A DNA stretch of 64,000 nt, from contig PGXL01000006.1 in assembly GCA_002839095.1 (NCBI GenBank), positions 1-64,000 on the forward strand, written 5' to 3'. Shown piece after piece: positions 1-64,000 of the stretch (positions within the stretch are counted from its first letter, which is position 1; each line of letters begins with the position of its first letter). The stretch comes from Tenericutes bacterium HGW-Tenericutes-2 (lineage in GTDB: Bacteria > Bacillota_I > Bacilli_A > Acholeplasmatales > Acholeplasmataceae). The notes below the pieces were generated by a model. That model did no database searches. It saw nothing but the letters and a program-made list of their open reading frames with translations, and was not told where the DNA came from. Position numbers and translations under genes: made by a program.

Positions 1-262
1 TAGAAGTTTATTATATTTACTAGAACTATTACTACCTTTCCTTAACTTAAATTCCTATAATTATAAACCAATTCTTGAAAATTATCATCCAATCATCATG
101 ATCAATCCATTCTTTATTCCAACAATCTTTATATATGGATTTTTAATTTATTCAAATATAAAGAAAATGAGTGAGCATCATGTCCGACAGGATTATTATG
201 ATGCTACAAGAAATATCTATTTTAATCTAGAAGAAAGACTGAATAATAAGGGGAGCAGATGA
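1..262 (+). CDS. C-terminal end of membrane protein (probable ABC permease), truncated by window start
   Basis: An open frame enters at the window edge (first whole codon at base 2) and stops at TGA 260-262. The 86 visible residues begin with a hydrophobic stretch, contain a second hydrophobic segment (PFFIPTIFIYGFLIY, about residues 46-60) and end in a charged cytoplasmic-type tail. The stop overlaps the ATG of the following ABC ATPase (ATGA), so the two are translationally coupled. From that context I infer the permease of an ABC exporter; the fragment has no family motif of its own. Confidence 0.6.
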   Translation, partial: RSLLYLLELLLPFLNLNSYNYKPILENYHPIIMINPFFIPTIFIYGFLIYSNIKKMSEHHVRQDYYDATRNIYFNLEERLNNKGSR

Positions 263-942
263 AAACACTTATTGAAGGACAAATATTTAAAACCTATTGG
301 GATACTGAAACCACTGTTTTTTATGATGCTCCAATTCAAATTCAGTCTGGTGAAATCTATATTGTAGCTGGAAGAAATAGTGTTGGGAAATCCACATTAT
401 TAAGACTACTTTCTTTGAGTGAACCAAATGATCAGGAAACATTGAAGTTCAATATTGAAGAAAAAGATATAAGCTATATGCCAACCAATTTGAATTACTA
501 CCAGTACATGAGAATCAAAGATCTTTTTCATTTCCATCAATCCCTAAATCAAAGATTTAACATGGTTTATGCTATGGAAAGAATTTGTGATTTTGATATA
601 AGAAGAAATGTCAAAATCAAAGATCTTTCAGAAGGTAAAAAGAAAATCTTATCCTATATCATGTGTCTATCCATTGAAGCGAAGCTCTATATATTAGATG
701 AACCTTTTCCATATGTTGATTTAATCTATGACGAAAACTTTAGAAAAATGATTATTAATTTATATAGTGAAGACAAAACATTTATGATTGCTACCCATCA
801 AATTAATGAATTTGAAAAGGTAGCTAGCAAATGTTTAATTGTAAAAAATAGAAGTCTTATCGAGTCATATGATATTGAATCCATTCGAACAGATGAAGAA
901 ATCTCTCTTGAAGAATTTGTAAAGGAGCGGATGCGCATATGA
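259..942 (+). CDS. ABC transporter ATP-binding protein
   Basis: The 227-residue protein is one ABC nucleotide-binding domain that would energise export or import through the neighbouring permeases. Visible motifs are Walker A GRNSVGKST (residues 38-46), a signature region LSEGKKKIL (LSEGK instead of LSGGQ), Walker B LYILDEPF and the switch histidine in IATHQ. Length is normal for a stand-alone subunit. The start overlaps the upstream stop, GGGGAG at 250-255 is the Shine-Dalgarno, and the stop overlaps the next ATG. Substrate unknown; two membrane partners plus a secreted protein suggest an exporter or cell-surface remodelling system. Confidence 0.9.
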   Translation: MKTLIEGQIFKTYWDTETTVFYDAPIQIQSGEIYIVAGRNSVGKSTLLRLLSLSEPNDQETLKFNIEEKDISYMPTNLNYYQYMRIKDLFHFHQSLNQRFNMVYAMERICDFDIRRNVKIKDLSEGKKKILSYIMCLSIEAKLYILDEPFPYVDLIYDENFRKMIINLYSEDKTFMIATHQINEFEKVASKCLIVKNRSLIESYDIESIRTDEEISLEEFVKERMRI

Positions 943-2294
943 TGTATATATTAAAGAAGAGCTATTTATTTATATTGCTAATCACTCTTTTTATCATGCT
1001 AGGAATTCAAAAAGAGAGTTCAACAATTTATGATTACACGAGAAAAAACGAAATTCAATATATCACAGTAGGAGATTATATCGACTACAATATCGAATAT
1101 TTTCAAGATCAGTATAAATTTAACAAAGTTACCATGTATGAAGAGTCCTACACACTAAAAGGAAATATTGAATCCTCTATTTCTGCATTAAGTATATATA
1201 AAGAGAATACAAATCAATATTTCCATATCAATCATCGAAATGAAATTATAGCGAAAAAACAAGGAGTAGCTAAGCTTCGAGTATCATTTTCTTTTGATGA
1301 AAAACATGTCAAAACTATAGATTTAGGACTATTCGTTATTATCAATGACTTGAATATGGATAACACCTGGATTGGATTAAACGAATCAAATTTCTACACA
1401 GAAATAAGAGATAACCCATCCGGGAAATTTTACCTAACATCAGATATTCCATCTCAAGCTGTATTCAAAATCAATTATTTTTCTGGAACCATATTGAATC
1501 CAGACCAGTACACAATCACATTAATGAATACTTCGGGTACTCAAGCAAATCAAGGTTTATTTACTATTTTAGATGGGGCATATATAGATGGCTTAATCAT
1601 TAAAGATTCTACAATGAAACCAACTTCATTTAATAGAGTTGAAACAGTTAGTATGGGTTTTTTAGCAGCATTTGCTGGTAATTCCTTTATTACGAACGTT
1701 TCTGTAGAAGGTAATGTTTTAGATAACATCAGAGGTAGTGCACAGATTGTAGGTGGACTTGTTGGTGTTAGTTATGGCACTATTTATAAGCATGTTTCCT
1801 ATAGTGGAGAAATTCATGGTGATTTCAATCAGATTGGTGGCTTAATTGGATTTGCCAAATTTGATTACCGAATCAATGATGTAGAGTCAATCTATAATAA
1901 CAATCCTTATCCAATGATAGATGGAGCATTTGTTATTGGTGATATATCAAATAATCATCAAGAAATTAGTAGAGTAGTTCAGGCATTCATCGGAAACTTT
2001 ACATATGAAAATGCTCGAATTCAAAATGGTTATTTTGATGGAACAATTGAAAATACTGATCACTATGATCAGTTTCCATTCTTTTATAATGGCTCTTTTA
2101 ACAATAAGGTGTTACACCTATATTCAACTGTTGGTCCGCTGGATTCGATAGCGGGTAATTACTCATTTAGCGAAAACGAATATAAAGAAGTCACTTTTGA
2201 AGAGCTAACATCAGGAGAAGAACTACCCGGACTTTCAATGTTTATCTTTGAAGAAAATACTTATCCTAAGCTATCTTATTGGAGGTTGCCATGA
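939..2294 (+). CDS. Membrane-anchored extracellular protein with GLUG-like repeats
   Basis: The 451-residue product starts with an uncleaved-signal-like helix (SYLFILLITLFIMLGIQ, about residues 9-25) and the rest is hydrophilic, so it should lie outside the membrane. Around residues 265-305 are Gly-rich units of the form GGLVG...G.I...SYSG and GGLIG, resembling GLUG motifs of surface beta-solenoid proteins. The first half may be a beta-sandwich. ATGA overlaps at both ends lock it into the ABC operon, so it is probably an accessory or exported component. Exact function not recognised. Confidence 0.7.
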   Translation: MMYILKKSYLFILLITLFIMLGIQKESSTIYDYTRKNEIQYITVGDYIDYNIEYFQDQYKFNKVTMYEESYTLKGNIESSISALSIYKENTNQYFHINHRNEIIAKKQGVAKLRVSFSFDEKHVKTIDLGLFVIINDLNMDNTWIGLNESNFYTEIRDNPSGKFYLTSDIPSQAVFKINYFSGTILNPDQYTITLMNTSGTQANQGLFTILDGAYIDGLIIKDSTMKPTSFNRVETVSMGFLAAFAGNSFITNVSVEGNVLDNIRGSAQIVGGLVGVSYGTIYKHVSYSGEIHGDFNQIGGLIGFAKFDYRINDVESIYNNNPYPMIDGAFVIGDISNNHQEISRVVQAFIGNFTYENARIQNGYFDGTIENTDHYDQFPFFYNGSFNNKVLHLYSTVGPLDSIAGNYSFSENEYKEVTFEELTSGEELPGLSMFIFEENTYPKLSYWRLP

Positions 2295-3073
2295 TTAGAG
2301 TATCCTTTCAGGAGTTAAAAAGATTTAGACCAATCGTAATATTAGCTTTATTTGCAATGTTAGTTTATACTATATTTTCTGGTGATATATATGATGTATC
2401 AGTATACATTCAAATGGACTTTATCATTAAACTGATTGTTATTTTTTCGATGCTGGCAGCCTTAGTATTTATCATCATAGATGATTACAATCAAAACCAA
2501 ACCATGTATCAAAGATTATCAGTGAGTAAAACTGATGTTTTCTATGGGAAATGGTTATCCGTTATTTTCATTGGTGCTATCAGTTTGATCTTCGGAATTA
2601 TCTTAATCAATGTCAAGGTAGCTTTCTATCTATTGAATGACGCACTAGGCTTTGTTACCTCAGGTATTTCTTCTCAGCCTTTGATTTTGATTGACAAAAA
2701 ATGGTTTGAGCTATTATCAATCCCAAATTTCTTTATCAACATATCAATTATTAGTTTTATAATCTTAATCGTTAACTTAAAAATAAAATATACGATTCAA
2801 TTTACGAATCCTTATGAATTTAAATACTCAATACCCTGGATTGTTCTAAGAGTAATGCTATTACAGGTAGTTCTAAGACTTTCATTAATCTGGATTGAAC
2901 CCTATTTTCAAATATTAAACTTTAACTCTAGAGGTCACTATTTAATCATTAGAGAGCAAAATCAATTCCTAATCATCAATTTCCTTTTTATTCCTTCAAT
3001 ATTTTTCTATTTTTGTTATTTTCTTTATTTTAAATATCATATGAACCATCTTCTAAATAAAAAAGAAACTTAA
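2291..3073 (+). CDS. Multi-pass membrane protein, probable ABC permease subunit
   Basis: This is a 260-residue hydrophobic protein. I place the start at ATG 2291, which overlaps the previous stop and follows a GGAGG at 2281-2285; an upstream TTG in the same frame is a poorer choice. About six hydrophobic segments are visible (for example PIVILALFAMLVYTIF and LIVIFSMLAALVFIII), and the C-terminus is a short Lys-rich tail. It is the last gene of the coupled ABC operon and is followed by a terminator. Assignment as permease rests on topology and context. Confidence 0.7.
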   Translation: MIRVSFQELKRFRPIVILALFAMLVYTIFSGDIYDVSVYIQMDFIIKLIVIFSMLAALVFIIIDDYNQNQTMYQRLSVSKTDVFYGKWLSVIFIGAISLIFGIILINVKVAFYLLNDALGFVTSGISSQPLILIDKKWFELLSIPNFFINISIISFIILIVNLKIKYTIQFTNPYEFKYSIPWIVLRVMLLQVVLRLSLIWIEPYFQILNFNSRGHYLIIREQNQFLIINFLFIPSIFFYFCYFLYFKYHMNHLLNKKET

Positions 3074-3091
3074 AATACATATTCAAACGAG

Positions 3092-3127
3092 AAAAAGTGT
3101 GAAATATCTTCACATTTTTTTCTTTTT
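3092..3127 (+). terminator. Rho-independent terminator of the ABC operon
   Basis: A stem TGTGAA/TTCACA, extended by A5/T5 pairing on the outside, is followed by a T-rich tract. It lies directly after the last ABC gene and before the rluB promoter. Confidence 0.8.
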
Positions 3128-3145
3128 TATTTCGCTATTACCTTC

Positions 3146-3172
3146 TTACTTTCAATAAAAGTGTGTTATAAT
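3146..3172 (+). promoter_or_regulatory. Extended -10 promoter for rluB
   Basis: TATAAT at 3167-3172 is preceded by TGT (extended -10 TGn). The -35 region (around TTACTT, 3146-3151) is weak. The start codon lies 18 bases downstream with AGGTGA as ribosome binding site. Confidence 0.65.
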
Positions 3173-3190
3173 ACCATAGGTGATAAATAA

Positions 3191-3925
3191 ATGGAGCGTC
3201 TGCAAAAGATACTCGCTCAAGCAAACATCGCATCTCGTCGTAAATCCGAAGAAATTATTCTTGAAGGACGCGTCAAGGTGAACGGTGTTATTGTTAAAGA
3301 GCTAGGCTTTAAAGTGAATCGTAGTGATAAAATCGAAGTAGATGGCAAACCAATTGAACTGGCGGAGCATCTTTATTTTTTGTTAAATAAGCCAACAGGA
3401 TTCGTTTCTACAACCTCTGATGAGAAGAATAGAAAAACTGTTTTAGACTTACTTACAGAAGAACATAGAGATATTCGCCTATATCCTGTAGGTCGTCTAG
3501 ATTTTGATACAGCAGGAATTTTATTATTAACCAATGATGGTGACTTCACCAATCGGATGACACATCCTGAGCACGAAATCGAAAAGGAATACCTTGCAAG
3601 AGTTGAAGGTATTGTCATTCGTAAGAAAATCGTGGCACTTAGAAAAGGTGTTATTATCGATGGTGATTACCTAGCAGTTCCAAAAGAAGTTCGTTTAATT
3701 GAACTCAATAAAGATCAACAATCTACACTCATTTCAATCACTTTAACTGAAGGTAGAAATAAGCAAGTTAGAAAAATGATGGAAGCAATTGGACACCCAG
3801 TTAAAAAACTTACAAGAATTCGTTATGATTTCCTAACCCTCGAAGGTGTCGAGCGCGGAGCGTATCGCCCACTGAAGGTGCATGAAGTCAAAAAACTTTA
3901 TGCGAATTCGAGTCCAAAAAAGTAG
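3191..3925 (+). CDS. rluB: 23S rRNA pseudouridine synthase RluB-like
   Basis: 244 residues of the RsuA/RluB/E/F family, which isomerises a uridine in rRNA. An N-terminal S4 RNA-binding domain (RLQKILAQANIASRRKSEE, residues 3-21, through VDGKPIEL) is followed by the synthase domain with the catalytic aspartate in GRLDFDTAGILLLTNDGD. The C-terminal motif GRNKQVRKMMEAIGHPV is also typical. Length is normal. It heads the housekeeping block but has its own promoter; cmk follows after 59 bases with another promoter. RluB (helix 69/80 region of 23S rRNA) versus RsuA specificity is inferred from Bacillus-type gene order. Confidence 0.9.
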   Translation: MERLQKILAQANIASRRKSEEIILEGRVKVNGVIVKELGFKVNRSDKIEVDGKPIELAEHLYFLLNKPTGFVSTTSDEKNRKTVLDLLTEEHRDIRLYPVGRLDFDTAGILLLTNDGDFTNRMTHPEHEIEKEYLARVEGIVIRKKIVALRKGVIIDGDYLAVPKEVRLIELNKDQQSTLISITLTEGRNKQVRKMMEAIGHPVKKLTRIRYDFLTLEGVERGAYRPLKVHEVKKLYANSSPKK

Positions 3926-3956
3926 AATACTTATGTTTCAAGCGGTAATTCTATGT

Positions 3957-3962
3957 TATAAT
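3957..3962 (+). promoter_or_regulatory. -10 element (TATAAT) of the cmk operon promoter
   Basis: TATAAT preceded by TGT, the same extended -10 form as the rluB promoter, 22 bases upstream of the cmk start. No clear -35 hexamer is present. Confidence 0.55.
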
Positions 3963-3984
3963 TAAACATGTATGGAGGAAAAAC

Positions 3985-4641
3985 ATGCCAGGGTATAAAT
4001 TAGCCATTGATGGACCAGCAGGATCAGGCAAAAGCACAATCAGTTCCTTAATCGCTAAAAAATTGGGATGGACGCATATTGATACGGGAGCAATGTACCG
4101 GGCAGTTACACTTCAAGCAATCGAACTCGGCATCAATTTAAATGATGAAGCGTCGTATCGTTTTTTAGAAACCTCTAAAATACATTATGATTTCGATCGC
4201 ATTTTCATTAACGATCGAGACGTTACTGAAGGGATTCGAAGTGAAGGTGTCACTAATAATGTATCGTTAGTTTCAAGCTTTCCCTATGTAAGAAAAAAAT
4301 TAGTCGATTTACAAAAGATGGCTGCTGAATATGGCAACATCGTTATGGATGGCAGAGATATCGGCACAGTCGTTTTACCACATGCCGATTTGAAAATATT
4401 TTTAACTGCAAACGTTGAAGAACGTGCAAAAAGAAGATTCAAGGAATTAACAAAAAAGGGTAAGGAAACACACTTATCCAAGGTCATCGAGGATATACTC
4501 AATCGAGATCAAAAGGATTCAACACGAAAGGAATCACCACTAAGAATCGCGGATGATGCTATCGTATTAGATACAACTTATTTAACTATCGATGAGGTAG
4601 TTAATAAAATCATAGAATTAACCGACAAAAAGGAGAACTAA
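3985..4641 (+). CDS. cmk: Cytidylate kinase
   Basis: 218 residues; phosphorylates CMP/dCMP with ATP. The P-loop is GPAGSGKST (residues 10-18), followed by DTGAMYRA and the NMP-binding segment DGRDIGTVVLP. The lid region carries RAKRRFKEL and NRDQKDSTRKESPL. Length fits the bacterial family. GGAGG at 3974-3978 is the ribosome site. One base separates the stop from rpsA, so these form an operon, the conserved cmk-rpsA pair of low-GC Gram-positives. Confidence 0.96.
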   Translation: MPGYKLAIDGPAGSGKSTISSLIAKKLGWTHIDTGAMYRAVTLQAIELGINLNDEASYRFLETSKIHYDFDRIFINDRDVTEGIRSEGVTNNVSLVSSFPYVRKKLVDLQKMAAEYGNIVMDGRDIGTVVLPHADLKIFLTANVEERAKRRFKELTKKGKETHLSKVIEDILNRDQKDSTRKESPLRIADDAIVLDTTYLTIDEVVNKIIELTDKKEN

Positions 4642-4642
4642 C

Positions 4643-6055
4643 ATGGAGTTAAAATTACTTAAGGTAGGCTCTATCGTAGAAGGCGAAGTCATTCAAGTAG
4701 AGCAGAATACGATTTATCTAGATATCCAAGACAGAACTGAAGGAAAAATTCATTTGGATAACTATGATAGACCAGCACCAGATACATTTATCGGTTTGGT
4801 GAAGATCGGACAAAAGGTCAAAGCGAGAGTTCAAAAGATTACTGACGAACCAGCGCAGATTCTTTTATCACGTCTTCCATTATTAATAGAAGAAAAGTTT
4901 GAAAAGGTTCAAAAATTAGTTGAAACAGGAGAAACTGTTAAGGCTAAGGTTAGACAAGTCTTAGATAAGGGCTTAGTTTTAAGCTATATGGACCAAGAAG
5001 TATTCCTTCCATATAGTCTTTTGGACTATGATCTTGTTAAAGACAAAGAAACTTTAAAGGGTAAAACCTTAGAAATTCAAATCATTGAAGCGACTGAAAA
5101 GGGAAGATCTAAGCGTATTGTCGGCTCTAGAAAGCAAATCTTTGAAAAAGAAAGACAAGAAGCTTATGAACAACGTATTCAAGCTAGACAAGGTGAATTA
5201 GAACAAATCAATACCGGAGATGTCGTCAAAGGTATCGTCGATAAAATTGAAGCACATGCTGCAACCATCCGTTTTACGCATGTTGTAGGGTTACTCAGAA
5301 TTTCTCAAGTGAGCCATTATAGAATTGAAAAGATTGAAGATGTCTTAACACTTGGTCAAGAAGTTGAAGTTAAGGTTATTAAAAAAGAAGGAAACCGCCT
5401 AGATTTATCGATGAAGGCTTTACAAAAGACTCCATACGAACAATTCTATGAAGAACATAAAATAGGTTCTGAAGTGACAGGTACAGTTTTCCAAAAATTA
5501 CCTTTTGGTATTATCGTAGAAGTTGCTAAGGATGTTAGAGGATTACTTCATAAGAATGAATTCTCATGGAATCCAAATGACAACTTTGAAAATAACGTTA
5601 AAATTGGCGATCAAGTTACATTAACCATTATTCAATTAGATCCTAAGAAGGAAAGAATTGCACTATCTAAGAAATCAAAAGAAGATAACCCATGGAAAAA
5701 CGTAACTGTTAAACGTGGTGATATCGTTAAGGTTCCAGTGCTTTCAGTATCTAAGGATGGTATTAAGGTTGAAGTTCAAGGTGTTGAAGGAGAAATTCCA
5801 TTCAACGAACTATCCAATGAAAAAATTGGTAAGGCTGAAGACTATTTCGCAGCTGGTGATATGGTTCAAGCTATTGTCATTGATGCGAATAAAGACCAAT
5901 GGAGCTTAAAGCTTTCGATTCGTCGTGTCCTAGAAAAAGCTGAACGTGCAACCTTTGAACAATATTTAGAGGATGAAAAAGAAGATAATTCAGGGACCAC
6001 CATTGGTGACCTCTTCGAAAAAGAATTAACAAAGACTAAAAAAACAAAAAAGTAA
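4643..6055 (+). CDS. rpsA: Ribosomal protein S1 homologue with five S1 domains
   Basis: The 470-residue RNA-binding protein helps mRNA bind the 30S subunit. Five OB-fold S1 units can be traced from their GxxVxGxV openings and LSxKxx ends: about residues 7-75, 95-170, 192-260, 272-346 and 356-430. The tail is Lys-rich (TKTKKTKK). This is longer than the four-domain YpfD form of Bacillus and shorter than the six-domain E. coli S1. The start is one base after the cmk stop with AAAGGAG inside the end of cmk. The second and fifth units are the most divergent. Confidence 0.92.
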
Positions 6056-6068
6056 AGTAGGTTTTATT

Positions 6069-7373
6069 ATGCCTTATAAGGTAGCAATTGTAGGACGTCC
6101 GAATGTCGGTAAATCCAGTTTATTTAACCGTCTTGTTGGATCAAGGCTATCGATTACAGATGATCAACCTGGCGTGACTAGAGATCGTATTTATGCCACC
6201 GCTGAATGGTTGACGAAAAACTTTAGGGTCATAGACACTGGGGGCATCGACATTGGCGATGCTCCTTTTTTAACTCAAATTAAAGCACAAGCACAGGTCG
6301 CGATGGATGAAGCAGATACGATCATTTTTGTCGTTGACGGGAAAAATGGATTAGTGGATAGTGATTATTATATTGCAAAACTCTTATATAAAACAGAAAA
6401 ACCTGTTATTCTAGCAGTGAATAAGATAGATGATGTCAATCAAATTTCTAATACCTATGAATTTTATGCATTAGGCTTTGGTGATCCGATTGCTGTATCT
6501 TCAATCCATGGTATTGGTATAGGAGATCTACTGGATAAGGTCATTAGCTATATGACTGAAGAGGATCAGGTTTATGATGATTCAGTGATTCAGTTTTCAA
6601 TAGTTGGTCGTCCAAATGTTGGGAAATCAAGCTTAACGAATGCGATATTAGGTGAAGAAAGAGTCATCGTTTCTGAAATTTCAGGGACAACTAGAGATGC
6701 AATCGATACACAATTTAGAAAAGATAAAAAAGACTATGTCGTTATTGATACCGCAGGTATTAAAAAGCGTGGTAAGGTCTATGAAAATACCGATAAGTAT
6801 TCAGTTTTACGTGCACTATCCGCAATCGAACGTAGTGATATTGCATTACTCGTGATTGATGGTAATGAAGGCGTAATCGAGCAGGACAAGCATGTTGCAG
6901 GCTATATTTCTGATTATCATAAGGGTGTAGTGATTGTCGTTAATAAATGGGATTTAATCGAAAAAGATGATAAAACCATGAAAAAAATGGAAGAAAAAAT
7001 CAGAGATGAGTTTAAATTCCTAGAATATGCACAGGTCGTTTTTATATCAGCTAAAAATAACTCAAGAGTACAAACTATTTTTCCAGCAATCAATTTAGCC
7101 TATGAGAATTATCATAAAACAGTTCAAACGAGCATTTTAAATGACTTGATTAGTGATGCAGTCGCAATGAATCCGACTCCAATTCATAATCATGGGAAGG
7201 CACAGTTTAATTATTCGACACAGGTCGCAATTAAACCTCCAACCTTCGTCCTATTTGTCAATAATCCAGATTTCGTCCATTTCTCCTATTTGAGATATTT
7301 AAATAATCAGCTTAGAGAGAAAATTGATTTTACAGGAACACCGATTAAATTACTCTTAAGAAAGAAGGCATAA
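6069..7373 (+). CDS. der: Ribosome assembly GTPase Der (EngA)
   Basis: 434 residues with two tandem GTPase domains and a C-terminal KH-like domain, acting in 50S subunit maturation. Domain 1 has GRPNVGKSS (residues 8-16), DTGGI and NKID; domain 2 has a second GRPNVGKSS (about 178-186), DTAGI and NKWD. The C-terminal end contains the conserved [21 protein letters not shown]. Length is normal. It lies 13 bases after rpsA and one base before gpsA. Confidence 0.97.
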
Positions 7374-7374
7374 C

Positions 7375-8370
7375 ATGAAGATTAGTATTATCGGCGGTGG
7401 CGCATGGGGAACCACACTCGGTCAAACCCTACATGATAATGGCCATAGTGTTTTAATTTATGATTTAAATCCAAATGCTGTAGCGAAGATTAATAATCAT
7501 TATCATCCTTTTTTTGACACGATTCTACCAAATGAAGTTTGTGCAACAACCAATTTAAAAGAAGTCATTGATTTCTCAAATTATTTTTTACTCAGTGTCC
7601 CTACGAAGGCAGTAAGAAGTGTATTAAAGGAAATTGATGAGCTATTAAAAAAACCTTCAATCTTTATCAACGTCTCTAAGGGTATTGAACCAGATACCTT
7701 AAAGAGAGTCAGTGAAATTGTTGAAGAAGAAATCAAGGAAAACCATTTAAAGGGATTTGTCGTTTTAACAGGTCCTTCACATGCAGAGGAAATGATTTTA
7801 AGAAAGCTAACACTCCTTGTGAGCGCATCGAAGGATGAAGAGCTTGCAAAAGAGGTTCAATATATCTTTTCCAATGAAAAGTACTTAAGAGTTTATACAT
7901 CAAACGACTTGATCGGATGTGAGGTTGGTGGTGCAGTTAAAAATGCAATCGCAGTAATCTCTGGTATTTGTACAGGTCTTGGACTTGGTGAAAATGCAAG
8001 AGCTGCAGTGATTACTAGAGGTATCGTTGAAATCGTTAGAGTTGTTGAAATGATGGGTGGAAAAAAGGAAACCGCATTCGGTTTAACCGGTATCGGTGAC
8101 TTAATCGTTACCGCTTCATCTGAAAATTCTAGAAATTTCACAGCAGGTAAAAAAATTGGTCAAGGCCAAACAATGGATCAAATATATAAAGAGCAGAAAC
8201 AAACCATTGAAGGATTTAGAACCATTGAAGCGATGCATCAATTATCTCTAACAAAGCGTGTAGAATTGCCGATGATTAACTCAGCCTATGAAATCATTTT
8301 TAATGGTTTACCAATCGCAGAGGGCTTATCCAATTTACTATCAAGAGACCTAAAAAGCGAAGATTTTTAA
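7375..8370 (+). CDS. gpsA: Glycerol-3-phosphate dehydrogenase [NAD(P)+]
   Basis: 331 residues; reduces dihydroxyacetone phosphate to sn-glycerol-3-phosphate for membrane lipid synthesis. The N-terminal Rossmann motif GGGAWGTTLG occupies residues 7-16, and VSKGIEP, LTGPSHAEE and the catalytic-lysine segment GGAVKNAIA follow. The C-terminal GLTGIGDLIVTASSENSRN is the family signature. Cotranscribed with der (one-base gap). Confidence 0.97.
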   Translation: MKISIIGGGAWGTTLGQTLHDNGHSVLIYDLNPNAVAKINNHYHPFFDTILPNEVCATTNLKEVIDFSNYFLLSVPTKAVRSVLKEIDELLKKPSIFINVSKGIEPDTLKRVSEIVEEEIKENHLKGFVVLTGPSHAEEMILRKLTLLVSASKDEELAKEVQYIFSNEKYLRVYTSNDLIGCEVGGAVKNAIAVISGICTGLGLGENARAAVITRGIVEIVRVVEMMGGKKETAFGLTGIGDLIVTASSENSRNFTAGKKIGQGQTMDQIYKEQKQTIEGFRTIEAMHQLSLTKRVELPMINSAYEIIFNGLPIAEGLSNLLSRDLKSEDF

Positions 8371-8420
8371 AAAATTTGCTTTATAAAGCCAACAAATATA
8401 TGTGAAAATGTCTCAATTAT

Positions 8421-8449
8421 TTGCTTTATCATCAAATATTTGTTAAAAT
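8421..8449 (+). promoter_or_regulatory. Promoter of hup
   Basis: -35 TTGCTT (8421-8426), a 17-base spacer and extended -10 TGT-TAAAAT (8444-8449) lie 25 bases before the hup start. A second TTGCTT stands at 8376-8381, but its -10 is poor. Confidence 0.75.
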
Positions 8450-8474
8450 ATAGTTACTTTAAGGAGGATATCAA

Positions 8475-8750
8475 ATGAACAAAACAGAATTAATAGCAGT
8501 CATTGCAAATCGCGCACAAGTTACACAAAAGGTTGCGGAAGATGTATTATCAGCATTTACTGACACAGTATCTGAAACATTAGGTAGACGTGGGGAAAAA
8601 GTGGTCGTTACAGGATTTGGAACTTTCGAAGTTAGAAACCGTGTAAAGAGAACTGGCAAAAACCCAAGAACTGGTGAATTAATTACAGTGCCTGAACAAA
8701 AATCACCAGCATTTAGAGCAGGAAAATTACTCAAAGAAGCAGTCAAATAA
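8475..8750 (+). CDS. hup: DNA-binding protein HU
   Basis: 91 residues of the HU/IHF nucleoid protein family. The N-terminal helices (MNKTELIAVIANRAQVTQ) are followed by the beta-arm region GFGTFEVRNRVKRTGKNPRTGE (about residues 46-67), which inserts into the minor groove. It has its own strong promoter, an AAGGAGGAT ribosome site (8461-8469) and its own terminator, as expected for an abundant protein. Confidence 0.96.
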   Translation: MNKTELIAVIANRAQVTQKVAEDVLSAFTDTVSETLGRRGEKVVVTGFGTFEVRNRVKRTGKNPRTGELITVPEQKSPAFRAGKLLKEAVK

Positions 8751-8761
8751 ATAGTAGAAAG

Positions 8762-8789
8762 TACTTGTCGAGAGATAAGTATTTTTTTT
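8762..8789 (+). terminator. Terminator of hup
   Basis: An 8-bp stem TACTTGTC/GATAAGTA (one G-U pair) with GAGA loop is followed by eight T. Confidence 0.85.
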
Positions 8790-8951
8790 ATGTTTTCATG
8801 AAAAAAAGACATATATATAATCAAGAGAAGAAGAAGTTAAAGTGAGTAGATAATGACTAAATTCTTTTCAAAAATGAGAAAATATGTTAGTAAATAGAGA
8901 GAAAATTCATAAAAATTTACATTTTATTTTTAAGCATAAAATATGAGTTAA

Positions 8952-8975
8952 ATAGCCTTAGGTTCCTAAGGCTAT
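8952..8975. repeat. 24-bp perfect palindrome in the 304-base hup-ankyrin gap
   Basis: ATAGCCTTAGG-TT-CCTAAGGCTAT has a perfect 11-bp arm on each side of two central bases. No run of T follows directly on either strand, so it is a poor intrinsic terminator. The remainder of 8790-9093 shows only AT-rich DNA and weak -10-like hexamers (TAAAAT at 9046-9051 with a TTGATG at 9021) ahead of the ankyrin gene. Confidence 0.6.
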
Positions 8976-9093
8976 ACTTCCTCCTCCATTTCTTTCTTTT
9001 TAATGACTTTTTCACATCATTTGATGAATTCAATACATAAATTGTTAAAATTTCCTTAATTTATATTAAAATATAGATGAAGGTGGTGAACAT

Positions 9094-10059
9094 ATGAGTA
9101 TATTTCTCAAGGCCGCAGAAAATGATTTAGAATATGTAAAACTCAATTTTTCTCATATTGGAATGCAAGATGAAAAGAAGAAGAGCTTACTCCATTATGC
9201 AGTCTTAGGATCTGCGATGGATGTGATCCAATATCTTCTCGACTTAGATATCAATGTGAATATGGTTGACTCCCATGGTGAGACACCTCTTTTTGATTGT
9301 GCAAGAAAGGGTAAGCTTGACATCGCTAAGCTTTTAATTTCTAAGTTCGCTACAGTCAATGTTGAAAATAGAGTTGGAGAATTACCAATTCATCTAGCAG
9401 CATTTAAGGGCGAAATCGATATGATTAAGCTTTTGATTGAATCAGGGTCTTATTTAAACAAAAAAACTGCAGAGGATAAATTACCTGTTCATTACGCAAT
9501 TGCTGGTGGAAGAGTAGATGTTATTCCATTCTTACTTAAGGAAGGTAATCAATCTTGGTTTATCAAGGATACCTATGGCAATACACTTTTGCATCACGCA
9601 GCAAAAACCTCAAGTGTTCAAACCATTGACCTTCTTCTCAATCAGAATCTAGATCCAAATGCATTAAATGATCAATTTGAGTCTCCAATCTTTAACGCAG
9701 TCAGGTTCGGTACAATCGATACCTTAAGATTACTGCTTGCAAGTGATGCTTATATTGATATTCATAATAGAAGATATGAAACGCCAATTGATACAGCAAT
9801 GATTTTTGATAAGAAGGATGTCTTAAAGTATTTATCTGATTATATGGTCACTCCTAAATATGAACGATTAGTTCAGAAGCAAGCCCTAGCACTTGCAGTC
9901 TTAAATAGAGACCATGTTTACTTAAGAAAACTATTAGAGAGAGAAACCCCAATGAAAAAGGATAGACTTCAAAAAACAGCTCTTGATTACGCAAAGGAAT
10001 ATAATTTAGCTTTGTGCGTAGGATTACTTAGAGATGTTGAGGTCAATGGAAACACATAA
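9094..10059 (+). CDS. Ankyrin-repeat protein
   Basis: The 321-residue soluble protein is almost wholly built of ankyrin repeats of about 33 residues. Units with the TPLFDCARKGKLDIAKLLI / LPIHLAAFKGEIDMIKLLI pattern run from about residue 28 to 250 (at least seven), and a helical tail follows. There is no signal peptide, so it is probably a cytosolic protein-protein interaction scaffold. AAGGTGGTGAA lies just before the ATG. Monocistronic, with its own terminator. Partner unknown. Confidence 0.88.
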   Translation: MSIFLKAAENDLEYVKLNFSHIGMQDEKKKSLLHYAVLGSAMDVIQYLLDLDINVNMVDSHGETPLFDCARKGKLDIAKLLISKFATVNVENRVGELPIHLAAFKGEIDMIKLLIESGSYLNKKTAEDKLPVHYAIAGGRVDVIPFLLKEGNQSWFIKDTYGNTLLHHAAKTSSVQTIDLLLNQNLDPNALNDQFESPIFNAVRFGTIDTLRLLLASDAYIDIHNRRYETPIDTAMIFDKKDVLKYLSDYMVTPKYERLVQKQALALAVLNRDHVYLRKLLERETPMKKDRLQKTALDYAKEYNLALCVGLLRDVEVNGNT

Positions 10060-10078
10060 ATTTATATTTAACCACTAT

Positions 10079-10108
10079 AGACACACCAAAAAAGTGTGTC
10101 TTTTTTTT
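10079..10108 (+). terminator. Terminator after the ankyrin gene
   Basis: A perfect 8-bp stem AGACACAC/GTGTGTCT with A-rich loop is followed by eight T. Confidence 0.9.
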
Positions 10109-10172
10109 ATTGATATATCAGTCATCTCATGTTATTCTATAATAAACAAAAAACTTTATGGGGGAAATAAAG

Positions 10173-10790
10173 ATGAGATGCATGAAGTGTAATCAGGTCA
10201 TCAAGGACAATGCTTTAGAATGTCCTTTTTGCGGCTATAAAAATGAAGAAGAATTATCAGGTTTAAATTTAGGTAGTATTTCAAAAATAGCTCAAAAAGA
10301 AGAAAATATAACGCCAGATGGCTATCCAAGAGATTATTATCATCATGATGGTAAAAGAGGTTTTAAGGCTATTTTTGATTTGTATAAAAAAGCATTTGTT
10401 TTTAGTGGTGTATCTGATTGGGCAGAATATTGGACACAAAGCTTATTTGTTATGGTTTTTGCAGTGATTAACATAGTCACAAGAAATATAATACTTGGTG
10501 TTAGTCCAAACAATCCTTTACCGATAAACCATTCAATGACTGCTTTAATTTTGTTTATTATTTCTGCGCTTGTTATTTTAATATCAGCTATACCTGTCTT
10601 ATCAGCGACAATTAGAAGACTTCACGATGCTGGATATTCAGGATATTGGTATCTTGCAAACTTCATACCACTGATTGGAAGCTTTATCGTAGTTTTTTTG
10701 ACACTTTCACCATTTAAGAGAACTGAGTATAACCGGGCATATGAAAAAAGACCAACAAATAAATTAAGATTTGAAAAAGAAACAATCTAA
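10173..10790 (+). CDS. Zinc-ribbon DUF805 membrane protein (copy 1)
   Basis: 205 residues from ATG 10173, chosen because GGGGGAA at 10160-10166 sits at correct spacing; an in-frame ATG at 10158 lies inside that site. The N-terminus is a zinc ribbon (CMKCNQ...CPFCGY). Residues from about 65 form a DUF805 domain: a FDLYKKAFVFSG...EYWTQ entry, membrane helices, then RRLHDAGYSGYW and a final helix. Role of DUF805 is unknown. It is followed by a paralogue in the same direction and a third convergent copy. TATAAT at 10138-10143 is a likely -10. Confidence 0.8.
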   Translation: MRCMKCNQVIKDNALECPFCGYKNEEELSGLNLGSISKIAQKEENITPDGYPRDYYHHDGKRGFKAIFDLYKKAFVFSGVSDWAEYWTQSLFVMVFAVINIVTRNIILGVSPNNPLPINHSMTALILFIISALVILISAIPVLSATIRRLHDAGYSGYWYLANFIPLIGSFIVVFLTLSPFKRTEYNRAYEKRPTNKLRFEKETI

Positions 10791-10817
10791 AAAATATATT
10801 CCAGGGGGGAATTCATT

Positions 10818-11393
10818 ATGAAGTGTTATCAGTGTAACCGTATCATTGAGGATTATGAACTCATTTGTCCTCATTGTGGTTTTTTTCATGATCCAGATGT
10901 CAAAAGAGAAGAGCATAAACCATCAGAAAATGTTATCTATGATAGAGATGATTATCATGTAAAGGGGAAAAGAGGAATATTTGCAATACTTAGCTTATAC
11001 AAAAACACCTTTAATTTTTTAGGAGTTGCAGACAGAGGTGAATATTGGACTCAGCTTTCATTCATCACAGTATTTTATATTATTGGACTAGACACACACA
11101 ATAAAATGAGTCCAATGCTACCTCCAGCATCCGACTTTACTAGATTCTTATATTATTTTTCAGCCATAATGATTATCATTTCGATTATACCTATTATTGC
11201 AGCAACCGTGAGAAGATTACATGATGCAGGTAAAACTGGAATGTGGTATTTCATCAATTTTATTCCTTTAATTGGTGGTCTCATTCTACTTTTTCTACTT
11301 GTTATGCCTTATGAGAGAAACATGTATAATAAAGAATTTGAGAAGTCGGTAGCCCATAGAAATATCGATGATCATGTCAATTACGATATCTAA
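10818..11393 (+). CDS. Zinc-ribbon DUF805 membrane protein (copy 2)
   Basis: 191 residues with the same plan as the gene before it: zinc ribbon CYQCNR...CPHCGF, linker, LYKNTFNFLGV-EYWTQ, then membrane helices around RRLHDAGKTGMWYFINFIPLIG. GGGGGGA precedes the ATG. The loop between the first helices is shorter than in copy 1. Probably arose by tandem duplication. Function unknown. Confidence 0.8.
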   Translation: MKCYQCNRIIEDYELICPHCGFFHDPDVKREEHKPSENVIYDRDDYHVKGKRGIFAILSLYKNTFNFLGVADRGEYWTQLSFITVFYIIGLDTHNKMSPMLPPASDFTRFLYYFSAIMIIISIIPIIAATVRRLHDAGKTGMWYFINFIPLIGGLILLFLLVMPYERNMYNKEFEKSVAHRNIDDHVNYDI

Positions 11394-11399
11394 AAAAAC

Positions 11400-11428
11400 A
11401 GCTCAATTCGTCACGAATTGAGCTTTTT
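11400..11428. terminator. Bidirectional terminator between convergent DUF805 genes
   Basis: A perfect 11-bp stem AGCTCAATTCG/CGAATTGAGCT with TCA loop. T-runs flank it on both strands (T5 after it on +, A7 before it, read as T7 on -), so it can serve both convergent genes. Confidence 0.9.
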
Positions 11429-11472
11429 ATTATATGTATTCTTATCATCAAACAGTTGAATATATAAATATC

Positions 11473-11997
11473 CTATTCAGATGGAGCTAACGTTAGAAAA
11501 ATTAAAATCAAACTTCCAAAAAATGGAATAAATGTCAACAACACCAAATAGCCAGAGCGTCCAGTATCATGTAATCTTCTAACCGTAGCAGAAAGACTTG
11601 GTATTAACGTAAGAATAATAAGTATCGCTAATGAGTATAAAATAATCTTTCCAATAGATGAATATGTATCTGGTGAAACTATATATGCATTTCTCATTAA
11701 AGTAAAGGTAATAGATAATACAAATAAATATAGTTGCTGAGTCCAATATTCAAACCATCCAGAATAACCATGGAAATCAAAGGCGTTCTTATACAAGTTT
11801 AATATGGCGTATATTCCATGAGTTTTTTTGTAGCTTTTAACCTTTTTTGGATATTTCGTGAATGCTGAAAACTTTTGATCCTTAAGTGGAATCTCATTCG
11901 GGTTTTCATTTTCAATATGAGCATCCATCCCATAATCACAGTATGGACATGTTAAATCCGTACTTAAAATCTCATTTTTACACTTTTTACATTTCAT
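11473..11997 (-). CDS. Zinc-ribbon DUF805 membrane protein (copy 3)
   Basis: 174 residues on the minus strand, third member of the local family: CKKCKN...CPYCDY zinc ribbon, then LYKNAFDFHGYSGWFEYWTQ, hydrophobic helices and RRLHDTGRSGYL. It ends shortly after the last helix, so its C-terminus is shorter than in copies 1 and 2. A GGGGGAG ribosome site precedes the start. It faces copies 1 and 2 across a shared terminator. Confidence 0.8.
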   Translation of the reverse strand: MKCKKCKNEILSTDLTCPYCDYGMDAHIENENPNEIPLKDQKFSAFTKYPKKVKSYKKTHGIYAILNLYKNAFDFHGYSGWFEYWTQQLYLFVLSITFTLMRNAYIVSPDTYSSIGKIILYSLAILIILTLIPSLSATVRRLHDTGRSGYLVLLTFIPFFGSLILIFLTLAPSE

Positions 11998-12018
11998 TTT
12001 TTCTCCCCCTCGAGCTTT

Positions 12019-12924
12019 TTATTTGAAATATTTTTTTGCGTATAATTTAGGTTTTCTATTTACATCCATAATTCCCCAATGCTTTTCAGGCTCAGTTGGA
12101 TCATCTGATCCCTTCCAGGGCTCATCAAATGCTTCAAATAAAAACATCGTAACTTGATTTTCCTCACTCCATAGCTGCATTTGATCTAAATAGAACTTTT
12201 GATTTTCCTCAGATGCATCCTTGGCATTCATCTTTTCATTGGCTTCTGTAGTCCAACCATATTCAGTAAATATCACTTGCTTATCAGGATATTTATTTTT
12301 ATTTTTGTGAAAATCACCAACTGTATATTCAGCAGCTTGTTCTAGAGGGACCTTCATCCATAGTGGATAGGAATGAATCGATATAAAATCAACTTCCTTA
12401 GCAATCTCTTCACCCTTAGTTTCCCAATAATAGGAACCCTCACAAAAGGTGACTTGAGTTTTTGTTTTACTCTTCAAATATCTAACATGATCTGCCATCG
12501 TTGATGGATTCATTAAATTAGAATGCCAATCTGAGGTACATTCATTACCTACAGAAGCAGCCAAAACAATATCACCATATTGATTACATAAATCTGCTAA
12601 AAGGTCTAATTGTTGATAATTCTTGACCTTATTCGTTTTGATTTCTTCGTCACTATGCAATCCACCCCATGGGCAGTTTGGATTGGATATCTCTCCAAAT
12701 GGCTCTACACCGAGCATAACCTTCAAGTCGATATTGTGTTCGGATATGACCTTTAAGACGGTCTGGGCGTGATTATAGGGGTCATACATGCGAATATAGT
12801 TGAAATGCTTCTCAAGTATTTTTAAATCAGATAAGACTTCATCATAGGTTGGATAAACCTTTGTATGTGGACTTTGGTTTTCTCTATAACCTGAATAACA
12901 AATTGCTTTACCAAATGGAATCAT
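12019..12924 (-). CDS. GH17-like glycoside hydrolase (putative beta-1,3-glucanase), cytosolic
   Basis: The 301-residue TIM-barrel protein resembles glycoside hydrolase family 17. Candidate acid/base is the Glu in SVGNECTSDWH and candidate nucleophile the Glu in VIFTEYGWTT; FISIHSYPLW is also barrel-like. There is no signal peptide, so it would act inside the cell or be released another way. AGGAGAT precedes the start. It lies 18 bases after the CPBP protease gene, so they may be cotranscribed. The substrate could equally be another beta-glucan or a glycolipid sugar; the family call is by motif only. Confidence 0.7.
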   Translation of the reverse strand: MIPFGKAICYSGYRENQSPHTKVYPTYDEVLSDLKILEKHFNYIRMYDPYNHAQTVLKVISEHNIDLKVMLGVEPFGEISNPNCPWGGLHSDEEIKTNKVKNYQQLDLLADLCNQYGDIVLAASVGNECTSDWHSNLMNPSTMADHVRYLKSKTKTQVTFCEGSYYWETKGEEIAKEVDFISIHSYPLWMKVPLEQAAEYTVGDFHKNKNKYPDKQVIFTEYGWTTEANEKMNAKDASEENQKFYLDQMQLWSEENQVTMFLFEAFDEPWKGSDDPTEPEKHWGIMDVNRKPKLYAKKYFK

Positions 12925-12942
12925 CTTAAAATCTCCTGTTTT

Positions 12943-14097
12943 TTAAAGTATAAACAATATAACAACAATACTAATTAGATTGGATAAAATATGAACTGCG
13001 ATAGGTACCATAATATTTCTATTATTCTTAATGTAGATATACCCAAAGACAAATCCCATCACGAAATAGCTAATACCATTGACTAATGCTTCAGCTATCG
13101 ATGCTTCACCGACTAAATGGATTAGTCCAAAAACAAATGCAGATACAAATAAGGCTGTTTTATCGGATTTAATTAATCCAAAGATTGCTTTTCTAAAAAT
13201 AAGCTCTTCAACAATTGGTCCTAGAATAACTGCTGATATCATCATTAAGATCATTCCATCGGATCTTAAAGCAGATACGATAACCTCTTGATTGACTGTT
13301 TCACCTGGAGCGAGTCCAAATATACTACTTAGAAAACTAGATAAATAGCCTGATGCGATATTACCAAGCATAATATATAAGTAACCAATGATAACTGCAA
13401 TAAAAAATTGTCCTTTTTGTTCCTTTGATTCCTTAAAATCGTACTCTATATCCATCTTTAATAAATATAAAATGCCTGGAAGAAGTAAAATATAAATAGC
13501 AAAGTTTAATAAAGCAAGTGTAAAAGTCTTTAATTCTGTAACAGGTCCAGTTAGAAGAATTGTTTTTCCTAAAAGCATTTCTGGAGTCTCTTGTGTGCTT
13601 CCCTCATAAATTCTTATTGGTATGCCAGTAGCCCATTGCTTAATTGTAGGAGTTATTGAAAGCATGTTGATTAGAGCAGCTTCTTTAATCTTTATAAGCT
13701 CTGTATCTGGATCGGTAATCAGTAATAAACCCTCATAATAATCATTTTGCTTATTGAGCAAGATGTGAAAGCCTTCATATATTGCAACTGATTTCACTGC
13801 ACCTGCATACTGATCCTTATAAAGCTCAAAGGTCTCATCATCCATAAAGGCTATACCACCAAGGTCTGAAGAGATATTTTCAAATATCAGCTCAGTTTCA
13901 TTATAGGTTACCTTTAAAGCAGGTATTTCACTTGCTGCTAAAAAGAGGACAGAGGCTAAGACGTACATAATTAATATATATACAATTAACGCATATCCAT
14001 AATTCTTTTTGTGCTCGGGGTTTTGTCTAACTTTTCTTTGCTTAATTTCTTCTTTAAATAGATCCTCGAATTTTATGATCTCGTTATTATTATTCAT
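12943..14097 (-). CDS. CPBP-family intramembrane metalloprotease
   Basis: 384 residues. One N-terminal helix (about 36-56), an extracytoplasmic domain (about 57-185), then a multi-helix membrane domain with the CPBP/Rce1 motifs: EELIFRKAIFG (Glu-Glu...Arg, about residue 295), FGLIHL (His about 325) and HILSNL (His about 370). These residues form the metal site of CAAX/bacteriocin-type proteases. The extracytoplasmic insertion is unusual and may sense or bind substrate. First gene of a two-gene minus-strand unit; divergent from rdgB across 107 bases. Confidence 0.85.
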   Translation of the reverse strand: MNNNNEIIKFEDLFKEEIKQRKVRQNPEHKKNYGYALIVYILIMYVLASVLFLAASEIPALKVTYNETELIFENISSDLGGIAFMDDETFELYKDQYAGAVKSVAIYEGFHILLNKQNDYYEGLLLITDPDTELIKIKEAALINMLSITPTIKQWATGIPIRIYEGSTQETPEMLLGKTILLTGPVTELKTFTLALLNFAIYILLLPGILYLLKMDIEYDFKESKEQKGQFFIAVIIGYLYIMLGNIASGYLSSFLSSIFGLAPGETVNQEVIVSALRSDGMILMMISAVILGPIVEELIFRKAIFGLIKSDKTALFVSAFVFGLIHLVGEASIAEALVNGISYFVMGFVFGYIYIKNNRNIMVPIAVHILSNLISIVVILFIL

Positions 14098-14137
14098 GTC
14101 ATCACCTTATTTTATTATAGCGTAAAACATTCAAATA

Positions 14138-14166
14138 TTATACTAGACAAATAAATATGTGATAAT
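14138..14166 (+). promoter_or_regulatory. Promoter of the rdgB operon
   Basis: TTATAC (14138-14143), 17-base spacer, GATAAT (14161-14166) with upstream TGT as extended -10. AGGTG at 14194-14198 is the ribosome site. Confidence 0.6.
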
Positions 14167-14204
14167 ATATATTAATAATAGATATGAGGAAGTAGGTGTT
14201 CTAT

Positions 14205-14795
14205 ATGATCGAAATCCTGATAGCAAGCCAAAATGAGCATAAGATCAAGGAACTCAAAGAAATATTTAACCACACAGAAATTAGACTCATCTCCCTTAAG
14301 GAGTTAAGTGATTTTGAGGATGTAATTGAAGATGGTGAAAGCTTTTTAGATAATGCACTCATTAAAGCAAAATATTTCGCAAATAAACATAAAAGAATGA
14401 CGATATCTGATGATTCAGGATTAGTCGTAGAAGCACTGGACGGACGTCCAGGTATTTATTCAGCTAGATATTCAGGTAAAGGGGATTATGAGAATAATTT
14501 AAAGGTCCTTTGTGAATTAGAAAATGTTGAAAATAGAAGGGCTTACTTCGTTTCTGAGATTGTTTTGTGTTATCCTAATGGTGTATACAAAAGTTTTCGC
14601 GGGGAAGTTCATGGATATATTGCAAACGAGATTAAAGGTGACCATGGTTTTGGCTATGACTCCATCTTTTACATGCCTGAATACCAGATGACCTTTGGGG
14701 AACTGGAATCAGAGATTAAGAATAGAATTTCACATCGAGCAAATGCGTTAAAGCTTTTGAAGGAGAATATCGATGAAATTATTAATTACAAGTGA
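14205..14795 (+). CDS. rdgB: XTP/dITP diphosphatase (RdgB/HAM1 family)
   Basis: 196 residues from ATG 14205; an in-frame GTG at 14196 is part of the ribosome site. The enzyme hydrolyses non-canonical purine nucleoside triphosphates to monophosphates. Family motifs: SQNEHKIKELKEIF near the N-terminus, DDSGLVVEALDGRPGIYSAR, GDHGFGYDSIF and the C-terminal SHRANALK. The 3' end overlaps the next gene by 23 bases, a common rdgB-yfcE pairing. Confidence 0.93.
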   Translation: MIEILIASQNEHKIKELKEIFNHTEIRLISLKELSDFEDVIEDGESFLDNALIKAKYFANKHKRMTISDDSGLVVEALDGRPGIYSARYSGKGDYENNLKVLCELENVENRRAYFVSEIVLCYPNGVYKSFRGEVHGYIANEIKGDHGFGYDSIFYMPEYQMTFGELESEIKNRISHRANALKLLKENIDEIINYK

Positions 14796-15213
14796 TGTTC
14801 ATGGTGATTTTGAGGGCTTAAAGGAAGTCATCAAAAGGCATCCTGATGTTGATTATCATATCAACGCAGGGGATATGTGCATTGACCCAAAAAAATATGA
14901 AAGATTTCATATCATTACCGTTAAAGGAAATAATGATTTTGGAGTGGATCTACCTTGGTTTAGAGTACTAGATTTAGAGGGAATTAGAATTTTATTAACC
15001 CACGGACATATGGAGTTTGTTAAGTTTGGCTTTGATCGCTTAAAGCTAAAAACGAAGCTCAATGAAGCAAGTATTGTAATATTCGGTCATACCCATGAAA
15101 GATATTTAATGGCGGATGACGAAATCATGTTGATAAATCCCGGCGCACTAGGTGACTATCATAGAAGCTACGCCATCTATGAAAACGGACAGGTCACTTT
15201 CTATCAGAGGTAA
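14773..15213 (+). CDS. Metallophosphoesterase, YfcE/MJ0936 family
   Basis: The 146-residue calcineurin-like phosphodiesterase has metal ligands visible in TSDVHGD (residues 6-12), NAGDM, KGNND, LTHGH and FGHTHERY. Family members hydrolyse phosphodiesters with Mn or Ni in vitro; the physiological substrate is not known. It overlaps the end of rdgB and is two bases from the kinase-like gene, so the three form an operon. Confidence 0.9.
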   Translation: MKLLITSDVHGDFEGLKEVIKRHPDVDYHINAGDMCIDPKKYERFHIITVKGNNDFGVDLPWFRVLDLEGIRILLTHGHMEFVKFGFDRLKLKTKLNEASIVIFGHTHERYLMADDEIMLINPGALGDYHRSYAIYENGQVTFYQR

Positions 15214-15215
15214 GT

Positions 15216-16082
15216 ATGGAGCACAGCAAACTGATTCAAGAAAGAGCAGCTAAAGCCTTTCATGTTAATGAAGAGGATGTAAAGGTATTAAATAGAATGC
15301 TAGGTGGAATGAGTCATTTAACCTATCATATCGAAATTAAAGGCATAGAATACACATTTAGAATTATCGGTAAGGATGGCAATCTATTTGTCGATAGAAA
15401 AACAGAATTAAAGAATTTAGAAATTATTAAAGACTTAGGACTCAATAACGAAACCGTTTATTTTGATGTCGAAACTGGAGAAAAGGCTGCGAAGTTCGTA
15501 CCTGGAGTCGTCTTAACTACTGTGGATTTTCATCCACACTTAAAAGATGTTTCTGATACTTTAAAGAAGCTACATCATTCTAATTTAAAGCCAGCTTCAG
15601 ATTACGGCTTAATCGAAAGACTTGATCTTTATGAAACCTATACCAATATTAGAAGTAATAAATATATAGAATTAAAGAATAACTGGATTAAGCTTTACAA
15701 TGAAGAACATAAAAATATGCCTAAGGTATTTTGTCATAACGATGCCCAAAGGTCAAATATGGTGATTGGAAAAAATCAAATCTATTTATTAGACTGGGAA
15801 TATGCAGGATGGAATGAATTTTATTATGATATCGCATCCTTCGGTAATGTGAAGTTTGAAGACGCTTTAGAGCTACTAGATGTCTATTTAGGTAGAAAAG
15901 CGAATCTTGATGAACAAAACTCAGTCAAGTTCTATAGAATGTTTCAGGCACTACAATGGCACCAGGTAGCACTGAGAAAAGAAATGGTTGGATTATCAGA
16001 AGTCCTTCATTTCGATTTTAAAATGCTCGCTGAAAAATATTTGAATTTAGCTGATCGTTTATATAATGAAATTAAAGGATGA
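15216..16082 (+). CDS. Choline kinase/aminoglycoside phosphotransferase-fold protein
   Basis: 288 residues with the APH/choline-kinase fold. The Brenner loop HNDAQRSN (His174-Asn181) supplies the catalytic Asp, and DWEYAG (Asp193 on) is the metal-binding motif as in LicA-type choline kinases. N-terminal GGMSHLTYHIEIKG is the nucleotide loop. Likely phosphorylates a small alcohol or amino alcohol; choline or ethanolamine is an inference from DWEYAG. Third gene of the rdgB operon. Confidence 0.85.
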   Translation: MEHSKLIQERAAKAFHVNEEDVKVLNRMLGGMSHLTYHIEIKGIEYTFRIIGKDGNLFVDRKTELKNLEIIKDLGLNNETVYFDVETGEKAAKFVPGVVLTTVDFHPHLKDVSDTLKKLHHSNLKPASDYGLIERLDLYETYTNIRSNKYIELKNNWIKLYNEEHKNMPKVFCHNDAQRSNMVIGKNQIYLLDWEYAGWNEFYYDIASFGNVKFEDALELLDVYLGRKANLDEQNSVKFYRMFQALQWHQVALRKEMVGLSEVLHFDFKMLAEKYLNLADRLYNEIKG

Positions 16083-16091
16083 TGATTTGAT

Positions 16092-19085
16092 TTGCGTCTA
16101 GGTGATGTCTTAAAGCTTCCTAAACAACCTCATAGTCTATCGATTATTAAAGACTTTTTAGATCAACCGCTGAGTCATACTGACTATCAGGCGGCTTTTA
16201 ACCATTATTTTGAGATTGCCTATGAACTAGAGCTTTATGATTTAATCTTTACCGAAGGAAAAAAGGTTTACCAGGAAATTGAGCTTCAAGCAGAAACACC
16301 CTATCTAGAAAAGATTTTAAAGCATATGATTCATTCTGCCATCAAAATCAATAGACTAGATGAGGCGAAGGCCTATATCGAAATCAGAAAACAAAAGCTT
16401 ACTATTTTAAAGCAGTACCTAGGAGTACTGGATGAAATTGCATATAAAAAAGCGTTAAACCTTCCATACTTTGAAGATTTATTAAGAGTACTAAAGGATG
16501 TCATTCCTGACCAGACAAAGATTTATTGTCATCAGGAGCTCTTTATGCTATATAAAAATGATGGCCAATACGAGATGGCTTTAAATAGCCTTTATCAGCT
16601 ATACAACTTCGACTTAATGAGTGATTATTTTATTGAAGAGCTAAAGCTATTAATTCAATTAGAACGATATGATGAAGTGATTCAAAAGGCCTTGAAGGAT
16701 TTAAAAAAGAATCACGACCATGCTGAGGTTGTTTTATGTCTACTCGAGGTCTATCTAAAAAAACAAGACTTCCATAAGGCATCAACATTAGAGGCTGAAT
16801 ATGAGGAATTAATTGATAAGGCTGATGACTTATTTAAGAAGAGAGCATATGAACTCATTATCAATTTGTATAGTCAAATGGATAATAAGCCTTCTCTTGA
16901 CCTATACCAAAAAAGATATAAAGCACTTCAAAAAAGCTTAGATAAAAAGGGTAAAACAGTTGAAGAGGTTAAGCCAAGTCAAGAAGTTATTTATATCGAA
17001 AAGGTTTCAGAAAAGGGTGTATCGCACACCAATATTTTAAAGCATCTAGATATTTCACATGACCTACTTCAGTTTTCACATTTAATTGATGAGAAGCTAT
17101 TACATAGAGATTATTTTAGAGTATTTTTCATGCATGTCGAAAAGTATATCAAGGTTCATGATTATGTGATTTACCTTGATAAGGAATCACCTAATTTTTT
17201 CCACTACAAAAAGGAAAGACTTTATGATAAAACAATAGTAGAGGGATTATTAGAGGATACTGTTATTAAACAAGTCATGAAAACAGGCGAAGAAATATTT
17301 GAGGACACAAAGAGTATTCGTTGGACAAAGAATATAATCACTCAAAATGATTATGAAAGTGATATCAATTTTGTCTATACCTACCCCCTAGGGGATCTGG
17401 GTGCAATCTCGATTCATTTTGAAGAAGAGATTCTAGATCCTGGAAAGTATTACGATTTATTAAAGCTATTAAGTGCGATTGTTTATGCACATGTTTTAGA
17501 TGAAAAAAAGCTATCCAAATTAAAGAAGGAAAACAGGTTTTACGCAAAGGTTCTAGACGCACCAATTCTTGCGTATAGAGAGCTCAGTGAAGGAAGGTCT
17601 ATCTATAATACTGAGGCACAAAGCCTATTTAATATTGATAAACACCATCATTTAGAATTGTTTTTAAGAGATGTCAGCTATGAGCATGTTCACCTATATA
17701 AGGAGACAGTACAAAGACTTCTCAATAAAAGCGGAGTGACCAAGGAACTCTTATATCGTTATCAAGAAAAAAGCATCCTAGAAAAGCTATATAGTTTAAA
17801 GATAGGGGATGAAGTGATCGTTATGAGTTTATTTAGTGATCAAAGTAAAGCAGTAGAAGAAACCAAGGAATTAATTGAAAAAGCAACCGTAGATCAAGAA
17901 ACAGGGCTAGGGAACTATTATGCACTGACTCAAGAGTTTGAAATGCTTCTTAAGGATAAAGCAAGCATTTTATTAATTGAGCTGGAGCAAAACCTAAAGC
18001 ATATCTATGGTACAGAAAAGATGAGTGCCTATTTTAAGGAATTTGCTCAGCACACGAAAAAATTCTTTAATGATGGAGTAAGCTTCAGATATGATTTTAA
18101 TCAATTAATGATTATACTTCCCTATAATGACATTAGAAGTGTCACGAAGGTTGTAAAGGATTATTTTAGATATCTAGAGGTTTATGAATCTAGAATTTTA
18201 AGATTTGAAAAGTTCAATTGTAATATGGGAATCCTAAGATACCCCGTAGTCACTGTTGAAAAGCATTTAGATAAGCTCGTTAGATATTTAGATATCGCCC
18301 TAGAGAAAGCGAAAAGAGATAAGGAAGACAGATATGTGTTCTTTGTCTATAGAGACTATGAGGATGAGCTTTTTGAGCAGCAGGTTATCGATCACTTAAA
18401 TATCGCGATTGAAGAGAAAAGTATGGGTGTTGTCTTCAATCAAATCACAGATATTAAGAAAAATAGAGTGTGGCAATACGAAAGTGAACTCGCATTATTA
18501 AATCTAGCAATAGATAATAAATATTTACTTCAAATCGCTAAAAAGAGAAATAGATTAGTTGAATTAGAAAGATTTCATATTAAGCGTGTTTGTGAGTATC
18601 TAGTGGAACTAGAAAAACAAACCGAACGCTTGATTAAACTAACGATTCCAATTTCTAAGGAAACCTTTGTCGATCCTACATTTAATCCATTTATTTTGGG
18701 TTTATTTAAGCAATACGCTATTCCTTATGAGTTTATCAGACTTAAATTTGATATGGAGCTACGCGGAAATCAATATGCGCAGCAAATTCAAGAGCTTATC
18801 GATCATGGTATATCCCTAGATACAACCTCATTAGAAATGGCATTACTTTATCCATATCATGCACTACACATCGATTTAAAGAAGGAATCCATTAAATGGA
18901 ATTCCTATATCCATAAAATGAAGGAATTACTTGAAGGCTTCCAAATGGCTTTAGTTGTTAGAAATGTAAAGACTAAGGATCAGAAGGAAGCGTTAGAAAG
19001 ACTTGGTGTGATGTATTTAGAAGGACCTATCTATAAGCAGCTACCCGCACCAACGTTAGTTCAAAAAATTAAGGAGAGCTTATGA
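16092..19085 (+). CDS. Large protein with TPR-like N-terminus and degenerate GGDEF-EAL pair
   Basis: The 997-residue cytosolic protein starts at TTG 16092 with a rather distant AAAGGA, so the start is uncertain. Residues 1-280 look like helical (TPR-like) repeats. A central region (about 330-480) may be GAF-like. From about 600 it aligns with a GGDEF domain in outline (VDQETGLGNYYALTQEF...), but the active-site position reads RYDFNQLMIILP (666-677) where RYGGDEF is expected. From about 770 an EAL-like domain follows (YESELALLNL, final LEGPIYKQLPAP), but the DDFGTG position is DTTSLEM (about 910). Both catalytic centres are therefore missing, and it is probably a nucleotide receptor or a non-enzymatic regulator. 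ATGA overlap with the next gene. Confidence 0.7.
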   Translation: MRLGDVLKLPKQPHSLSIIKDFLDQPLSHTDYQAAFNHYFEIAYELELYDLIFTEGKKVYQEIELQAETPYLEKILKHMIHSAIKINRLDEAKAYIEIRKQKLTILKQYLGVLDEIAYKKALNLPYFEDLLRVLKDVIPDQTKIYCHQELFMLYKNDGQYEMALNSLYQLYNFDLMSDYFIEELKLLIQLERYDEVIQKALKDLKKNHDHAEVVLCLLEVYLKKQDFHKASTLEAEYEELIDKADDLFKKRAYELIINLYSQMDNKPSLDLYQKRYKALQKSLDKKGKTVEEVKPSQEVIYIEKVSEKGVSHTNILKHLDISHDLLQFSHLIDEKLLHRDYFRVFFMHVEKYIKVHDYVIYLDKESPNFFHYKKERLYDKTIVEGLLEDTVIKQVMKTGEEIFEDTKSIRWTKNIITQNDYESDINFVYTYPLGDLGAISIHFEEEILDPGKYYDLLKLLSAIVYAHVLDEKKLSKLKKENRFYAKVLDAPILAYRELSEGRSIYNTEAQSLFNIDKHHHLELFLRDVSYEHVHLYKETVQRLLNKSGVTKELLYRYQEKSILEKLYSLKIGDEVIVMSLFSDQSKAVEETKELIEKATVDQETGLGNYYALTQEFEMLLKDKASILLIELEQNLKHIYGTEKMSAYFKEFAQHTKKFFNDGVSFRYDFNQLMIILPYNDIRSVTKVVKDYFRYLEVYESRILRFEKFNCNMGILRYPVVTVEKHLDKLVRYLDIALEKAKRDKEDRYVFFVYRDYEDELFEQQVIDHLNIAIEEKSMGVVFNQITDIKKNRVWQYESELALLNLAIDNKYLLQIAKKRNRLVELERFHIKRVCEYLVELEKQTERLIKLTIPISKETFVDPTFNPFILGLFKQYAIPYEFIRLKFDMELRGNQYAQQIQELIDHGISLDTTSLEMALLYPYHALHIDLKKESIKWNSYIHKMKELLEGFQMALVVRNVKTKDQKEALERLGVMYLEGPIYKQLPAPTLVQKIKESL

Positions 19086-20149
19086 GTTTAGAAAGCCTGA
19101 AGTCGTTTGTATTCGAATCGAGAAAGGATACACAAAACTCGCACGGCTACCGTGCGCAGTCCTCTTTTTCGATGCTCGAGCACGTCGACTTAATGATTCA
19201 AAGATATGAAGCAGAAAAACAAACTGAAAAAGGTGCGATTCTACTCGATGTCTTTGGAGTCCTTCAGGGCTTATTTGTAGCAATCGATGCCCTATATGAT
19301 TTAGCCATTGGGTTAACTCAATATAAGTATCACGTGAACGTGAACTCCAATTCAACACTACATGAATTAAAATATATTAGAAATGATATTGTAGGTCATC
19401 CTACACATAGAACCTATCCAAATGGTGGAATGGGATTTTCGATTTTATCGACTGAGCATTTATCCAAGGAAAGATTTGCATATCACACCTATCTATTTGA
19501 AAAGAATAAGATGGAGGTTGTAACAAAGGATGTTTATATAAAGCCCTTATTTGATGCCTATAAGGAAGAAAAGGATAACATCTTAGAAGACATTTATAGA
19601 TATCTAACGCATGAGGAAACGAAAACCAATATACCTGAAGACATATTTTCTTTATATGAAACACTGAATTTAAATTTATTAAATGATGTTAAAGAAAAAT
19701 TCATTAAGGAATATGACTTAGATAAGAAATCACCCCATAGATTCTTATGGCGTGCAGGATTACTTGAGATGCTTATCAATTGGGATGAAGAGGATAGTGA
19801 ATTAAAGGAAATGGTATTTTACATGAGCAAATTTCAAGCATCGAAGATGTATGAAATTGCTTTAAATCTGGAAAATAGAACGGGTGCAGATTTATACACA
19901 TCGATTCCTAGAATACTTCAGTCATTTTATAAATTTGTAAGAAAAAATGAGGAAGTAGCACTTCCACTTTTACAGAATTTGCATGATTTCCATCATCCAT
20001 TATTCCATAGTGATTTAGCAGCATTACTCTCATTAAATCCGAGTAAGGATGCAGCAAAACTATTACGATTTTTAAAAAATATTAATGAGGAACCTAAAGC
20101 CTATTTAATTGGTTCTGCATTAAAAAACTATAGACCTAAGAATAAGTAG
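19082..20149 (+). CDS. Unknown protein with HEPN-like RNxxxxH motif
   Basis: 355 residues, mainly helical, no membrane segment. Residues 100-106 read RNDIVGH within a helical context (LHELKYIRNDIVGHPTHR), the spacing of the R-x(4-6)-H ribonuclease motif of HEPN domains. The C-terminal half is a helical array. It is translationally coupled to the degenerate GGDEF-EAL gene, so the two products probably act together. The HEPN reading is a motif-level inference. Confidence 0.5.
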   Translation: MSLESLKSFVFESRKDTQNSHGYRAQSSFSMLEHVDLMIQRYEAEKQTEKGAILLDVFGVLQGLFVAIDALYDLAIGLTQYKYHVNVNSNSTLHELKYIRNDIVGHPTHRTYPNGGMGFSILSTEHLSKERFAYHTYLFEKNKMEVVTKDVYIKPLFDAYKEEKDNILEDIYRYLTHEETKTNIPEDIFSLYETLNLNLLNDVKEKFIKEYDLDKKSPHRFLWRAGLLEMLINWDEEDSELKEMVFYMSKFQASKMYEIALNLENRTGADLYTSIPRILQSFYKFVRKNEEVALPLLQNLHDFHHPLFHSDLAALLSLNPSKDAAKLLRFLKNINEEPKAYLIGSALKNYRPKNK

Positions 20150-20172
20150 ACTAACATTTCATAGGGGGATAT

Positions 20173-20559
20173 ATGAAAAAATACGATTACTGGATAATGA
20201 ATGCAAAGCTCAATATTGTATTTTTTGTTATATATGCTGGCTTTATGACTGTCATAGGTTTAGTATTATCAGATAACAGGTTTGAACTAGAGTTAGGTTT
20301 ATACTTCGCCATGATTATATTATGGACTGTTTCACTCATTAATATTATATGTATTATTGTTATTAAAAAGCGTAAGCAGAAGGATCAATCGATACCACTA
20401 TTTTTTATTATTTTTATTTCAATCACAATGATAAGCATTATGATAGTTTTCATTTTTAGCTTAGATAAACATCATGGAAACATTCCATATCAAAGTGAAT
20501 ATAATGAAAAACCTAGTCATAAAGAAAGTAGTGATCAAATAGAGCTAGAAACAAACTAA
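20173..20559 (+). CDS. Small membrane protein
   Basis: 128 residues with three hydrophobic helices (about 14-32, 42-66 and 76-100) and a hydrophilic acidic C-terminal tail. GGGGGAT precedes the ATG. No family recognised. Confidence 0.6.
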   Translation: MKKYDYWIMNAKLNIVFFVIYAGFMTVIGLVLSDNRFELELGLYFAMIILWTVSLINIICIIVIKKRKQKDQSIPLFFIIFISITMISIMIVFIFSLDKHHGNIPYQSEYNEKPSHKESSDQIELETN

Positions 20560-20616
20560 TCCATACGATTTAATGAATTAATTGATTATCCAAAAAGTAA
20601 ATATTAAATAAAATTG

Positions 20617-20625
20617 TGATATAAT
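20617..20625 (+). promoter_or_regulatory. Extended -10 promoter for the 65-residue gene
   Basis: TGA-TATAAT (TATAAT at 20620-20625); no good -35. The start codon lies 22 bases downstream behind GAGGTGA. Confidence 0.55.
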
Positions 20626-20646
20626 ACTCTAGTGAGGTGAATCCAT

Positions 20647-20844
20647 ATGGCTTGGAGCAATGAAACTTATCTAATTGGTGAAAAAGTAAAGGTTGAAGGA
20701 GAAAAAGGTTTTGGTGTAATTACTAGAATCGACACAGTACGTGGTTTGATCTATGTTCTCTATAAGAGAATGAGAGAAGAAGCGTATCCTTATCCTGAAG
20801 CAATCGATCAAGGAAAACTTAAACCAGAGGTTACTAAAAGATAA
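20647..20844 (+). CDS. Small basic SH3/Tudor-like protein of unknown function
   Basis: 65 residues, charged, with alternating beta-type segments (GEKVKVEGEKGFGVITRI-DTVRGLIYVLYKR). Its own promoter, ribosome site and terminator argue that it is a real gene. The barrel-like pattern is only suggestive. Confidence 0.65.
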   Translation: MAWSNETYLIGEKVKVEGEKGFGVITRIDTVRGLIYVLYKRMREEAYPYPEAIDQGKLKPEVTKR

Positions 20845-20869
20845 ACACGTTTTGTGTTTGTCTTTTTTT
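20839..20869 (+). terminator. Terminator after the 65-residue gene
   Basis: A 10-bp stem AGATAAACAC/GTGTTTGTCT (one G-U) overlaps the stop codon and is followed by seven T. Confidence 0.85.
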
Positions 20870-20877
20870 AAACTGAT

Positions 20878-21237
20878 ATGAAAAAATTTATTCTATTTTG
20901 GAAGCTTTTTTTCTTGATGGTTTGGGAGATTATGAAGTCGATGCAAAGCATTAGAGGTTTACTTTCTCTTTTGATTAGCTATATGATTTTTCATGGATGG
21001 GCACTTGTATTTTTTGTAATAGGGGTTATGAGTGGAAATGGATGGTTAATTGGTGTAGGAAGTGCAGTGATACTATTTTGGTTTGGTCCTGGAACACCTG
21101 TCATTCCGCTTGTTTTAATTACAGCTTTATTTATTCAAAGATATATTTTTATGGATAAGAAAAATAAAATAAGGCTCAAGGATAAATGGATTGAGCTGAA
21201 AAATAAAAATTATTTTAAAGATGAAAATCAGTCCTAA
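20878..21237 (+). CDS. Small membrane protein
   Basis: 119 residues with hydrophobic helices (about 5-20, 28-52 and 55-83) and a basic tail. It starts only nine bases after the previous T-tract with no clear Shine-Dalgarno, so expression would depend on readthrough or on weak initiation. Possible COG4420-like or 'YdbL'-type resemblance could not be supported. Function unknown. Confidence 0.5.
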   Translation: MKKFILFWKLFFLMVWEIMKSMQSIRGLLSLLISYMIFHGWALVFFVIGVMSGNGWLIGVGSAVILFWFGPGTPVIPLVLITALFIQRYIFMDKKNKIRLKDKWIELKNKNYFKDENQS

Positions 21238-21252
21238 AATAGGACTTTTTTT
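21230..21252 (+). terminator. Terminator
   Basis: A 6-bp stem AGTCCT/AGGACT with AAAAT loop is followed by seven T, overlapping the last codons of the small membrane protein. Confidence 0.85.
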
Positions 21253-21335
21253 CTATAATTTAATAAATTATATAAATGACATCTAAAACATGTTAAAATA
21301 ATATAAATGAGACTTATAATTCTAGGAGGATTTTT

Positions 21336-22337
21336 ATGCTATACGAACCATATCAAATTAAAGGATTTACATTAAAAAATAGAGTGGTGATGCCACCAAT
21401 GTGTATGTATAGTGCAAACACATTAGGCTTTGCTAATGATTTCCATATTGTTCATTATGGAACTAGAGCTATCGGTGGGGTTGGCTTAATCATTCAAGAA
21501 GCGACTGCAACTTTACCTGATGGTAGAATAAGCATTAACGATTTAGGTATTTGGAGTGATGATCATATTGCAGGACTTAAAAAGATCGTGAATGTCATCC
21601 ACCAAAATGGTGCCGTAGCTGGTATACAAATCAATCATGCAGGAAGAAAGGCTAAGGTCGATAGACCAATAGCTCCAAGTGCGAAAAGCTATTCTGATGA
21701 CTATCAAGTACCTGCTGAAATGACTATAGAAGAGATTAAAGAAGTTATTTTATCCTTTAAGGAAGCAGCAAGACGTGCAGATGAAGCAGGCTATGACTTA
21801 TTAGAAATCCATGGTGCCCATGGATATTTGATCTTTCAATTTATATCACCAATTTCAAATTTAAGAACTGATGAGTATAAAGATGGTAAAAAGTTTTTAA
21901 GAGAAGTTGTTGAAGCTATTATGGAAGTTTGGCCAAAGGAAAAGGTGCTTGCATTAAGAGTTTCTGGAACTGAATATGTTGAAGGTGGAGTTACACCTGA
22001 AACCATTAGTGAAGCGATTAATAGTGTTAAGGATTTAGGAATTGATATTATTGATGTCAGTAGCGGGGGTAATGTTTTAGTTAAGATTAATGCATTTCCT
22101 GGGTATCAGCTAGACTTAGCAAAGAAGATTCATGATTTGACTGGATTACCTGTCATGGGTGGTGGGTTGATTACGGATATGAGACTTGCTGATCATGCAG
22201 TATCATCTAATCGATGTGATTTAGTTTATTTAGGAAGATTGTTACTAAGAGATCCTTATGTAGTGATTAACTCAGCAGCTGAAATGGGAGTAAACATCCC
22301 TTATCCTAACCAATATATAAGAGGTAAAAAAGCATAA
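21336..22337 (+). CDS. namA: NAD(P)H-flavin oxidoreductase of the old yellow enzyme family (YqjM/NamA type)
   Basis: 333-residue FMN TIM-barrel enzyme that reduces activated C=C bonds with NADPH. The N-terminal PPMCMYSA carries the Cys typical of YqjM-class enzymes (about residue 24), and INHAGRKAKV supplies the active-site His. EIHGAHGYLIFQFISP and a phosphate-binding region near the C-terminus (LVYLGRLLLRDP) also fit. AGGAGGA precedes the start; TGT-TAAAAT at 21294-21299 is a candidate -10. Physiological substrate unknown. Confidence 0.92.
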   Translation: MLYEPYQIKGFTLKNRVVMPPMCMYSANTLGFANDFHIVHYGTRAIGGVGLIIQEATATLPDGRISINDLGIWSDDHIAGLKKIVNVIHQNGAVAGIQINHAGRKAKVDRPIAPSAKSYSDDYQVPAEMTIEEIKEVILSFKEAARRADEAGYDLLEIHGAHGYLIFQFISPISNLRTDEYKDGKKFLREVVEAIMEVWPKEKVLALRVSGTEYVEGGVTPETISEAINSVKDLGIDIIDVSSGGNVLVKINAFPGYQLDLAKKIHDLTGLPVMGGGLITDMRLADHAVSSNRCDLVYLGRLLLRDPYVVINSAAEMGVNIPYPNQYIRGKKA

Positions 22338-22356
22338 AAAAGAAAGAAGGGATTTC

Positions 22357-22770
22357 ATGAAAAAACTACTGGTAAAGATTTTCTTTTTTGTAGTGATTAC
22401 ATGCACTCTTCTTTTTGATTATAGAATGATTCAATTTAAGGAAAATAGAATTCTATTAGCTAATTTTGATAGGAAAGTAACCTGGAATGAGGTCTATGAT
22501 GTCTTGGGGGATGCAAGTAGTGCTGAAGTTTATAGGAAGCCCTATAAGATGAGTAGAGGTAGTAAAGATTATGAGTATTATGTGGTCTTTTATACGAATA
22601 GCAATCTTTACAATATCAAAGCAAGTGAATTAGATTTAGATAGAGTTGAAAATATCTTAAGAGTTGAACAGGTGGAGATGGTAGAAGTAAGTCCTGTTAG
22701 CTTAGGGTTTTATGGGTTGTTGTATGTGATGGTGATTGTGTTTCCTATTATGAGAAAAATTGAAAATTAA
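22357..22770 (+). CDS. Small two-helix membrane protein
   Basis: 137 residues with hydrophobic segments at about 4-22 and 115-132 enclosing a hydrophilic domain of some 90 residues. It lies 19 bases after namA behind AAGAAGGG and is probably cotranscribed. No family recognised. Confidence 0.6.
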   Translation: MKKLLVKIFFFVVITCTLLFDYRMIQFKENRILLANFDRKVTWNEVYDVLGDASSAEVYRKPYKMSRGSKDYEYYVVFYTNSNLYNIKASELDLDRVENILRVEQVEMVEVSPVSLGFYGLLYVMVIVFPIMRKIEN

Positions 22771-22777
22771 TCGAAAA

Positions 22778-22810
22778 AAAAGAAACTGGATTATTCGTCC
22801 AGTTTCTTTT
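22778..22810. terminator. Bidirectional terminator shared by convergent genes
   Basis: A perfect 13-bp stem AAAAGAAACTGGA/TCCAGTTTCTTTT with 7-base loop. A-rich and T-rich flanks serve both strands. The right arm also encodes the last residues of the minus-strand gene. Confidence 0.88.
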
Positions 22811-23834
22811 CTTTTAGGTAAGCTTTGTATGAGGTTGGTTCTAAATAAAAATGCTCTTCAATGTCTCCATTAATCTTGAAAAATTTGGGTTCATCAGAAT
22901 TCATATAATAAACACGATAAATCCAGTAGTTATTTTTCTTATTTCTAGATGTTTCTATTTCATTTGCAGATATATCAAATGACTGTGATTTTCCTAATAT
23001 AGTAGCTTTAACTTCAATATATTTTTCTTTTCCATCAAGTGAATACGATAAGACATCATATCCAAAACCATCGGCTTCATTAGCAACCCATTTAACTCGA
23101 TTTGCTAAATCTTCCTTGTTATGTTTAATTAAATATTCTTTTTCATATGCTACAACTAATTCTTCAGCTAATACACCTGTTTTCGCATCCTTTTTAGCTT
23201 TTTCGATAAAATCGATTTTTCTACCATGAATGACTTGTTTTTTCACTCTAGGTTTATTTGAACCATTTGGTCTCTCTGTCTCTGCTAAGATGACTTGACC
23301 TTCTTCAATTCCTTGTTCTTCATAAAGTTGTCTGATTATATCAGAGGTTTCTTCATCTATGGTAAATACAGTTTCTAAATCATCAGCTTCATAAACATCT
23401 AAGATATATTCATCAAGCTTTCTACCTAAATCTTTTGATATTGGAAATAAATAACCTTGATTTCCACCACCGGTAACTTTATTAAAAGGTGAATATGTAT
23501 CGGGTAGAAGATCTCGTATTTCATCGATGTGCTCAGAAATTTTAATTTTTTCAATTGAAAAATCATAATCCAAATATACTAACCAACCATCTCTGCTCCA
23601 CAGTTCATTATTAAATGGATTGCTGTGATCGATAGCTTCACTTTTTGCAATGGAACGAGCAACAATGTAATTGCTAATAATACTAAAAACAACATCACCT
23701 TTTCTTATTTTGGTCATTGACTCCCAATGGAATTGGGTAAATCTTCCATTTATATCTTTTTTTGGTGCCCAAAGAATTCCAGATTGATGCTCTTCCTTAA
23801 ATGTTTTGTTTTGAAAAACTACAAAGTATTTCAT
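22791..23834 (-). CDS. EVE-like/DUF3883 protein, putative modification-dependent nuclease
   Basis: 347 residues. The N-terminal ~150 residues (MKYFVVFQNKTF...GILWAPKK...KGDVVFSI...IVARSIAKS) resemble an EVE/PUA-like domain, the fold that reads modified bases. The C-terminal ~150 residues match DUF3883: AEELVVAYEKEYL, GFGYDVLSYSL and KYIEVKAT supply the E...D...ExK pattern of a PD-(D/E)xK nuclease. Such fusions are found in restriction systems that cut modified DNA. It lies three bases downstream of the Nudix gene in one transcript. Confidence 0.75.
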   Translation of the reverse strand: MKYFVVFQNKTFKEEHQSGILWAPKKDINGRFTQFHWESMTKIRKGDVVFSIISNYIVARSIAKSEAIDHSNPFNNELWSRDGWLVYLDYDFSIEKIKISEHIDEIRDLLPDTYSPFNKVTGGGNQGYLFPISKDLGRKLDEYILDVYEADDLETVFTIDEETSDIIRQLYEEQGIEEGQVILAETERPNGSNKPRVKKQVIHGRKIDFIEKAKKDAKTGVLAEELVVAYEKEYLIKHNKEDLANRVKWVANEADGFGYDVLSYSLDGKEKYIEVKATILGKSQSFDISANEIETSRNKKNNYWIYRVYYMNSDEPKFFKINGDIEEHFYLEPTSYKAYLKEKKLDE

Positions 23835-23837
23835 TTA

Positions 23838-24239
23838 TTATTCCCCCATTAGTTTTTTAACTATCGGTAGATCAGCTTCAGCCCAGTCAAGAGTTAAAAG
23901 ATTATTAATTTGAACCCATCTAGCTTCATCATGATCGTTGAGTACATAGAAATCAAGAGACCCTTCACAGATGTAAGAATGTAATGTGATTGCAAAATTT
24001 TTATATTCATAGTTTACAGTATGGAAGTGAGATAAAACAGTGATTTCTAATTCCAATTCTTCTAGCATTTCTCTCTTAAGTGCTTCTTGAGGTGATTCAC
24101 CTAATTCAATTTTACCCCCAGGAAATTCCCACTTAAGAGCTAATTCACCAATATTTTTTCTTTTTGTACAGAAAACATAGTTTTGATCATTCAAGATAAT
24201 AGCAGCAACTACTTCAATATGTTTTTTTATAAATATCAC
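23838..24239 (-). CDS. MutT-like Nudix hydrolase
   Basis: 133 residues from GTG 24239, preceded by AAAGG. A longer in-frame TTG at 24284 is rejected because it coincides with the -35 element. The complete Nudix box GGKIELGESPQEALKREMLEELELEI spans about residues 41-66 and WEFPGG precedes it, as in MutT. It probably hydrolyses an oxidised or otherwise altered nucleoside triphosphate. First gene of the unit with the EVE-DUF3883 gene; modified nucleotides are a common theme of both proteins. Confidence 0.85.
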   Translation of the reverse strand: MIFIKKHIEVVAAIILNDQNYVFCTKRKNIGELALKWEFPGGKIELGESPQEALKREMLEELELEITVLSHFHTVNYEYKNFAITLHSYICEGSLDFYVLNDHDEARWVQINNLLTLDWAEADLPIVKKLMGE

Positions 24240-24254
24240 CGAACCTTTATATAC

Positions 24255-24284
24255 ATTGTAACACTTAATTAGCGGATATCTCAA
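24255..24284 (-). promoter_or_regulatory. Promoter of the Nudix/DUF3883 operon
   Basis: On the minus strand TTGAGA (24284-24279), 18-base spacer and TACAAT (24260-24255) with TGT before it. Transcription would begin just upstream of GTG 24239. Confidence 0.65.
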
Positions 24285-24400
24285 GAAAGTAAGTTAGAAC
24301 AATAGTATAAGTTAAAATTATCTATATTAAGATTGCAGAAGGTAAGAATGCATTTTATGGATCTTAATTATTGAAAAAACACTAATATGTAAAAATTCCC

Positions 24401-24428
24401 TTGACAAGGTAATTTAGATGTGTATAAT
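24401..24428 (+). promoter_or_regulatory. Consensus promoter of the accessory sigma gene
   Basis: TTGACA (24401-24406), 16-base spacer, TATAAT (24423-24428). This is the closest match to the housekeeping consensus in the window. Confidence 0.8.
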
Positions 24429-24471
24429 TCATGTATCAACTATAAAAACTTAATATATAAGGAGAAACTAA

Positions 24472-25380
24472 TTGAAACTGGAAAAAGAACCAAATATTTC
24501 TGAATTAGAGAGTCTAGAAGAAGAGTTATCTAAAGCAAAAGATCTAGTTAATTTAGGTGATAACGTAAGTATGTATCTAAAAGATATTGGTCTAGTTAAG
24601 TTGTTGACAAGAGAAGAAGAAATCGAGCTTGCTATATTGGTATCAAGAGCTCGCAACTCAACTGATGACAAGATTATTAAGTTGGGTAAAATAGCTAGTG
24701 ACAGATTAGTTGAAGCTAATCTTAGGTTAGTTGTAAGTATAGCTAAGAAGTATATATATCACGATGTTTCACTGATGGATCTTATTCAAGAAGGAAATAT
24801 GGGATTAATGAAAGCTGTTGAAAGATTTGAAGTCGAAAGAGGATTTAAGTTCTCGACCTATGCAACTTGGTGGATTAGACAATCTATATCACGTTCAATA
24901 TCTAATCAATCTAAAACTATTCGAATTCCGGTTCATATCTATGATACATTATCGAAAGTACGGACAGTTAAAAGAAACTATATTAATAAACATGGCGTTG
25001 AACCTGACATAGACACTATTTCCAAAATCAGTGAGGTTCCAACATCAACATTGAGATTAATTAACCTATATATTGATGATACTATATCATTTGATCATCC
25101 GATTGGAGATGGGAGTTCGACAATTATTGATACAACAAGTGATATAACAAATCCCAACCCTGAAGAATACAATAGAATTAAAGAACTTGATGAATATGTG
25201 AATATAATTTTAGAAGTGTTAGATGAACGAGAACGAGACATCATAAAAATGAGATTTGGTATAGGATCTGAAGAAAAAACACTGGGAGAAATCGGTAAGC
25301 ATTTAGGAGTTTCTAGAGAACGTGTAAGACAAATTGAAAGTAAAGCAAAAGATAAATTACGTAAAATAATAGCAGCATAG
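24472..25380 (+). CDS. Accessory RNA polymerase sigma-70 factor (RpoD-like, short)
   Basis: 302 residues starting at TTG behind AAGGAG. Regions in order: 1.2 ([20 protein letters not shown], about 34-53), 2 ([12 protein letters not shown]...[20 protein letters not shown]...[19 protein letters not shown]), 3, and 4 with the HTH ([20 protein letters not shown]). Region 1.1 and the long non-conserved region of the primary sigma are absent, so it is a group 2-like alternative factor. It has a strong promoter and stands at the left side of the defence island next to an unknown gene. Regulon unknown. Confidence 0.88.
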
Positions 25381-25463
25381 GACTAATAATATCCGATATA
25401 ATAAATATATATGAGATCACAGGATTATTTTTATGAATTTAATATATATAAGGAGGATTTATT

Positions 25464-25907
25464 GTGTTTACACGTGAGGACATTATTAATTTGTCAGGAA
25501 GAATGGGATGTAACCAAGATTTACTTAATAAGGGTATGGTGGTGACACCTCATGGGAATGTTTTTTGTCTTGCTACATTAACAGGTGGTTATCGAGATGA
25601 TGTATATTTTGATAATGGAATAGAGTCACCTAAAGAGGTACGATATTTTGGAGTAAATAGCCTTCGTGCATCACATCCATTTGATATGAATGATTATGAA
25701 GCAAGAAAAAACATTGCTGTAAAAAAAACTGATGGGAAATTAAAATTTGTGTATTTTTTTGAAAGAACTGATGCTTATTCTGATGAGTACTTTTTTCATG
25801 GTAGATACAAATATGTGAGTCATGATTTTATAGCGAATACAGATCCAAAGCGTATTAATGATGTTTTATTTCATCTAATACTAATTGACACACCTATTTT
25901 AAAATGA
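25464..25907 (+). CDS. Unknown soluble protein
   Basis: 147 residues from GTG 25464 behind AGGAGG. Charged and aromatic-rich, no membrane segment, no motif recognised (RKNIAVKKTDGKLKFVYFFERTD in the middle suggests beta strands). It follows the sigma gene by 83 bases and may be cotranscribed. Confidence 0.55.
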   Translation: MFTREDIINLSGRMGCNQDLLNKGMVVTPHGNVFCLATLTGGYRDDVYFDNGIESPKEVRYFGVNSLRASHPFDMNDYEARKNIAVKKTDGKLKFVYFFERTDAYSDEYFFHGRYKYVSHDFIANTDPKRINDVLFHLILIDTPILK

Positions 25908-26028
25908 TTAGACTAGATTATTTATTTTTAGAAATGGTTTTTTAAAAACTAATTATTGTAATAATAATATTAGAATAATCACTTTCTAAAGATAGTTTTA
26001 TTTGAGAAAATTATAATCTCGGAAAAAT

Positions 26029-26075
26029 CCCAATTTGTATTAAATAAGTAGAATGACACATAAAGAATGCATAAT
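26029..26075. repeat. Partial copy of the island intergenic repeat (E)
   Basis: CCAATTTGTATTA followed by TAGAATGACACA and AAGAATGCAT matches the distal part of the elements at 31.27 and 34.03 kb, but the GGTGCCAA array upstream is missing. It lies in the 510-base gap 25908-26417, which holds no convincing gene. Confidence 0.55.
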
Positions 26076-26128
26076 TTTGATATCATAAGATTGGTTATTC
26101 GCTAAAGTACTAGACTTTTTTTTGTTGC

Positions 26129-26173
26129 AAGCATGTTATTCTTCTTCATTTTCTAAACTTGAATAACATGCTT
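26129..26173. repeat. 12-bp perfect inverted repeat with 21-base loop
   Basis: AAGCATGTTATT/AATAACATGCTT, followed by TTTATT on the + strand. Could form a terminator or be an operator pair. An extended -10 (TGT-TATAAT, 26345-26350) further on serves the next gene. Confidence 0.6.
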
Positions 26174-26417
26174 TTATTGTTAGCATTTACTTAGATTTCT
26201 TTATATAAACCGTAACCATCAATAACTTCAACTGATGTTTTAATAAGATTCAGAGAACAATATTTTTCTGAGATCTTACATATTCTTCGAATTAGAATTA
26301 ATTTAAATCTCTTTTTTGAAATATTAATAATACTGGAATAATGTTATAATATTAAAAAAGACACTTATAGCGATAGCATTAATATTGATGCAAATATTAT
26401 GATAGAGGAGACATGAT

Positions 26418-27080
26418 ATGGGAAAAATTAGATCAATTTTTCATCATTTAACTTTAGGTATAGTTGACAGTAACGAGGAAGTGAAAAGAAAAAAAACCAC
26501 TTGTTTATTCGATGAGTATTTTAGTTTTGAAGACTTTACCAATTTGGCTATAGATTGTGCAAAAACTATCAAAAGGCTATTTGTTACAGTTGAAAAACAT
26601 TACGTTTATTGTGAAGTTCGTACCATTAGTGGTATAAATTCTTGGAATTTCACTTTAGATTTTAATGATTTTGGAAAAGTTACAGGTAGATATTGGAGTT
26701 ATAGTGAGAATACTGATTCTAATATACCCTCTACCTATGCAAAAAATTTAAGTAATGCTATTATTGATTTTAGAGAAAAGAGAAATAATGAGGTAGAATA
26801 TATACCAGAAGATTATGCATGCCCACATTGTGGTGCTGATTTGTCTAAGCAAAAGGGGTTTGATCCTTCTTATGATTCTTTCAAGTGTAAATCATGTAAC
26901 GAAAAGTTGTTTAATCCTGGTATTTACTCTGGCGATAAGTTTGCTGATGTTTATTGGTACTGTGATAAATGTAATGCTTTATTAAGTAAGCAAAAAGGGT
27001 TTAATGATAGCTGCGGATTTTGGCATTGTTCTGAATGTGGTTATAAAAATGAGATATCAGAGGATCATATAGATGAATAA
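26418..27080 (+). CDS. Unknown protein with tandem C-terminal zinc ribbons
   Basis: 220 residues behind GAGGAGA. The N-terminal ~125 residues match nothing I know. The C-terminal part holds three CxxC-bearing ribbons: CPHCGADLSKQKGFD, CKSCNEKL, then YCDKCNALLSKQKGFN and CSECGYKN. The LSKQKGF segment occurs twice, evidence of internal duplication. Zinc binding and a nucleic-acid or protein contact role are inferred. Own extended -10 promoter. Confidence 0.6.
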   Translation: MGKIRSIFHHLTLGIVDSNEEVKRKKTTCLFDEYFSFEDFTNLAIDCAKTIKRLFVTVEKHYVYCEVRTISGINSWNFTLDFNDFGKVTGRYWSYSENTDSNIPSTYAKNLSNAIIDFREKRNNEVEYIPEDYACPHCGADLSKQKGFDPSYDSFKCKSCNEKLFNPGIYSGDKFADVYWYCDKCNALLSKQKGFNDSCGFWHCSECGYKNEISEDHIDE

Positions 27081-27085
27081 TCAGT

Positions 27086-27106
27086 AATAACAAGTTTATT
27101 GTTATT
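27086..27106 (+). terminator. Hairpin after the zinc-ribbon gene (weak terminator)
   Basis: A perfect 8-bp stem AATAACAA/TTGTTATT with five-base loop lies six bases after the stop; only a poor T-tract follows. Confidence 0.45.
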
Positions 27107-27147
27107 GCATTAATATTGGTCACTCAATTCATTTTAGAAGCATAGGT

Positions 27148-27331
27148 CTGATATGATATGTATTAGTCCTTTTTTTCATGCAGAAAGGGAGATTTTCCCC
27201 TATATGCCAATTTCCAGATTTATATTTCAATCCATAATCGAGAGTTTTTATTAACTCTTAGTATTCCGTTTTATAACCATTTACACGATTACCCAACCAT
27301 TTACACGATTACCCGACGATTTACACGATAT
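27148..27331. repeat. Island intergenic element A: hairpin plus TTTACACGATT array
   Basis: Part of the 394-base gap 27081-27474. A hairpin CTGATA/TATTAG followed by CCTTTTTTT (27148-27177) is followed about 100 bases on by three direct copies of ATTTACACGAT starting at 27278, 27298 and 27318, exactly 20 bases apart. An extended -10 (TGG-TATAAT, 27380-27385) lies just downstream. The whole arrangement is homologous to the element at 34.08-34.28 kb. Confidence 0.75.
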
Positions 27332-27474
27332 CAATTGGATAATAACTGATACATCGTAGATTAATGAACAATCGAATGGTATAATATTATAGAAAAAATA
27401 AATAGTTTCATACAATGCAAACACAAGGCGTAAGGAACGGGAATTTGAACATGATTTGGATGGGGAGACAATAA

Positions 27475-27765
27475 ATGATTACAATAGATGATTGGAGATG
27501 CGATTTAGGGAAACATTTAAAAGGGAGAGAATTTGTTTATAAACAATATAAGTCAATAAACGACGGGAACGATCATGATCATTGTAGTTTTTGCACAGAC
27601 AAGTTTAGCTTATTAATCGATGAGGCATTAAGAGAGGGTTATCAAACCCTACTAGAACCATTTGTTTGGGAAGGAAAGAAATATGAAAGTGATGAATGGG
27701 TTTGCTCAGAATGCTTTAACGATTTTAAAGAGCTTCTAGATTTAAAAATTAAAGATTCAGAATAG
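27475..27765 (+). CDS. Small zinc-binding protein of unknown function
   Basis: 96 residues with HDHCSFC (about residues 35-41) and WVCSEC (about 75-80), a split four-Cys/His metal site. Acidic at the C-terminus. GGGGAGA lies before the ATG. Promoter and repeat array A are immediately upstream. Not recognised. Confidence 0.6.
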   Translation: MITIDDWRCDLGKHLKGREFVYKQYKSINDGNDHDHCSFCTDKFSLLIDEALREGYQTLLEPFVWEGKKYESDEWVCSECFNDFKELLDLKIKDSE

Positions 27766-27896
27766 ACCTATATTTCTTTGATAGACTATAAAAAGCATTT
27801 TCTGTAATCACCACTTATTTAGTGAAGAACCATGAAAACATTCGATTTTAACTGTGGACTGGTATTATTTTCGTATTTTAAAGAAAAATATACTGA

Positions 27897-28181
27897 GTTG
27901 TTAAAAATGAATTTGTAAACACAGATAGCAAGAAAGCTGTATGGCAAACTGCATATGACTTGGGTATTGAGGATAGTAGTGTAACAAAATTCTACAAATA
28001 TTAAAATGACAAAGATAAGTACATTGATGAACTAATCTGTTGGTATAGAATTGGTTCGATTATCACTGCTCTTAATATTACAGACAACAAACTTAGTGAA
28101 CTTTTTCATGATGCTAAGGTGCATATAAAGGAATTTGATGATGAAAGAGCAGCAGCCAGCTACATGCACTATAAGTCTTAA
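27897..28181 (+). pseudogene. Decayed gene with in-frame stop
   Basis: One frame stays open from 27897 to TAA 28179-28181 except for a TAA at 28002-28004. The two parts read like one protein (NTDSKKAVWQTAYDLGIED..., then DELICWYRIGSIITALNIT...), and no start codon with ribosome site precedes either. A 28-codon frame at 27832-27918 in another phase may be the frameshifted front end. The gap 27766-28304 otherwise shows nothing. Confidence 0.5.
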
Positions 28182-28304
28182 TGATGAAATGCTAAAGATA
28201 ATTATTTATGATGCTGTTAAGTTTTTATAGAAATGATATCACACGTTAACAATTTCAGCATTAGTTTTGAGATTAAATGATGATTAACAAATGGGGTGAG
28301 ATTG

Positions 28305-28925
28305 ATGAAGAAAGAAGGAAAAATAGTTTTACGAAGTGTGTTTGATAACATTATTGCACCAATGATACCGGGGAATCCCTTATATCAAGCAATAAAGCAA
28401 ATAAGCGAAGAGAAAAAAAGAGAACAGCTATATAACCAGTTGGTCGAAAGAATTGAAAATTTAGAAGAAGATAAAATAACCAAATCTAATGAAGAAATAT
28501 TAGAGGGGTTGACAATACTTCACAATACAGTAATAAGCTTAAATCTAACAAACAAAGTGGAGTTTTATATTAATGGATTCTACAATTTTTCTTGCGGATC
28601 ATACTCAATAGAAGAACTTGATCAATTCTATAGAAATTTAAACGATTTAATGAAAATAGACATAGATGAACTAAAAAAGTTTAGCGAGGATGAAAAATAT
28701 CAGGTAAATGAATTGTCTTTTGAAAGACTTGTTTCGAGAGGCCTTATCATTAATAATGTTGACAGAGATATTAGTGAACATATTAGTTCAGTAGTTGAAA
28801 ATATAAAAAATGCCTTTGCAAATGATGCTAAGCATGGTTGGGAGTATATTTCTAACGATGAACTCGAGGTGAAATATTCTGTTTCTAAATGGGGTCAAGA
28901 ATTCATCAGATTTTTTAATTTATAA
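28305..28925 (+). CDS. Unknown soluble protein
   Basis: 206 residues from ATG 28305 behind GGGGTGA; an in-frame GTG at 28296 is inside that site. Strongly helical, with a charged region (KREQLYNQLVERIENLEEDK, about residues 37-56) resembling a short coiled coil. No family recognised. First of a run of three genes ending in a PD-(D/E)xK-like protein. Confidence 0.55.
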   Translation: MKKEGKIVLRSVFDNIIAPMIPGNPLYQAIKQISEEKKREQLYNQLVERIENLEEDKITKSNEEILEGLTILHNTVISLNLTNKVEFYINGFYNFSCGSYSIEELDQFYRNLNDLMKIDIDELKKFSEDEKYQVNELSFERLVSRGLIINNVDRDISEHISSVVENIKNAFANDAKHGWEYISNDELEVKYSVSKWGQEFIRFFNL

Positions 28926-28968
28926 TTTTGAGACGGTGATTATACTTTCAAAAAAGGAGGATTTTACT

Positions 28969-29544
28969 TTGCCATTTAAAGGAACGGACAAAAAAGCATA
29001 CAATGCAGCTAGGAAATATCCAAAAATATTTCGTTCTTTAGCCCACAAAATACTTAAAAATACGAACAAAATTAGTTCTAATAAAGTAAGTCATAAAGAT
29101 ACCAGAATTACAAATAAGGCAACAATCAATCGAGTTACAAAAAACGTAACTAATAATAAAAGCGGTTTTCAGAAAGTAGTAACTGATAGAAAATTTAAAA
29201 GTTCACTTACGATTGTTCATGACTTTCAGCTGAGTAGAGCATTGAATGAAAAAATAGAAAAATTATCCAAGCAATTCCTTAGGGAACTATCGGAGTATCT
29301 TTTTCAAAAAGCATTTCATATATCCAGTAAATCATTTCAAATCACTATTGAGGTGGGCAAAATAATTGTTTGTTTGCATAAAATTTATCTTGAGAGAGAT
29401 AATTACTCCTTAATTGCAGAAGTTATAGCAGGTGAAATTCACATGGATGAAGCATATATTGAACTTGAACCATTCATAAAAACGCATATTGCCCTGTTTC
29501 AAGAAATTCAGTTACTAGTAAAAAATATAGTTATTCCACTATAG
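28969..29544 (+). CDS. Unknown basic protein
   Basis: 191 residues from TTG 28969, chosen because AAGGAGG ends eight bases before it; an upstream in-frame GTG at 28936 has no such site. The first ~80 residues are rich in Lys, Asn, Thr and Arg and look disordered or nucleic-acid binding. The remainder is helical with a hydrophobic stretch ITIEVGKIIVCLHKIYL. Function unknown. Confidence 0.5.
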   Translation: MPFKGTDKKAYNAARKYPKIFRSLAHKILKNTNKISSNKVSHKDTRITNKATINRVTKNVTNNKSGFQKVVTDRKFKSSLTIVHDFQLSRALNEKIEKLSKQFLRELSEYLFQKAFHISSKSFQITIEVGKIIVCLHKIYLERDNYSLIAEVIAGEIHMDEAYIELEPFIKTHIALFQEIQLLVKNIVIPL

Positions 29545-29596
29545 AGCAGTGATTAACTAGTTTAAAAAGACATATATATAATAGCGAGGGGATCAT

Positions 29597-30184
29597 ATGG
29601 AACTAAGTGATGCAATTGAAAAACTAAAAAAACATATTTCAAATATTTACTTGAGTACAGGCAACAAAATCGGAGATAACATTTATAGAGGACATTTGAG
29701 AACTATAAGCACAGATATCGAGGATGGAATCGCAATATTTATTTCTGATATTTTACCCGGAGAATATAAAATATTTCTAGATTCATCTATACATATTGGA
29801 GGGAAGAAGAATAGACCAGACCTCCTTGTTGTCGATTCAAATAATAATGTTAAAGCAATGGTAGAAATTAAAGCTAATATGGGGTGGTGTAGAAATGCAT
29901 CAATGGTTATTGATGATATAATACTAAGTGACATCATGTTCAAAACACATAAAAATCTTACTTGCGAATTTTCCAGAGAAGAAAATCAAAAGATTTTTTA
30001 TGGTGAAAATGTTAAGCTATTTTTAGTTGCTTTTACCGATAATAATAGCTCACTAAAAAATCATGTAGCTAATAAACTATATGCATCAAAATTTGATGTT
30101 TTCCAATTTAATTTATTCACAGGCTGGTATGATTCTTTATCAAATTGTGAAATTGAAGAGTTTGGAAAAGAATTAGTTATGTAG
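29597..30184 (+). CDS. PD-(D/E)xK nuclease-like protein
   Basis: 195 residues behind GAGGGGA. RPDLLVV (Asp75) followed by MVEIKAN (Glu90-x-Lys92) gives the D-x(n)-ExK core of the restriction-endonuclease fold, with an upstream Glu available. In family context this suggests a DNA nuclease or a restriction-like effector in the defence island. No methylase stands beside it. Motif-level call only. Confidence 0.6.
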   Translation: MELSDAIEKLKKHISNIYLSTGNKIGDNIYRGHLRTISTDIEDGIAIFISDILPGEYKIFLDSSIHIGGKKNRPDLLVVDSNNNVKAMVEIKANMGWCRNASMVIDDIILSDIMFKTHKNLTCEFSREENQKIFYGENVKLFLVAFTDNNSSLKNHVANKLYASKFDVFQFNLFTGWYDSLSNCEIEEFGKELVM

Positions 30185-30223
30185 ATATTAATCAATTACC
30201 ACATTTAACAAATAACAAAAATA

Positions 30224-30319
30224 CCTTGGTACAAAGGGTAATACAGGTCAAACCTGTAAAAAATTGGCATTAGCCAGAAGGAGATACTTATGAAAAGTAT
30301 TGAAATTAATGTACCAAGG
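30224..30319 (+). promoter_or_regulatory. Structured leader around a start codon
   Basis: CCTTGGTAC (30224-30232) can pair perfectly with GTACCAAGG (30311-30319) inside the next gene, enclosing a hairpin TACAGGT/ACCTGTA (30242-30258), the ribosome site AGAAGGAG and the ATG at 30290. This resembles a translational control element; not a known riboswitch class. Confidence 0.45.
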
Positions 30320-30769
30320 AATTTGATTAAGAAGTTTTATAGACACCCTGAACCATACGGTGATGGCGATTATGTCGTTGATTTAATCAATGGCATGTAC
30401 ACAGATGTGTTTTACCGAGAAATAGGAGACTTTATCACAATTACAAATGATAAAGAATTGATCTCTTATCTTAAGAAGAACAAGCTGAGACCAAGAGAAT
30501 ATTTCTTCAGAAATGGAGTCTTTTCATTACGGAATGTAGCGGACTGTGATAAAGAACTCATTGAAGAATGGAAGAAGATTTCATCAATCAGTATTCAACT
30601 TGACTTGCCTAATGACCACAATTTGCCATCTGAATTCATGTTTTGCTTCTATTGGATCGAAGTAGGAATTGCAAGTCTAAAAGAAAATCGAATGACACTT
30701 GATATTTATGAAAAAGAATTGATTGGCATGCTCGATATTGCTGTAGTTTTAAATTTACTTCAAAAATAA
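30290..30769 (+). CDS. Unknown soluble protein
   Basis: 159 residues behind AGAAGGAGA. Mixed alpha/beta, acidic, no motif recognised. The C-terminal half is helical (LIGMLDIAVVLNLLQK). It may be cotranslated with the next small gene 37 bases on. Function unknown. Confidence 0.5.
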   Translation: MKSIEINVPRNLIKKFYRHPEPYGDGDYVVDLINGMYTDVFYREIGDFITITNDKELISYLKKNKLRPREYFFRNGVFSLRNVADCDKELIEEWKKISSISIQLDLPNDHNLPSEFMFCFYWIEVGIASLKENRMTLDIYEKELIGMLDIAVVLNLLQK

Positions 30770-30806
30770 AGTGATAAGTGCAAATAATCATGAAAAGAGG
30801 AAGTTT

Positions 30807-31172
30807 ATGAAATTAAACGAAATTTTAGAACAACTAAGTAGATACAAAGAAGGTTTAACTGAACAGAGATGGACTATGGACGACTTCATTTTAACAAATG
30901 AATACATTAATTTTGTTCGTATTGACACTTCAAATAAGGCTGGAGGCGCAACAGTAAAGCAAGGAAAACAATGGAGTATTATATTTGAAAGAACAACAAA
31001 TCTCATGTTGGAAGATCTATCCACATTTAAAGAGCTCGCACAAAAAAGTGGCTATATACGAATTACACCAAGAGTTAATTATCCAGGCCAATATGGAATA
31101 AGATTCTACAATATGGCTAAAAATCCAGATGTCAAATTTTTGATTTATCTATTTAATTATTTATTTAAATAG
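30807..31172 (+). CDS. Unknown small protein
   Basis: 121 residues from ATG 30807 behind GAGGAAG; an upstream in-frame GTG at 30771 lacks a site. Contains a basic central part (VKQGKQWSIIFERTTN) and C-terminal hydrophobic FLIYLFNYLFK. No family recognised. Confidence 0.5.
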   Translation: MKLNEILEQLSRYKEGLTEQRWTMDDFILTNEYINFVRIDTSNKAGGATVKQGKQWSIIFERTTNLMLEDLSTFKELAQKSGYIRITPRVNYPGQYGIRFYNMAKNPDVKFLIYLFNYLFK

Positions 31173-31206
31173 ACTTTTTAAATACCTTAACAAGGCCATT
31201 TTTGTG

Positions 31207-31330
31207 GGGGTGCCAATTTTATCATCAGGGGTGCCAAAAAAATCAGTAGGGTGCCAAAATTTTTGGTGGGGTGCCAATTTGTATTAAAATAGGTAGCATC
31301 ACACAGTACAGAAAATGAGATTTAAACCCA
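31207..31330. repeat. Island intergenic element C: four GGTGCCAA repeats
   Basis: GTGCCAA occurs at 31210, 31231, 31251 and 31271 (steps of 21, 20 and 20 bases), each preceded by G3-G5. The last copy continues as TTTGTATTA...GTAGCATCACACA, matching element D (34.03 kb) and partial copy E (26.03 kb). It fills most of the gap 31173-31426. Confidence 0.75.
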
Positions 31331-31426
31331 CATTCCACTTTAATTATGATTTTCACAATAGTATTAGGAGTATCAATTAATTTCAATGAATTATTATCCT
31401 ATACGAAAATAGGGAGGGAAGAATAT

Positions 31427-31861
31427 ATGAGAGCTATACATCTAAGTTTAATCACCATGTGTTTATTGATCATTCGAATCATTGAAGTTATATTTAATCT
31501 TCATTTCATATTTTACATACACGATATCATCTTAATTGTTCTTGTCTTAAGTACTTTAGTTTATGGCATCCTATATCGAAGACAATATCTTTATGAACTA
31601 TTTAAACGAATTGATCGAATGAGTATAAAAATAGTTAACTTGGTATTACTCATACTTTTATGGTTCATCATATTTATTTTTTCAATTCAGAGTATCTTTA
31701 GGATTTTAGATTATCTCTTAACGACACAAATGAGTCAACTTGGATGGGGGTTAAGAGATCTCTTATATGGTAAGTTGGTGAATGTGATGCAGTACCTTAT
31801 TCAACTTATACCACTATTGATATACATGATGTTCTTTAATCTAAAGAAACAAGAATCATAA
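31427..31861 (+). CDS. Four-helix membrane protein
   Basis: 144 residues from ATG 31427 behind GGGAGGGAA; an upstream in-frame ATG at 31346 has no ribosome site but cannot be excluded. Hydrophobic helices at about 5-20, 29-50, 68-92 and 120-137. No family recognised. Confidence 0.6.
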   Translation: MRAIHLSLITMCLLIIRIIEVIFNLHFIFYIHDIILIVLVLSTLVYGILYRRQYLYELFKRIDRMSIKIVNLVLLILLWFIIFIFSIQSIFRILDYLLTTQMSQLGWGLRDLLYGKLVNVMQYLIQLIPLLIYMMFFNLKKQES

Positions 31862-31867
31862 AAATTA

Positions 31868-31903
31868 AAAAGCATACACGATCAAATGTGTGTATGCTTT
31901 TCA
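31868..31903 (+). terminator. Terminator after the membrane protein
   Basis: A perfect 12-bp stem AAAAGCATACAC/GTGTATGCTTTT with a 10-base loop. Confidence 0.85.
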
Positions 31904-32003
31904 TTTGTCTATAACCAATTATTTAGATTCTCTTTGATAAACACATCAAATGATGTTGTTTTTCTGCCAAGTAATGTCTCAATTGATGAAGTTTTTTTAA
32001 TAG

Positions 32004-32107
32004 TTGTTGCTAATTAGAAGCAATATTATAATGTTTTGAGGAGAAAAAACATGAATTTCCGAACTCCAAAATGACTAATTTCTTACTCAATTGGGATGGG
32101 TCATTTT
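32004..32107 (+). ncRNA. Short transcription unit: promoter, 7-codon minigene, hairpin
   Basis: TTGTTG (32004-32009), 17-base spacer and TATAAT (32027-32032) are followed by GAGGAG, then ATG 32051 with only seven codons before TGA 32072-32074. A stem AAAATGAC/GTCATTTT (32068-32107) with T5 overlaps the stop. Could be a leader peptide/attenuator, a small RNA, or the front of a decayed gene. It lies just upstream of the AbiE operators. Confidence 0.4.
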
Positions 32108-32138
32108 TATTATCTATGGATATTTAATATAGAAAATA

Positions 32139-32177
32139 TGTGACATTATTTCTGGTTAATGATGAAAAAAAGTCACA
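32139..32177. promoter_or_regulatory. AbiE operator, distal inverted repeat
   Basis: TGTGAC and GTCACA arms bound a 39-base element that contains GATGAAAAAAAGTCACA. A second copy of the same length and layout lies 87 bases downstream. AbiEi antitoxins are known to repress by binding paired inverted repeats upstream of their operon. Confidence 0.65.
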
Positions 32178-32225
32178 AGTTCAGTGAACATATTAAATCC
32201 CATTGAAAGTGTCTACTTATATTAT

Positions 32226-32264
32226 TGTGACATATTTTCTTAACAATAACGAAAAAAAGTCACA
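32226..32264. promoter_or_regulatory. AbiE operator, promoter-proximal inverted repeat
   Basis: TGTGAC...GTCACA, again 39 bases, with the shared core CGAAAAAAAGTCACA on the right. Its right arm coincides with the -35 position of the abiE promoter, so occupation would block RNA polymerase. Confidence 0.65.
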
Positions 32265-32287
32265 AATCAATAAACTTATGATATAGT
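32259..32287 (+). promoter_or_regulatory. Promoter of the abiE operon
   Basis: GTCACA at the -35 position, 17-base spacer and TATAGT (32282-32287) with upstream TGA as extended -10. Confidence 0.6.
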
Positions 32288-32316
32288 GAGTATGAGGTTA
32301 TCTTTTGGAGGTACGT

Positions 32317-32979
32317 ATGGAAAATTTAAGTCTAATCGACAGAATCTATATGTTTATTAAAACCAACTATAAAACTAGTCAACCGTTTTTTCTCAAAGAT
32401 TTGTATGCACAATTTCCAGAGATAAACGAAGGAACGATTAGAGAGTCCATTCGAAGACTACTAAATGAAGAAAAAATACTTAAGGCTAAAAATGGGGTTT
32501 ATGAATTGCCGAATCCCGACAGAGTACTTAAATCACATGTAGTTAATGTATCGAATGTGGTCGAGCAAACATACTTGAAAGATAAAGAGAATAATATAAT
32601 CGGGTATAGAAGTGGCATTAATTTTGCTAATATGCTGGGATTAACATCACAAACAGCAAGCGTTGAGGTTGTCTACTCAAATGCGGTTTCAAACAGAAAA
32701 AGAGAGATTAAACTTAATAAGAGTAGATTGATTATCAATGCGCCAAGAGTAGAAGTCACAAATAAAAATTTCAAATTACTTCAAGTATTAGATCTTTTGA
32801 CAGAGTTTGAAAAATATAGTGAATATGATTTAATACAAGCAGAATCAAAGCTTTTGTCATACATTTCAGGGATTATGTTGTCGGTTGATGAACTGGATCG
32901 TATTGTAGAATCATATCCACTAGCTGCACAAGTGAAATTCTATAAAATTGGAGGAGCCAATGTTATTACAAAGAGATAA
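32317..32979 (+). CDS. abiEi: AbiEi-type antitoxin/transcriptional regulator
   Basis: 220 residues from ATG 32317 behind GGAGG; the in-frame TTG at 32305 is part of that site's flank. The N-terminal winged helix (DRIYMFIKTNYKTSQPFFLKDL...TIRESIRRLLNEEKI, about residues 7-60) is typical of AbiEi, followed by the C-terminal antitoxin domain. Family role: represses the operon and neutralises the AbiEii nucleotidyltransferase in a type IV toxin-antitoxin or abortive-infection system. Overlaps abiEii by 20 bases. Confidence 0.85.
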   Translation: MENLSLIDRIYMFIKTNYKTSQPFFLKDLYAQFPEINEGTIRESIRRLLNEEKILKAKNGVYELPNPDRVLKSHVVNVSNVVEQTYLKDKENNIIGYRSGINFANMLGLTSQTASVEVVYSNAVSNRKREIKLNKSRLIINAPRVEVTNKNFKLLQVLDLLTEFEKYSEYDLIQAESKLLSYISGIMLSVDELDRIVESYPLAAQVKFYKIGGANVITKR

Positions 32980-33904
32980 TGAAGTTTTTCAGGAATTAGT
33001 AATTGCAACTGCAAGTGATTTGGGTCTTGAAAACTCCCAAGTTGAAAAAGATTATTATGTATCACTTTTTCTAAAAGAATTAACGAAACTTGAATCCAAC
33101 ATCTCTATCGTGTTTAAAGGAGGAACATCACTATCAAAATGCTATTCCATCATTGATCGTTTTTCTGAAGATATCGATTTAGCAGTACAGTTCAAAAGTG
33201 CAAAAGTCACACCAAGTGAAAGAAAGCAACTGAAGAACTCAATTTTAGAAGTCATTAAAGTGCTCAATATGACTTTACTTAATGAAACAGACGTTCGTTC
33301 AGGAAGAGATCACAATGAATACCATATCGGATTTGACAATACTTTTGATGAAGATGGGGCTATGGTTCCACACATCATTGTTGAAACCATTGTTGTATAT
33401 AGACCCTATCCTTGTGTAAATCTAGATGTTAGTAATTATATAACCAAGTATTTAACTAAGGCTAGTGAAGATCAACTAATTGCGAAATATGAGCTAGAGC
33501 CATTTAAAATGTTGATTCAATCGGTTGAAAGAACTTTTATAGATAAACTTTTTGCTATTTGTGACTATCATTTAGAAGGCAAATATAACCGCTATTCAAG
33601 GCATATCTATGACATTCATATGATTTGGCAAAGTGGGAAGTCAAATATGGAGCTGGTGAAATCGATTGTTTCTGATGTCGTGAAAGATAGACAAATTTAC
33701 GGTGTTCGAAATTCATCATGTCTAGCCGGAGCAAAACCTAATGAAATTCTAAAAGAGATTATAGAACGTAATGTATACGAAAACGATTATAACGAGGTCA
33801 CATCAAAATTTATCTATAAAACGGTTGAGTACAGTGTCGCAGTAAAAAGTTTAAGGGAGATAATCGATTTAAATATAATCCCGAGTTTAGTTGGAATTTA
33901 TTAG
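32960..33904 (+). CDS. abiEii: AbiEii-type nucleotidyltransferase toxin
   Basis: 314 residues from ATG 32960 behind GGAGGAG. The nucleotidyltransferase core is intact: FKGGTSLSK (Gly54-Gly55-Thr56-Ser57) and SEDIDLAV (about residues 70-77). The C-terminal region contains KLFAICDYHLEGKYNRYSRHIYDIHMI, a conserved part of the AbiEii/DUF1814 family. Known members modify tRNA ends or otherwise halt growth. Coupled to the antitoxin gene. Confidence 0.88.
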   Translation: MLLQRDNEVFQELVIATASDLGLENSQVEKDYYVSLFLKELTKLESNISIVFKGGTSLSKCYSIIDRFSEDIDLAVQFKSAKVTPSERKQLKNSILEVIKVLNMTLLNETDVRSGRDHNEYHIGFDNTFDEDGAMVPHIIVETIVVYRPYPCVNLDVSNYITKYLTKASEDQLIAKYELEPFKMLIQSVERTFIDKLFAICDYHLEGKYNRYSRHIYDIHMIWQSGKSNMELVKSIVSDVVKDRQIYGVRNSSCLAGAKPNEILKEIIERNVYENDYNEVTSKFIYKTVEYSVAVKSLREIIDLNIIPSLVGIY

Positions 33905-34011
33905 ATTAAATTGTCAAAAAATAACAAGATTAGGACTTCGCATGTTCTTAAAATCGATTGGGTAAATACAGTAATCATATTAAAATCCATACGCCGTAAA
34001 CCATTTTTTAG

Positions 34012-34112
34012 AGGTGCTAAAATTTGACTAGGGTGCTAAACTGTATTAGCACTGTTTACCTCACACATATAAGAAGCATTGGTTTGATACAATTTGTATC
34101 AGGCCTTTTTTT
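34012..34112. repeat. Island intergenic element D: GGTGCTAA pair and conserved hairpin
   Basis: GTGCTAA at 34014 and 34033 (19 bases apart); the second forms a small hairpin with TTAGCAC (34046-34052). TACCTCACACA, AGAAGCATTGGTTTGATA and a palindromic hairpin (TTGATACAA/TTGTATCAG, 34084-34102) followed by CCTTTTTTT match elements C and A. Part of the gap 33905-34345. Confidence 0.75.
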
Positions 34113-34203
34113 GCTTTAATAAGGGCTTTTTCACACTATAGCGAGTAAATTTCAATGTGAAAAATAATCTAAAATAAGGATAAAAATATTAGACTGTTAA
34201 TAG

Positions 34204-34277
34204 GCTTACACGATTTGCTTGGTTTTTACACGATTACAAGTCAATTTACACGATTTGAATGGTATTTACACGATTTA
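34204..34277. repeat. Island intergenic element B: four TTTACACGATT repeats
   Basis: TTACACGATT begins at 34206, 34226, 34246 and 34266, exactly 20 bases apart, same orientation as array A at 27.28 kb. An extended -10 (TGC-TATAAT, 34311-34316) for the R-M operon lies just downstream. Confidence 0.8.
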
Positions 34278-34345
34278 CATTTAAACATAGTATTATTGCT
34301 TAAAAAGTGCTATAATAATGTCAATAATGTGCTGAGGTGTACTCT

Positions 34346-34525
34346 ATGGAATATTCTAAAAAAATTAAATTATTAAGAGAAAAAATGTTTGTTTCTCAAA
34401 AAGAACTTGCAGAAATACTGGGTGTTTCTTTTGCTTCAGTTAATCGTTGGGAAACTGGGAAATTTGAACCAACGATAAAAACTAAAAAAAAGTTACATGA
34501 TCTTTTTACAAAATATCAAATATAG
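34346..34525 (+). CDS. XRE-family helix-turn-helix regulator
   Basis: 59 residues from ATG 34346 behind GAGG; an in-frame GTG at 34337 is within that site. It is one HTH domain: IKLLREKMFVSQKELAEILGVSFASVNRWETGKFEPT. Its position upstream of the restriction-modification genes suggests a controller (C-protein-like) role. Promoter and repeat array B lie immediately upstream. Confidence 0.85.
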   Translation: MEYSKKIKLLREKMFVSQKELAEILGVSFASVNRWETGKFEPTIKTKKKLHDLFTKYQI

Positions 34526-34555
34526 TATATTCGAACTAGCAGGGGTGAATTTACA

Positions 34556-35530
34556 ATGAATCAACTATTAAAAGAAAAAGTAGATATTTTGGAAAATACC
34601 ATATATAAGATTGACAAGGAATTATTAGAAATTCTTCTACTTGATCGTACTACAAAAGAAAATATTAGATGGTGTACTAATAATTACATAAAACACGGTT
34701 TTGAATATTCCTTTTCTAAACCAATTTCCTCAAAATTGATTATTGGTAAACATGGAAACATAATTAAACCTAGATCAAAAAAAAGTAATTTAGAAAAAAA
34801 AATCAGAGTTAAAGAGAAAGCTGAAGTTTTTACTCCTTCTTGGGCGTGTAATAATCAGAATAATCAAGTTGATGATATTTGGTTTGGAAAAAAGAATGTT
34901 TTTAATATTAGTCAAAATTTAACTTGGAAAACTAATTATAACAAAATAGAGTTCACAAATAAATCATGGATTGATTATGTAAAGGACAAGCGAATTGAAG
35001 TAACATGTGGTGAAGCACCATACGTAGTGAGTAGATATGACACAGTTAGTGGAACACCAATAGAAGTTATTGATCGTATAGGAATCCTTGACAGGAAAAT
35101 TAGAATAATAAATGAGAATTCAAATGATTTGGAATGGTATGACAACGTTCTTTTGGCATATAAATCTGTATATGGCTTTGAATGGCAAGGTGATAGTTTA
35201 CTAATAGCTAGAGAAAATTTACTTTACTCATTTATAGATTATTACATAAATAGATTTGATTGTATGCCAGAAGCATTTAAATTGAAAGAAATTGCAAATA
35301 TAATATCCTGGAACTTTTTTCAAATGGATGGTTTGAAAGGTGTAATACCTGAAAGCTGCAATAATCAAAAGGTCGTACAATTAGATTTATTTGGTGAAGA
35401 AGTGACTGAGAAATGTTATGGATGTGAAAATAATTCAATACACAAACATAATGGAATCTATGTTTTCATTAAAGATTGGGATCATAATAAAATGATTAAA
35501 TTTGTAGATCTTTTAAGTGGGAGGAAATGA
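34556..35530 (+). CDS. Restriction-modification accessory subunit with 'VFTPSW' motif
   Basis: 324 residues. KEKAEVFTPSWACNNQNN (about residues 88-105) and the ITCGEAPYVVSRYDTVSG-like segment VTCGEAPYVVSRYDTVSG followed by IGILDRKIRII match proteins annotated as restriction endonuclease subunit M that accompany helicase-methylase fusions. VFTP resembles the motif X region of adenine methyltransferases, so this protein may complete the methylase of the downstream gene. Stop overlaps the next ATG (ATGA). Catalytic NPPY is not in this protein. Confidence 0.65.
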   Translation: MNQLLKEKVDILENTIYKIDKELLEILLLDRTTKENIRWCTNNYIKHGFEYSFSKPISSKLIIGKHGNIIKPRSKKSNLEKKIRVKEKAEVFTPSWACNNQNNQVDDIWFGKKNVFNISQNLTWKTNYNKIEFTNKSWIDYVKDKRIEVTCGEAPYVVSRYDTVSGTPIEVIDRIGILDRKIRIINENSNDLEWYDNVLLAYKSVYGFEWQGDSLLIARENLLYSFIDYYINRFDCMPEAFKLKEIANIISWNFFQMDGLKGVIPESCNNQKVVQLDLFGEEVTEKCYGCENNSIHKHNGIYVFIKDWDHNKMIKFVDLLSGRK

Positions 35531-38500
35531 AGATGATGAAGGGTTTTAATGAAACATTTTCGTATAAATTAATTTATGTATTTGGAATTTCAGACAAAAC
35601 ACACGAAGGTTTGTTAAAGGTTGGAGAAGCATCTATTAACCAAGTGAATGATATATCAATACTTACTGATAACTCAGTCCTTCTAAATGCGGCTGCATCT
35701 TTACGAATTAACGATTACACAAGAACTGCTGGAATAAATTATCAATTATTTTATACAACTTTAGCGATTACAAACAAAAATGTTGCATTTAGAGATAATG
35801 ATGTTCATAATGTACTAAAAAGATCTAATATAGAACAACCTAAAGAGAACTTAAATGGTGCCACAGAATGGTATCGTTGTGATCTTGAGACAGTAAAAAA
35901 AGCAATAATCGCTGTAAAAGAAGATAGAAAATCTTTATTATCGGGAGAAATTTCATCTAACAAAACACCAATCATTTTTAGACCTGAACAAAATGAGGCA
36001 ATCAAACAAACCATAAAACAATTCAGTAGTAAAGGTGTCGAAAAAGAAACTACAGGTCATATGCTTTGGAATGCAAAGATGAGGTTTGGCAAAACGCTAT
36101 CTGCATTAGAAGTTATTAGGCAAATGAATTTTAAAAAGAGTTTGATTTTAACACATCGTCCAGTGGTAAAACATAGCTGGTATGAAGATTTTGAAAAGAT
36201 ATTTTACGATCAAGAAAAATACATATATGGCAGTAAAACACAAGGTGAAACATTAATAAGTCTAAGGCATCTTAGTAAAAAAGAAAGCAAACACTTTATA
36301 TACTTTGCAAGTATTCAGGATTTAAGAGGTTCTTCTTTTGTTGGTGGTAAATTTGAAAAAAATGATTTAATATTCAACATGGGATGGGATTTTGTTATTA
36401 TAGATGAAGCCCATGAAGGAACACAAACATCACTTGGCAATCAAGTTATTCAATCATTGATAAGTAGTTCAACTAGAACGAAAACATTATATTTATCTGG
36501 TACACCCTTTAACTTATTAAGTCCATTAAGTAAACAAACATTTAAGAATGAAGAAGTGTATACTTGGGATTATGTAATGGAGCAGAGGGCAAAATTGGAA
36601 TGGGTAGAAAAACATTTTGGAGATTCTAATCCATATGAATCACTACCTAAAATGAACATTTATACATATGACTTAGCGGCTATTATTTCTAGCGATAAAT
36701 ATGAAGATATCGAGGATACCGCTTTCAACTTTAAAGAATTTTTTAGAGTATGGACAGGTGATCCATTATTTGACAAAAAAGAATTGGATGATACTGTAAA
36801 AATTGATACATTTGTTCATGAGAAAGATATTAAAAGATTTCTTGATTTATTAGTAGAATCAGGTGAACATAATTATCCATATTCTACTATTCAGTATCGT
36901 GATAATTTTAAGCATACATTATGGATGTTACCTGGTGTTAAAGAGGCTAAGGCATTATCAAATCTACTTAAAAATCATCCGATTTTTCAACATTTTACGA
37001 TTGTGAATGTTGCAGGAGATGGAGATGAGGAAGTAAAGAGTGATGATGCGTTTAAATTAGTTAAGAAAGCAATCAGTAAGAGACCAGATGAAACAAGAAC
37101 TATTACATTATCATGTGGTAGACTTACTACAGGAGTTTCAGTTCCTGAATGGACAGCTGTATTTATGTTATCCGGATCATCTTCTACATCTGCTAGTTCA
37201 TATTTGCAAACTATTTTTAGAGTACAAACCCCTGCAATTATTGCAAACAAAATGAAAACAAACTGCTACGTGTTCGATTTTGCACCTGATAGAACTTTGA
37301 AGATGATAGCAGAAGCTGGTAACCTATCTACGAAAAAAGGTTCTACAAATGATGATAAGACTAAGATGGGTGATTTCTTGAATTTTTGTCCTGTTATAGG
37401 CATAGTTGGATCTGAAATGAAACCATACAGCACTGAAAATATGCTAATTCAGTTAAAAAGAGCGTTGATTGATAGAGTTGCAAGAAATGGTTTTGATGAT
37501 AGACATTTGTATAATGATAATTTATTACAATTAACGGATTTGGAAATTTCAAAATTTCAAGATTTAAAGAAAATATTAAAATCTAGTGGAGCATCCAAAA
37601 CCAGTGACGATATTCTTGTCAATGATCAAGGCCTTGATGATGAAGTCCGAGAAGCAAAAGAGAAAAAAAATAAAAAAGAATTATCTCAAGAAGAAAAAGA
37701 AAAATTGGCTGAAAGAATGAAAAAGCTTAAAGAACGTTCTAGTGCTATTAAAATTCTAAGAGGCATTGCAATTCGTATACCATTATTAGTGTATGGAGCT
37801 GATATTGATATTAAACAAAAAATAGGCGTTGAAAATTTTACAGAGATAATTGATGATAAATCATGGATTGAATTTATGCCTAAAGGAATTACAAAAGATT
37901 TATTTAAAGAATTTGGTAAGTATTTCGATAATGAAGTATTTGTTGAAGCAGGTTTAAAAATACGTAGACAAGCAAAAGCTGCGGACGAATTACCTCCTCT
38001 AGAGAGAGTACAAGCCATTGCAGACATCTTTGCCACATTTAAAAATCCTGATAGAGAGACAGTATTAACTCCATGGCGTGCAGTAAATTTACATATGGGT
38101 GTCACAATTGGAGGGGCTAGCTTCTTTGAAGATGATTTTGAAACCCCGATTAAAATTAATGACGATAGCACAATAAGATGGATAGTTAAGAGTAATCTTA
38201 CAAATGATATATTTAACACACATAGTAATATATTAGAGATTAATTCAAAATCTGGATTATACCCATTATATGCTGCGATTAGTATTTTTCAAGACGTTAG
38301 AAATAAAGGTCAAATGAAAAATGTTGAACATCTATGGGCTGATATATTAAATAATAACATCTATGTAATTTGTAGAACAAAGATGGCTGCTGCAATTACT
38401 AGGAGAACGTTAAACGGATTTAAAGATATAAAAGATTTCAAAACTAGAGTGATAGTAATGGATGACTTAGTTAATCAAATGTCATCGCAATATAATAGTA

Positions 38501-39600
38501 ATTATGCAAATTTAGTGAAACATATAAAAAGTAAAAAAACATGGCACATAGGAAGTGATATTGTGAAATTCGATGCTGTTATAGGAAATCCTCCATACCA
38601 AAGTGATGCAAAACAACAAATTTATACTGATTTTTATTTGTTGGCAAGAGAGATTGGTGAAGTGGTTTCTTTAATTTTTCCAGTAGGGTGGCAAGAGCCA
38701 AAGAATGCTAATAATCTATCTAAACTAAATAATGAAAAAATTAAACGTGATCCACAAATAATGTTTATAGATAATAGACAAAATGTGTTCCCAGGAATCT
38801 CAGGCGCTGAGTGGACAAACTTTGTATTATGGAAAAAAGGTTATGACAATCAACTTGGAGGAAAGCAAATGATTTATACAAATGGGGAAGATGAAGATGA
38901 AGTTTTCTTGCCAATAAATAAAGAAGATATCGAGAAGCCAAAGGAACTTGTTACATTGGTTGAGTTAGTCACGAATCACGCTTCATTCCGTTCTATACAA
39001 GACATTACATCATCACGTAAACCATATGGCTTAGGTACTGATGTAATGGACGATCCAAGTAAATATGGGTTACCTAATATCCAGGAACAAAAATTGAAAG
39101 ATGATGATATAAAAATATATGGGCTTTACAAAAGAAGACAATCAATATTCTATATAAAAAGTGACTATCCACTGCCAAGAAGAACTAAAGCAATTGATAA
39201 GTATAAAGTATTCGTCCCTTACGCGTGGGGGAACATGGATGTAAAAGCGGGGTTTGGTGGTGCGTTTTCTGACATAATTTTAGGTAAGCCATTTGAAGTA
39301 TCAACAGAGAGTTTTCAAGAACAAGGTTCATATGATGATGAACGTCAAGCATTATATCATGCGAAATATATATTAACTAGATTTGCAAGAGCTTGTTTAT
39401 ACATAAATAAATATTCACAACATAGCACAACTGCATGGGGATCTGTTCCTATCCAAGATTATAATGAAGATTGGTGGAATGAATCTATAGAAGATTTAGA
39501 GAATAGACTGTTTGATAAATATAATATTCCACAGAACATAAGAGATTTTGTTCTAAACAATATCCAACAAAAGACTGAAGGAAATATACTAAATATATAA
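35527..39600 (+). CDS. GIY-YIG-like nuclease / SF2 helicase / N6-adenine methyltransferase fusion (R-M enzyme)
   Basis: 1357 residues. (1) N-terminus about 12-135, T5orf172/GIY-YIG-like: LIYVFGI...GLLKVGEAS. (2) SF2 helicase/translocase about 150-620: Walker A-like MRFGKT (185-190), DEAH (293-296), LSGTPFNL, and SYLQTIFRVQTP (motif VI, Arg565). (3) Charged helical linker about 690-740. (4) Methyltransferase: probable motif I LEINSKSGLYPLYAA (about 903-917), motif IV NPPY (1021-1024). The C-terminus probably recognises target. The order nuclease-translocase-methylase recalls single-chain type I-like (ISP) enzymes, which have an Mrr-type nuclease instead. ATG 35533 is an alternative start with better ribosome spacing. 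Confidence 0.75.
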   Translation: MKMMKGFNETFSYKLIYVFGISDKTHEGLLKVGEASINQVNDISILTDNSVLLNAAASLRINDYTRTAGINYQLFYTTLAITNKNVAFRDNDVHNVLKRSNIEQPKENLNGATEWYRCDLETVKKAIIAVKEDRKSLLSGEISSNKTPIIFRPEQNEAIKQTIKQFSSKGVEKETTGHMLWNAKMRFGKTLSALEVIRQMNFKKSLILTHRPVVKHSWYEDFEKIFYDQEKYIYGSKTQGETLISLRHLSKKESKHFIYFASIQDLRGSSFVGGKFEKNDLIFNMGWDFVIIDEAHEGTQTSLGNQVIQSLISSSTRTKTLYLSGTPFNLLSPLSKQTFKNEEVYTWDYVMEQRAKLEWVEKHFGDSNPYESLPKMNIYTYDLAAIISSDKYEDIEDTAFNFKEFFRVWTGDPLFDKKELDDTVKIDTFVHEKDIKRFLDLLVESGEHNYPYSTIQYRDNFKHTLWMLPGVKEAKALSNLLKNHPIFQHFTIVNVAGDGDEEVKSDDAFKLVKKAISKRPDETRTITLSCGRLTTGVSVPEWTAVFMLSGSSSTSASSYLQTIFRVQTPAIIANKMKTNCYVFDFAPDRTLKMIAEAGNLSTKKGSTNDDKTKMGDFLNFCPVIGIVGSEMKPYSTENMLIQLKRALIDRVARNGFDDRHLYNDNLLQLTDLEISKFQDLKKILKSSGASKTSDDILVNDQGLDDEVREAKEKKNKKELSQEEKEKLAERMKKLKERSSAIKILRGIAIRIPLLVYGADIDIKQKIGVENFTEIIDDKSWIEFMPKGITKDLFKEFGKYFDNEVFVEAGLKIRRQAKAADELPPLERVQAIADIFATFKNPDRETVLTPWRAVNLHMGVTIGGASFFEDDFETPIKINDDSTIRWIVKSNLTNDIFNTHSNILEINSKSGLYPLYAAISIFQDVRNKGQMKNVEHLWADILNNNIYVICRTKMAAAITRRTLNGFKDIKDFKTRVIVMDDLVNQMSSQYNSNYANLVKHIKSKKTWHIGSDIVKFDAVIGNPPYQSDAKQQIYTDFYLLAREIGEVVSLIFPVGWQEPKNANNLSKLNNEKIKRDPQIMFIDNRQNVFPGISGAEWTNFVLWKKGYDNQLGGKQMIYTNGEDEDEVFLPINKEDIEKPKELVTLVELVTNHASFRSIQDITSSRKPYGLGTDVMDDPSKYGLPNIQEQKLKDDDIKIYGLYKRRQSIFYIKSDYPLPRRTKAIDKYKVFVPYAWGNMDVKAGFGGAFSDIILGKPFEVSTESFQEQGSYDDERQALYHAKYILTRFARACLYINKYSQHSTTAWGSVPIQDYNEDWWNESIEDLENRLFDKYNIPQNIRDFVLNNIQQKTEGNILNI

Positions 39601-39609
39601 TAAAAAGTC

Positions 39610-39651
39610 AAAGCGACCCAGCTCATAATTGAGTTGAGTCGCTTTTTTTTT
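39610..39651. terminator. Terminator between convergent R-M and ABC-3C operons
   Basis: Stem AAAGCGAC/GTCGCTTT stacked on CAGCTCA/TGAGTTG with TAAT loop, then nine T on the + strand; the minus strand has a weaker T-rich tail. Confidence 0.88.
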
Positions 39652-39652
39652 A

Positions 39653-41284
39653 TTAAGATTGTTTTTTCTTATTCCAAGATTTACCAAAAAGTTCGTTTCC
39701 ATTTGGAGATAAATAGATGACTTGATTAGACTTCAATATAGATTGTGCACTATCACTATAAGATTCAATTTTGTCTAATGAAATAAATACTTGTTTGTTA
39801 ATTGTATTATATAATTTAAGTATTTCTTGGACGGCTTGATCTTCCACATTCTTATATAGAAACGAGTCATGAATTATTGCCGGAAGAGGAGTTTTATCGA
39901 GTATTACAAGATCAAAAATCAACATACCTCTATATTTTGCACCGGTTCCTGCATCGTTGATAACCTCAAATAAATAATCGTTATTATCATAAAATGTTAT
40001 CTGGGGAGGAGTTTTTTCACCATTATAAATTTTGTCATTTAGTGTATCCATATGTTTGTTTAGTAATGATGACAATTCTAAAGTTATGTTTTTTCTAACA
40101 TCAAATAAATCTTTCTTTTTTTCATCCAGAATTTTTTTAAATTCAATAGATTGATCATATTGATTATTTTCATTTTTCATTCTATTGATAGCTGTTGAAA
40201 TAGTAGAAATTCTTTGTACTAGACTTTTAGGTACATCTTGATTATAACCAGTAGCTTCCATCAATTTTTCCAAGACTAACATGTTTTCAGTAATATTGTC
40301 AATTTTTATTTGGATCTTTTCTTTTGATTCTTCAAATTCGTTGATGAGAATTTGATATATTTGAGTATGGAAATTATTAATATCCTCGAATCGTTTTACG
40401 TTAACATTTTCAAAAAAATCTGACAAAACTTCATAATTGTTTTGATTTTCAGAGTTTTCAATTTTCCTACTAACCACTTCAAACTCATTAAACAAACTTG
40501 AACGAGCTCTCTTGAGTTTAGAGTGTTCAATCTTTAACTTAATGAATTCATCTGTTTGATCAAGAGAAGTTGCAATCATGTCATCTTTTGCATACTGAAT
40601 CTGCTCTAATTCAAGTTTTAAGTTCTTTATTTCGGTTATATTTTTAATGTAAGTTGATTTATTTATGCTTGGTATAAGAGTATATTTTTGTGCTTTATTA
40701 TGTGCTGATTTTTTGTCGCTAGCATAATCCACATCCCTTTGATAAGCATCAATAGGCTCATACTTGTTAAATAATTGAATAAGAGAATTAACAGGTAATC
40801 CAGTCTTTTCTTTTGGAAAGACATGTAATGGTCGTTGTTCGTTTGAGTTATCACGTCCATAAACTCTAAAATACCTTGACACGATGTTTCTAAAAGATAT
40901 GTAGGGTAATCCAATATTGTACTTTTCAAACAAAAGTTCTCTGTATTTATCAATGCCAATTTCATCTATTGGAACATAATTTTCATTACAAATTAACACC
41001 TTTTTGTAATCTTCTGTATTTCTTGAAAAATAACACTTTTCACTATTAAATTGAAACATATAATTTATAGAATGATGTCCAACGTTAGCAATAATATAGT
41101 TCGTTTTCTCAACATAGTCATCCCCACCAAAAACAAAATCAACTATCATTAAGAAAGTAGATTTACCTATTGAATTAACTGCATGATCTGCTCCTAATAC
41201 AACATTTAGATTCTCATTAAAAACTATCTTGTCTCTAATTTTATCATTAGATATAAACTTATCACTCCATAGTTCTTTCAACAT
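39653..41284 (-). CDS. ABC-3C system ATPase (DUF2326, SMC/RecN-like)
   Basis: 543 residues from ATG 41284 behind AGGAGG (an in-frame GTG at 41305 is less likely). The Walker A is stretched, G31...NSIGKST43, as in DUF2326 proteins. Long coiled-coil helices follow (about 205-395) and the DUF2326 C-terminal domain has GMLIFDLVIL, AIIHDSFLYKNVE and VFISLDKIES, with Walker B/D-loop-like positions. The family is the ATPase of ABC three-component conflict systems, thought to sense invading DNA. Overlaps the middle component gene by 23 bases. Confidence 0.82.
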   Translation of the reverse strand: MLKELWSDKFISNDKIRDKIVFNENLNVVLGADHAVNSIGKSTFLMIVDFVFGGDDYVEKTNYIIANVGHHSINYMFQFNSEKCYFSRNTEDYKKVLICNENYVPIDEIGIDKYRELLFEKYNIGLPYISFRNIVSRYFRVYGRDNSNEQRPLHVFPKEKTGLPVNSLIQLFNKYEPIDAYQRDVDYASDKKSAHNKAQKYTLIPSINKSTYIKNITEIKNLKLELEQIQYAKDDMIATSLDQTDEFIKLKIEHSKLKRARSSLFNEFEVVSRKIENSENQNNYEVLSDFFENVNVKRFEDINNFHTQIYQILINEFEESKEKIQIKIDNITENMLVLEKLMEATGYNQDVPKSLVQRISTISTAINRMKNENNQYDQSIEFKKILDEKKKDLFDVRKNITLELSSLLNKHMDTLNDKIYNGEKTPPQITFYDNNDYLFEVINDAGTGAKYRGMLIFDLVILDKTPLPAIIHDSFLYKNVEDQAVQEILKLYNTINKQVFISLDKIESYSDSAQSILKSNQVIYLSPNGNELFGKSWNKKKQS

Positions 41285-41504
41285 AATGTAAACCTCCTGA
41301 AACACTATTCAACTCAATCTTATTTAGAGAATACAAACAGCATAAAATTTCTACAAATTCTGCAATGTTTTCTAGCTTTTCAGAAACTTCTTTATAAAGT
41401 TCTAAAACTGACATGTCTCTATTGTTAATTTTGGATAGAACTATTGGAAATTTTGATATAATGCTATCTTCATATTTTATGATTTTATTCGGTAATTTCA
41501 TCAT
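41262..41504 (-). CDS. ABC-3C middle component (MC6-like)
   Basis: 80 residues from ATG 41504, three codons below a GTG and next to GAGG. LPNKIIKYEDSIISKFPIVL followed by LYKEV and FVEILCCLYSLNKIEL fits the short winged-helix-like middle component (type 6) of ABC-3C systems. It overlaps both neighbours, so the three proteins are made in a coupled way and probably form a complex. Confidence 0.75.
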   Translation of the reverse strand: MMKLPNKIIKYEDSIISKFPIVLSKINNRDMSVLELYKEVSEKLENIAEFVEILCCLYSLNKIELNSVSGGLHYVERTME

Positions 41505-42375
41505 AGACCTCACAATCCTGTATAAAGAATGCTACTATTTTTTCGCAAGTATTACGATTTGCACCACTTTTTGTTGCTATCATGTCAGTTAAGTTATCGT
41601 GAATTTGATCTTGAGATTGACCAACTTTTTTTAAACTCTCATAATTTTTTCTAATATGTTTTGCTACTTTATTGAAATTTGCATCATGTTTAGCTTCAAG
41701 TTCTTTGAAATAGTCACGTATGACGAAGTAGTAAATAACATTGAATTCAACTTTATCTATGAGCTCATGATTATCCTCTTCAATTTTTTTTCTAAAGGAA
41801 GTAGGATTCATATTGAGTTCATTTTTTTTAATTTCTTTGCGTTTCTCATTCGATAGTTTATCTAGCACGGTTTTCAATTCGGATTCAATATCATCCCTGT
41901 ATAATTGTGTTTTCCAACCTCTATCCTCAGTTTTATTTTCGGCTTGTAATGCATGTATAAAAATATTGGTGACTCTATCTGCGGTTGGAATGCTAGAATC
42001 TAGAAATCCATTTTTCTTAACATCTGTAATCGTTGAGTCTTCATTAATGAGTTTATGCAACTTTTCATAAAAATCCTGTTCTTTTCCAACATCGAAGCTA
42101 TCAAATATGTCGTTCTCAAATGTATCCTTTATAACATTTAAGACTTTTTGCTTATTTAATGCAGATTTAATTGGATTATATATATCTCTTTTTCTAGTCA
42201 TCCATTTAGATGTAATATCGGTATCAATTATTAAAGGTTCACCAGTTTTGCTTACTAAATTCTCGCAGTCAATAATTGGCTGCAACAATTTGATTGTCAA
42301 ATTTGTATTACTAATTGGGCCTTCAAGGCATGGCCTTAAAGTATTCAAAAAAGTCGAAAAGCATAGTGTCTCCAT
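41485..42375 (-). CDS. ABC-3C system effector/CTD protein
   Basis: 296 residues behind AAGGAAGTG. Charged, helical; no enzyme motif that I can name. The N-terminal part (residues 1-130) differs from the helical C-terminal half, which ends in IATKSGANRNTCEKIVAFFIQDC and could be the ABC-3C C-terminal domain linking effector to middle component. First gene of the operon; the effector role is inferred from gene position in this system type. Confidence 0.6.
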   Translation of the reverse strand: METLCFSTFLNTLRPCLEGPISNTNLTIKLLQPIIDCENLVSKTGEPLIIDTDITSKWMTRKRDIYNPIKSALNKQKVLNVIKDTFENDIFDSFDVGKEQDFYEKLHKLINEDSTITDVKKNGFLDSSIPTADRVTNIFIHALQAENKTEDRGWKTQLYRDDIESELKTVLDKLSNEKRKEIKKNELNMNPTSFRKKIEEDNHELIDKVEFNVIYYFVIRDYFKELEAKHDANFNKVAKHIRKNYESLKKVGQSQDQIHDNLTDMIATKSGANRNTCEKIVAFFIQDCEVYDEITE

Positions 42376-42492
42376 TTAATCACTTCCTTTTTAAATGTTG
42401 TCTATTCTGTGACATTTACCATCATAAGATCATGAAATATAATAAGGTTAGTTTAGGCAGCAGATTGATAAATAGTCGAAATGTATGAATTT

Positions 42493-42521
42493 ATTATAAC
42501 ATTAAGGTTATTTTCTAACAA
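42493..42521 (-). promoter_or_regulatory. Promoter of the ABC-3C operon
   Basis: On the minus strand TTGTTA (42521-42516), 17-base spacer and TATAAT (42498-42493) with TGT before it, leaving a leader of about 110 bases. The rest of the 387-base gap 42376-42762 shows a + strand TATAAT (42629-42634) that may start the prophage transcript, and no gene. Confidence 0.7.
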
Positions 42522-42727
42522 TATAACAGTTGTAAATGTGTTCTGCTTAAACGAATTTTTAATCACATTGTTTTATGTTTCGTTAGTGTCATGAACTAAC
42601 TCCCGGAAATGTAAAACTAAAAATTTAATATAATGCAGCATATGTTGGGACATTGTCTGCAAATGAATGGAGTTTACTTTCCTTTCTTTTGCGATGACTT
42701 GAAACTGCCTAAACACTGCCTAAAAAG

Positions 42728-42762
42728 TATCTCCATTAATTCACAAATGGAGGTATTTTTTT
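42728..42762 (+). promoter_or_regulatory. Terminator-like hairpin containing the ribosome site of the first phage gene
   Basis: TATCTCCATT/AATGGAGGTA pairs over 10 bp (one G-U) with an 8-base loop, then T7, then ATG at 42763. GGAGG in the right arm is the ribosome site of the next gene, so the same hairpin can end transcription and hide the site. Confidence 0.6.
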
Positions 42763-43347
42763 ATGAAGCTAACAAAAACAGAAAAGAACCAAAATCCTAA
42801 ACTATATGGTTATGGAAGTTTGGAAAAACTTCAAAGTGATCCAGATAATACATTGACACACTGGATTCCTTATAAGGATGCAGATGGAGATTTAAGGTTC
42901 ATTCCTTGCGATGAGGAGTATTTCCACTTTCATAGAAATGATGTGCGAAATGAAAGACGTAGACGAGATACCGAATCACGATGTTTGATTCCATCAGAAA
43001 AGTTTGGATTGGTGAAATGTCGAGCAGATTGCAGTTTGTGTCCAAAGGTAAGAGATGGCCTTCCTATCTCTATTGATTACATGCGCGAGAATTACGATTT
43101 CGATTTCAAAGACGGCTCTTATGAAGAACATCAAGAACAACTCAAGGAACAAGAACAAAGTGAATTCATTTGGAATCTCGTCAGTGAGTTTAATGAAACA
43201 GATCAACTGATTTTGAAATATTTCAATGAAGGAAAAACTGATGCTGAAATAGCTACAGAACTTAATAAGGCAAGAAGCACCATACAAGAACGCAAAACAA
43301 AATTAATCAAGATCCTTACAGAAAAATATGAAAAAAATAAAAAATAA
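42763..43347 (+). CDS. Phage regulator with sigma-70 region 4-like HTH
   Basis: 194 residues. The N-terminal half has a cysteine/histidine cluster (about 85-92, KCRADCSLCPK) in a charged context. The C-terminal 60 residues form a sigma region 4-like HTH: FNETDQLILKYFNEGKTDAEIATELNKARSTIQERKTKLI. Similar short proteins head early operons of Bacillota prophages and probably regulate transcription. Its ribosome site lies in a hairpin. Confidence 0.7.
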   Translation: MKLTKTEKNQNPKLYGYGSLEKLQSDPDNTLTHWIPYKDADGDLRFIPCDEEYFHFHRNDVRNERRRRDTESRCLIPSEKFGLVKCRADCSLCPKVRDGLPISIDYMRENYDFDFKDGSYEEHQEQLKEQEQSEFIWNLVSEFNETDQLILKYFNEGKTDAEIATELNKARSTIQERKTKLIKILTEKYEKNKK

Positions 43348-43428
43348 CCGGCAAACCAAAACGAACCTCGCCATTAATCCTTTGAAGAGGAAGAACGACC
43401 TTTTCGTGAAACCAAAGGAGGTTTAGAA

Positions 43429-43608
43429 ATGAAAAAAGAACCAAAAGCCGATAAGCCTTATCTGACGGATAAGGATTTAGTCGAAACATTACTGCTTATT
43501 AGTGAGACGACTAAAACATTGGCACTGGAAGTGATGTTGCTTCCAGAAGAGACGGATGGTAAAGAAGGAGGAATTACAGATGTCAAGAAGTCCAACGATT
43601 CACAGTAG
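43429..43608 (+). CDS. Small phage protein of 59 residues
   Basis: ATG 43429 follows an ideal AAAGGAGG at spacing eight, and the frame ends at TAG 43606-43608, overlapping the next gene by 29 bases. Sequence starts MKKEPKADKPYLTDKDLVET and is acidic and helical. The position between early genes and the strong ribosome site support it. Function unknown. Confidence 0.6.
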   Translation: MKKEPKADKPYLTDKDLVETLLLISETTKTLALEVMLLPEETDGKEGGITDVKKSNDSQ

Positions 43609-44761
43609 AAAGTATAGCCCTAGTAAGAGTAGTACATGGTTAAACTGTCCACTTAGTACATTGCTTAATGATGGGTCAAACCAAGAGACAAATCCACAAG
43701 CTGAATTTGGAACACAGTGCCATGAATTAGGCGCAGCACTCATTAGCCAGTCACTCAACTTAATCGACTATGACAGTGAAGTAAAACCGATTGAAGAAGT
43801 CATCAAGGATTTGGATATGTACTCAGAAGAGATGCAAGAAATCGCAGACGGATACGCAGACTTTGTCATTCAGACCATTGAGTTTGAAAAGAAGAGAACA
43901 GATACAGAACCACTCATCGTTATCGAGCAGCATCTTGATATGGATTTTGATGATGATGCAGGAGGAACCTTAGATTGTGGAATCATTTCATCTCTGGATG
44001 GTGGAACGCTCACAGTGATTGATTTAAAAACCGGTCGTACACCAGTTTATGCATTTGATAATGAATCGGGACTGTTTAACTCTCAACTAGGTATCTATGC
44101 ACTCTACTTTTATAAAGCCTACAAGGATTTATATCCAATCAAAAAAGTCAGACTTGTCATTTACCAACCAGTTATTAACAACACAAACAATTATGAGATG
44201 CCGATCGAAGAGTTACTTCAGTTTGAATCGAATGTTCTCATTCCAGCAGTGAAAAGAACAAAAGTAGAAAACCCTGAAGCGCATCCAGGTAAGTACTGTA
44301 GATACTGCGCAGGTAAAGCGATATGTGCGAAACGAGCTGAAGCTAACAAATTAGTCATGCAAGCGTTAAAAAAACCAGTAACGACTATGACTGATGCTGA
44401 TATTGAAGCGTTACTACCACATCTGGATGAAGTTTTTCAATATGCAAAAGATGTGATGGAGTTTGCTATCAAGAAAGCACTCAATGGTCACAAGTGGTCT
44501 AAGTACAAACTCGTTCATAATAAAGGATCAAGAAAGATTACTGATGAAGAAGGTGTCATCAAGGCATGTGAACAAGTAGGCATCGATCCTTATGGACCAA
44601 AGAAGGTAGCTGGGATTACAGAACTTACCAAACGAATAGGTAAGAGTAAAGTTGATGGCCTCATCGGAGCGTATATCAATATGCAACTTGGCTCATTGGT
44701 TTTAGTACCAAAATCAGATCCTCGTGAAGAGGCAAATATTATCGAAGAAGGAGATAAATAA
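43580..44761 (+). CDS. Phage DUF2800 PD-(D/E)xK nuclease
   Basis: 393 residues from ATG 43580 behind AAGGAGG. RecB/Cas4-like arrangement: SKSSTWLNCPLS at the N-terminus, GTQCHELG, GGTLDCGI...LTVIDLKTGR (D...ExK-like, with DxK), NSQLGIYAL, and a Cys cluster CRYCAGKAICAK near the C-terminus that could hold an iron-sulfur cluster. Typical neighbour of Sak4 and DUF669 in phage recombination modules. Confidence 0.85.
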   Translation: MSRSPTIHSRKYSPSKSSTWLNCPLSTLLNDGSNQETNPQAEFGTQCHELGAALISQSLNLIDYDSEVKPIEEVIKDLDMYSEEMQEIADGYADFVIQTIEFEKKRTDTEPLIVIEQHLDMDFDDDAGGTLDCGIISSLDGGTLTVIDLKTGRTPVYAFDNESGLFNSQLGIYALYFYKAYKDLYPIKKVRLVIYQPVINNTNNYEMPIEELLQFESNVLIPAVKRTKVENPEAHPGKYCRYCAGKAICAKRAEANKLVMQALKKPVTTMTDADIEALLPHLDEVFQYAKDVMEFAIKKALNGHKWSKYKLVHNKGSRKITDEEGVIKACEQVGIDPYGPKKVAGITELTKRIGKSKVDGLIGAYINMQLGSLVLVPKSDPREEANIIEEGDK

Positions 44762-44764
44762 AAC

Positions 44765-45733
44765 ATGCTAAAAATTATTGAAGGTAAAGAAAAACGTCCA
44801 CTAAAAATTGTCATTTATGGTCCAGAGGGAATTGGTAAATCAACATTTGCCAGTCAGTTTCCAGATCCGTTATTTATTGACACTGAAGGTGGCACAAGCA
44901 ATTTAGATATTAGAAGAATCAAGTGCAATAAATCATGGGATGAATTGATCTCAGTAGTGAAAGAAATTATTACTAATCCAACGATATGTAAAACGGTTGT
45001 TTTAGATACCGCAGACTGGGCTGAATCATTATGCACTAATGCAGTGTGTGAGAAGTATCGGAAGAACAACATAGAAGATTTTGGCTATGGTAAAGGGTAT
45101 GTCTACTTAGTCGATGAGTTTTCAAAACTACTCACTCTGATGGATCAACTGATTGAAGTCGGTATCAATGTGGTCATTACAGCTCATGCAAAACCTAGAA
45201 AGTTTGAACTCCCAGAAGAACAAGGAGCTTTTGACCGTTATGAAATGAAACTATCTAAACAAGTGGCACCACTTATCAAGGAATGGTCTGATGCACTCTT
45301 CTTTGTGAACTACAAAATCTATGTGATTACAACAGAAAATAACTCCAAGAAAGCTCAAGGCGGAAAGCGTGTTTTATACACAACACATAATCCTACTTAT
45401 GATGCCAAGAACAGATACGATTTACCAGAAGAACTCGAACTCAGCTTTTCATCCATCGCACACTTATTTGAAGATCAAGAGTTCACAAAGCCTGAAGTAC
45501 CCTTTCCTGATCCTAAAGATATTACGAGTGTTTCAATCATAACAAAACTCGAAAAGATGATTGATGATTCGAATATAACAGTGATTGAATTACAACAAGT
45601 GGTTGCAGCTAAAGGTCATTATCAAGAAACAGAACCGATTACCAATTATTCAGACGATTTTATAACCAGATGGATCATTCCAAATTGGAAGAAGATCGTA
45701 GAAACTATTAAAAAAAATAAAGGAGAACAATAA
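44765..45733 (+). CDS. Phage RecA-like ATPase (AAA_24/Sak4 type)
   Basis: 322 residues behind GAAGGAGAT. P-loop GPEGIGKST (residues 19-27), IDTEGGTSNLDI, VVLDTADW (Walker B-like) and VVITAHAKPR. Sak4 proteins are short RecA-type ATPases that assist single-strand annealing with an SSB partner; DUF669 downstream is a likely partner. Two bases separate it from the DUF669 gene. Confidence 0.85.
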   Translation: MLKIIEGKEKRPLKIVIYGPEGIGKSTFASQFPDPLFIDTEGGTSNLDIRRIKCNKSWDELISVVKEIITNPTICKTVVLDTADWAESLCTNAVCEKYRKNNIEDFGYGKGYVYLVDEFSKLLTLMDQLIEVGINVVITAHAKPRKFELPEEQGAFDRYEMKLSKQVAPLIKEWSDALFFVNYKIYVITTENNSKKAQGGKRVLYTTHNPTYDAKNRYDLPEELELSFSSIAHLFEDQEFTKPEVPFPDPKDITSVSIITKLEKMIDDSNITVIELQQVVAAKGHYQETEPITNYSDDFITRWIIPNWKKIVETIKKNKGEQ

Positions 45734-45735
45734 CC

Positions 45736-46191
45736 ATGATAGATAACAAAGATATGTTGATGGATTGGAACGATGCCATCGAAGAAGACGGTCAGGAGTA
45801 TGTTTTACTACCTGAAGGTGATTACAATTTTACAGTCACAAATTTTGAGCGTGGTAGATTTCCTGGTGGACCCAAAGTACCTGCATGTAACAAAGCTACT
45901 ATTACAGTTCAAGTCGATACCAAAGAAGGAATTGCAACAGTTAAGTTTGATTTGCTTTTATATCGCTCTTTAGAATGGCGTATTTCATCATTCTTTAGAT
46001 GTATTGGTCAGAAGAAGCATGGTGAAAAGTTAACAATGGACTGGAATAAAGTGATTGGTTCAAAAGGCAGAGCTCATTTCAAGCAACGCTCATATACCAA
46101 CAATCAAGGTGAAGAGAAGTTTACAAATGATATAGAGCGTTTCATCGATTACAACGAAGAGTTCTTTTTTTCAGATGATCTCCCATTTTAG
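45736..46191 (+). CDS. Phage DUF669 protein (SSB-like)
   Basis: 151 residues. LPEGDYNFTVTNFERGRF, a beta-rich core, RISSFFRCIGQK and a C-terminal acidic end FFFSDDLPF, which resembles the acidic tail of single-strand binding proteins. DUF669 proteins occur beside Sak4 ATPases. Function by context: DNA annealing or ssDNA protection. Confidence 0.8.
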   Translation: MIDNKDMLMDWNDAIEEDGQEYVLLPEGDYNFTVTNFERGRFPGGPKVPACNKATITVQVDTKEGIATVKFDLLLYRSLEWRISSFFRCIGQKKHGEKLTMDWNKVIGSKGRAHFKQRSYTNNQGEEKFTNDIERFIDYNEEFFFSDDLPF

Positions 46192-46203
46192 GAGGGATCA
46201 GTC

Positions 46204-47781
46204 ATGGTATTAAGACCTTATCAAAATGAAGCGGTCAGTGCAATTCGACATGAGTGGAGTCAAGGACATCAAAAAACGCTATTAGTACTTCCAACTGGTA
46301 CTGGTAAAACAGTCGTGTTATCAAAGGTGGTTGAAGAGGAAACTAAAGACGGAAGTAACGCATTAATTCTGGCCCATCGTGGAGAGTTACTTGATCAAGC
46401 TTCAGATAAATTAAAGGAAACGAGTGGATTGGATTCAGCTTTAGAAAAGGCTGAGTCTAGTTCCATCGGTTCAAAAAAGCGAGTGACTGTTGCATCAGTA
46501 CAAACATTATCTCAAGAGAAAAGACTCACAGCATTTGCTAAGAATCACTTCAAGACCATAGTAGTAGATGAAGCACATCATTCCATGAGTGATACCTATC
46601 AACGTATACTTACTCATTTCGATGGGGCTAATGTACTCGGAGTGACTGCAACTCCAGATCGCTCTGATCAGAAAAGTTTAGGAAAGTATTTTGACTCAAA
46701 AGCCTATGAATACTCACTACATCAAGCGATAAGAGAAGGTTATCTTTGCCCAGTTAAAGCACAGATGATTCCACTTGAACTTGATATTCACAATGTTAGC
46801 GTTTCAAATGGTGATTATGCAGTAGGTGAAATAGGATCTGCCTTAGAACCTTACTTAAATCAAATTGCACTTGAAATGTTGAAGTACTGCAAAGGCAGAA
46901 AAACTGTTGTGTTCTTACCGCTAGTTAAAACATCTCAAAAATTCTGTGAACTACTCAATTTACATGGTATTAAAGCAGCAGAAGTTAATGGAAACAGCAC
47001 AAACCGAGATGAGATCTTAGCTGACTTTGAAGACGGTGAATATGATGTGTTATGTAATTCCATGCTTCTTACTGAAGGTTGGGACTGTCCAGCTGTGGAT
47101 TGCATCATCGTACTTAGACCAACTAAGATTAGAAGTCTCTATCAACAAATGGTAGGTCGTGGGATGAGACTCCACCCAGGAAAAGAAGAGTTACTATTAC
47201 TTGATTTTCTATGGATGACAGAACGCCATGATTTATGTAGACCGTCCGCACTGATTTCTAAAGATGCAGAGCTTGCTAAACGTATCGATCAAAAGATGAT
47301 GGATAAAGAAAGTGGTATTGATTTACTTGCTGCTGAAAAAGAAGCTGAAAATGATGTAATACAAGAACGTGAAGATGCTCTCGCAAGAGAACTAGCAGCG
47401 ATGCGTAGAAAGAAAACAAAACTTGTTGATCCGATTCAATATGCTTTCTCTATTGCAGCTGAAGATTTAGCAAATTATGAACCTGCATTTATGTGGGAGA
47501 TGGGACCAGCAACTGAAAGACAACTTGATTACTTAGAAAAACATGGCATTTATCCAGAAGCAGTCACGAGTTGTGGGATGGCGAGTATGCTTATCGAAAA
47601 ACTTAAGAATAGACAAATTGAAGGCTTAGCTACACCAAAACAGATCCGTTTCTTGGAACGTTATGGATTCTTACATGTTGGTATGTGGGCATTTGATGCA
47701 GCAAGCAAAATGATTACACGAATCGCAGAAAACAACTGGTTTTTACCAAGAGGTATCAATGCTACAAGTTATCAACCGTAG
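46204..47781 (+). CDS. Phage SF2 DNA helicase
   Basis: 525 residues behind AGGAGGG. LRPYQNEAVSAI (Q-tip-like), Walker A PTGTGKT (30-36), DEAHH (122-126), LGVTATPDRSDQ, and C-terminal MVGRGMRLHPGKEELLLLDF (motif VI). A C-terminal extension (about 430-525) with ATERQLDYLEKHGI and TPKQIRFLERYGF repeats. Likely the replicative or recombination helicase of the phage. Confidence 0.9.
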   Translation: MVLRPYQNEAVSAIRHEWSQGHQKTLLVLPTGTGKTVVLSKVVEEETKDGSNALILAHRGELLDQASDKLKETSGLDSALEKAESSSIGSKKRVTVASVQTLSQEKRLTAFAKNHFKTIVVDEAHHSMSDTYQRILTHFDGANVLGVTATPDRSDQKSLGKYFDSKAYEYSLHQAIREGYLCPVKAQMIPLELDIHNVSVSNGDYAVGEIGSALEPYLNQIALEMLKYCKGRKTVVFLPLVKTSQKFCELLNLHGIKAAEVNGNSTNRDEILADFEDGEYDVLCNSMLLTEGWDCPAVDCIIVLRPTKIRSLYQQMVGRGMRLHPGKEELLLLDFLWMTERHDLCRPSALISKDAELAKRIDQKMMDKESGIDLLAAEKEAENDVIQEREDALARELAAMRRKKTKLVDPIQYAFSIAAEDLANYEPAFMWEMGPATERQLDYLEKHGIYPEAVTSCGMASMLIEKLKNRQIEGLATPKQIRFLERYGFLHVGMWAFDAASKMITRIAENNWFLPRGINATSYQP

Positions 47782-47791
47782 GAGGATTTAA

Positions 47792-49792
47792 ATGGACAAT
47801 TTACTTGATGCTTTAAAACAGATTGATGTATCAGAAGTATCTTATCAAGAATGGATAAATATAGGCATGGCACTTAAAGCTGAAGGATATGATTGCTCTG
47901 TTTGGGATAACTGGAGTCAAAATGATGCTCGCTATAAACAAGGTGAGTGTGATAGAAAATGGAGGAGCTTTGCTGGCTCCTCTAATCCCATAGCCGGAGG
48001 AACGATTATAAAAATGGCAAAAGACGCAGGATGGGTTCCTTATGTTCATGAAAACGGTGGACTTATGGAATGGGATGACATCATCGAATACGATGGAGAT
48101 GGCATGATCTATGATCCGACTGTTAGTATGAGCCCAACTGAACAGCTTGTAAAATATCTTGAAATATTATTTAAAAATGATGAATATGTTGCGTATGTGA
48201 CAACAGATGTTTGGCAGAATGCCGATGGCAAATGGATGCCAGGCAGAGGTCAGTTTGACAGAACAGCGAAAGAATTAATTGATTTACTAAAAAAACATCC
48301 AGATGATATTGGCGCAGTGATTGGCGATTGGAAAGATGAAAGTGGTGCATGGATTAGGTTTAATCCAGTTGATGGGAGTGGTGTTAAGAATGAAAACATC
48401 ACAAGATTTACCTATGCATTAGTTGAATCAGACAATATACCCATTCCAGAACAAGATGCAATCTATCGGAAGTTCGAACTTCCTATCGCTTGTTTAGTTC
48501 ATAGTGGTAGTAGAAGTTTACATGCCATCGTTAGAGTCGATGCAATGGATGCAGAAGAATATCGTAAGCGTGTGGAATACTTATATGGTTTCCTAGATAA
48601 GAATGGACTCAAAGTTGATACAGCTAATCGAAATCCATCAAGGTTATCACGATTACCTGGTGTGACTCGAAATGGCATTATTCAAACATTGGTGGATACT
48701 AACATAGGTAGACGTAATTGGAATGAATGGTTAGATTTTGCTGAAGGTATTGTCGATGAAATGCCTAGACTTGATTCACTTGATGAAGAATTATCAAATT
48801 TACCTCCTCTAGCACCTGAACTTATTGAAGGTGTTGTTAGAGTTGGACATAAAATGCTTATTTCAGGCTCATCTAAAGCAGGAAAAAGTTTCTTATTAAT
48901 GCAACTAGCTATCGCATTATCTGAAGGTGGTAAGTGGCTAGGTTTTCAGTGCAAGAAATCAAAAGTCCTCTATGTGAATTTAGAAATAGATAGAGCAAGC
49001 TGCTTACATCGTTTTGATAAGATTTATAAGGCATTAAAACTTGCTCCTAAGCATAGCGGAAATATCAAAGTTTGGAACCTACGTGGTCGAGCAATGCCTT
49101 TAGATAAACTTGTACCGAAGCTTATAAGAAAAGTTGCAAATCAAGGCTTCGATGCAATTATCATAGACCCTATATACAAAGTAATTACAGGCGATGAAAA
49201 CAATGCTTCTGAAATGGGAGCTTTCTCTAATCAATTTGACAAAATTTGTAATGAAACAGGATGTGCAGCCATCTACTGTCATCATCATTCTAAAGGCTCT
49301 CAAGGTTTTAAAAGAGCGATGGATAGAGCTTCTGGTTCAGGAGTATTTGCGCGTGATCCAGATGCACAACTCGATATGATTCAACTTGAAACTACTGATG
49401 AATTTATGGCTCAATACGCAGATGTACAAACATCTACAGCTTGGAGACTTGAAAGTAGTCTAAGAGAATTTGGTAACTTCAAGCCAGTCAATTTTTGGTT
49501 TGAGTACCCGATTCATAAACTTGATGATAAAGGTATATTAAAGAAACATTATGCAGAAGGTGACCCTAAAGCAAATTTAGAAAAAAGTGGTAAGAGAAAT
49601 CAGACACCTGAATCTAGAAAAGATGAGTTCGATGCTGCATTTGAAATAAATAAGAACGAAGACAATACATGTTTAGTATCAGTACTTGCAGAATATTTAG
49701 GAGTTACTGATCGTACAATCAGAAAACGTGTACAAGAATTCGAAGATAATTACATTAATGAACATGGTGTAATTTCACCTAGAAAGCCTTAA
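47792..49792 (+). CDS. Phage primase/helicase with PriCT, PrimPol-like and RecA-like domains
   Basis: 666 residues behind AGGAGG. A PriCT-like N-terminus (SEVSYQEWINIGMALKAEG, about 14-32; CDRKWRSF), a primase-polymerase-like region (LPIACLVHSGSRSLHAIV, then DTANRNPSRLSRLPG), an ATPase of AAA_25 type with GSSKAGKS (359-366) and IIIDPIYKV, and a C-terminal HTH (LAEYLGVTDRTIRKRVQEFE). Initiates and drives phage replication. The non-coding hairpin that follows could be the origin. Confidence 0.85.
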   Translation: MDNLLDALKQIDVSEVSYQEWINIGMALKAEGYDCSVWDNWSQNDARYKQGECDRKWRSFAGSSNPIAGGTIIKMAKDAGWVPYVHENGGLMEWDDIIEYDGDGMIYDPTVSMSPTEQLVKYLEILFKNDEYVAYVTTDVWQNADGKWMPGRGQFDRTAKELIDLLKKHPDDIGAVIGDWKDESGAWIRFNPVDGSGVKNENITRFTYALVESDNIPIPEQDAIYRKFELPIACLVHSGSRSLHAIVRVDAMDAEEYRKRVEYLYGFLDKNGLKVDTANRNPSRLSRLPGVTRNGIIQTLVDTNIGRRNWNEWLDFAEGIVDEMPRLDSLDEELSNLPPLAPELIEGVVRVGHKMLISGSSKAGKSFLLMQLAIALSEGGKWLGFQCKKSKVLYVNLEIDRASCLHRFDKIYKALKLAPKHSGNIKVWNLRGRAMPLDKLVPKLIRKVANQGFDAIIIDPIYKVITGDENNASEMGAFSNQFDKICNETGCAAIYCHHHSKGSQGFKRAMDRASGSGVFARDPDAQLDMIQLETTDEFMAQYADVQTSTAWRLESSLREFGNFKPVNFWFEYPIHKLDDKGILKKHYAEGDPKANLEKSGKRNQTPESRKDEFDAAFEINKNEDNTCLVSVLAEYLGVTDRTIRKRVQEFEDNYINEHGVISPRKP

Positions 49793-49922
49793 ATGGAATA
49801 TAGGGAAAAATGACTAATTCCGTCTTAAATTATGGAATTTGGAATAAAGGAAAAATCTACCTTTGTTCCGTTTTAGAAAAAAAGTGGAATATAGGGCTTA
49901 TATATAGGTATGTTCCATTACC

Positions 49923-49990
49923 GCTGACGCATGTTTGTAGGATAGGGCTTTTAGCCTTGCCCTATCCCAAACAAATGCATCATCGTCAGC
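49923..49990. repeat. Long multi-stem inverted repeat after the primase gene (candidate origin or structured RNA)
   Basis: Nested pairings: GCTGACG/CGTCAGC (49923-49929 with 49984-49990), CAT/ATG and GTTTG/CAAAC, and GGATAGGGC/GCCCTATCC (49940-49948 with 49959-49967). GGAATATAGGG occurs twice upstream (about 49796 and 49886). The gap 49793-50033 has no convincing gene. Confidence 0.6.
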
Positions 49991-50033
49991 ACTTGCCTAT
50001 CTGCACCTAAAAATTAAAAAAATGGAGGTAACT

Positions 50034-50450
50034 ATGAAAATATTCCTGTTACTAGATCCGCCTACAGTTACCGCACAACAAAATAAAATTGCTCTTGTCA
50101 AAAACAAACCAGTATTTTATAAACCAGAGAAATTAAAAGAAGCAAGAAGAATAATCATCAAACACTTAAAACCATTCAAACCTGAAAAACCGATGGAAGG
50201 TCCGATTAAGCTTCATGTCATATGGCGGTTTCCTAAAGGTAAAAGACATAGACATTTTGAGTGGAGGGTAACAAGACCGGACACTGATAATTTGGAAAAG
50301 ATGTTGAAAGATTGTATGACAGAAGTTGGGTTCTGGATTGATGACGCACAGGTTGTTGTAGAGCATGTTGAAAAGGTATGGTCAGATGATCCGACTGGGA
50401 TCGCAATTGAAATAGATGTATTAAGCAAATTCAAGGAGGAAACAAGATGA
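50034..50450 (+). CDS. rusA: Phage RusA-type Holliday junction resolvase
   Basis: 138 residues from ATG 50034 behind GGAGG; the in-frame ATG at 50022 lies in that site. Family signature: KPDTDNLEKMLKDCMTE-like RPDTDNLEKMLKDCM followed by GFWIDDAQVV, where the Asp residues bind metal. Resolves recombination or replication junctions. ATGA overlap with the next gene. Confidence 0.92.
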   Translation: MKIFLLLDPPTVTAQQNKIALVKNKPVFYKPEKLKEARRIIIKHLKPFKPEKPMEGPIKLHVIWRFPKGKRHRHFEWRVTRPDTDNLEKMLKDCMTEVGFWIDDAQVVVEHVEKVWSDDPTGIAIEIDVLSKFKEETR

Positions 50451-50854
50451 ATGTAAAAGAATACTTAAGCAGATATCACAATACAGAACTTAAAATATCA
50501 CGTTTGCAAGTTGAAGTTGAAGAATATATTCGTCTTGCAAACTCTATACCAGGTATTAACTTTGATCAGATTCGTGTGGATGGAACTAAAAGTCTAGAAG
50601 CACCTTTTGAGAAATGGATACGTAAGGCATTAGATAATGAAAACTTAATCGTGAAATTGAAAAGGAGACTTCCAATCTTAAAAGGTGAAATCATATCAGT
50701 TATTGATGAACTTGAAGACACTGAACTTAGAAAAGTTTTGATCTATCGGTATATAGATTGGTTAAGTTGGAGTGAAATAGCAGCAAAGATGTTTGTATCT
50801 ATTTCGACACTAAAAAGATGGCATATAAAAGCACTAAGCTTATTGAAAATTTAG
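50447..50854 (+). CDS. Phage DUF1492/ArpU-like transcriptional regulator
   Basis: 135 residues. N-terminal helical part, C-terminal sigma region 4-like HTH: LRKVLIYRYIDWLSWSEIAAKMFVSISTLKRWHIKALSLL. Proteins of this type sit at the end of the early region and activate late genes. Translationally coupled to rusA. Confidence 0.8.
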   Translation: MNVKEYLSRYHNTELKISRLQVEVEEYIRLANSIPGINFDQIRVDGTKSLEAPFEKWIRKALDNENLIVKLKRRLPILKGEIISVIDELEDTELRKVLIYRYIDWLSWSEIAAKMFVSISTLKRWHIKALSLLKI

Positions 50855-50923
50855 AGAAGTAATGTAAAATATAGATAATACATTATTTTACTGAACAAAT
50901 ATGATAAGAAAGGGGAAATGAAT

Positions 50924-51169
50924 ATGCCCAAATTTAAAGTAGTGATAAACTATCAAAATGGCGAAACTGATGAGCTTGATGAGTTATTTGACTCATATGA
51001 AGAAGCTGAGTATATGGCGTTAGATGCTATTAGTTGCTGGCATACCGGAGGGGAAGTACTAGAATTATCTAATCCAGGTGATTATCCATATGATCCTGAT
51101 GATGAACCAAGTTATGATATCTTTGAACAAGATGATGAAGATGATGAAGATGACGAAGAAGATGAATAA
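50924..51169 (+). CDS. Small acidic phage protein
   Basis: 81 residues from ATG 50924 behind AGGGG (an ATG at 50918 is too close to it). A small alpha/beta domain is followed by an extreme acidic tail from EQDDEDDEDDEEDE. Acidic tails may mimic DNA; no function can be named. Confidence 0.55.
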   Translation: MPKFKVVINYQNGETDELDELFDSYEEAEYMALDAISCWHTGGEVLELSNPGDYPYDPDDEPSYDIFEQDDEDDEDDEEDE

Positions 51170-51305
51170 TTAGTTAACAATTAAAAATGGACCATGATGG
51201 ACCATGATGAACCGTTGTGAATTTGTCAAGGGTGTGTTATGATTAAACTGAGCAAAGCTATAAACAACATGGAATACTGGCTTTAAAACCAGCCTAGAGA
51301 CACTT

Positions 51306-51332
51306 AAAGAATTCAGAGATGAGTTCTTTTTT
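51306..51332 (+). terminator. Terminator-like hairpin at end of early region
   Basis: Stem AAAGAATTC/GAGTTCTTT (one G-U) with six-base loop followed by T6. The gap 51170-51406 also contains a repeated TGGACCATGA but no gene. Confidence 0.6.
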
Positions 51333-51406
51333 GTTTTTGCAGAGATACTTGTAGTATTCCAACTGGTGAATAATTACAATTTTTTGTATACAGTTGGAGT
51401 GATTGA

Positions 51407-51931
51407 ATGAAAGGAAAAATGCTTGATCTATATGAGCGATGGGATGAATCAGGACACTTAGAGGTTAAATTAAAGGCCATATCTGAAATGATATCTAAAA
51501 GAGCAACTCAAAAACAGATTGCTGAATATCTAGGAATTACAGAGAAAACAATTATTAAACTTAAGAAAGCACATCCAAAGTTTAATGCAGCCTTTCAATA
51601 TGGTGATGAAGAATTAAAACAGAAACTACTCGATGCCATTTATCAACGCGCGATAGGTTTTGAATACGAAGAAACACAAACAGTGATTGAAGAAACAAAG
51701 ACTGGAACTAAAAAACGCATTACAAAGTTCAAGAAACAATCACTACCTGATATCACAGCAATTAAATACTTACTCATTACGAAATTTGGTATTGAGTATA
51801 ACGAAAAGAAAGCAGAAATTGAACTTATGCAAAAACGCATAGAAAATGGTGAGGAGGTTTGGATGAATGAATATCGTGATGAAGCAAGTATCAGTACTCC
51901 AAGAGTACGAAAACAATCCAAGAAACAATGA
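51407..51931 (+). CDS. Phage HTH DNA-binding protein
   Basis: 174 residues. HTH in TQKQIAEYLGITEKTIIKLKKAHP (about residues 36-59), the rest basic and helical. Resembles small-terminase-type or recombinase-associated HTH proteins, but a separate terS lies at 56.5 kb, so this is more likely a regulator of the DNA modification genes. It overlaps the methyltransferase gene by 65 bases. Confidence 0.6.
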   Translation: MKGKMLDLYERWDESGHLEVKLKAISEMISKRATQKQIAEYLGITEKTIIKLKKAHPKFNAAFQYGDEELKQKLLDAIYQRAIGFEYEETQTVIEETKTGTKKRITKFKKQSLPDITAIKYLLITKFGIEYNEKKAEIELMQKRIENGEEVWMNEYRDEASISTPRVRKQSKKQ

Positions 51932-53078
51932 CGAAGCGATCAAAGCAGTTGCTAACTCGATTAGGGAGTTTGGATTTAAGGTTCCAATAGTCATTACAAG
52001 TGACAACGTCATCATAGCCGGACATACGCGCCTAAAAGCCTCTGTGTCGCTTGGTTTAGAAGAAGTGCCATGTATTGTCGCAGATGATTTAAATGAGGCA
52101 CAAATCAAAGCCTTTCGCTTAACGGATAATAAAACAGCTGAACTTGCCACATGGGATTTATCAAGACTTGAAGAAGAGTTAGCTGGCATTGACATGGACA
52201 TGCTTCAGTTTGGATTTGAAGAAATGGAAGAACTGCTTCCAGATAATGCAGCTGATGATGATTTCGATATCGATGATGAAATTCCAGAGATACCTTTTTC
52301 TGAGATTGGCGATATATATGAACTTGGACCTCATCGACTTATGTGTGGTGATTCAACAGATGCAAAACAAGTTGAAACATTACTTGATGGTAACACAGTA
52401 GATATGTTATTTACCGATCCGCCTTACAATGTTGACTATGAAGGAACAGCTGGAAAAATCAAAAACGATAAGATGGAAGATAATACCTTCTATCTTTTTT
52501 TATACAGTGCATTTCAGAATATGTTCAATCATACAAAACCTGGTGGCGCTATCTATGTTTGTCATGCCGATACTGAAGGATTAAACTTTAGAAATGCATT
52601 CAAGAACTCTGGCTTCAAATTAGCAGAATGTCTTATCTGGGTAAAAAATGCACTAGTACTAGGCAGACAAGATTACCACTGGAGACATGAACCTATTTTA
52701 TATGGATGGAAAGAAGGAGCTGCTCATTACTTTGTTGATGACAGATCTCAAGATACCATCTGGGAATATAACAAACCAAGAAAAAATGAAGAACATCCAA
52801 CCATGAAACCTTTAGAATTAGTTGGAAAAGCCATCAGCAATTCATCAAGATGTCATGAATCGGTATTAGATTTATTTGGTGGATCTGGATCAACGATGAT
52901 CGCAGCTGATCAATTGGATCGAAAATCATATCTCATGGAACTTGATGAAAAGTTTATTGATGTCATTGTGAGACGTTATATCAAACATAAGGCATCTAAT
53001 GATAATTGTTATTTGATTAGAAATGGAAAAAGGTCTCCACTTAGCGATTTTGATTACTTTGAAAATAAGTCACTATAG
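51867..53078 (+). CDS. Phage ParB-like/DNA methyltransferase fusion
   Basis: 403 residues. N-terminal ParB/sulfiredoxin-like domain (YENNPRNNDEAIKAVANSIREFGF...VIIAGHTRLKAS, about residues 14-60). C-terminal beta-class methyltransferase with motif IV DPPY (184-187) before motif I DLFGGSGST (about 336-344). Probably methylates adenine-N6 or cytosine-N4 in phage DNA to escape restriction. A phage SAM synthetase gene follows nearby. Confidence 0.88.
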   Translation: MNIVMKQVSVLQEYENNPRNNDEAIKAVANSIREFGFKVPIVITSDNVIIAGHTRLKASVSLGLEEVPCIVADDLNEAQIKAFRLTDNKTAELATWDLSRLEEELAGIDMDMLQFGFEEMEELLPDNAADDDFDIDDEIPEIPFSEIGDIYELGPHRLMCGDSTDAKQVETLLDGNTVDMLFTDPPYNVDYEGTAGKIKNDKMEDNTFYLFLYSAFQNMFNHTKPGGAIYVCHADTEGLNFRNAFKNSGFKLAECLIWVKNALVLGRQDYHWRHEPILYGWKEGAAHYFVDDRSQDTIWEYNKPRKNEEHPTMKPLELVGKAISNSSRCHESVLDLFGGSGSTMIAADQLDRKSYLMELDEKFIDVIVRRYIKHKASNDNCYLIRNGKRSPLSDFDYFENKSL

Positions 53079-53091
53079 TAAAAAAAGTGCT

Positions 53092-53122
53092 TGCTATTAA
53101 GTCTCTTTAGAGTGATATATAG
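53092..53122 (+). promoter_or_regulatory. Candidate promoter for the 53.2-kb genes
   Basis: TTGCTA (53092-53097), 19-base spacer and TATATA (53117-53122) with TGA before it. AAGGAGA precedes the start of the next gene. Confidence 0.45.
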
Positions 53123-53154
53123 AGTAACCAAAAAATTATAAGGAGACTAAAGTT

Positions 53155-53583
53155 ATGGAAAAACAGATTAAATTATCTGAATGGATTGAAAGATTTAAAT
53201 CAGGCGAGTTCGACAGACCTGATACAACAACTCAAATTAATGCAGGATGGTTTGACTGGTTTTGCAGAGATACAAGCTTAGCCAATAAAACTAAGAAGAT
53301 GGGTAACATCATCAAGCAAATCAAAGCGGGTGGTAAGGTTGACCTTGAGACAAGTTATGTGTGGTTCAAGAATAACTGCCCACTGAATGGTCCACTTTAT
53401 GATGATTTCAGAATCGCAGATATCGAAACCAATAATAACCTCATCGTCATTCAAATTGATTGTGTATGGAACGATTCAAAGTATACAGTTTATGAAAGAC
53501 TTGACGGATTTGATAAACCTGCATATAAAACAAACTCATCGAGAGAACTTGTTAAATGGTTAAACAAAGGATGGAATGAATAA
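53155..53583 (+). CDS. Phage protein of unknown function
   Basis: 142 residues, mixed alpha/beta, rich in Trp and aromatic residues (INAGWFDWFCRDTSL...). No known motif. Its stop overlaps the next start (TAATG), so the two are coupled. Confidence 0.6.
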   Translation: MEKQIKLSEWIERFKSGEFDRPDTTTQINAGWFDWFCRDTSLANKTKKMGNIIKQIKAGGKVDLETSYVWFKNNCPLNGPLYDDFRIADIETNNNLIVIQIDCVWNDSKYTVYERLDGFDKPAYKTNSSRELVKWLNKGWNE

Positions 53584-53960
53584 TGTATAAAGAGTTCAAT
53601 GCACATCCAAAAGGTATTAAAACAACCGATTGTGTAGTAAGAGCAATCGCAACAGCAACAAGCAAAGACTATCTCGAATGTAGAAGAGAACTTAATCAAG
53701 CTAAACGCGAACTTGGATATTCTAATTACAAAGATACCAAATTCTTATACGAATATTTAAAAGATTATCCAAGACTCATATTTAAACCTGTCAAGGGAGA
53801 GCCAAGAATCAAAGGTAGTGATTTTTGTGAGTTACATCCGAAAGGGACGTACATCTTAAAAATGGCTGGACACATTACAACATGTGTTGATGGAGTAATA
53901 CTTGATACTTGGGATTGTTCATATCGGTCAGTTTACACAGCATGGGAAATAACAAAATAA
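53583..53960 (+). CDS. Phage papain-like cysteine peptidase-type protein
   Basis: 125 residues. KTTDCVVRAIATAT (Cys at about 17) and GHITTCVDGVILDTWDC (His about 101, later Asp) give a Cys...His...Asp order like C39/NlpC-type cysteine peptidases. A hydrolase role is inferred from this order; no confirmed substrate. Confidence 0.5.
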   Translation: MYKEFNAHPKGIKTTDCVVRAIATATSKDYLECRRELNQAKRELGYSNYKDTKFLYEYLKDYPRLIFKPVKGEPRIKGSDFCELHPKGTYILKMAGHITTCVDGVILDTWDCSYRSVYTAWEITK

Positions 53961-53966
53961 GTAATT

Positions 53967-53987
53967 GGGAGCGTAAGCTCCTTTTTT
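53967..53987 (+). terminator. Terminator before metK
   Basis: GGGAGC/GCTCCT stem with GTAA loop, then T6. Confidence 0.75.
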
Positions 53988-54012
53988 ACTCGGTAATGAA
54001 GGAGATAATGGA

Positions 54013-55164
54013 ATGCAAGTCATAACAAGTGAATCAGTGTTTAGTGGACATCCTGATAAGGTTTGTGATCAAATTAGTGATGCTATACTGGATGCCATTT
54101 TAGAACAAGATAGAAATGCAAGAGTCGCAGTTGAGACGTCTATTAAAGATGATTTGGTATTTGTCTTTGGAGAAGTCACAACAACTGCAAAAGTCGATTA
54201 TGCAGACATTGCAAAAAGCAAACTTCGTGAAATCGGCTATGAAGAAAGTTTCAAAGTCATGGAAAAGATCAGTAAACAATCTCCGGACATCGCACTTGGA
54301 GTTGATTCAACAGAATCACATGAACAAGGTGCAGGTGATCAGGGGATCATGTTTGGTTATGCATGCAATGAAACACCAGAGTTAATGCCACTACCTATTA
54401 TGCTAGCAAATCAAATATCTAAAGAGATGGACAAAGCTCGTAAAGAACAATATGCACATATCTTTAGTCCTGATGGCAAATGTCAGGTATCCGTTTTATA
54501 TGAAAAAGGTAAACCTAAGAAAGTTCAAACTATCGTTGTTTCAGCACAAACAAAATCGTGGATACGAAGAGAACTATATGAAGATATCATCATCAATGAA
54601 GTTTTACCGAAAGTTCTAGATGATAAAACAATCAGAGAAGCTGAAATTCTAATCAATCCAACAGGTGAGTTTGTAATTGGTGGTCCTTATGCAGATTCAG
54701 GTTTAACTGGTCGAAAGATTATCGTTGATACGTATGGTGGTTATGCAAAACATGGTGGTGGAGCCTTTTCTGGCAAGGACGTAAGCAAGGTTGATCGCAG
54801 TGCGGCTTATTATGCCAGATTCGTAGCAAAAGCCGTTGTAGGGGCAGTTTTGGCCACACATTGCGAGATACAACTGGGTTATGTGATTGGTATTGCTAAG
54901 CCAGTCAGTGTCTATGTGAACACATTTAATACTGGAGTTATTAGTGATGACAAAATACAAGATCTTGTCAATCAAACATTTGATTTTAGACCACAAAACA
55001 TTAAAAAAGAACTTGAGCTTGATAGCGTTAAGTTCCATGAGTTAGCGAAGTATGGACACTTCGGTAGGGATGATTTAGATGTACGTTGGGAACATGTAGA
55101 TGATAAGATTGCTGAATTGAGAAAGTTATATGAGAAAACCCAAAGAACTCCATCGATTTTATAA
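54013..55164 (+). CDS. metK: Phage-encoded S-adenosylmethionine synthetase
   Basis: 383 residues, full length. Catalytic motifs: SGHPDKVCDQISDAILD (about 11-27), GAGDQGIMFGYA and GGGAFSGKD. Makes SAM from methionine and ATP. Its position in a phage module next to a DNA methyltransferase suggests it supplies methyl donor during infection. Behind AAGGAG. Overlaps the HNH gene by 35 bases in another frame. Confidence 0.95.
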   Translation: MQVITSESVFSGHPDKVCDQISDAILDAILEQDRNARVAVETSIKDDLVFVFGEVTTTAKVDYADIAKSKLREIGYEESFKVMEKISKQSPDIALGVDSTESHEQGAGDQGIMFGYACNETPELMPLPIMLANQISKEMDKARKEQYAHIFSPDGKCQVSVLYEKGKPKKVQTIVVSAQTKSWIRRELYEDIIINEVLPKVLDDKTIREAEILINPTGEFVIGGPYADSGLTGRKIIVDTYGGYAKHGGGAFSGKDVSKVDRSAAYYARFVAKAVVGAVLATHCEIQLGYVIGIAKPVSVYVNTFNTGVISDDKIQDLVNQTFDFRPQNIKKELELDSVKFHELAKYGHFGRDDLDVRWEHVDDKIAELRKLYEKTQRTPSIL

Positions 55165-55414
55165 GTCTACTCAATGGCAAGTAGTAAGAGAAATCAAGAT
55201 AAGAGCAGCCAATGGAAAGTGTGAACGTTGCGGTGCTTTAGGAAAAGAAGTCCATCATAAGATTAGACTTACAGTCCTTAATCTAACTAACCCAGAAATC
55301 AGTTTGAATCAAGAGAATTTAGAATTGTTATGTAATAAATGTCATAATGAAGAACATAAGCGTTTCTCGAAGCAACAACAATTTGATGAAGATGGTAATT
55401 TGATTTCACGATAA
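55130..55414 (+). CDS. Phage HNH endonuclease
   Basis: 94 residues. CERCG (about 29-33), VHHKIRL (catalytic His) and LCNKCHNEEH form the HNH/ββα-metal motif with structural zinc Cys. Phage HNH proteins next to terminase genes are needed for cos cleavage in HK97-type packaging. The end of metK overlaps its start. Confidence 0.9.
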   Translation: MRKPKELHRFYKSTQWQVVREIKIRAANGKCERCGALGKEVHHKIRLTVLNLTNPEISLNQENLELLCNKCHNEEHKRFSKQQQFDEDGNLISR

Positions 55415-55437
55415 ACCTCGAATAAATAAATATTGTT

Positions 55438-55446
55438 TGGTATAAT
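55438..55446 (+). promoter_or_regulatory. Extended -10 promoter of the P-loop kinase gene
   Basis: TGG-TATAAT (TATAAT 55441-55446) in the gap after HNH; weak -35. It suggests an independently transcribed moron. Confidence 0.55.
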
Positions 55447-55470
55447 GTTTATAAAAGTAGGTGGTTTTTT

Positions 55471-55971
55471 ATGGAAAATAAAAAAGGGAAGTTGATTTTC
55501 TTTTCCGGAAAAATGGGTGCAGGCAAATCAACAATGTCTAAAGAAATATCATTGGAAGAAGGAACAGTTCTTATATCTGAAGATGAGTGGTTATCAAATA
55601 TGTATCCAGAAGAGATTAAAAATTTTGATGACTATGTTAAATATTCAATTAGAATTAAACCTTTACTTAAGAAGCATATATTGAAATTGTTAAATAATGG
55701 ATTAGTAGTAATTCTTGACTTTCCAGGAAATACTAAAAGACAAAGAAGTTGGTTTAAATCAATTATAGAAGAAAGCGATGACTTTAATCACGAACTAATT
55801 TATCTTAAAGCAAGTAATGAATTATGCTTAAGACATATCGAAAAGAGAAGATTAAGCAATCCTGAAAGAAATGGCTTTGATACGAAAGAAACATTTGAAC
55901 ATGTTACAAGTTTCTTTGAAGAACCAAGTGATGAAGAAGGGTTTAACATTAAGATAATCACTAAGAAATAA
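55471..55971 (+). CDS. P-loop kinase-like protein (AAA_33), candidate phage moron
   Basis: 166 residues. P-loop SGKMGAGKST (about 12-21), VILDFPG as Walker B, and Arg-rich IEKRRLSNPERNG as lid. Related proteins phosphorylate small molecules or nucleotides, or are zeta-toxin-like. It has its own promoter and sits between HNH and terminases, breaking the packaging operon. Confidence 0.75.
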   Translation: MENKKGKLIFFSGKMGAGKSTMSKEISLEEGTVLISEDEWLSNMYPEEIKNFDDYVKYSIRIKPLLKKHILKLLNNGLVVILDFPGNTKRQRSWFKSIIEESDDFNHELIYLKASNELCLRHIEKRRLSNPERNGFDTKETFEHVTSFFEEPSDEEGFNIKIITKK

Positions 55972-56022
55972 CCCCCGCCCCGATGCCTATTAATTATTGC
56001 GAAGGGTACCGCACAAGGGGGC
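55972..56022. other. GC-rich candidate cos region
   Basis: CCCCCGCCCC at 55972-55981 and AAGGGGGC at 56015-56022 stand out in this AT-rich phage, and GCCCC can pair with GGGGC. Their place between HNH and the terminase genes is where cos sites lie in related phages. GC-rich 3' overhangs are usual in HK97-like cos phages. Confidence 0.5.
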
Positions 56023-56085
56023 AATTAAAAAATGCGGGCTCTTATTTTTGAAAATCCAGAATTTAGTTTTGAAGTAGGTGAGAAT

Positions 56086-56517
56086 ATGCATGTCCTAGAA
56101 GAAAATTTTATAAGAAGTTTGATGCTTCTAAAGTTTTTAACAGATAAAATTTTGAACAGATTTAAAGAACTAAATATATCTGATGAGGAGTTTAAAAATA
56201 AGCACATTGCTTATAGTGATCTGCATATGACGCTTTGTCACAATGCCATATTTCAAGCTAGAAAATTATATGAAGCTAGTCTTAGAGATGGATTAACAGA
56301 ACCTGAATGGTTGAAATTGAAAGGATTAAGAGAAGAAATAACACATGCTCGAGATATAGCATCACAAGAAATAAAGAAAATAGCAGACTTGAATTCGGAA
56401 TTAATACCTATATTAAATAAATTAAGCTTGCATATTTTCGAGAAAAATAAAATTCAAGACGATCCATATTTTGATAGTTTTTCTAAAGTATATTTAGAGG
56501 ATATTAACAAGTTATGA
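56086..56517 (+). CDS. Unknown phage protein ahead of terminase
   Basis: 143 residues from ATG 56086 behind AGGTGA; ATG 56032 is an alternative with AAGGGGG at long distance and would overlap the GC-rich element. Helical, charged, no motif. Stop overlaps the next ATG. Confidence 0.55.
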   Translation: MHVLEENFIRSLMLLKFLTDKILNRFKELNISDEEFKNKHIAYSDLHMTLCHNAIFQARKLYEASLRDGLTEPEWLKLKGLREEITHARDIASQEIKKIADLNSELIPILNKLSLHIFEKNKIQDDPYFDSFSKVYLEDINKL

Positions 56518-56837
56518 AAATAGAACATGAATACAAGCGATTAAAGTCGCTTTTTTCTTTGGTTGATGAATCAAAGACAGAATTAGTAGATAATTTAATT
56601 TATCAAGCTGCATTTATGAAGGTGGAACTTGATAAGTTACAAGAGCAAATCAGAAAGCATGGAGCTATTCAAATATCCAGCAAGGGTACACAACGTCAAA
56701 CCGAAGCAGCTAAATATTACACGAAACTTGTGAATTCATACGGGGCAGTCATTAAAACACTAAATACTATTCTTGGAACACAAGTTGATGATGGAGACGA
56801 TGCATTTGATGAGTTTCTTAAGAGAGCAAATGAATGA
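56514..56837 (+). CDS. Terminase small subunit (P27-like)
   Basis: 107 residues. ESKTELVDNLIYQAAFMKVELDKLQEQIRKHG and QRQTEAAKYYTKLVNSYGAVIKTLN match the P27 family of small terminases that recognise the packaging site. ATGA overlap with both neighbours. Confidence 0.8.
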   Translation: MKIEHEYKRLKSLFSLVDESKTELVDNLIYQAAFMKVELDKLQEQIRKHGAIQISSKGTQRQTEAAKYYTKLVNSYGAVIKTLNTILGTQVDDGDDAFDEFLKRANE

Positions 56838-58477
56838 ACTACTTAATTGAATACTATAATGAAATTGAAGATGGGAATATCATCGTCGGGCAAGAACTGA
56901 AAACGGAGTTAGATCAACTTATCCAAGATCTGGATAACCCTGCGTACATCTTTGATGAAAAACCAGGTAACTTGAGAATTGATTTCATTGAGACATTTTG
57001 TAAACATACAAAGTCACCATTTAATGGATTACCATTCATCTTAGAACTTTGGGAAAAAGCACTCATTCAAACTGCTTATGGATTCAAAATGGCTGATACA
57101 GGATTAAGACGATTTAATGAAGTCATATTACTGATTGCTCGCAAGAATGGTAAGACAACATTTGTTGCAGGGATTGATTTAGCTGAGTTTTTTCTTTCAA
57201 GTGGTGGAGTGGACATAGTATGTGCTTCTAATACAACAGAACAAGCTAACATTCTTTTTGAAGAGATTAATAATATGAGGGAACAATCTCCAGCATTATC
57301 TAAAGAAACCAGAAGCAAGAAGAACATCTTTCACATCTACTCTCCAAAAACAAAGAACAAGATAAAGAAACTATCAGCACAATCAAGAAATAAGGATGGC
57401 TACAATATCGAGGTTGGGTGTATTGATGAAGTTCATGAAATGACCGATTCTAAGGTCTATGATGCAATCAAGCAATCACAATCAACTAAAAAAGAACCAC
57501 TCATATTTATCATAACCACCGAAGGAACAACTATTGGTGGTTTTTTAGATAGCAAGTTAGATTATGCAAGAAAGATGCTAAAAGGTGAAATATCAGATCA
57601 TAGGGTATTGCCCTGGTTATACACTCAAGATTCAACCAAAGAAATATATGAAGATCAATCAACTTGGCAAAAGTCAAATCCCAGTATTGGTGTGGTTAAA
57701 ACGCCTTTATACTTAGAAGATGTTATGAACAAATCGAAGCATGATTTATCAACTAGAGTGACTATGCTTTGTAAAGATTTTAATATCAAACAAGCAGATT
57801 CTGGATCGTGGTTATCCTTTGATGACCTAAACAATGAAGATACTTACTCAATTGATGAGCTAAGAGATTCATATGCGGTTGGTGGCGTAGACTTATCATC
57901 GACCACTGATTTAACAGCTACAGTACTTGTCATTCAAAAACGAGATAGCAACAAGAAGTATGTGATTCCACATTTTTTTATGCCAAGCGAAGTTGTAGAG
58001 AAAAGAATCAAAGAAGATAACGTGCCATATGATATCTGGATTAAAAAGGGTTTTGTAACTTTAACTGTAGGCAATCAAAATGATTTTAGTTTGGTGACTC
58101 AATGGTTCATGAAAATGATACAAACGTATGGCATCAGACCTTTATGGGTTGGATATGACCCGTGGAATTCACAGTATTGGATAAAAGAAATGGAAGACTT
58201 AGGATTTAATATGGACAAAGTCAGACAAGGCATCTATTCGCTGTCTGAACCCATGAAAATTCTAGAAGCGGATTTAAAAAACAGTTTAGTAAACTATAAT
58301 AACAATCCAATCATGAAATGGTGTCTATCAAATACACAAGCAAAGGTTGATTTAAATGGAAACATACAACCATCAAAACTTAACTCTAAGTACAAACGAA
58401 TTGATGGAACGGTTGCGCTAATCATCGCTTATGTAGTTTTAAATAGATATAAAACAGATTACGAAAATATGATCTAG
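56834..58477 (+). CDS. terL: Terminase large subunit
   Basis: 547 residues. N-terminal ATPase with Walker A ARKNGKT (102-108) and a Walker B-like IDEVHEM; C-terminal RNase H-like nuclease with VGGVDLSSTTDLTA and LWVGYDPWNSQYW. Pumps DNA into the prohead and cuts at the packaging site. Length normal for Terminase_1. Confidence 0.93.
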   Translation: MNYLIEYYNEIEDGNIIVGQELKTELDQLIQDLDNPAYIFDEKPGNLRIDFIETFCKHTKSPFNGLPFILELWEKALIQTAYGFKMADTGLRRFNEVILLIARKNGKTTFVAGIDLAEFFLSSGGVDIVCASNTTEQANILFEEINNMREQSPALSKETRSKKNIFHIYSPKTKNKIKKLSAQSRNKDGYNIEVGCIDEVHEMTDSKVYDAIKQSQSTKKEPLIFIITTEGTTIGGFLDSKLDYARKMLKGEISDHRVLPWLYTQDSTKEIYEDQSTWQKSNPSIGVVKTPLYLEDVMNKSKHDLSTRVTMLCKDFNIKQADSGSWLSFDDLNNEDTYSIDELRDSYAVGGVDLSSTTDLTATVLVIQKRDSNKKYVIPHFFMPSEVVEKRIKEDNVPYDIWIKKGFVTLTVGNQNDFSLVTQWFMKMIQTYGIRPLWVGYDPWNSQYWIKEMEDLGFNMDKVRQGIYSLSEPMKILEADLKNSLVNYNNNPIMKWCLSNTQAKVDLNGNIQPSKLNSKYKRIDGTVALIIAYVVLNRYKTDYENMI

Positions 58478-58486
58478 GAGGTGCAC

Positions 58487-59704
58487 ATGGGTCTCATTAA
58501 AAGAAAAAGTAAAACTGGATCATTTGATGCACTCCAGTTAATTAGTAATTTAAATACATTTTATACACCGTTTGGAACAAATATTTCAAAAAGTGATGTG
58601 GTTAAGATATGCATTGATAGGGTTGCTAGCCAATGTGCTAAGCTTAAACCAAGATTTATCAAAACCGAAAACGATAAGACAGTGACCGAGAAAAAAGGTA
58701 GGCTGTCTTTTTTATTGAAGTATAAACCAAACGAGATAATGACACCTTATGATTTTATCTACAAAACGATTACATTGTTATTATTGAATGATAATGCGTT
58801 TATTTATCCAAAGTTTGATAAAGATTCGGGTGAGCTCAAAGGGATCTATCCACTTAGACCGATTACAGTTGAAATGATTGTTGATAATGCTGACACCTAT
58901 TTCATCAAGTTGCTATTTGATAATGGTGAGTCCTATATCCTGCCTTATGAGAATATCATTCATTTAAGACGTCATTTTGGACAAAACGATATCTTTGGTG
59001 GTAATGGATCAAGTGGAGATCATGAGGCGATTCTTAAAACAATCTCAATCAATGATAGTTTGTTGCAAGGGATTGATAATGCGATCAAATCCTCGATGCA
59101 GATTAAAGGTATTGTTAAGATGAATGGTATGCTATCAGAAACAGATAAGAAAAAACAAAGAGAACTTTTTGATAGCGCACTTTCTGATTCAGTCAACACA
59201 AAAGGAAGCTCCATAATTCCTATTGATTTAAAGAGTGAATACATTCCATTAGATGTAGATCCTAAATTGATTGATAAAGATACACTAGAATTCTTGCAAT
59301 CAAAAATACTCGATTATTTTGGTGTCTCTGTCCCAATATTCACAAGCAAGTATTCAGAAGAGGAATTTAACTCATTTTACGAGTCAACCATTGAGCCTTT
59401 AGCTATTCAACTTAGCGAGGCTTTTTCTATAGGCTTACTTACCAATAATCAATTAGAACGTGGAGAAGAAATTATTTTTTATAGCGAAAGGTTGCAGTAT
59501 GCTTCATGGAACACCAAAGTTACAGCCATTGAAAAATTGATGAGTCTAGGAATTATGTCACTCAATGAATCAAGAGCACTACTCGGACTAGAACCTATAG
59601 AAGGTGGGAACAAACGTCTTCAATCACTAAACTTTGTTGATGCTGATAAAGCAAATCAATATCAAGTAGGAACGGAGGAACCTAAAGATGAAAATAACAG
59701 TTAA
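58487..59704 (+). CDS. Portal protein (HK97 family)
   Basis: 405 residues from ATG 58487 behind AGGAGGTG; a GTG at 58481 lies in that site. NDNAFIYPKFD, LRRHFGQNDIFGGNGSS and YFGVSVPIFTSKYSEEEFNSFYESTIEPL are portal motifs. Forms the dodecameric head vertex. Overlaps the next gene by 17 bases. Confidence 0.9.
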   Translation: MGLIKRKSKTGSFDALQLISNLNTFYTPFGTNISKSDVVKICIDRVASQCAKLKPRFIKTENDKTVTEKKGRLSFLLKYKPNEIMTPYDFIYKTITLLLLNDNAFIYPKFDKDSGELKGIYPLRPITVEMIVDNADTYFIKLLFDNGESYILPYENIIHLRRHFGQNDIFGGNGSSGDHEAILKTISINDSLLQGIDNAIKSSMQIKGIVKMNGMLSETDKKKQRELFDSALSDSVNTKGSSIIPIDLKSEYIPLDVDPKLIDKDTLEFLQSKILDYFGVSVPIFTSKYSEEEFNSFYESTIEPLAIQLSEAFSIGLLTNNQLERGEEIIFYSERLQYASWNTKVTAIEKLMSLGIMSLNESRALLGLEPIEGGNKRLQSLNFVDADKANQYQVGTEEPKDENNS

Positions 59705-59903
59705 TGGAAAGATTTCAGAAGATGCACTTAAAGTCATCTTGGAAACACAAAAACAAAAGACAATTATTATTGATGAATATTGTAAAAAGGAAAAGCTAGA
59801 GTCATTATTTTATAAGGATTCCGAGCTTGAATATGAATATCAAAAACAAGCAATTACAAAACCTAAGAAAGTAGAGGTTAGAAAAGATGATCAAGGAAAC
59901 TAG
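59688..59903 (+). CDS. Small phage protein between portal and protease
   Basis: 71 residues behind GGAGGAA. KITVNGKISEDALKVILETQKQK, then charged. Overlaps portal by 17 and protease by 17 bases. Unknown. Confidence 0.6.
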   Translation: MKITVNGKISEDALKVILETQKQKTIIIDEYCKKEKLESLFYKDSELEYEYQKQAITKPKKVEVRKDDQGN

Positions 59904-60477
59904 ACTTGCAGATGTCACACTACATGAAGAAGAAGACAAAATGATCTTGGAAGGCTACGCACTAGTCTTTCATAATGAAACACTCATTGGTGATGAAGAA
60001 TACGGCTTCATTGAAGAAATCGATTCAAGAGCTTTAAGTGATACAAAAATGAAGGATGTTCCTATGAAATATAATCATATGGACTCCTTTTTAATTATTG
60101 CCAGAACCAAGAACCAGTCCTTATCGCTAACTGTAGACAATATTGGTTTAAAAGTACGTGCTGAATTACTAGACACCAATACGAATCAAGACATCTACAA
60201 GATGGTAAGAAGTGGATTGTTGGATAAGATGAGTTTTGCTTTTACGGTTGATGAACAAGTATGGAATCGTGAAGGTAAAATTCCAAAAAGAACCATTACT
60301 AAGATAGAACGTTTGTATGATGTGTCGGTTGTGGATACACCAGCATATGATGCAACGAGTATATACGCTCGTTCTTTAGAATCTATGGAGTTAGAACTAA
60401 AGGCTATGGAGTTAGCAGAGCAGGAACAAAAATCAAGAATTATTAAAAAACGTATCAAAATAAAATCACAAATCTAA
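59887..60477 (+). CDS. HK97 prohead protease
   Basis: 196 residues, peptidase family S78. LEGYALVF, MKYNHMDSFLIIART (catalytic His) and KMSFAFTV (catalytic Ser in MSFAF) are present, with VSVVDTPAYDATS at the C-terminus. Cleaves the capsid N-terminal delta domain during maturation. Confidence 0.9.
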   Translation: MIKETRLADVTLHEEEDKMILEGYALVFHNETLIGDEEYGFIEEIDSRALSDTKMKDVPMKYNHMDSFLIIARTKNQSLSLTVDNIGLKVRAELLDTNTNQDIYKMVRSGLLDKMSFAFTVDEQVWNREGKIPKRTITKIERLYDVSVVDTPAYDATSIYARSLESMELELKAMELAEQEQKSRIIKKRIKIKSQI

Positions 60478-60492
60478 AAGGAGAAATAAATC

Positions 60493-61626
60493 ATGAACTT
60501 AGAATTAAGACGAAAAGAAATCGAATCAAGATTGACTGAAATCAGAGGTCTTGTCGATAATGAAACAGACATTGCTAAACTTGAAACGCTAGAAAATGAA
60601 ACCAGTGAACTTCAAGAAGAACGTACAATGATTGATAAGAAAATGGCAATTGCTACGAAAGCAGAAATCAAACCAATCATCATTGATAATCGTAATCAAA
60701 TGGATAAAGAAAAACTAGAAAAACGCGCAGCAAGCTTACGTGAGAATCGAGTGATTCAAGTATCAAGTGAAGAGATCTTATTACCTGAACATACAGCTTC
60801 TGGATTGGCACCAGTTCCATTTGCTCAAGTATCAACACTTGTGGACCGCGTTAATGTGATTAACTTAAATGGTGGTGAAACCTATAAGAAGTCATTTGTT
60901 AAAAGTAATGGAACAGCAGGCACTACGCTTGAAGGTCAACCTTATAGTGAAACTGAACCAGCTTTTGGATATTTAACGATTTCAAAAGTTAAGATTACTG
61001 CTTACACAGAAATCACAGAAGAACTAGAAAAACTTCCTGCTATTCCTTATCAAGCTGAAGTATTGAGAAATATCAACATTTCACTTAAGAAGAAGATCAG
61101 CGAACAAATCTTACGTGGGGCTGGAACAACCAACACATTCACTGGAATCTTCAGTGATGCAGCAGTGGCACTTGCAGATAAAGCAGCACTTGAAATTGAA
61201 GCAATCACTGATCAAACACTTGATGATATTGTCTTTGCCTATGGTGGGGATGAAGAAATCGAAGGTGGTGCAGTTCTTATTTTGAATAAGAATGACTTAC
61301 GTGCATTTGCAGGACTTAAGACTCAAGAAGGTCGAAAAGTACATACAATCGATTATGTCAATAAAACCATTGATGGTATTCCATATATCATTAATTCGCA
61401 TTGTAAAGCTATTTCAGATAGTAATACAGTTGCTGGTGAATATGGTATTGCTTATGGGGCGCTTAAGAACTATGAAGTGCCAGTGTTCTCACCAGTTGAA
61501 ATTGGTAAGTCTACTGATTACAAATTTAAAGATGGAATCATCAGCTACAAGGCATCAGTATTTACAGGTGGTAACGTAGTTGGGTATAACGGATTCCTTC
61601 GCATTAAAAAGAAAGCTGCAGCCTAA
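60493..61626 (+). CDS. Major capsid protein (HK97 fold)
   Basis: 377 residues behind AAAAGGAG. The N-terminal ~75 residues are a coiled-coil delta/scaffold domain (ESRLTEIRGLVDNETDIAKLETLENETSELQEE). The main domain follows with AEVLRNINISLKKKISEQILRG, GGAVLILNKNDLRAFAGL and PVFSPVEIGKSTDYKFKDG. Protease gene upstream agrees with delta-domain removal. Confidence 0.93.
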   Translation: MNLELRRKEIESRLTEIRGLVDNETDIAKLETLENETSELQEERTMIDKKMAIATKAEIKPIIIDNRNQMDKEKLEKRAASLRENRVIQVSSEEILLPEHTASGLAPVPFAQVSTLVDRVNVINLNGGETYKKSFVKSNGTAGTTLEGQPYSETEPAFGYLTISKVKITAYTEITEELEKLPAIPYQAEVLRNINISLKKKISEQILRGAGTTNTFTGIFSDAAVALADKAALEIEAITDQTLDDIVFAYGGDEEIEGGAVLILNKNDLRAFAGLKTQEGRKVHTIDYVNKTIDGIPYIINSHCKAISDSNTVAGEYGIAYGALKNYEVPVFSPVEIGKSTDYKFKDGIISYKASVFTGGNVVGYNGFLRIKKKAAA

Positions 61627-61666
61627 TAGCTAAAGCTTATTGATTGAATAAGAAAGGATTGATCTC

Positions 61667-61963
61667 ATGGCGATACTAGACATTGTAAAAAAAGCACTAC
61701 TCATACCACTATCAGAAACGTATGCTGATGACGAGCTCTCTACTCATATTAGTAGTTGCAAATCATACTTAATGAGCTGTGGGATCGATCCTTCTTACAT
61801 CAATGACGAATCAAATCCAATGGTGAGTACATTAATCATTATTTATGTTAAGACTTTCTTTGGATTTAAGAATGATGGTAGTGCAAAAGAACTACCTAAG
61901 ACTTTTGATATGTTAGTCGGTCAAATTGCACTGACAAAAGGAGTAGAAGAGAATGTTTCCTAA
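61667..61963 (+). CDS. Head-tail connector (gp6-like)
   Basis: 98 residues. ILDIVKKALLIPLSETYADDELSTHISSCKSYL fits HK97 gp6/adaptor proteins that form a ring below the portal. Overlaps the next gene by 11 bases. Confidence 0.75.
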   Translation: MAILDIVKKALLIPLSETYADDELSTHISSCKSYLMSCGIDPSYINDESNPMVSTLIIIYVKTFFGFKNDGSAKELPKTFDMLVGQIALTKGVEENVS

Positions 61964-62288
61964 TTCACCAAATGTCAAATTGAACTTACTAACTCTTGTT
62001 TTGGTGCAAAATTCTATTGGATCCTCAATTTACCAACTTCAACACTCGAAGGAAGTTATAGGCATTAACTTTAGCATCACATCTAACGAATACTATGAAA
62101 GTAAAAGATCAGACATAAAGATTGATCTAGCACTTAAAATTCAAAGTTTTTTATATGATAACAGCAAGTATGCAGAAATTGATGATGACATTTACAAGAT
62201 TGAACGAACCTATCAAATAGGACAGTTCATTGAGCTCTATCTAAGCAAAACAAAACTCAGAAAGAGTGATATCATTGATTACGCTTGA
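61953..62288 (+). CDS. Head closure/adaptor protein
   Basis: 111 residues, beta-rich, located where phages encode the head-closure (stopper) protein after gp6. No diagnostic motif, so the call rests on position. Overlaps gp10 by 14 bases. Confidence 0.6.
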   Translation: MFPNSPNVKLNLLTLVLVQNSIGSSIYQLQHSKEVIGINFSITSNEYYESKRSDIKIDLALKIQSFLYDNSKYAEIDDDIYKIERTYQIGQFIELYLSKTKLRKSDIIDYA

Positions 62289-62658
62289 TGAGTTAGGAGT
62301 AGAAATTTCTAACATGGTGGATGACTATGCTCAAGATATTATTATCAAACTTGAAGAAAGACTCGATGAAACAGCTCAGGAGATCGTGAAGTATATCAGA
62401 TCAAATGCACCTAGAAGTGGTGGTTCAAAACCATTTGCTGATTCGTTCATTGCTGAACCTCAAGGTAGTGGAATCAATAAATCAATTGTTATATTCTCTA
62501 ATGAAAAAGGGAAGCTCACACACTTGCTTGAGTTTGGTTTCACACACCGAAGTGGTAAATATGTCGGACCACGACCGTTCATGCGACCTGCCTATGATTT
62601 ACTTACGCCTAAGATGCTAGAAGACATCAAAAGAATTATTGAAAAAGGTGATGATTGA
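62275..62658 (+). CDS. Tail-head connection protein (HK97 gp10 family)
   Basis: 127 residues from TTG 62275 behind AAAGAGTG; a GTG at 62266 is an alternative. Family features: helical start, VKYIRSNAPRSGGSKPFADSF, LLEFGFTHRSGKYVGPRPFMRPA. Confidence 0.85.
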   Translation: MITLDELGVEISNMVDDYAQDIIIKLEERLDETAQEIVKYIRSNAPRSGGSKPFADSFIAEPQGSGINKSIVIFSNEKGKLTHLLEFGFTHRSGKYVGPRPFMRPAYDLLTPKMLEDIKRIIEKGDD

Positions 62659-62993
62659 TGCAAGAAAAGTTAGAAGCTTTATTTGAAACCCTTAACTCTG
62701 TATTACCAGGTAAAGTTTCGTATGGAACAAGAGTAGGGTTAGAAGATGATCCAAACTATATCATTTACCAAGAACTCACTAATAGAACAATCGTTTATGC
62801 TGATGATAAGTCCATAGTTAAAATTGCAACATTTCAAGTAAGTTTGATTACTGAAAAGAAGGATGTATCATTAGAAGAAAGATTAGAATCGTCCCTTTAT
62901 TTTATGGGATATGAATATGAATTATTATCTGAATTCATCAATGAAGATGGTTCAGTCAACAGAGTATACGAAATCAAACAGGAGGTATTTTAA
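62658..62993 (+). CDS. Tail completion (terminator) protein
   Basis: 111 residues from ATG 62658, which overlaps the previous stop, behind AAGGTGA. LPGKVSYGTRVGLEDDPNYIIYQELTNR and the order gp10-this-tube protein fit the tail terminator (DUF3168-like) of siphophages. Confidence 0.65.
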   Translation: MQEKLEALFETLNSVLPGKVSYGTRVGLEDDPNYIIYQELTNRTIVYADDKSIVKIATFQVSLITEKKDVSLEERLESSLYFMGYEYELLSEFINEDGSVNRVYEIKQEVF

Positions 62994-63560
62994 ATGAGTA
63001 ATAAAGTAACATTCGGTTTAACTAATGTGCATTATGCACTCGCAACACAAGCTGCAGATGGTAGTTGGACCTTTGCAACACCTAAAAGATTAGAAGGTGC
63101 TCAGGAGATCACAACAGAAGCTATCGGAGGAACATCACAAGTATATGCAGACGATAAAGTCATCGCCACTTTGGTTTCCAATGCAGGTTCGAATGTGACG
63201 CTTAAGTTTACAGAAATTGATGAAGCATTCAAAAAGGATATCTTTGGTTTCTTAGAAGACACAAATGGGAACCTAGTAGAGATTCTAAATGCTGAAACAA
63301 AAACTTTTGCTTTAGGCTACGAAATTCAAGGCGATATCAAAGCAAGACGTATTTGGTATTACTTATGTACTGCAACACCATCAGGAGATTCAAGCAAATC
63401 AAAAGGTGATTCTATTGAAGCGAATTCAATTGAATTAAGTATTACTGCAAGACCAATTGAGGCTGGAAACAATCTTATTTTAAGAGTTATTGCAGGAGTT
63501 GGAGATTCTAATTACAGTACATTTTTAACAACAGCACCAGCACTACCGACATTTATTTAA
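62994..63560 (+). CDS. Major tail tube protein
   Basis: 188 residues. KVTFGLTNVHYALATQ, EGAQEITTEAIGG and EISLELSITARP-like EANSIELSITARP are usual for siphophage tube proteins (phi13/TP901 type). One base follows the previous stop. Confidence 0.85.
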   Translation: MSNKVTFGLTNVHYALATQAADGSWTFATPKRLEGAQEITTEAIGGTSQVYADDKVIATLVSNAGSNVTLKFTEIDEAFKKDIFGFLEDTNGNLVEILNAETKTFALGYEIQGDIKARRIWYYLCTATPSGDSSKSKGDSIEANSIELSITARPIEAGNNLILRVIAGVGDSNYSTFLTTAPALPTFI

Positions 63561-63570
63561 GGAGTAGATT

Positions 63571-63915
63571 ATGGAAAAAACTCTCAGACTTGGTGATAAA
63601 GATTATCGCTTGCACTCATCACTTTATACTATCATTGATTATCGTAATGTATTCTCAACTGAACTATTTAGTGATATCAAAAAATTAGAGAAATCTAGTG
63701 CGAAAAAAGAAGAAGAACTGTCAACAGTAATAGATACGATCTTTAGGATCATCTATATACTACACCGACCATTCTACAAACAATCTTATAATGATTTCTT
63801 GATGTCACTTGATTTTTCACTATTAAGTAATCAAGATGAACTAGAAAATCTGACGAATGCGATAGGTGAAATGCTCGGGACGTTTCAGAAAAGCACACCC
63901 CCAACCAACAAGTGA
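63571..63915 (+). CDS. Tail assembly chaperone, zero-frame product (gpG-like)
   Basis: 114 residues behind AAGGAG. Helical, positioned between tube protein and, by rule, the tape measure gene. It ends TPPTNK at TGA 63913-63915 just after a C5 tract that would allow a shift into the +1 frame. Confidence 0.75.
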   Translation: MEKTLRLGDKDYRLHSSLYTIIDYRNVFSTELFSDIKKLEKSSAKKEEELSTVIDTIFRIIYILHRPFYKQSYNDFLMSLDFSLLSNQDELENLTNAIGEMLGTFQKSTPPTNK

Positions 63916-64000
63916 AAATAACCAAGAAATAGAAAACGTCACAGCAAACATCATTTTTAACCTAGCTCATTTAGGAATATCAATTGAAGATTCAAAGCAC
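63896..64000 (+). CDS. +1-frame extension of the tail assembly chaperone (gpGT-like), partial
   Basis: The frame one base ahead is open from the C5 tract (63898-63902) to the window end (Q-P-T-S-E-N-N-Q-E-I-E-N, then IIFNLAHLGISIEDSKH). A +1 slip of the Pro codon CCC onto the next CCC would join it to the upstream gene. No ribosome site for independent initiation is seen. Truncated by the window. Confidence 0.6.

Follow-up and report, generated by a model that had tools for sequence, protein, structure and literature searches.

A catalytically degenerate GGDEF-EAL protein and its HEPN-like partner, encoded by overlapping genes: a candidate RNA-control pair in two bacterial orders

Introduction

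The GGDEF-EAL scaffold is common to DosP, PA0861, FimX and presumably LapD, and FimX is a c-di-GMP receptor. The protein described here, P1, is built on the same scaffold, whereas, compared with these four, it lacks the diguanylate cyclase (DGC) and phosphodiesterase (PDE) residues and most of the c-di-GMP-binding residues. Its likeness to CsrD of Escherichia coli would be one of function, since CsrD is likewise a GGDEF-EAL protein devoid of catalytic residues and no c-di-GMP enzyme; it activates the decay of the small RNAs CsrB/C by a separate RNase, RNase E, through a molecular mechanism that, according to the same source, remains to be determined (PMC5027483). CsrD is a predicted membrane protein acting with RNase E, whereas P1 has no strongly hydrophobic stretch, carries TPR, GAF-like and PAS-like parts, and has as its putative partner an HEPN-like protein, P2, encoded by an overlapping gene.

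Among HEPN proteins, P2 resembles the HepT/HEPN toxin of HEPN-MNT modules in its R-x4-6-H motif with N after R and in its predicted helical core, for which the best structures were 8yuf and 8xdj. It differs in having R-x5-H where HepT has R-x4-H-x-Y, in a beta-rich insert that separates helices 3 and 4 in the model (residues 117-152), in a C-terminal half some 175 aa long, in a negative profile comparison, and in the lack of an adjacent MNT nucleotidyltransferase among the window ORFs (Pfam scan). Panoptes and other cyclic-nucleotide defence systems, as far as titles and abstract openings go (PMC12657218), also place a nucleotide-cyclase-related protein beside an effector gene, whereas P1 lacks cyclase residues and the P1-P2 locus lacks a defence context. 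In the titles and abstract openings listed for Acholeplasma, GGDEF/EAL, HEPN and cyclic di-GMP, no description of the P1-P2 pair was found.

Results

Organization and inheritance of the locus

The pair lies in the window, that is, the whole stretch of 64,000 nucleotides analysed, where five genes follow one another:

14196..14795, plus strand: rdgB/HAM1 non-canonical purine NTP pyrophosphatase, with which the conserved cluster begins (PF01725, 6.1e-62; TIGR00042, 194.7 bits, cut-off 145.35)
14773..15213, plus strand: YfcE-type phosphodiesterase (PF12850, 1.6e-25; TIGR00040, 71.5 bits, cut-off 56.25)
15216..16082, plus strand: choline/thiamine-kinase-like phosphotransferase (PF01633, 7.2e-16), a conserved neighbour in families f1 and f4
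16092..19085, plus strand: P1, 997 aa, TTG start, with TPR, GAF-like, PAS-like, degenerate GGDEF and degenerate EAL parts
19082..20149, plus strand: P2, HEPN-like protein, 355 aa, ATG start

An ATGA overlap joins the 3' end of P1 to the start of P2, whose other neighbour is a 128-aa ORF of no clear family. Both reading frames, their coupling and the RNDIVGH motif at P2 residues 100-106 were found as in the original prediction, which had also called P1 a giant; in our own view, its 997 aa do not make it one by the standards of this domain class. The promoter scan remained at chance level (36 matches against 37.5 expected).

P1 and P2 were directly adjacent in 45 loci, with a spacing of -40 to +3 nt in 44 and the -4 overlap in 21; one of the 46 rows in this list was dropped as spurious, the second row of L203 being a separate GGDEF-EAL gene. 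The gene rdgB lay upstream of P1, at most four genes away, in 56 of the 60 loci with enough flank. Furthermore, in a second order of the same class P1 came after relA and dtd (6/6 loci showing upstream genes), and in family f2 typA came after P2 in 14/21 loci, a neighbour table from which locus L135, carrying P2 by phmmer, is absent. The neighbourhoods are those of rdgB-yfcE, of relA-dtd in the second order or of typA in one family, not defence islands.

Across 160 genomes of the source order (Acholeplasmatales), P1 and P2 occurred together in 100, P1 alone in 20, P2 alone in 6 and neither in 34, so that P1 accompanied P2 in 100 of 106 P2-bearing genomes. Of the 20 P1-only genomes, five reached 90% completeness or more with contamination no higher than 5%, and in family f2 the two genes sit on different contigs; consequently, P1 and P2 are not strictly interdependent. 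Both were present in the single-contig genome G005, and copy number in this order was mostly one per genome. P1 and P2 are old, mostly single-copy chromosomal genes at a stable locus beside housekeeping genes, and the overlap kept in two orders of one class supports the predicted pairing of a regulator with an RNase.

P1 as a probable pseudoenzyme

Five regions could be delimited in P1:

16533..16922, plus strand: TPR region, profile positions about 148-277 (profile matches to designed or consensus TPR structures; Pfam TPR models in a few of 49 members)
17025..17537, plus strand: GAF-like region, residues 312-482, with conserved K373-x2-R376-x-Y378-x-K/R380
17529..17879, plus strand: PAS-like region, residues 480-596 (Pfam PAS_3 in 2/49 members, best 7.9e-4)
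17883..18329, plus strand: degenerate GGDEF domain, residues 598-746 (PF00990, 28.9 bits, cut-off 23.8)
18396..19034, plus strand: degenerate EAL domain, residues 769-981 (PF00563, 41.0 bits, cut-off 31.3; aligned to DosP)

The profile matches bear out the TPR-like N-terminus that had been predicted. The GAF assignment is weak (Pfam GAF at 0.0045 in 1/25, GAF_2 in 2/25), and profile searches against the PDB gave no convincing match for the GAF-like or the PAS-like region. Conservation within the former is high, with K373, R376, Y378 and K380 each present in no less than 90% of 49 members, and the first three were kept in 6/6 second-order proteins.

Both Pfam matches exceed their cut-offs, which places P1 in the GGDEF-EAL superfamily by fold, and the best PDB profile matches of this part were DosP, PA0861 and FimX. 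At E <= 0.1, Pfam found EAL in 45 and GGDEF in 23 of 49 family members. Nonetheless, as had been predicted, both motifs are lost: RYDFNQL (residues 666-672) occupies the GGDEF site, RYDFN replacing GGDEF, and DTTSLEM (residues 910-916) the DDFGTG site. The GGDEF active-site motif was absent from all 78 P1 orthologues aligned, while D680 and R682 (of NDxR) were kept in 78/78 and are invariant in the source order.

The catalytic and metal-binding set of EAL domains comprises E(A)L, N, ExxE, DD, K, E and Q. With the register set by the DosP alignment, these motifs were replaced in the window protein (N to P, DD to DT, K to H, EgVE to RNVK, QG to EG) and in the 54 orthologue rows inspected out of 78. 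Most f1 sequences retain the initial E of EAL (as YES), which is gone in most f2 and f4 rows among the same 54 of 78. In the one second-order P1 scanned, that of L194, Pfam recognised neither EAL nor GGDEF. Judged from these residues, P1 would be neither an active GGDEF diguanylate cyclase nor an active EAL phosphodiesterase. Its degenerate domains are nonetheless under strong constraint, with a dN/dS of 0.02-0.05, the lowest or near-lowest of P1. In L196, a relative from another family of the class, SGDEF, DDFGMG, EGVE and QGY all persist while the backbone is much alike, and this protein plausibly represents the active ancestral form.

P2 as a candidate HEPN protein

Two features of P2 carry its assignment:

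19139..19609, plus strand: predicted HEPN-like core, residues 20-176 (AlphaFold2 model, pLDDT 73.2, pTM 0.69)
19379..19402, plus strand: invariant motif R100-N-D-I-V-G-H106-P107, candidate RNase active site

R100, N101, D102, G105, H106 and P107 were invariant in 79/79 P2 orthologues, down to about 25% identity, and RND[ILV][VI]GHP was present in all 85 aligned proteins (the 79 orthologues and 6 from the second order). Among the 1202 ORFs of at least 100 aa from the fetched loci, counting P2 copies, 578 contain the bare R-x4-6-H pattern, which thus proves nothing in a single sequence; it is the conservation of the P2 motif, not its presence, that exceeds chance.

Since the full-length model was poor (pLDDT 46, with a long helical C-terminal half at low confidence), residues 1-182 were modelled. 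Here the motif falls at the end of predicted helix 91-103, confidence being low at 105-109, and the invariant D69 in predicted helix 50-79 (pLDDT 73). HEPN RNases are described as having R followed by a polar N, D or H, a motif ending helix 3 and an acidic residue in helix 2 (PMC3710099), features that R100, N101, H106 and D69 fit on the predicted helices. In VIA-align, the Legionella HEPN toxins 8yuf (Z 7.8) and 8xdj (Z 7.7) ranked first and second of 1000 chains over residues 18-177, with Z below 8, which for a helical bundle may reflect a common arrangement. The AlphaFold/Foldseek check proposed for P2 thus gave a divided outcome: the fold rank pointed to HEPN toxins, and in plain Foldseek nothing was significant against PDB and BFVD and no HEPN row stood among the best 50 matches.

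Sequence searches returned no Pfam, NCBIfam or PHROG match to HEPN families. In the PDB, queries by sequence and by profile came back empty or matched only helical proteins that were designed or unrelated. A DUF2278 match (0.0084, below cut-off, 3/64 members) was rejected as chance. Compared by hhalign with HepT (23 members picked, of which L211, L230, L232 and L238 had been dropped beforehand), the N-terminal half of P2 reached a probability of 0.12%, no better than unrelated decoys; the best short overlap set RN-IV of P2 in register with the HepT motif. This negative result weighs little, because HEPN families are described as poorly conserved outside the motif (PMC3710099). Accordingly, the predicted HEPN-like partner is supported by motif invariance, predicted helix topology and fold rank, and not by sequence profiles. 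Furthermore, in a Legionella HEPN protein R98A and H103A barely affected RNase activity (PMC11586414), and the motif is therefore no guarantee of mechanism.

Discussion

In our estimate the chances are even that P1-P2 works as an RNA-control switch passed on by vertical descent, in which a pseudoenzyme sensor or scaffold controls an HEPN-type RNase. P1 would descend from an active GAF-PAS-GGDEF-EAL enzyme of c-di-GMP metabolism that gained TPRs and lost its catalytic residues. P2 would be an endoribonuclease whose four-helix core carries D69 in helix 2 and R100-N-D-I/V-V-G-H106 ending helix 3, and whose C-terminal half is helical throughout. The TPR and pseudo-GGDEF-EAL body of P1 may serve to dock P2, its RNA substrate or both. 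In response to nutritional or translational stress, P2 may then be activated or silenced by a ligand or a partner, which perhaps acts at the GAF-like K-x2-R-x-Y-x-K site. A narrower version is considerably less probable: an RNA-decay switch ancestral to two orders, in which a catalysis-stripped sensor of a GAF ligand gates its own HEPN endoribonuclease, one order having wired it to the stringent response (apt-relA-dtd-P1-P2-nusB).

Among the alternatives, P2 might be an HEPN-fold protein that binds RNA or nucleotides and is no nuclease, acting with P1 as a scaffold in the processing of RNA or in regulation linked to the ribosome. The same fold and motif, the translation or stringent-response neighbours typA, relA and dtd, and the modelled helical C-terminal half would all suit it; we consider it unlikely, given that the invariant R, N and H, with D69 upstream, are exactly the residues tied to catalysis in PMC3710099.

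It seems quite improbable that P1 is still a receptor of LapD/FimX type, its degenerate EAL binding c-di-GMP without hydrolysis and signalling to P2. The genome does hold 28 GGDEF and 8 EAL places, P1 being outside the 28 (E <= 0.001) and the weakest of the 8, and 14 GGDEF and/or EAL proteins are reported in A. laidlawii (PMC2408644), both of which contradict the earlier view that the lineage is not rich in c-di-GMP signalling. FimX among the profile matches and the E kept in f1 also favour a receptor. However, the remaining EAL positions are altered, that E is lost in most f2 and f4 rows examined, and the L194 protein has no domain recognisable to Pfam; that the nucleotide-sensing regulator of the original prediction senses c-di-GMP by GGDEF/EAL is unlikely, since EAL has lost most of its binding residues as well.

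A defence device had also been suggested, or a toxin-antitoxin module with P2 as toxin and P1 as large antitoxin or infection sensor. HEPN RNases are described as common toxins and conflict effectors (PMC3710099), the genes overlap and P2-only genomes are rare (6/106). However, PADLOC matched neither P1 nor P2 nor the upstream kinase, viral contigs contained no relative, and plasmids and phages none of P2; with all of these empty, and with a stable, mostly single-copy locus under purifying selection, a large regulator gene placed first, unlike HepT/MntA, and two separate HepT-like places elsewhere in the genome, we rejected this reading as distinctly unlikely. The pair, retained over a large part of the evolution of the wall-less Acholeplasma-type bacteria, looks like built-in RNA control rather than phage defence.

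That P2 is not HEPN at all, RNDIVGHP then being a conserved motif with no relation to HEPN inside a novel all-alpha fold, would agree with the silent profiles, the non-significant Foldseek and the moderate model confidence, and is very improbable against the leading VIA-align ranks of HEPN toxins and the RN-IV register with HepT.

Conclusion

In brief, P2 adds a candidate HEPN family named in none of the searched libraries. If the RNA-control reading is true, a c-di-GMP enzyme would have been remade in its entirety as a pseudoenzyme that regulates a dedicated RNase, and retained over two bacterial orders; if the ancestral-switch version is also true, this would be a second, independently evolved instance of the CsrD principle, with its own RNase, in bacteria from which much other regulation has been lost.

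Organization of the locus

The pair lies in a draft genome of 2.30 Mb, of the Acholeplasmataceae type, where three genes of the same strand (rdgB, yfcE and a kinase-like one) precede it, and its two reading frames share an ATGA overlap:

16092-19085 (+): P1, a 997-aa protein with TPR, GAF-like, PAS-like, degenerate GGDEF and degenerate EAL parts
19082-20149 (+): P2, a 355-aa HEPN-like protein with RNDIVGH at residues 100-106

The motifs named in the original prediction (RYDFNQL and DTTSLEM in P1, RNDIVGH in P2) were confirmed. The GGDEF and EAL parts of P1 both exceeded their Pfam cut-offs, and profile searches of the PDB matched residues of about 148-277 to TPR proteins and of about 592-993 to DosP, PA0861 and FimX; residues 312-482 and 480-596 are tentatively assigned as GAF-like and PAS-like, respectively. 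Around the locus, 13 terminator-like sites were counted between 13900 and 21400, against 2.6 (sd 1.6) in shuffles, and a palindrome at 21230-21246, scoring on both strands, is located close to the end of a 119-aa ORF.

P1 as a pseudoenzyme

Judged from its sequence, P1 is a pseudoenzyme and not a decaying gene. The GGDEF motif was absent in all 78 aligned orthologues, and the EAL motifs were replaced in each of the 54 rows inspected, the remaining 24 all belonging to one family of the order (f1). Nevertheless, against three close relatives, dN/dS was 0.020-0.047 in GGDEF and 0.024-0.030 in EAL, lower than in the TPR (0.047-0.068) and GAF-like (0.053-0.134) parts, values that are approximate because synonymous sites are near saturation. 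Mean pairwise identity, calculated on every second alignment row, likewise peaked in these two domains (0.33 and 0.34 vs 0.26-0.29 elsewhere). Furthermore, D680 and R682, just past the former GGDEF hairpin, are newly invariant (78/78), being retained only in part in family f19, counted here as a second order because it was listed under the same class but not under the same order. Since K373-x2-R376-x-Y378 of the GAF-like part is conserved (at least 90% in 49 members), f19 included (6/6), this part, rather than GGDEF-EAL, would be the best candidate ligand or phosphate site. The best P1 match outside the two P2-bearing orders (E 2.6e-67, positions 315-997) was a 738-aa GAF-PAS-SGDEF-EAL-like protein from another family of the class (f12; locus L196, 6331-8547), which has the C-terminal layout of P1 and retains SGDEF, DDFGMG, EGVE and QGY, and could plausibly model the active ancestor.

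The HEPN-like partner

P2 was named by none of the libraries searched, including Pfam, NCBIfam and PADLOC. In an alignment of 64 members reaching as low as 25% identity, Q62, F65, V66, D69, Y72, N88, N90, R100, N101, D102, G105, H106, P107, R110, Y134 and R220 are invariant, and f19 keeps all of them but V66, with one truncated member without R220. Helices were predicted at 20-44, 50-79, 91-103 and 153-176, and the placement of R100, N101, H106 and D69 on these modelled helices agrees with the HEPN RNase features described in PMC3710099 (R with a polar N, D or H behind it, the motif closing helix 3, an acidic residue in helix 2). When the model was aligned with VIA-align to Foldseek's 1000 best chains, Legionella HEPN structures ranked first (Z 7.8, 114 aligned, rmsd 3.6) and second (Z 7.7, 110 aligned, rmsd 3.5), followed by an unrelated protein (Z 6.3). 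On the other hand, Z below 8 may reflect an arrangement common in helical bundles, Foldseek alone gave nothing significant, comparison of P2 by hhalign with 19 aligned HepT proteins showed no signal, and R98A/H103A had a negligible effect on the RNase activity of the Legionella HEPN protein (PMC11586414). P2 is therefore called HEPN-like, probably an RNase, the HEPN assignment being supported by the invariant motif, predicted helices and structural ranking. The same genome also holds ordinary HEPN toxins, in two separate HepT-like (PF01934) places on contigs C31 and C44.

Distribution and gene order

With profiles of the P1 and P2 families, P1 was found in 120 and P2 in 106 of 160 genomes of the order; comparison of the two lists by hand gave 100 genomes with both, 20 with P1 only, six with P2 only and 34 with neither. 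The bulk of the latter belong to one genus (g11), presumably phytoplasmas, with small genomes (0.3-0.9 Mb among those listed). The P1-only genomes show that either P1 has some P2-independent role or reduction removes P2 first; in five of these 20 (G088, G101, G109, G110 and G147), completeness is 90% or more and contamination 5% or less. Beyond the order, P2 was restricted to six f19 genomes among 395 searched, apart from a marginal, partial match in G459 (E 9.6e-4). No additional P2-bearing family appeared in a phylum-wide draw of 372 genomes, no relative of the pair in IMG/VR viral contigs, and no P2 relative in plasmids and phages.

P2 lies immediately 3' of P1 in f1, f3, f4 and f19, at 45 adjacent loci, with a spacing of -40 to +3 nt in 44 and of exactly -4 in 21. 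The 45th is L198 (6561-10752), in a 1.9-Mb single-contig f4 genome (G148), where both genes are broken across several frames, as if by pseudogenization or assembly frame errors. Of 60 loci with enough flank, 56 have rdgB among the four genes that precede P1 (f1 26/30, f2 18/18, f3 1/1, f4 10/10, f5 1/1). In f2, the two genes occupy separate contigs in all genomes having both; P1 remains beside rdgB, and typA/BipA lies downstream of P2 in 14/21 loci. In f19, P2 follows P1 in 6/6 P2 loci, and dtd and relA directly precede P1 in 6/7, the seventh contig beginning within P1; at L195, P1 occupies this usual place and P2 was not detected there. The order at L194 is apt-relA-dtd-P1-P2-unknown-nusB-xseA, where apt, relA, dtd and xseA are backed by NCBIfam and nusB is our own reading of its translation. 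In this second order P2 is followed by a gene of roughly 280-380 aa (L194 8703-9851; counterparts in L190, L191 and L193), of which the L194 copy had no NCBIfam or Pfam match.

Proposed function

The view of a lineage not rich in c-di-GMP signalling was contradicted by the present genome, which has 28 GGDEF places and 8 EAL places, and by the 14 GGDEF/EAL proteins reported for A. laidlawii in PMC2408644. The suggestion of a defence device likewise found no positive support. A possible defence gene lies some 2.6 kb beyond P2:

22791-23834 (-): 347-aa ORF with PADLOC matches to PDC-S36 (7.5e-43) and PD-T4-1 (6e-22)
23838-24284: adjoining MutT/NUDIX-looking ORF

We propose that P1 would sense a small molecule or a partner and, on sensing, gate P2, by analogy with CsrD, which links sugar-transport state to RNase E (PMC5027483). 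Guilt by association with rdgB, relA, dtd and typA would link the pair to stress on nucleotides and translation, and not to infection by phages. The pair is very probably present in a cultured species, A. laidlawii, which makes the proposal testable.

Follow-up and report, generated by a model that had tools for sequence, protein, structure and literature searches.

Organization of the locus and its surroundings

The window analyzed here, a stretch of 64,000 nucleotides from contig PGXL01000006.1 of Tenericutes bacterium HGW-Tenericutes-2, contains an operon that encodes, in this order, an XRE-type HTH regulator of 59 aa (34346..34525; HTH_3, E 1e-10), which the initial annotation had already placed at the head of the operon, a small subunit of 324 aa denoted S (34556..35530), which ends before methyltransferase motif IV, and a large chain of 1357 aa (35527..39600) with five consecutive regions denoted NUC, HEL, LINK, INT, and CAT. 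A terminator-like hairpin (39619..39636) is located 3' of the operon; this hairpin and all other features of the operon are on the plus strand. The S and large chain ORFs are both intact in the window and overlap by 4 bp. As read from the sequence, these are real, intact genes, with the XRE regulator followed by S and then by the large chain.

The operon is located between an AbiEi/AbiEii pair and an ABC-three-component (ABC-3C) system and adjoins prophage genes. The AbiEi/AbiEii type IV toxin-antitoxin pair (32305-33904) is immediately 5' of the operon. The ABC-3C system (39653-42375, minus strand), which consists of a DUF2326 protein, an MC7 middle component, and a CTD11 protein, is convergent with it. 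The prophage-like genes (42763-63560) encode a sigma-like regulator, exonuclease, helicase, terminase, portal, and major capsid protein.

Upstream of the operon, four direct repeats TTACACGATT are arranged with an exact 20-bp spacing (34206..34275, plus strand). This repeat is present in 6 exact copies in the window, compared to 0.14 expected, and its direct repeats were found in three other places in the same genome. Arrays of TTTACACGATT, also with an exact 20-bp spacing, are located 5' of accessory genes at positions 27280-27330 and 34205-34275 of the window, and further arrays are located in G000 near position 133148 of C3 and near position 102522 of C42. A similar terminator-like segment precedes both arrays in the window, and GGGGTGCTAAAATT units, related to TTTACACGATT, are found near the arrays. 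The arrays could be regulator sites, perhaps shared, or else a mobile-element remnant or the ends of an IS-like element.

Nuclease, motor, and linker of the large chain

The N-terminal region, NUC (residues 1-145; 35527..35961), is a T5orf172/GIY-YIG-type nuclease. Residues 60-128 of the window chain match T5orf172 with 15.9 bits, below the Pfam cut-off of 20, but the N-terminal domains of six relatives pass this cut-off (23-29 bits), so that the domain call is valid for the family. Tyr17, Lys31, Gly33, Arg60, Phe88, Asp90, and Glu114 are invariant among 24 aligned sequences. The GIY-YIG pattern is represented by Tyr17, Lys31-x-Gly33, Arg60, Asp90, and Glu114, with two deviations, in that Lys replaces Tyr and Asp replaces Glu; Asp90 seems to occupy the position of the metal-ligand Glu of GIY-YIG nucleases. 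NUC is followed by HEL (35962..37446), an SF2 motor with a Walker A motif (RFGKT, residues 186-190), a DEAH motif (residues 293-296), and a ResIII match (residues 151-328, E 4e-15). LINK (residues 641-790; 37447..37896) is a linker conserved among relatives with the same domain order (type A, see below) and is possibly a coupler. Several chains encoded on plasmids of Staphylococcus, Enterococcus, Lactococcus, and Levilactobacillus (L038-L041 and L029) contain an additional 140-180 aa ahead of the nuclease.

The C-terminal region, CAT (residues 1013-1357; 38563..39597), encompasses methyltransferase motifs IV-VIII and the target recognition domain. Its motif IV, NPPY (residues 1021-1024; 38587..38598), falls within an Eco57I methylase match (residues 943-1087, E 5e-13). 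The initial annotation had described a T5orf172/GIY-YIG rather than Mrr nuclease, a DEAH motor, and an NPPY methylase, and all three assignments are borne out by these findings. It had also considered the enzyme single-chain, which does not hold: of the methylase halves, the one with the SAM-binding residues retained is encoded separately, as S.

The small protein S and its counterpart S6

S matches the PADLOC "Type II methyltransferase" profile over nearly its full length (E 1.6e-108), and no Pfam family scored above the cut-off. No relative was detected in the PDB by sequence searches that used S, the large chain, and profiles of NUC, S, and INT-CAT as queries. The alignment of S relatives revealed four conserved blocks, namely, EVFTP, E-I-T-C-G-E-A-P-Y, Y-G-x-E-x-Q-G-D, and W-N-x-x-Q-M-D-G. 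In the window protein, these blocks correspond to motif X (EVFTPSW, residues 90-96; 34823..34843), with T and P present in 32 of 32 sequences; motif I (IEVTCGEAPY, residues 147-156; 34994..35023), with E, C, G, and E each present in 32 of 32; motif II (YGFE, residues 206-209; 35171..35182), in which the acid is kept (E or D in 31 of 32); and the motif III region (WNFFQMDG, residues 252-259; 35309..35332), with D in 31 of 32. Thus, VFTPSW (residues 91-96), previously likened to motif X, is indeed this motif and is followed by motifs I-III. The blocks follow the motif X, I, II, III order of gamma N6-adenine methyltransferases and stop before NPPY, and S appears to be the SAM-binding N-terminal half of a split enzyme of this class. 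The simpler view of S as a methylase deprived of its catalytic half was rejected, given that S is kept everywhere and that several loci encode it as a fusion with CAT.

The partner in Lactobacillales, Staphylococcus, Lysinibacillus, and others is not S but a different small protein labeled "N-6 DNA methylase," which we denoted S6. It contains the textbook motif I FLEPAAGEGAFLV and likewise stops before NPPY. Comparison with hhalign across motifs X to III yielded a probability of 99.3% for S and S6 and 97.2% for S6 and INT, whereas the direct match between S and INT is limited to 22 columns (68%). The homology of S and INT, accordingly, is established through S6 as a bridge.

INT, a degenerate internal half

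Between LINK and CAT, the large chain contains a second, degenerate N-terminal half, INT (residues 791-1012; 37897..38562), which was absent from the initial annotation. Its motifs, 5' of NPPY, are motif X VLTPWRAV, motif I ILEINSKSGLYPL, and motif II IYVICRT. At EINSKSG in motif I (residues 904-910; 38236..38256), Lys908 replaces the first Gly, and this Lys is shared by all 57 aligned INTs; the acid of motif II, the position of which is occupied by Cys949 (38371..38373), is missing in all 57 as well. In most of the loci with the type C gene order (see below), the motif I change takes the clean form FLDPxxK[ST]G, and the chains of 1796-1928 aa encoded by jumbo phages have an INT with the same K-x-G.

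AlphaFold modeling of window residues 791-1357 (INT-CAT; pLDDT 74) produced strands in the methyltransferase order, with CamA as the best match (Z-score = 14.7, rmsd 7.5, 401 aligned, model residues 39-544) and a further match to LlaBIII (Z-score = 13.3). INT together with CAT thus has the methyltransferase fold and lacks the SAM-site residues, that is, the motif I Gly and the motif II acid. Taken together, the motifs and the model indicate that INT is apparently a pseudo-N-half, with the fold kept and the SAM-binding residues lost. Because the lysine is invariant, which is not the pattern of random decay, the alignment suggests that INT has a positive function.

CAT as an exchangeable catalytic half

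When S is placed ahead of CAT, motifs X, I, II, III, and NPPY come in linear order within a Rossmann-like fold, and the same order is found in natural S-CAT fusions. The AlphaFold model of one such fusion (L079), the recognition part of which is of low confidence, matches MmeI (Z-score = 16.4, rmsd 3.9, 258 aligned) and also CamA and LlaGI (Z-score = 14.8), across both halves. Hence, in the models, S-CAT and INT-CAT each give a full methyltransferase fold. The suggestion in the initial annotation that the small protein is needed for methylation is accordingly retained as likely, given that S has the motif X-III half and that the S-CAT fusion is modeled as a methyltransferase.

CAT is exchanged between loci. 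Two plasmids, from Pediococcus and Loigolactobacillus, have 4199 bp in common from S through INT with 98.8% DNA identity (L030:6937-11135 and L036:781-4979) and encode unrelated CATs, with the divergence starting about 14 bp past the codons of NPPY, which thus marks the exchange junction. The Loigolactobacillus CAT is 53% identical to that of the window, and the segment before it showed no significant match to the window INT. A different arrangement was observed in contig L068, which contains two spare CAT genes that start near NPPY, one of them inverted. In this locus (L068:8217-15210), the large chain is followed by a stand-alone CAT, the inverted CAT, and a tyrosine recombinase-like gene, and a 33-bp inverted repeat (97%) is located at the NPPY start; the arrangement looks like a recombinase-driven specificity switch. 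From the plasmid exchange and the spare CATs, it follows that specificity travels with CAT, whereas S and INT remain constant. The earlier proposal that the small protein could choose the target is contradicted by the plasmid pair, in which S and NUC-HEL-INT are 97-99% identical and the CAT half with the recognition domain is entirely different. The CAT half, then, is a natural plug-in specificity cassette.

Gene orders, distribution, and phage-encoded versions

Three gene orders were identified. In type A, found in the window and most relatives, S is followed by the NUC-HEL-LINK-INT-CAT chain. In type B, S and CAT are fused or adjacent and accompanied by NUC-HEL-LINK-INT. In type C, S or S6, INT-CAT, and NUC-HEL are separate proteins. 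Natural S-CAT fusions are present in L033, L054, L058, L059, L076, L077, and L079; where such a fusion is accompanied by a motor protein, the C-terminus of the latter is INT. Each of S, INT, and CAT is retained in all restriction loci.

The family is represented in Bacilli, code-4 Mollicutes-like bacteria, Spirochaetes, Bifidobacterium, clinical and dairy plasmids, and phages. The large chain was detected in 23 of the 392 sampled genomes, in 22 of which S or S6 is encoded beside it; in the 23rd genome (G268), the contig ends at the large chain, and an S-CAT piece is located at the end of another contig. S or S6 likewise accompanies the large chain in the plasmid loci inspected. Across the sampled genomes and many plasmids, the co-location of S and large-chain relatives is far beyond chance. 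In a code-4 locus (L064:2049-7010), both S and the large chain are cut in two by an inversion, the breakpoints of which fall within S and HEL. The only inverted match near these breakpoints is 13 bp long, and the inversion could be either an on/off switch or an assembly error.

Two phages, the only examples of S and CAT without a working INT, encode reduced versions. FNU4 has an S-CAT fusion only, without INT or motor. In PTm1, S is intact, the CAT gene starts at NPPY, INT before CAT is frameshifted, and there is no motor; this INT remnant refutes the notion that the phage pairs never had INT. The jumbo phage contigs L140-L142 encode chains with NUC, HEL, INT, and NPPY, with S elsewhere in the phage, and represent a phage-borne version of the split-methylase system. 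Several smaller viral contigs (L028, L080, L086, L088, L089, L091, and L092) encode S alone, and CAT was not found in the records of stand-alone-S contigs such as L028, L080, and L086-L092. The stand-alone viral S might serve as a decoy or an anti-restriction protein, or it might pair with a CAT of the host.

Proposed mechanism and alternatives

Sequence comparison firmly supports the intact operon, its domain make-up, the homology of S, S6, and INT, the loss of the INT residues, the constant pairing, and the exchange of CAT. We consider it probable that the operon encodes an ATP-dependent restriction-modification system with an adenine methyltransferase split in trans between S and CAT, in which INT is a pseudo-half that ties CAT to the motor. 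S would supply SAM to CAT in trans, and the two together would methylate the sites of the host, with CAT responsible for both catalysis and target recognition. Most likely, INT would take over the docking site of S on CAT and couple the recognition of targets to both the SF2 motor and the GIY-YIG nuclease, such that unmodified DNA would be translocated on and then cut. S-CAT is favored as the active half-pair because S keeps the motif I and II residues that INT lost. More tentatively, S and INT might compete for one CAT, with S-CAT being the methylating form and INT-CAT the non-methylating, motor-engaged, restricting form, so that the exchange of halves would be the switch between marking and cutting.

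A different assignment of the active pair is conceivable given that the window and the type C loci encode INT and CAT as parts of a single polypeptide and that the AlphaFold model of this segment is a continuous methyltransferase plus recognition domain similar to CamA: INT-CAT could perform the methylation in cis, in the manner of type ISP enzymes, with S being only a stabilizing or regulating accessory. We regard this as improbable, considering that all 57 INTs have the motif I Lys and lack the motif II acid, that CAT in the type B loci is fused or adjacent to S with INT on another protein, and that PTm1 and FNU4 keep S and CAT without a working INT. Both N-terminal halves might also be functional, with S-CAT methylating one strand and INT-CAT of another copy of the chain reading or methylating the other strand, in analogy with the division of labor in the dimeric Mod of EcoP15I (PMC4490356) and the paired M subunits of PacII (PMC9613975). 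The joint presence of S, INT, and CAT in all restriction loci, along with the invariant INT lysine, which implies a positive role rather than random decay, fits this scenario, but INT lacks the SAM-contacting residues and nothing indicates more than one CAT per complex; we view it as rather unlikely.

As a separate small gene beside a methylase, S resembles HsdS, but it carries the motifs of a methyltransferase N-terminal half and is 97% identical in the two plasmids in which the recognition-bearing CAT is replaced, so S can hardly be a specificity or target-choice subunit. Nor does the locus look like a decayed, inactive restriction-modification relic. Its location in an accessory island beside the AbiE and ABC-3C genes and the degenerate motif of INT would fit a relic, but both reading frames run uninterrupted through 5 kb, NUC, HEL, S, and CAT have intact motifs, and the degeneration of INT is common to the whole family rather than a local decay, making this explanation very unlikely.

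Comparison with known systems

MmeI, DrdV, BsaXI (type IIL/IIB/IIG-like), and CamA have a gamma-type N6A methyltransferase core and a recognition domain in common with the present system. In these enzymes, the methyltransferase is unsplit, there is no motor, and the nuclease is different or missing.

The type ISP plan combines a nuclease, motor, coupler, methyltransferase, and recognition domain in one chain, with an Mrr nuclease (PMC4666363). LlaGI and LlaBIII resemble the system described here in having a nuclease, SF2 motor, linker, N6A methyltransferase, and recognition domain in the same order. They differ in the nuclease, Mrr as opposed to GIY-YIG/T5orf172, and in that here a second protein is always present, the methyltransferase is split, and there is an extra degenerate half. 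Thus, an SF2 ATPase is located between the nuclease and the methyltransferase as in type ISP, but the present system falls outside this type because the nuclease is not Mrr and the functions are spread over more than one chain rather than contained in a single polypeptide. It may still work like a type ISP enzyme.

Methyltransferases built from two polypeptides have precedents in M.AquI and M.EcoHK31I (PMC3404938). Unlike the presumably adenine-specific system considered here, these are C5-cytosine enzymes divided at another point, such that the small subunit carries motif IX or IX-X, and they have neither a restriction motor nor a pseudo-half. The GIY-YIG catalytic pattern is shared with R.Hpy188I and R.Eco29kI, and R.Hpy188I has Lys in place of the YIG Tyr, as does NUC (PMC2630997). 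However, both are stand-alone site-specific nucleases, whereas NUC is part of a motor protein and seems to have Asp in place of the metal-binding Glu.

A search of openly accessible journal papers found no description of the two-part system and no biochemistry for the split-methylase family. The split-methylase arrangement is widespread, and its proteins are already in databases. It has long been asked how combined restriction-modification enzymes choose whether to methylate or to cut a site. In the present system, these alternatives are perhaps encoded in two separate, homologous half-domains, one with and one without SAM-binding residues, which would make the choice directly accessible to point mutation. 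In RefSeq, the proteins of the family are labeled "restriction endonuclease subunit M" and "Eco57I restriction-modification methylase domain-containing protein," and in PADLOC, "MTase_II"; the labels refer to the same proteins but do not describe the split, the pseudo-half, or the pairing. The family also suggests that genes labeled "restriction endonuclease subunit M" but lacking NPPY encode halves of enzymes rather than broken methylases.
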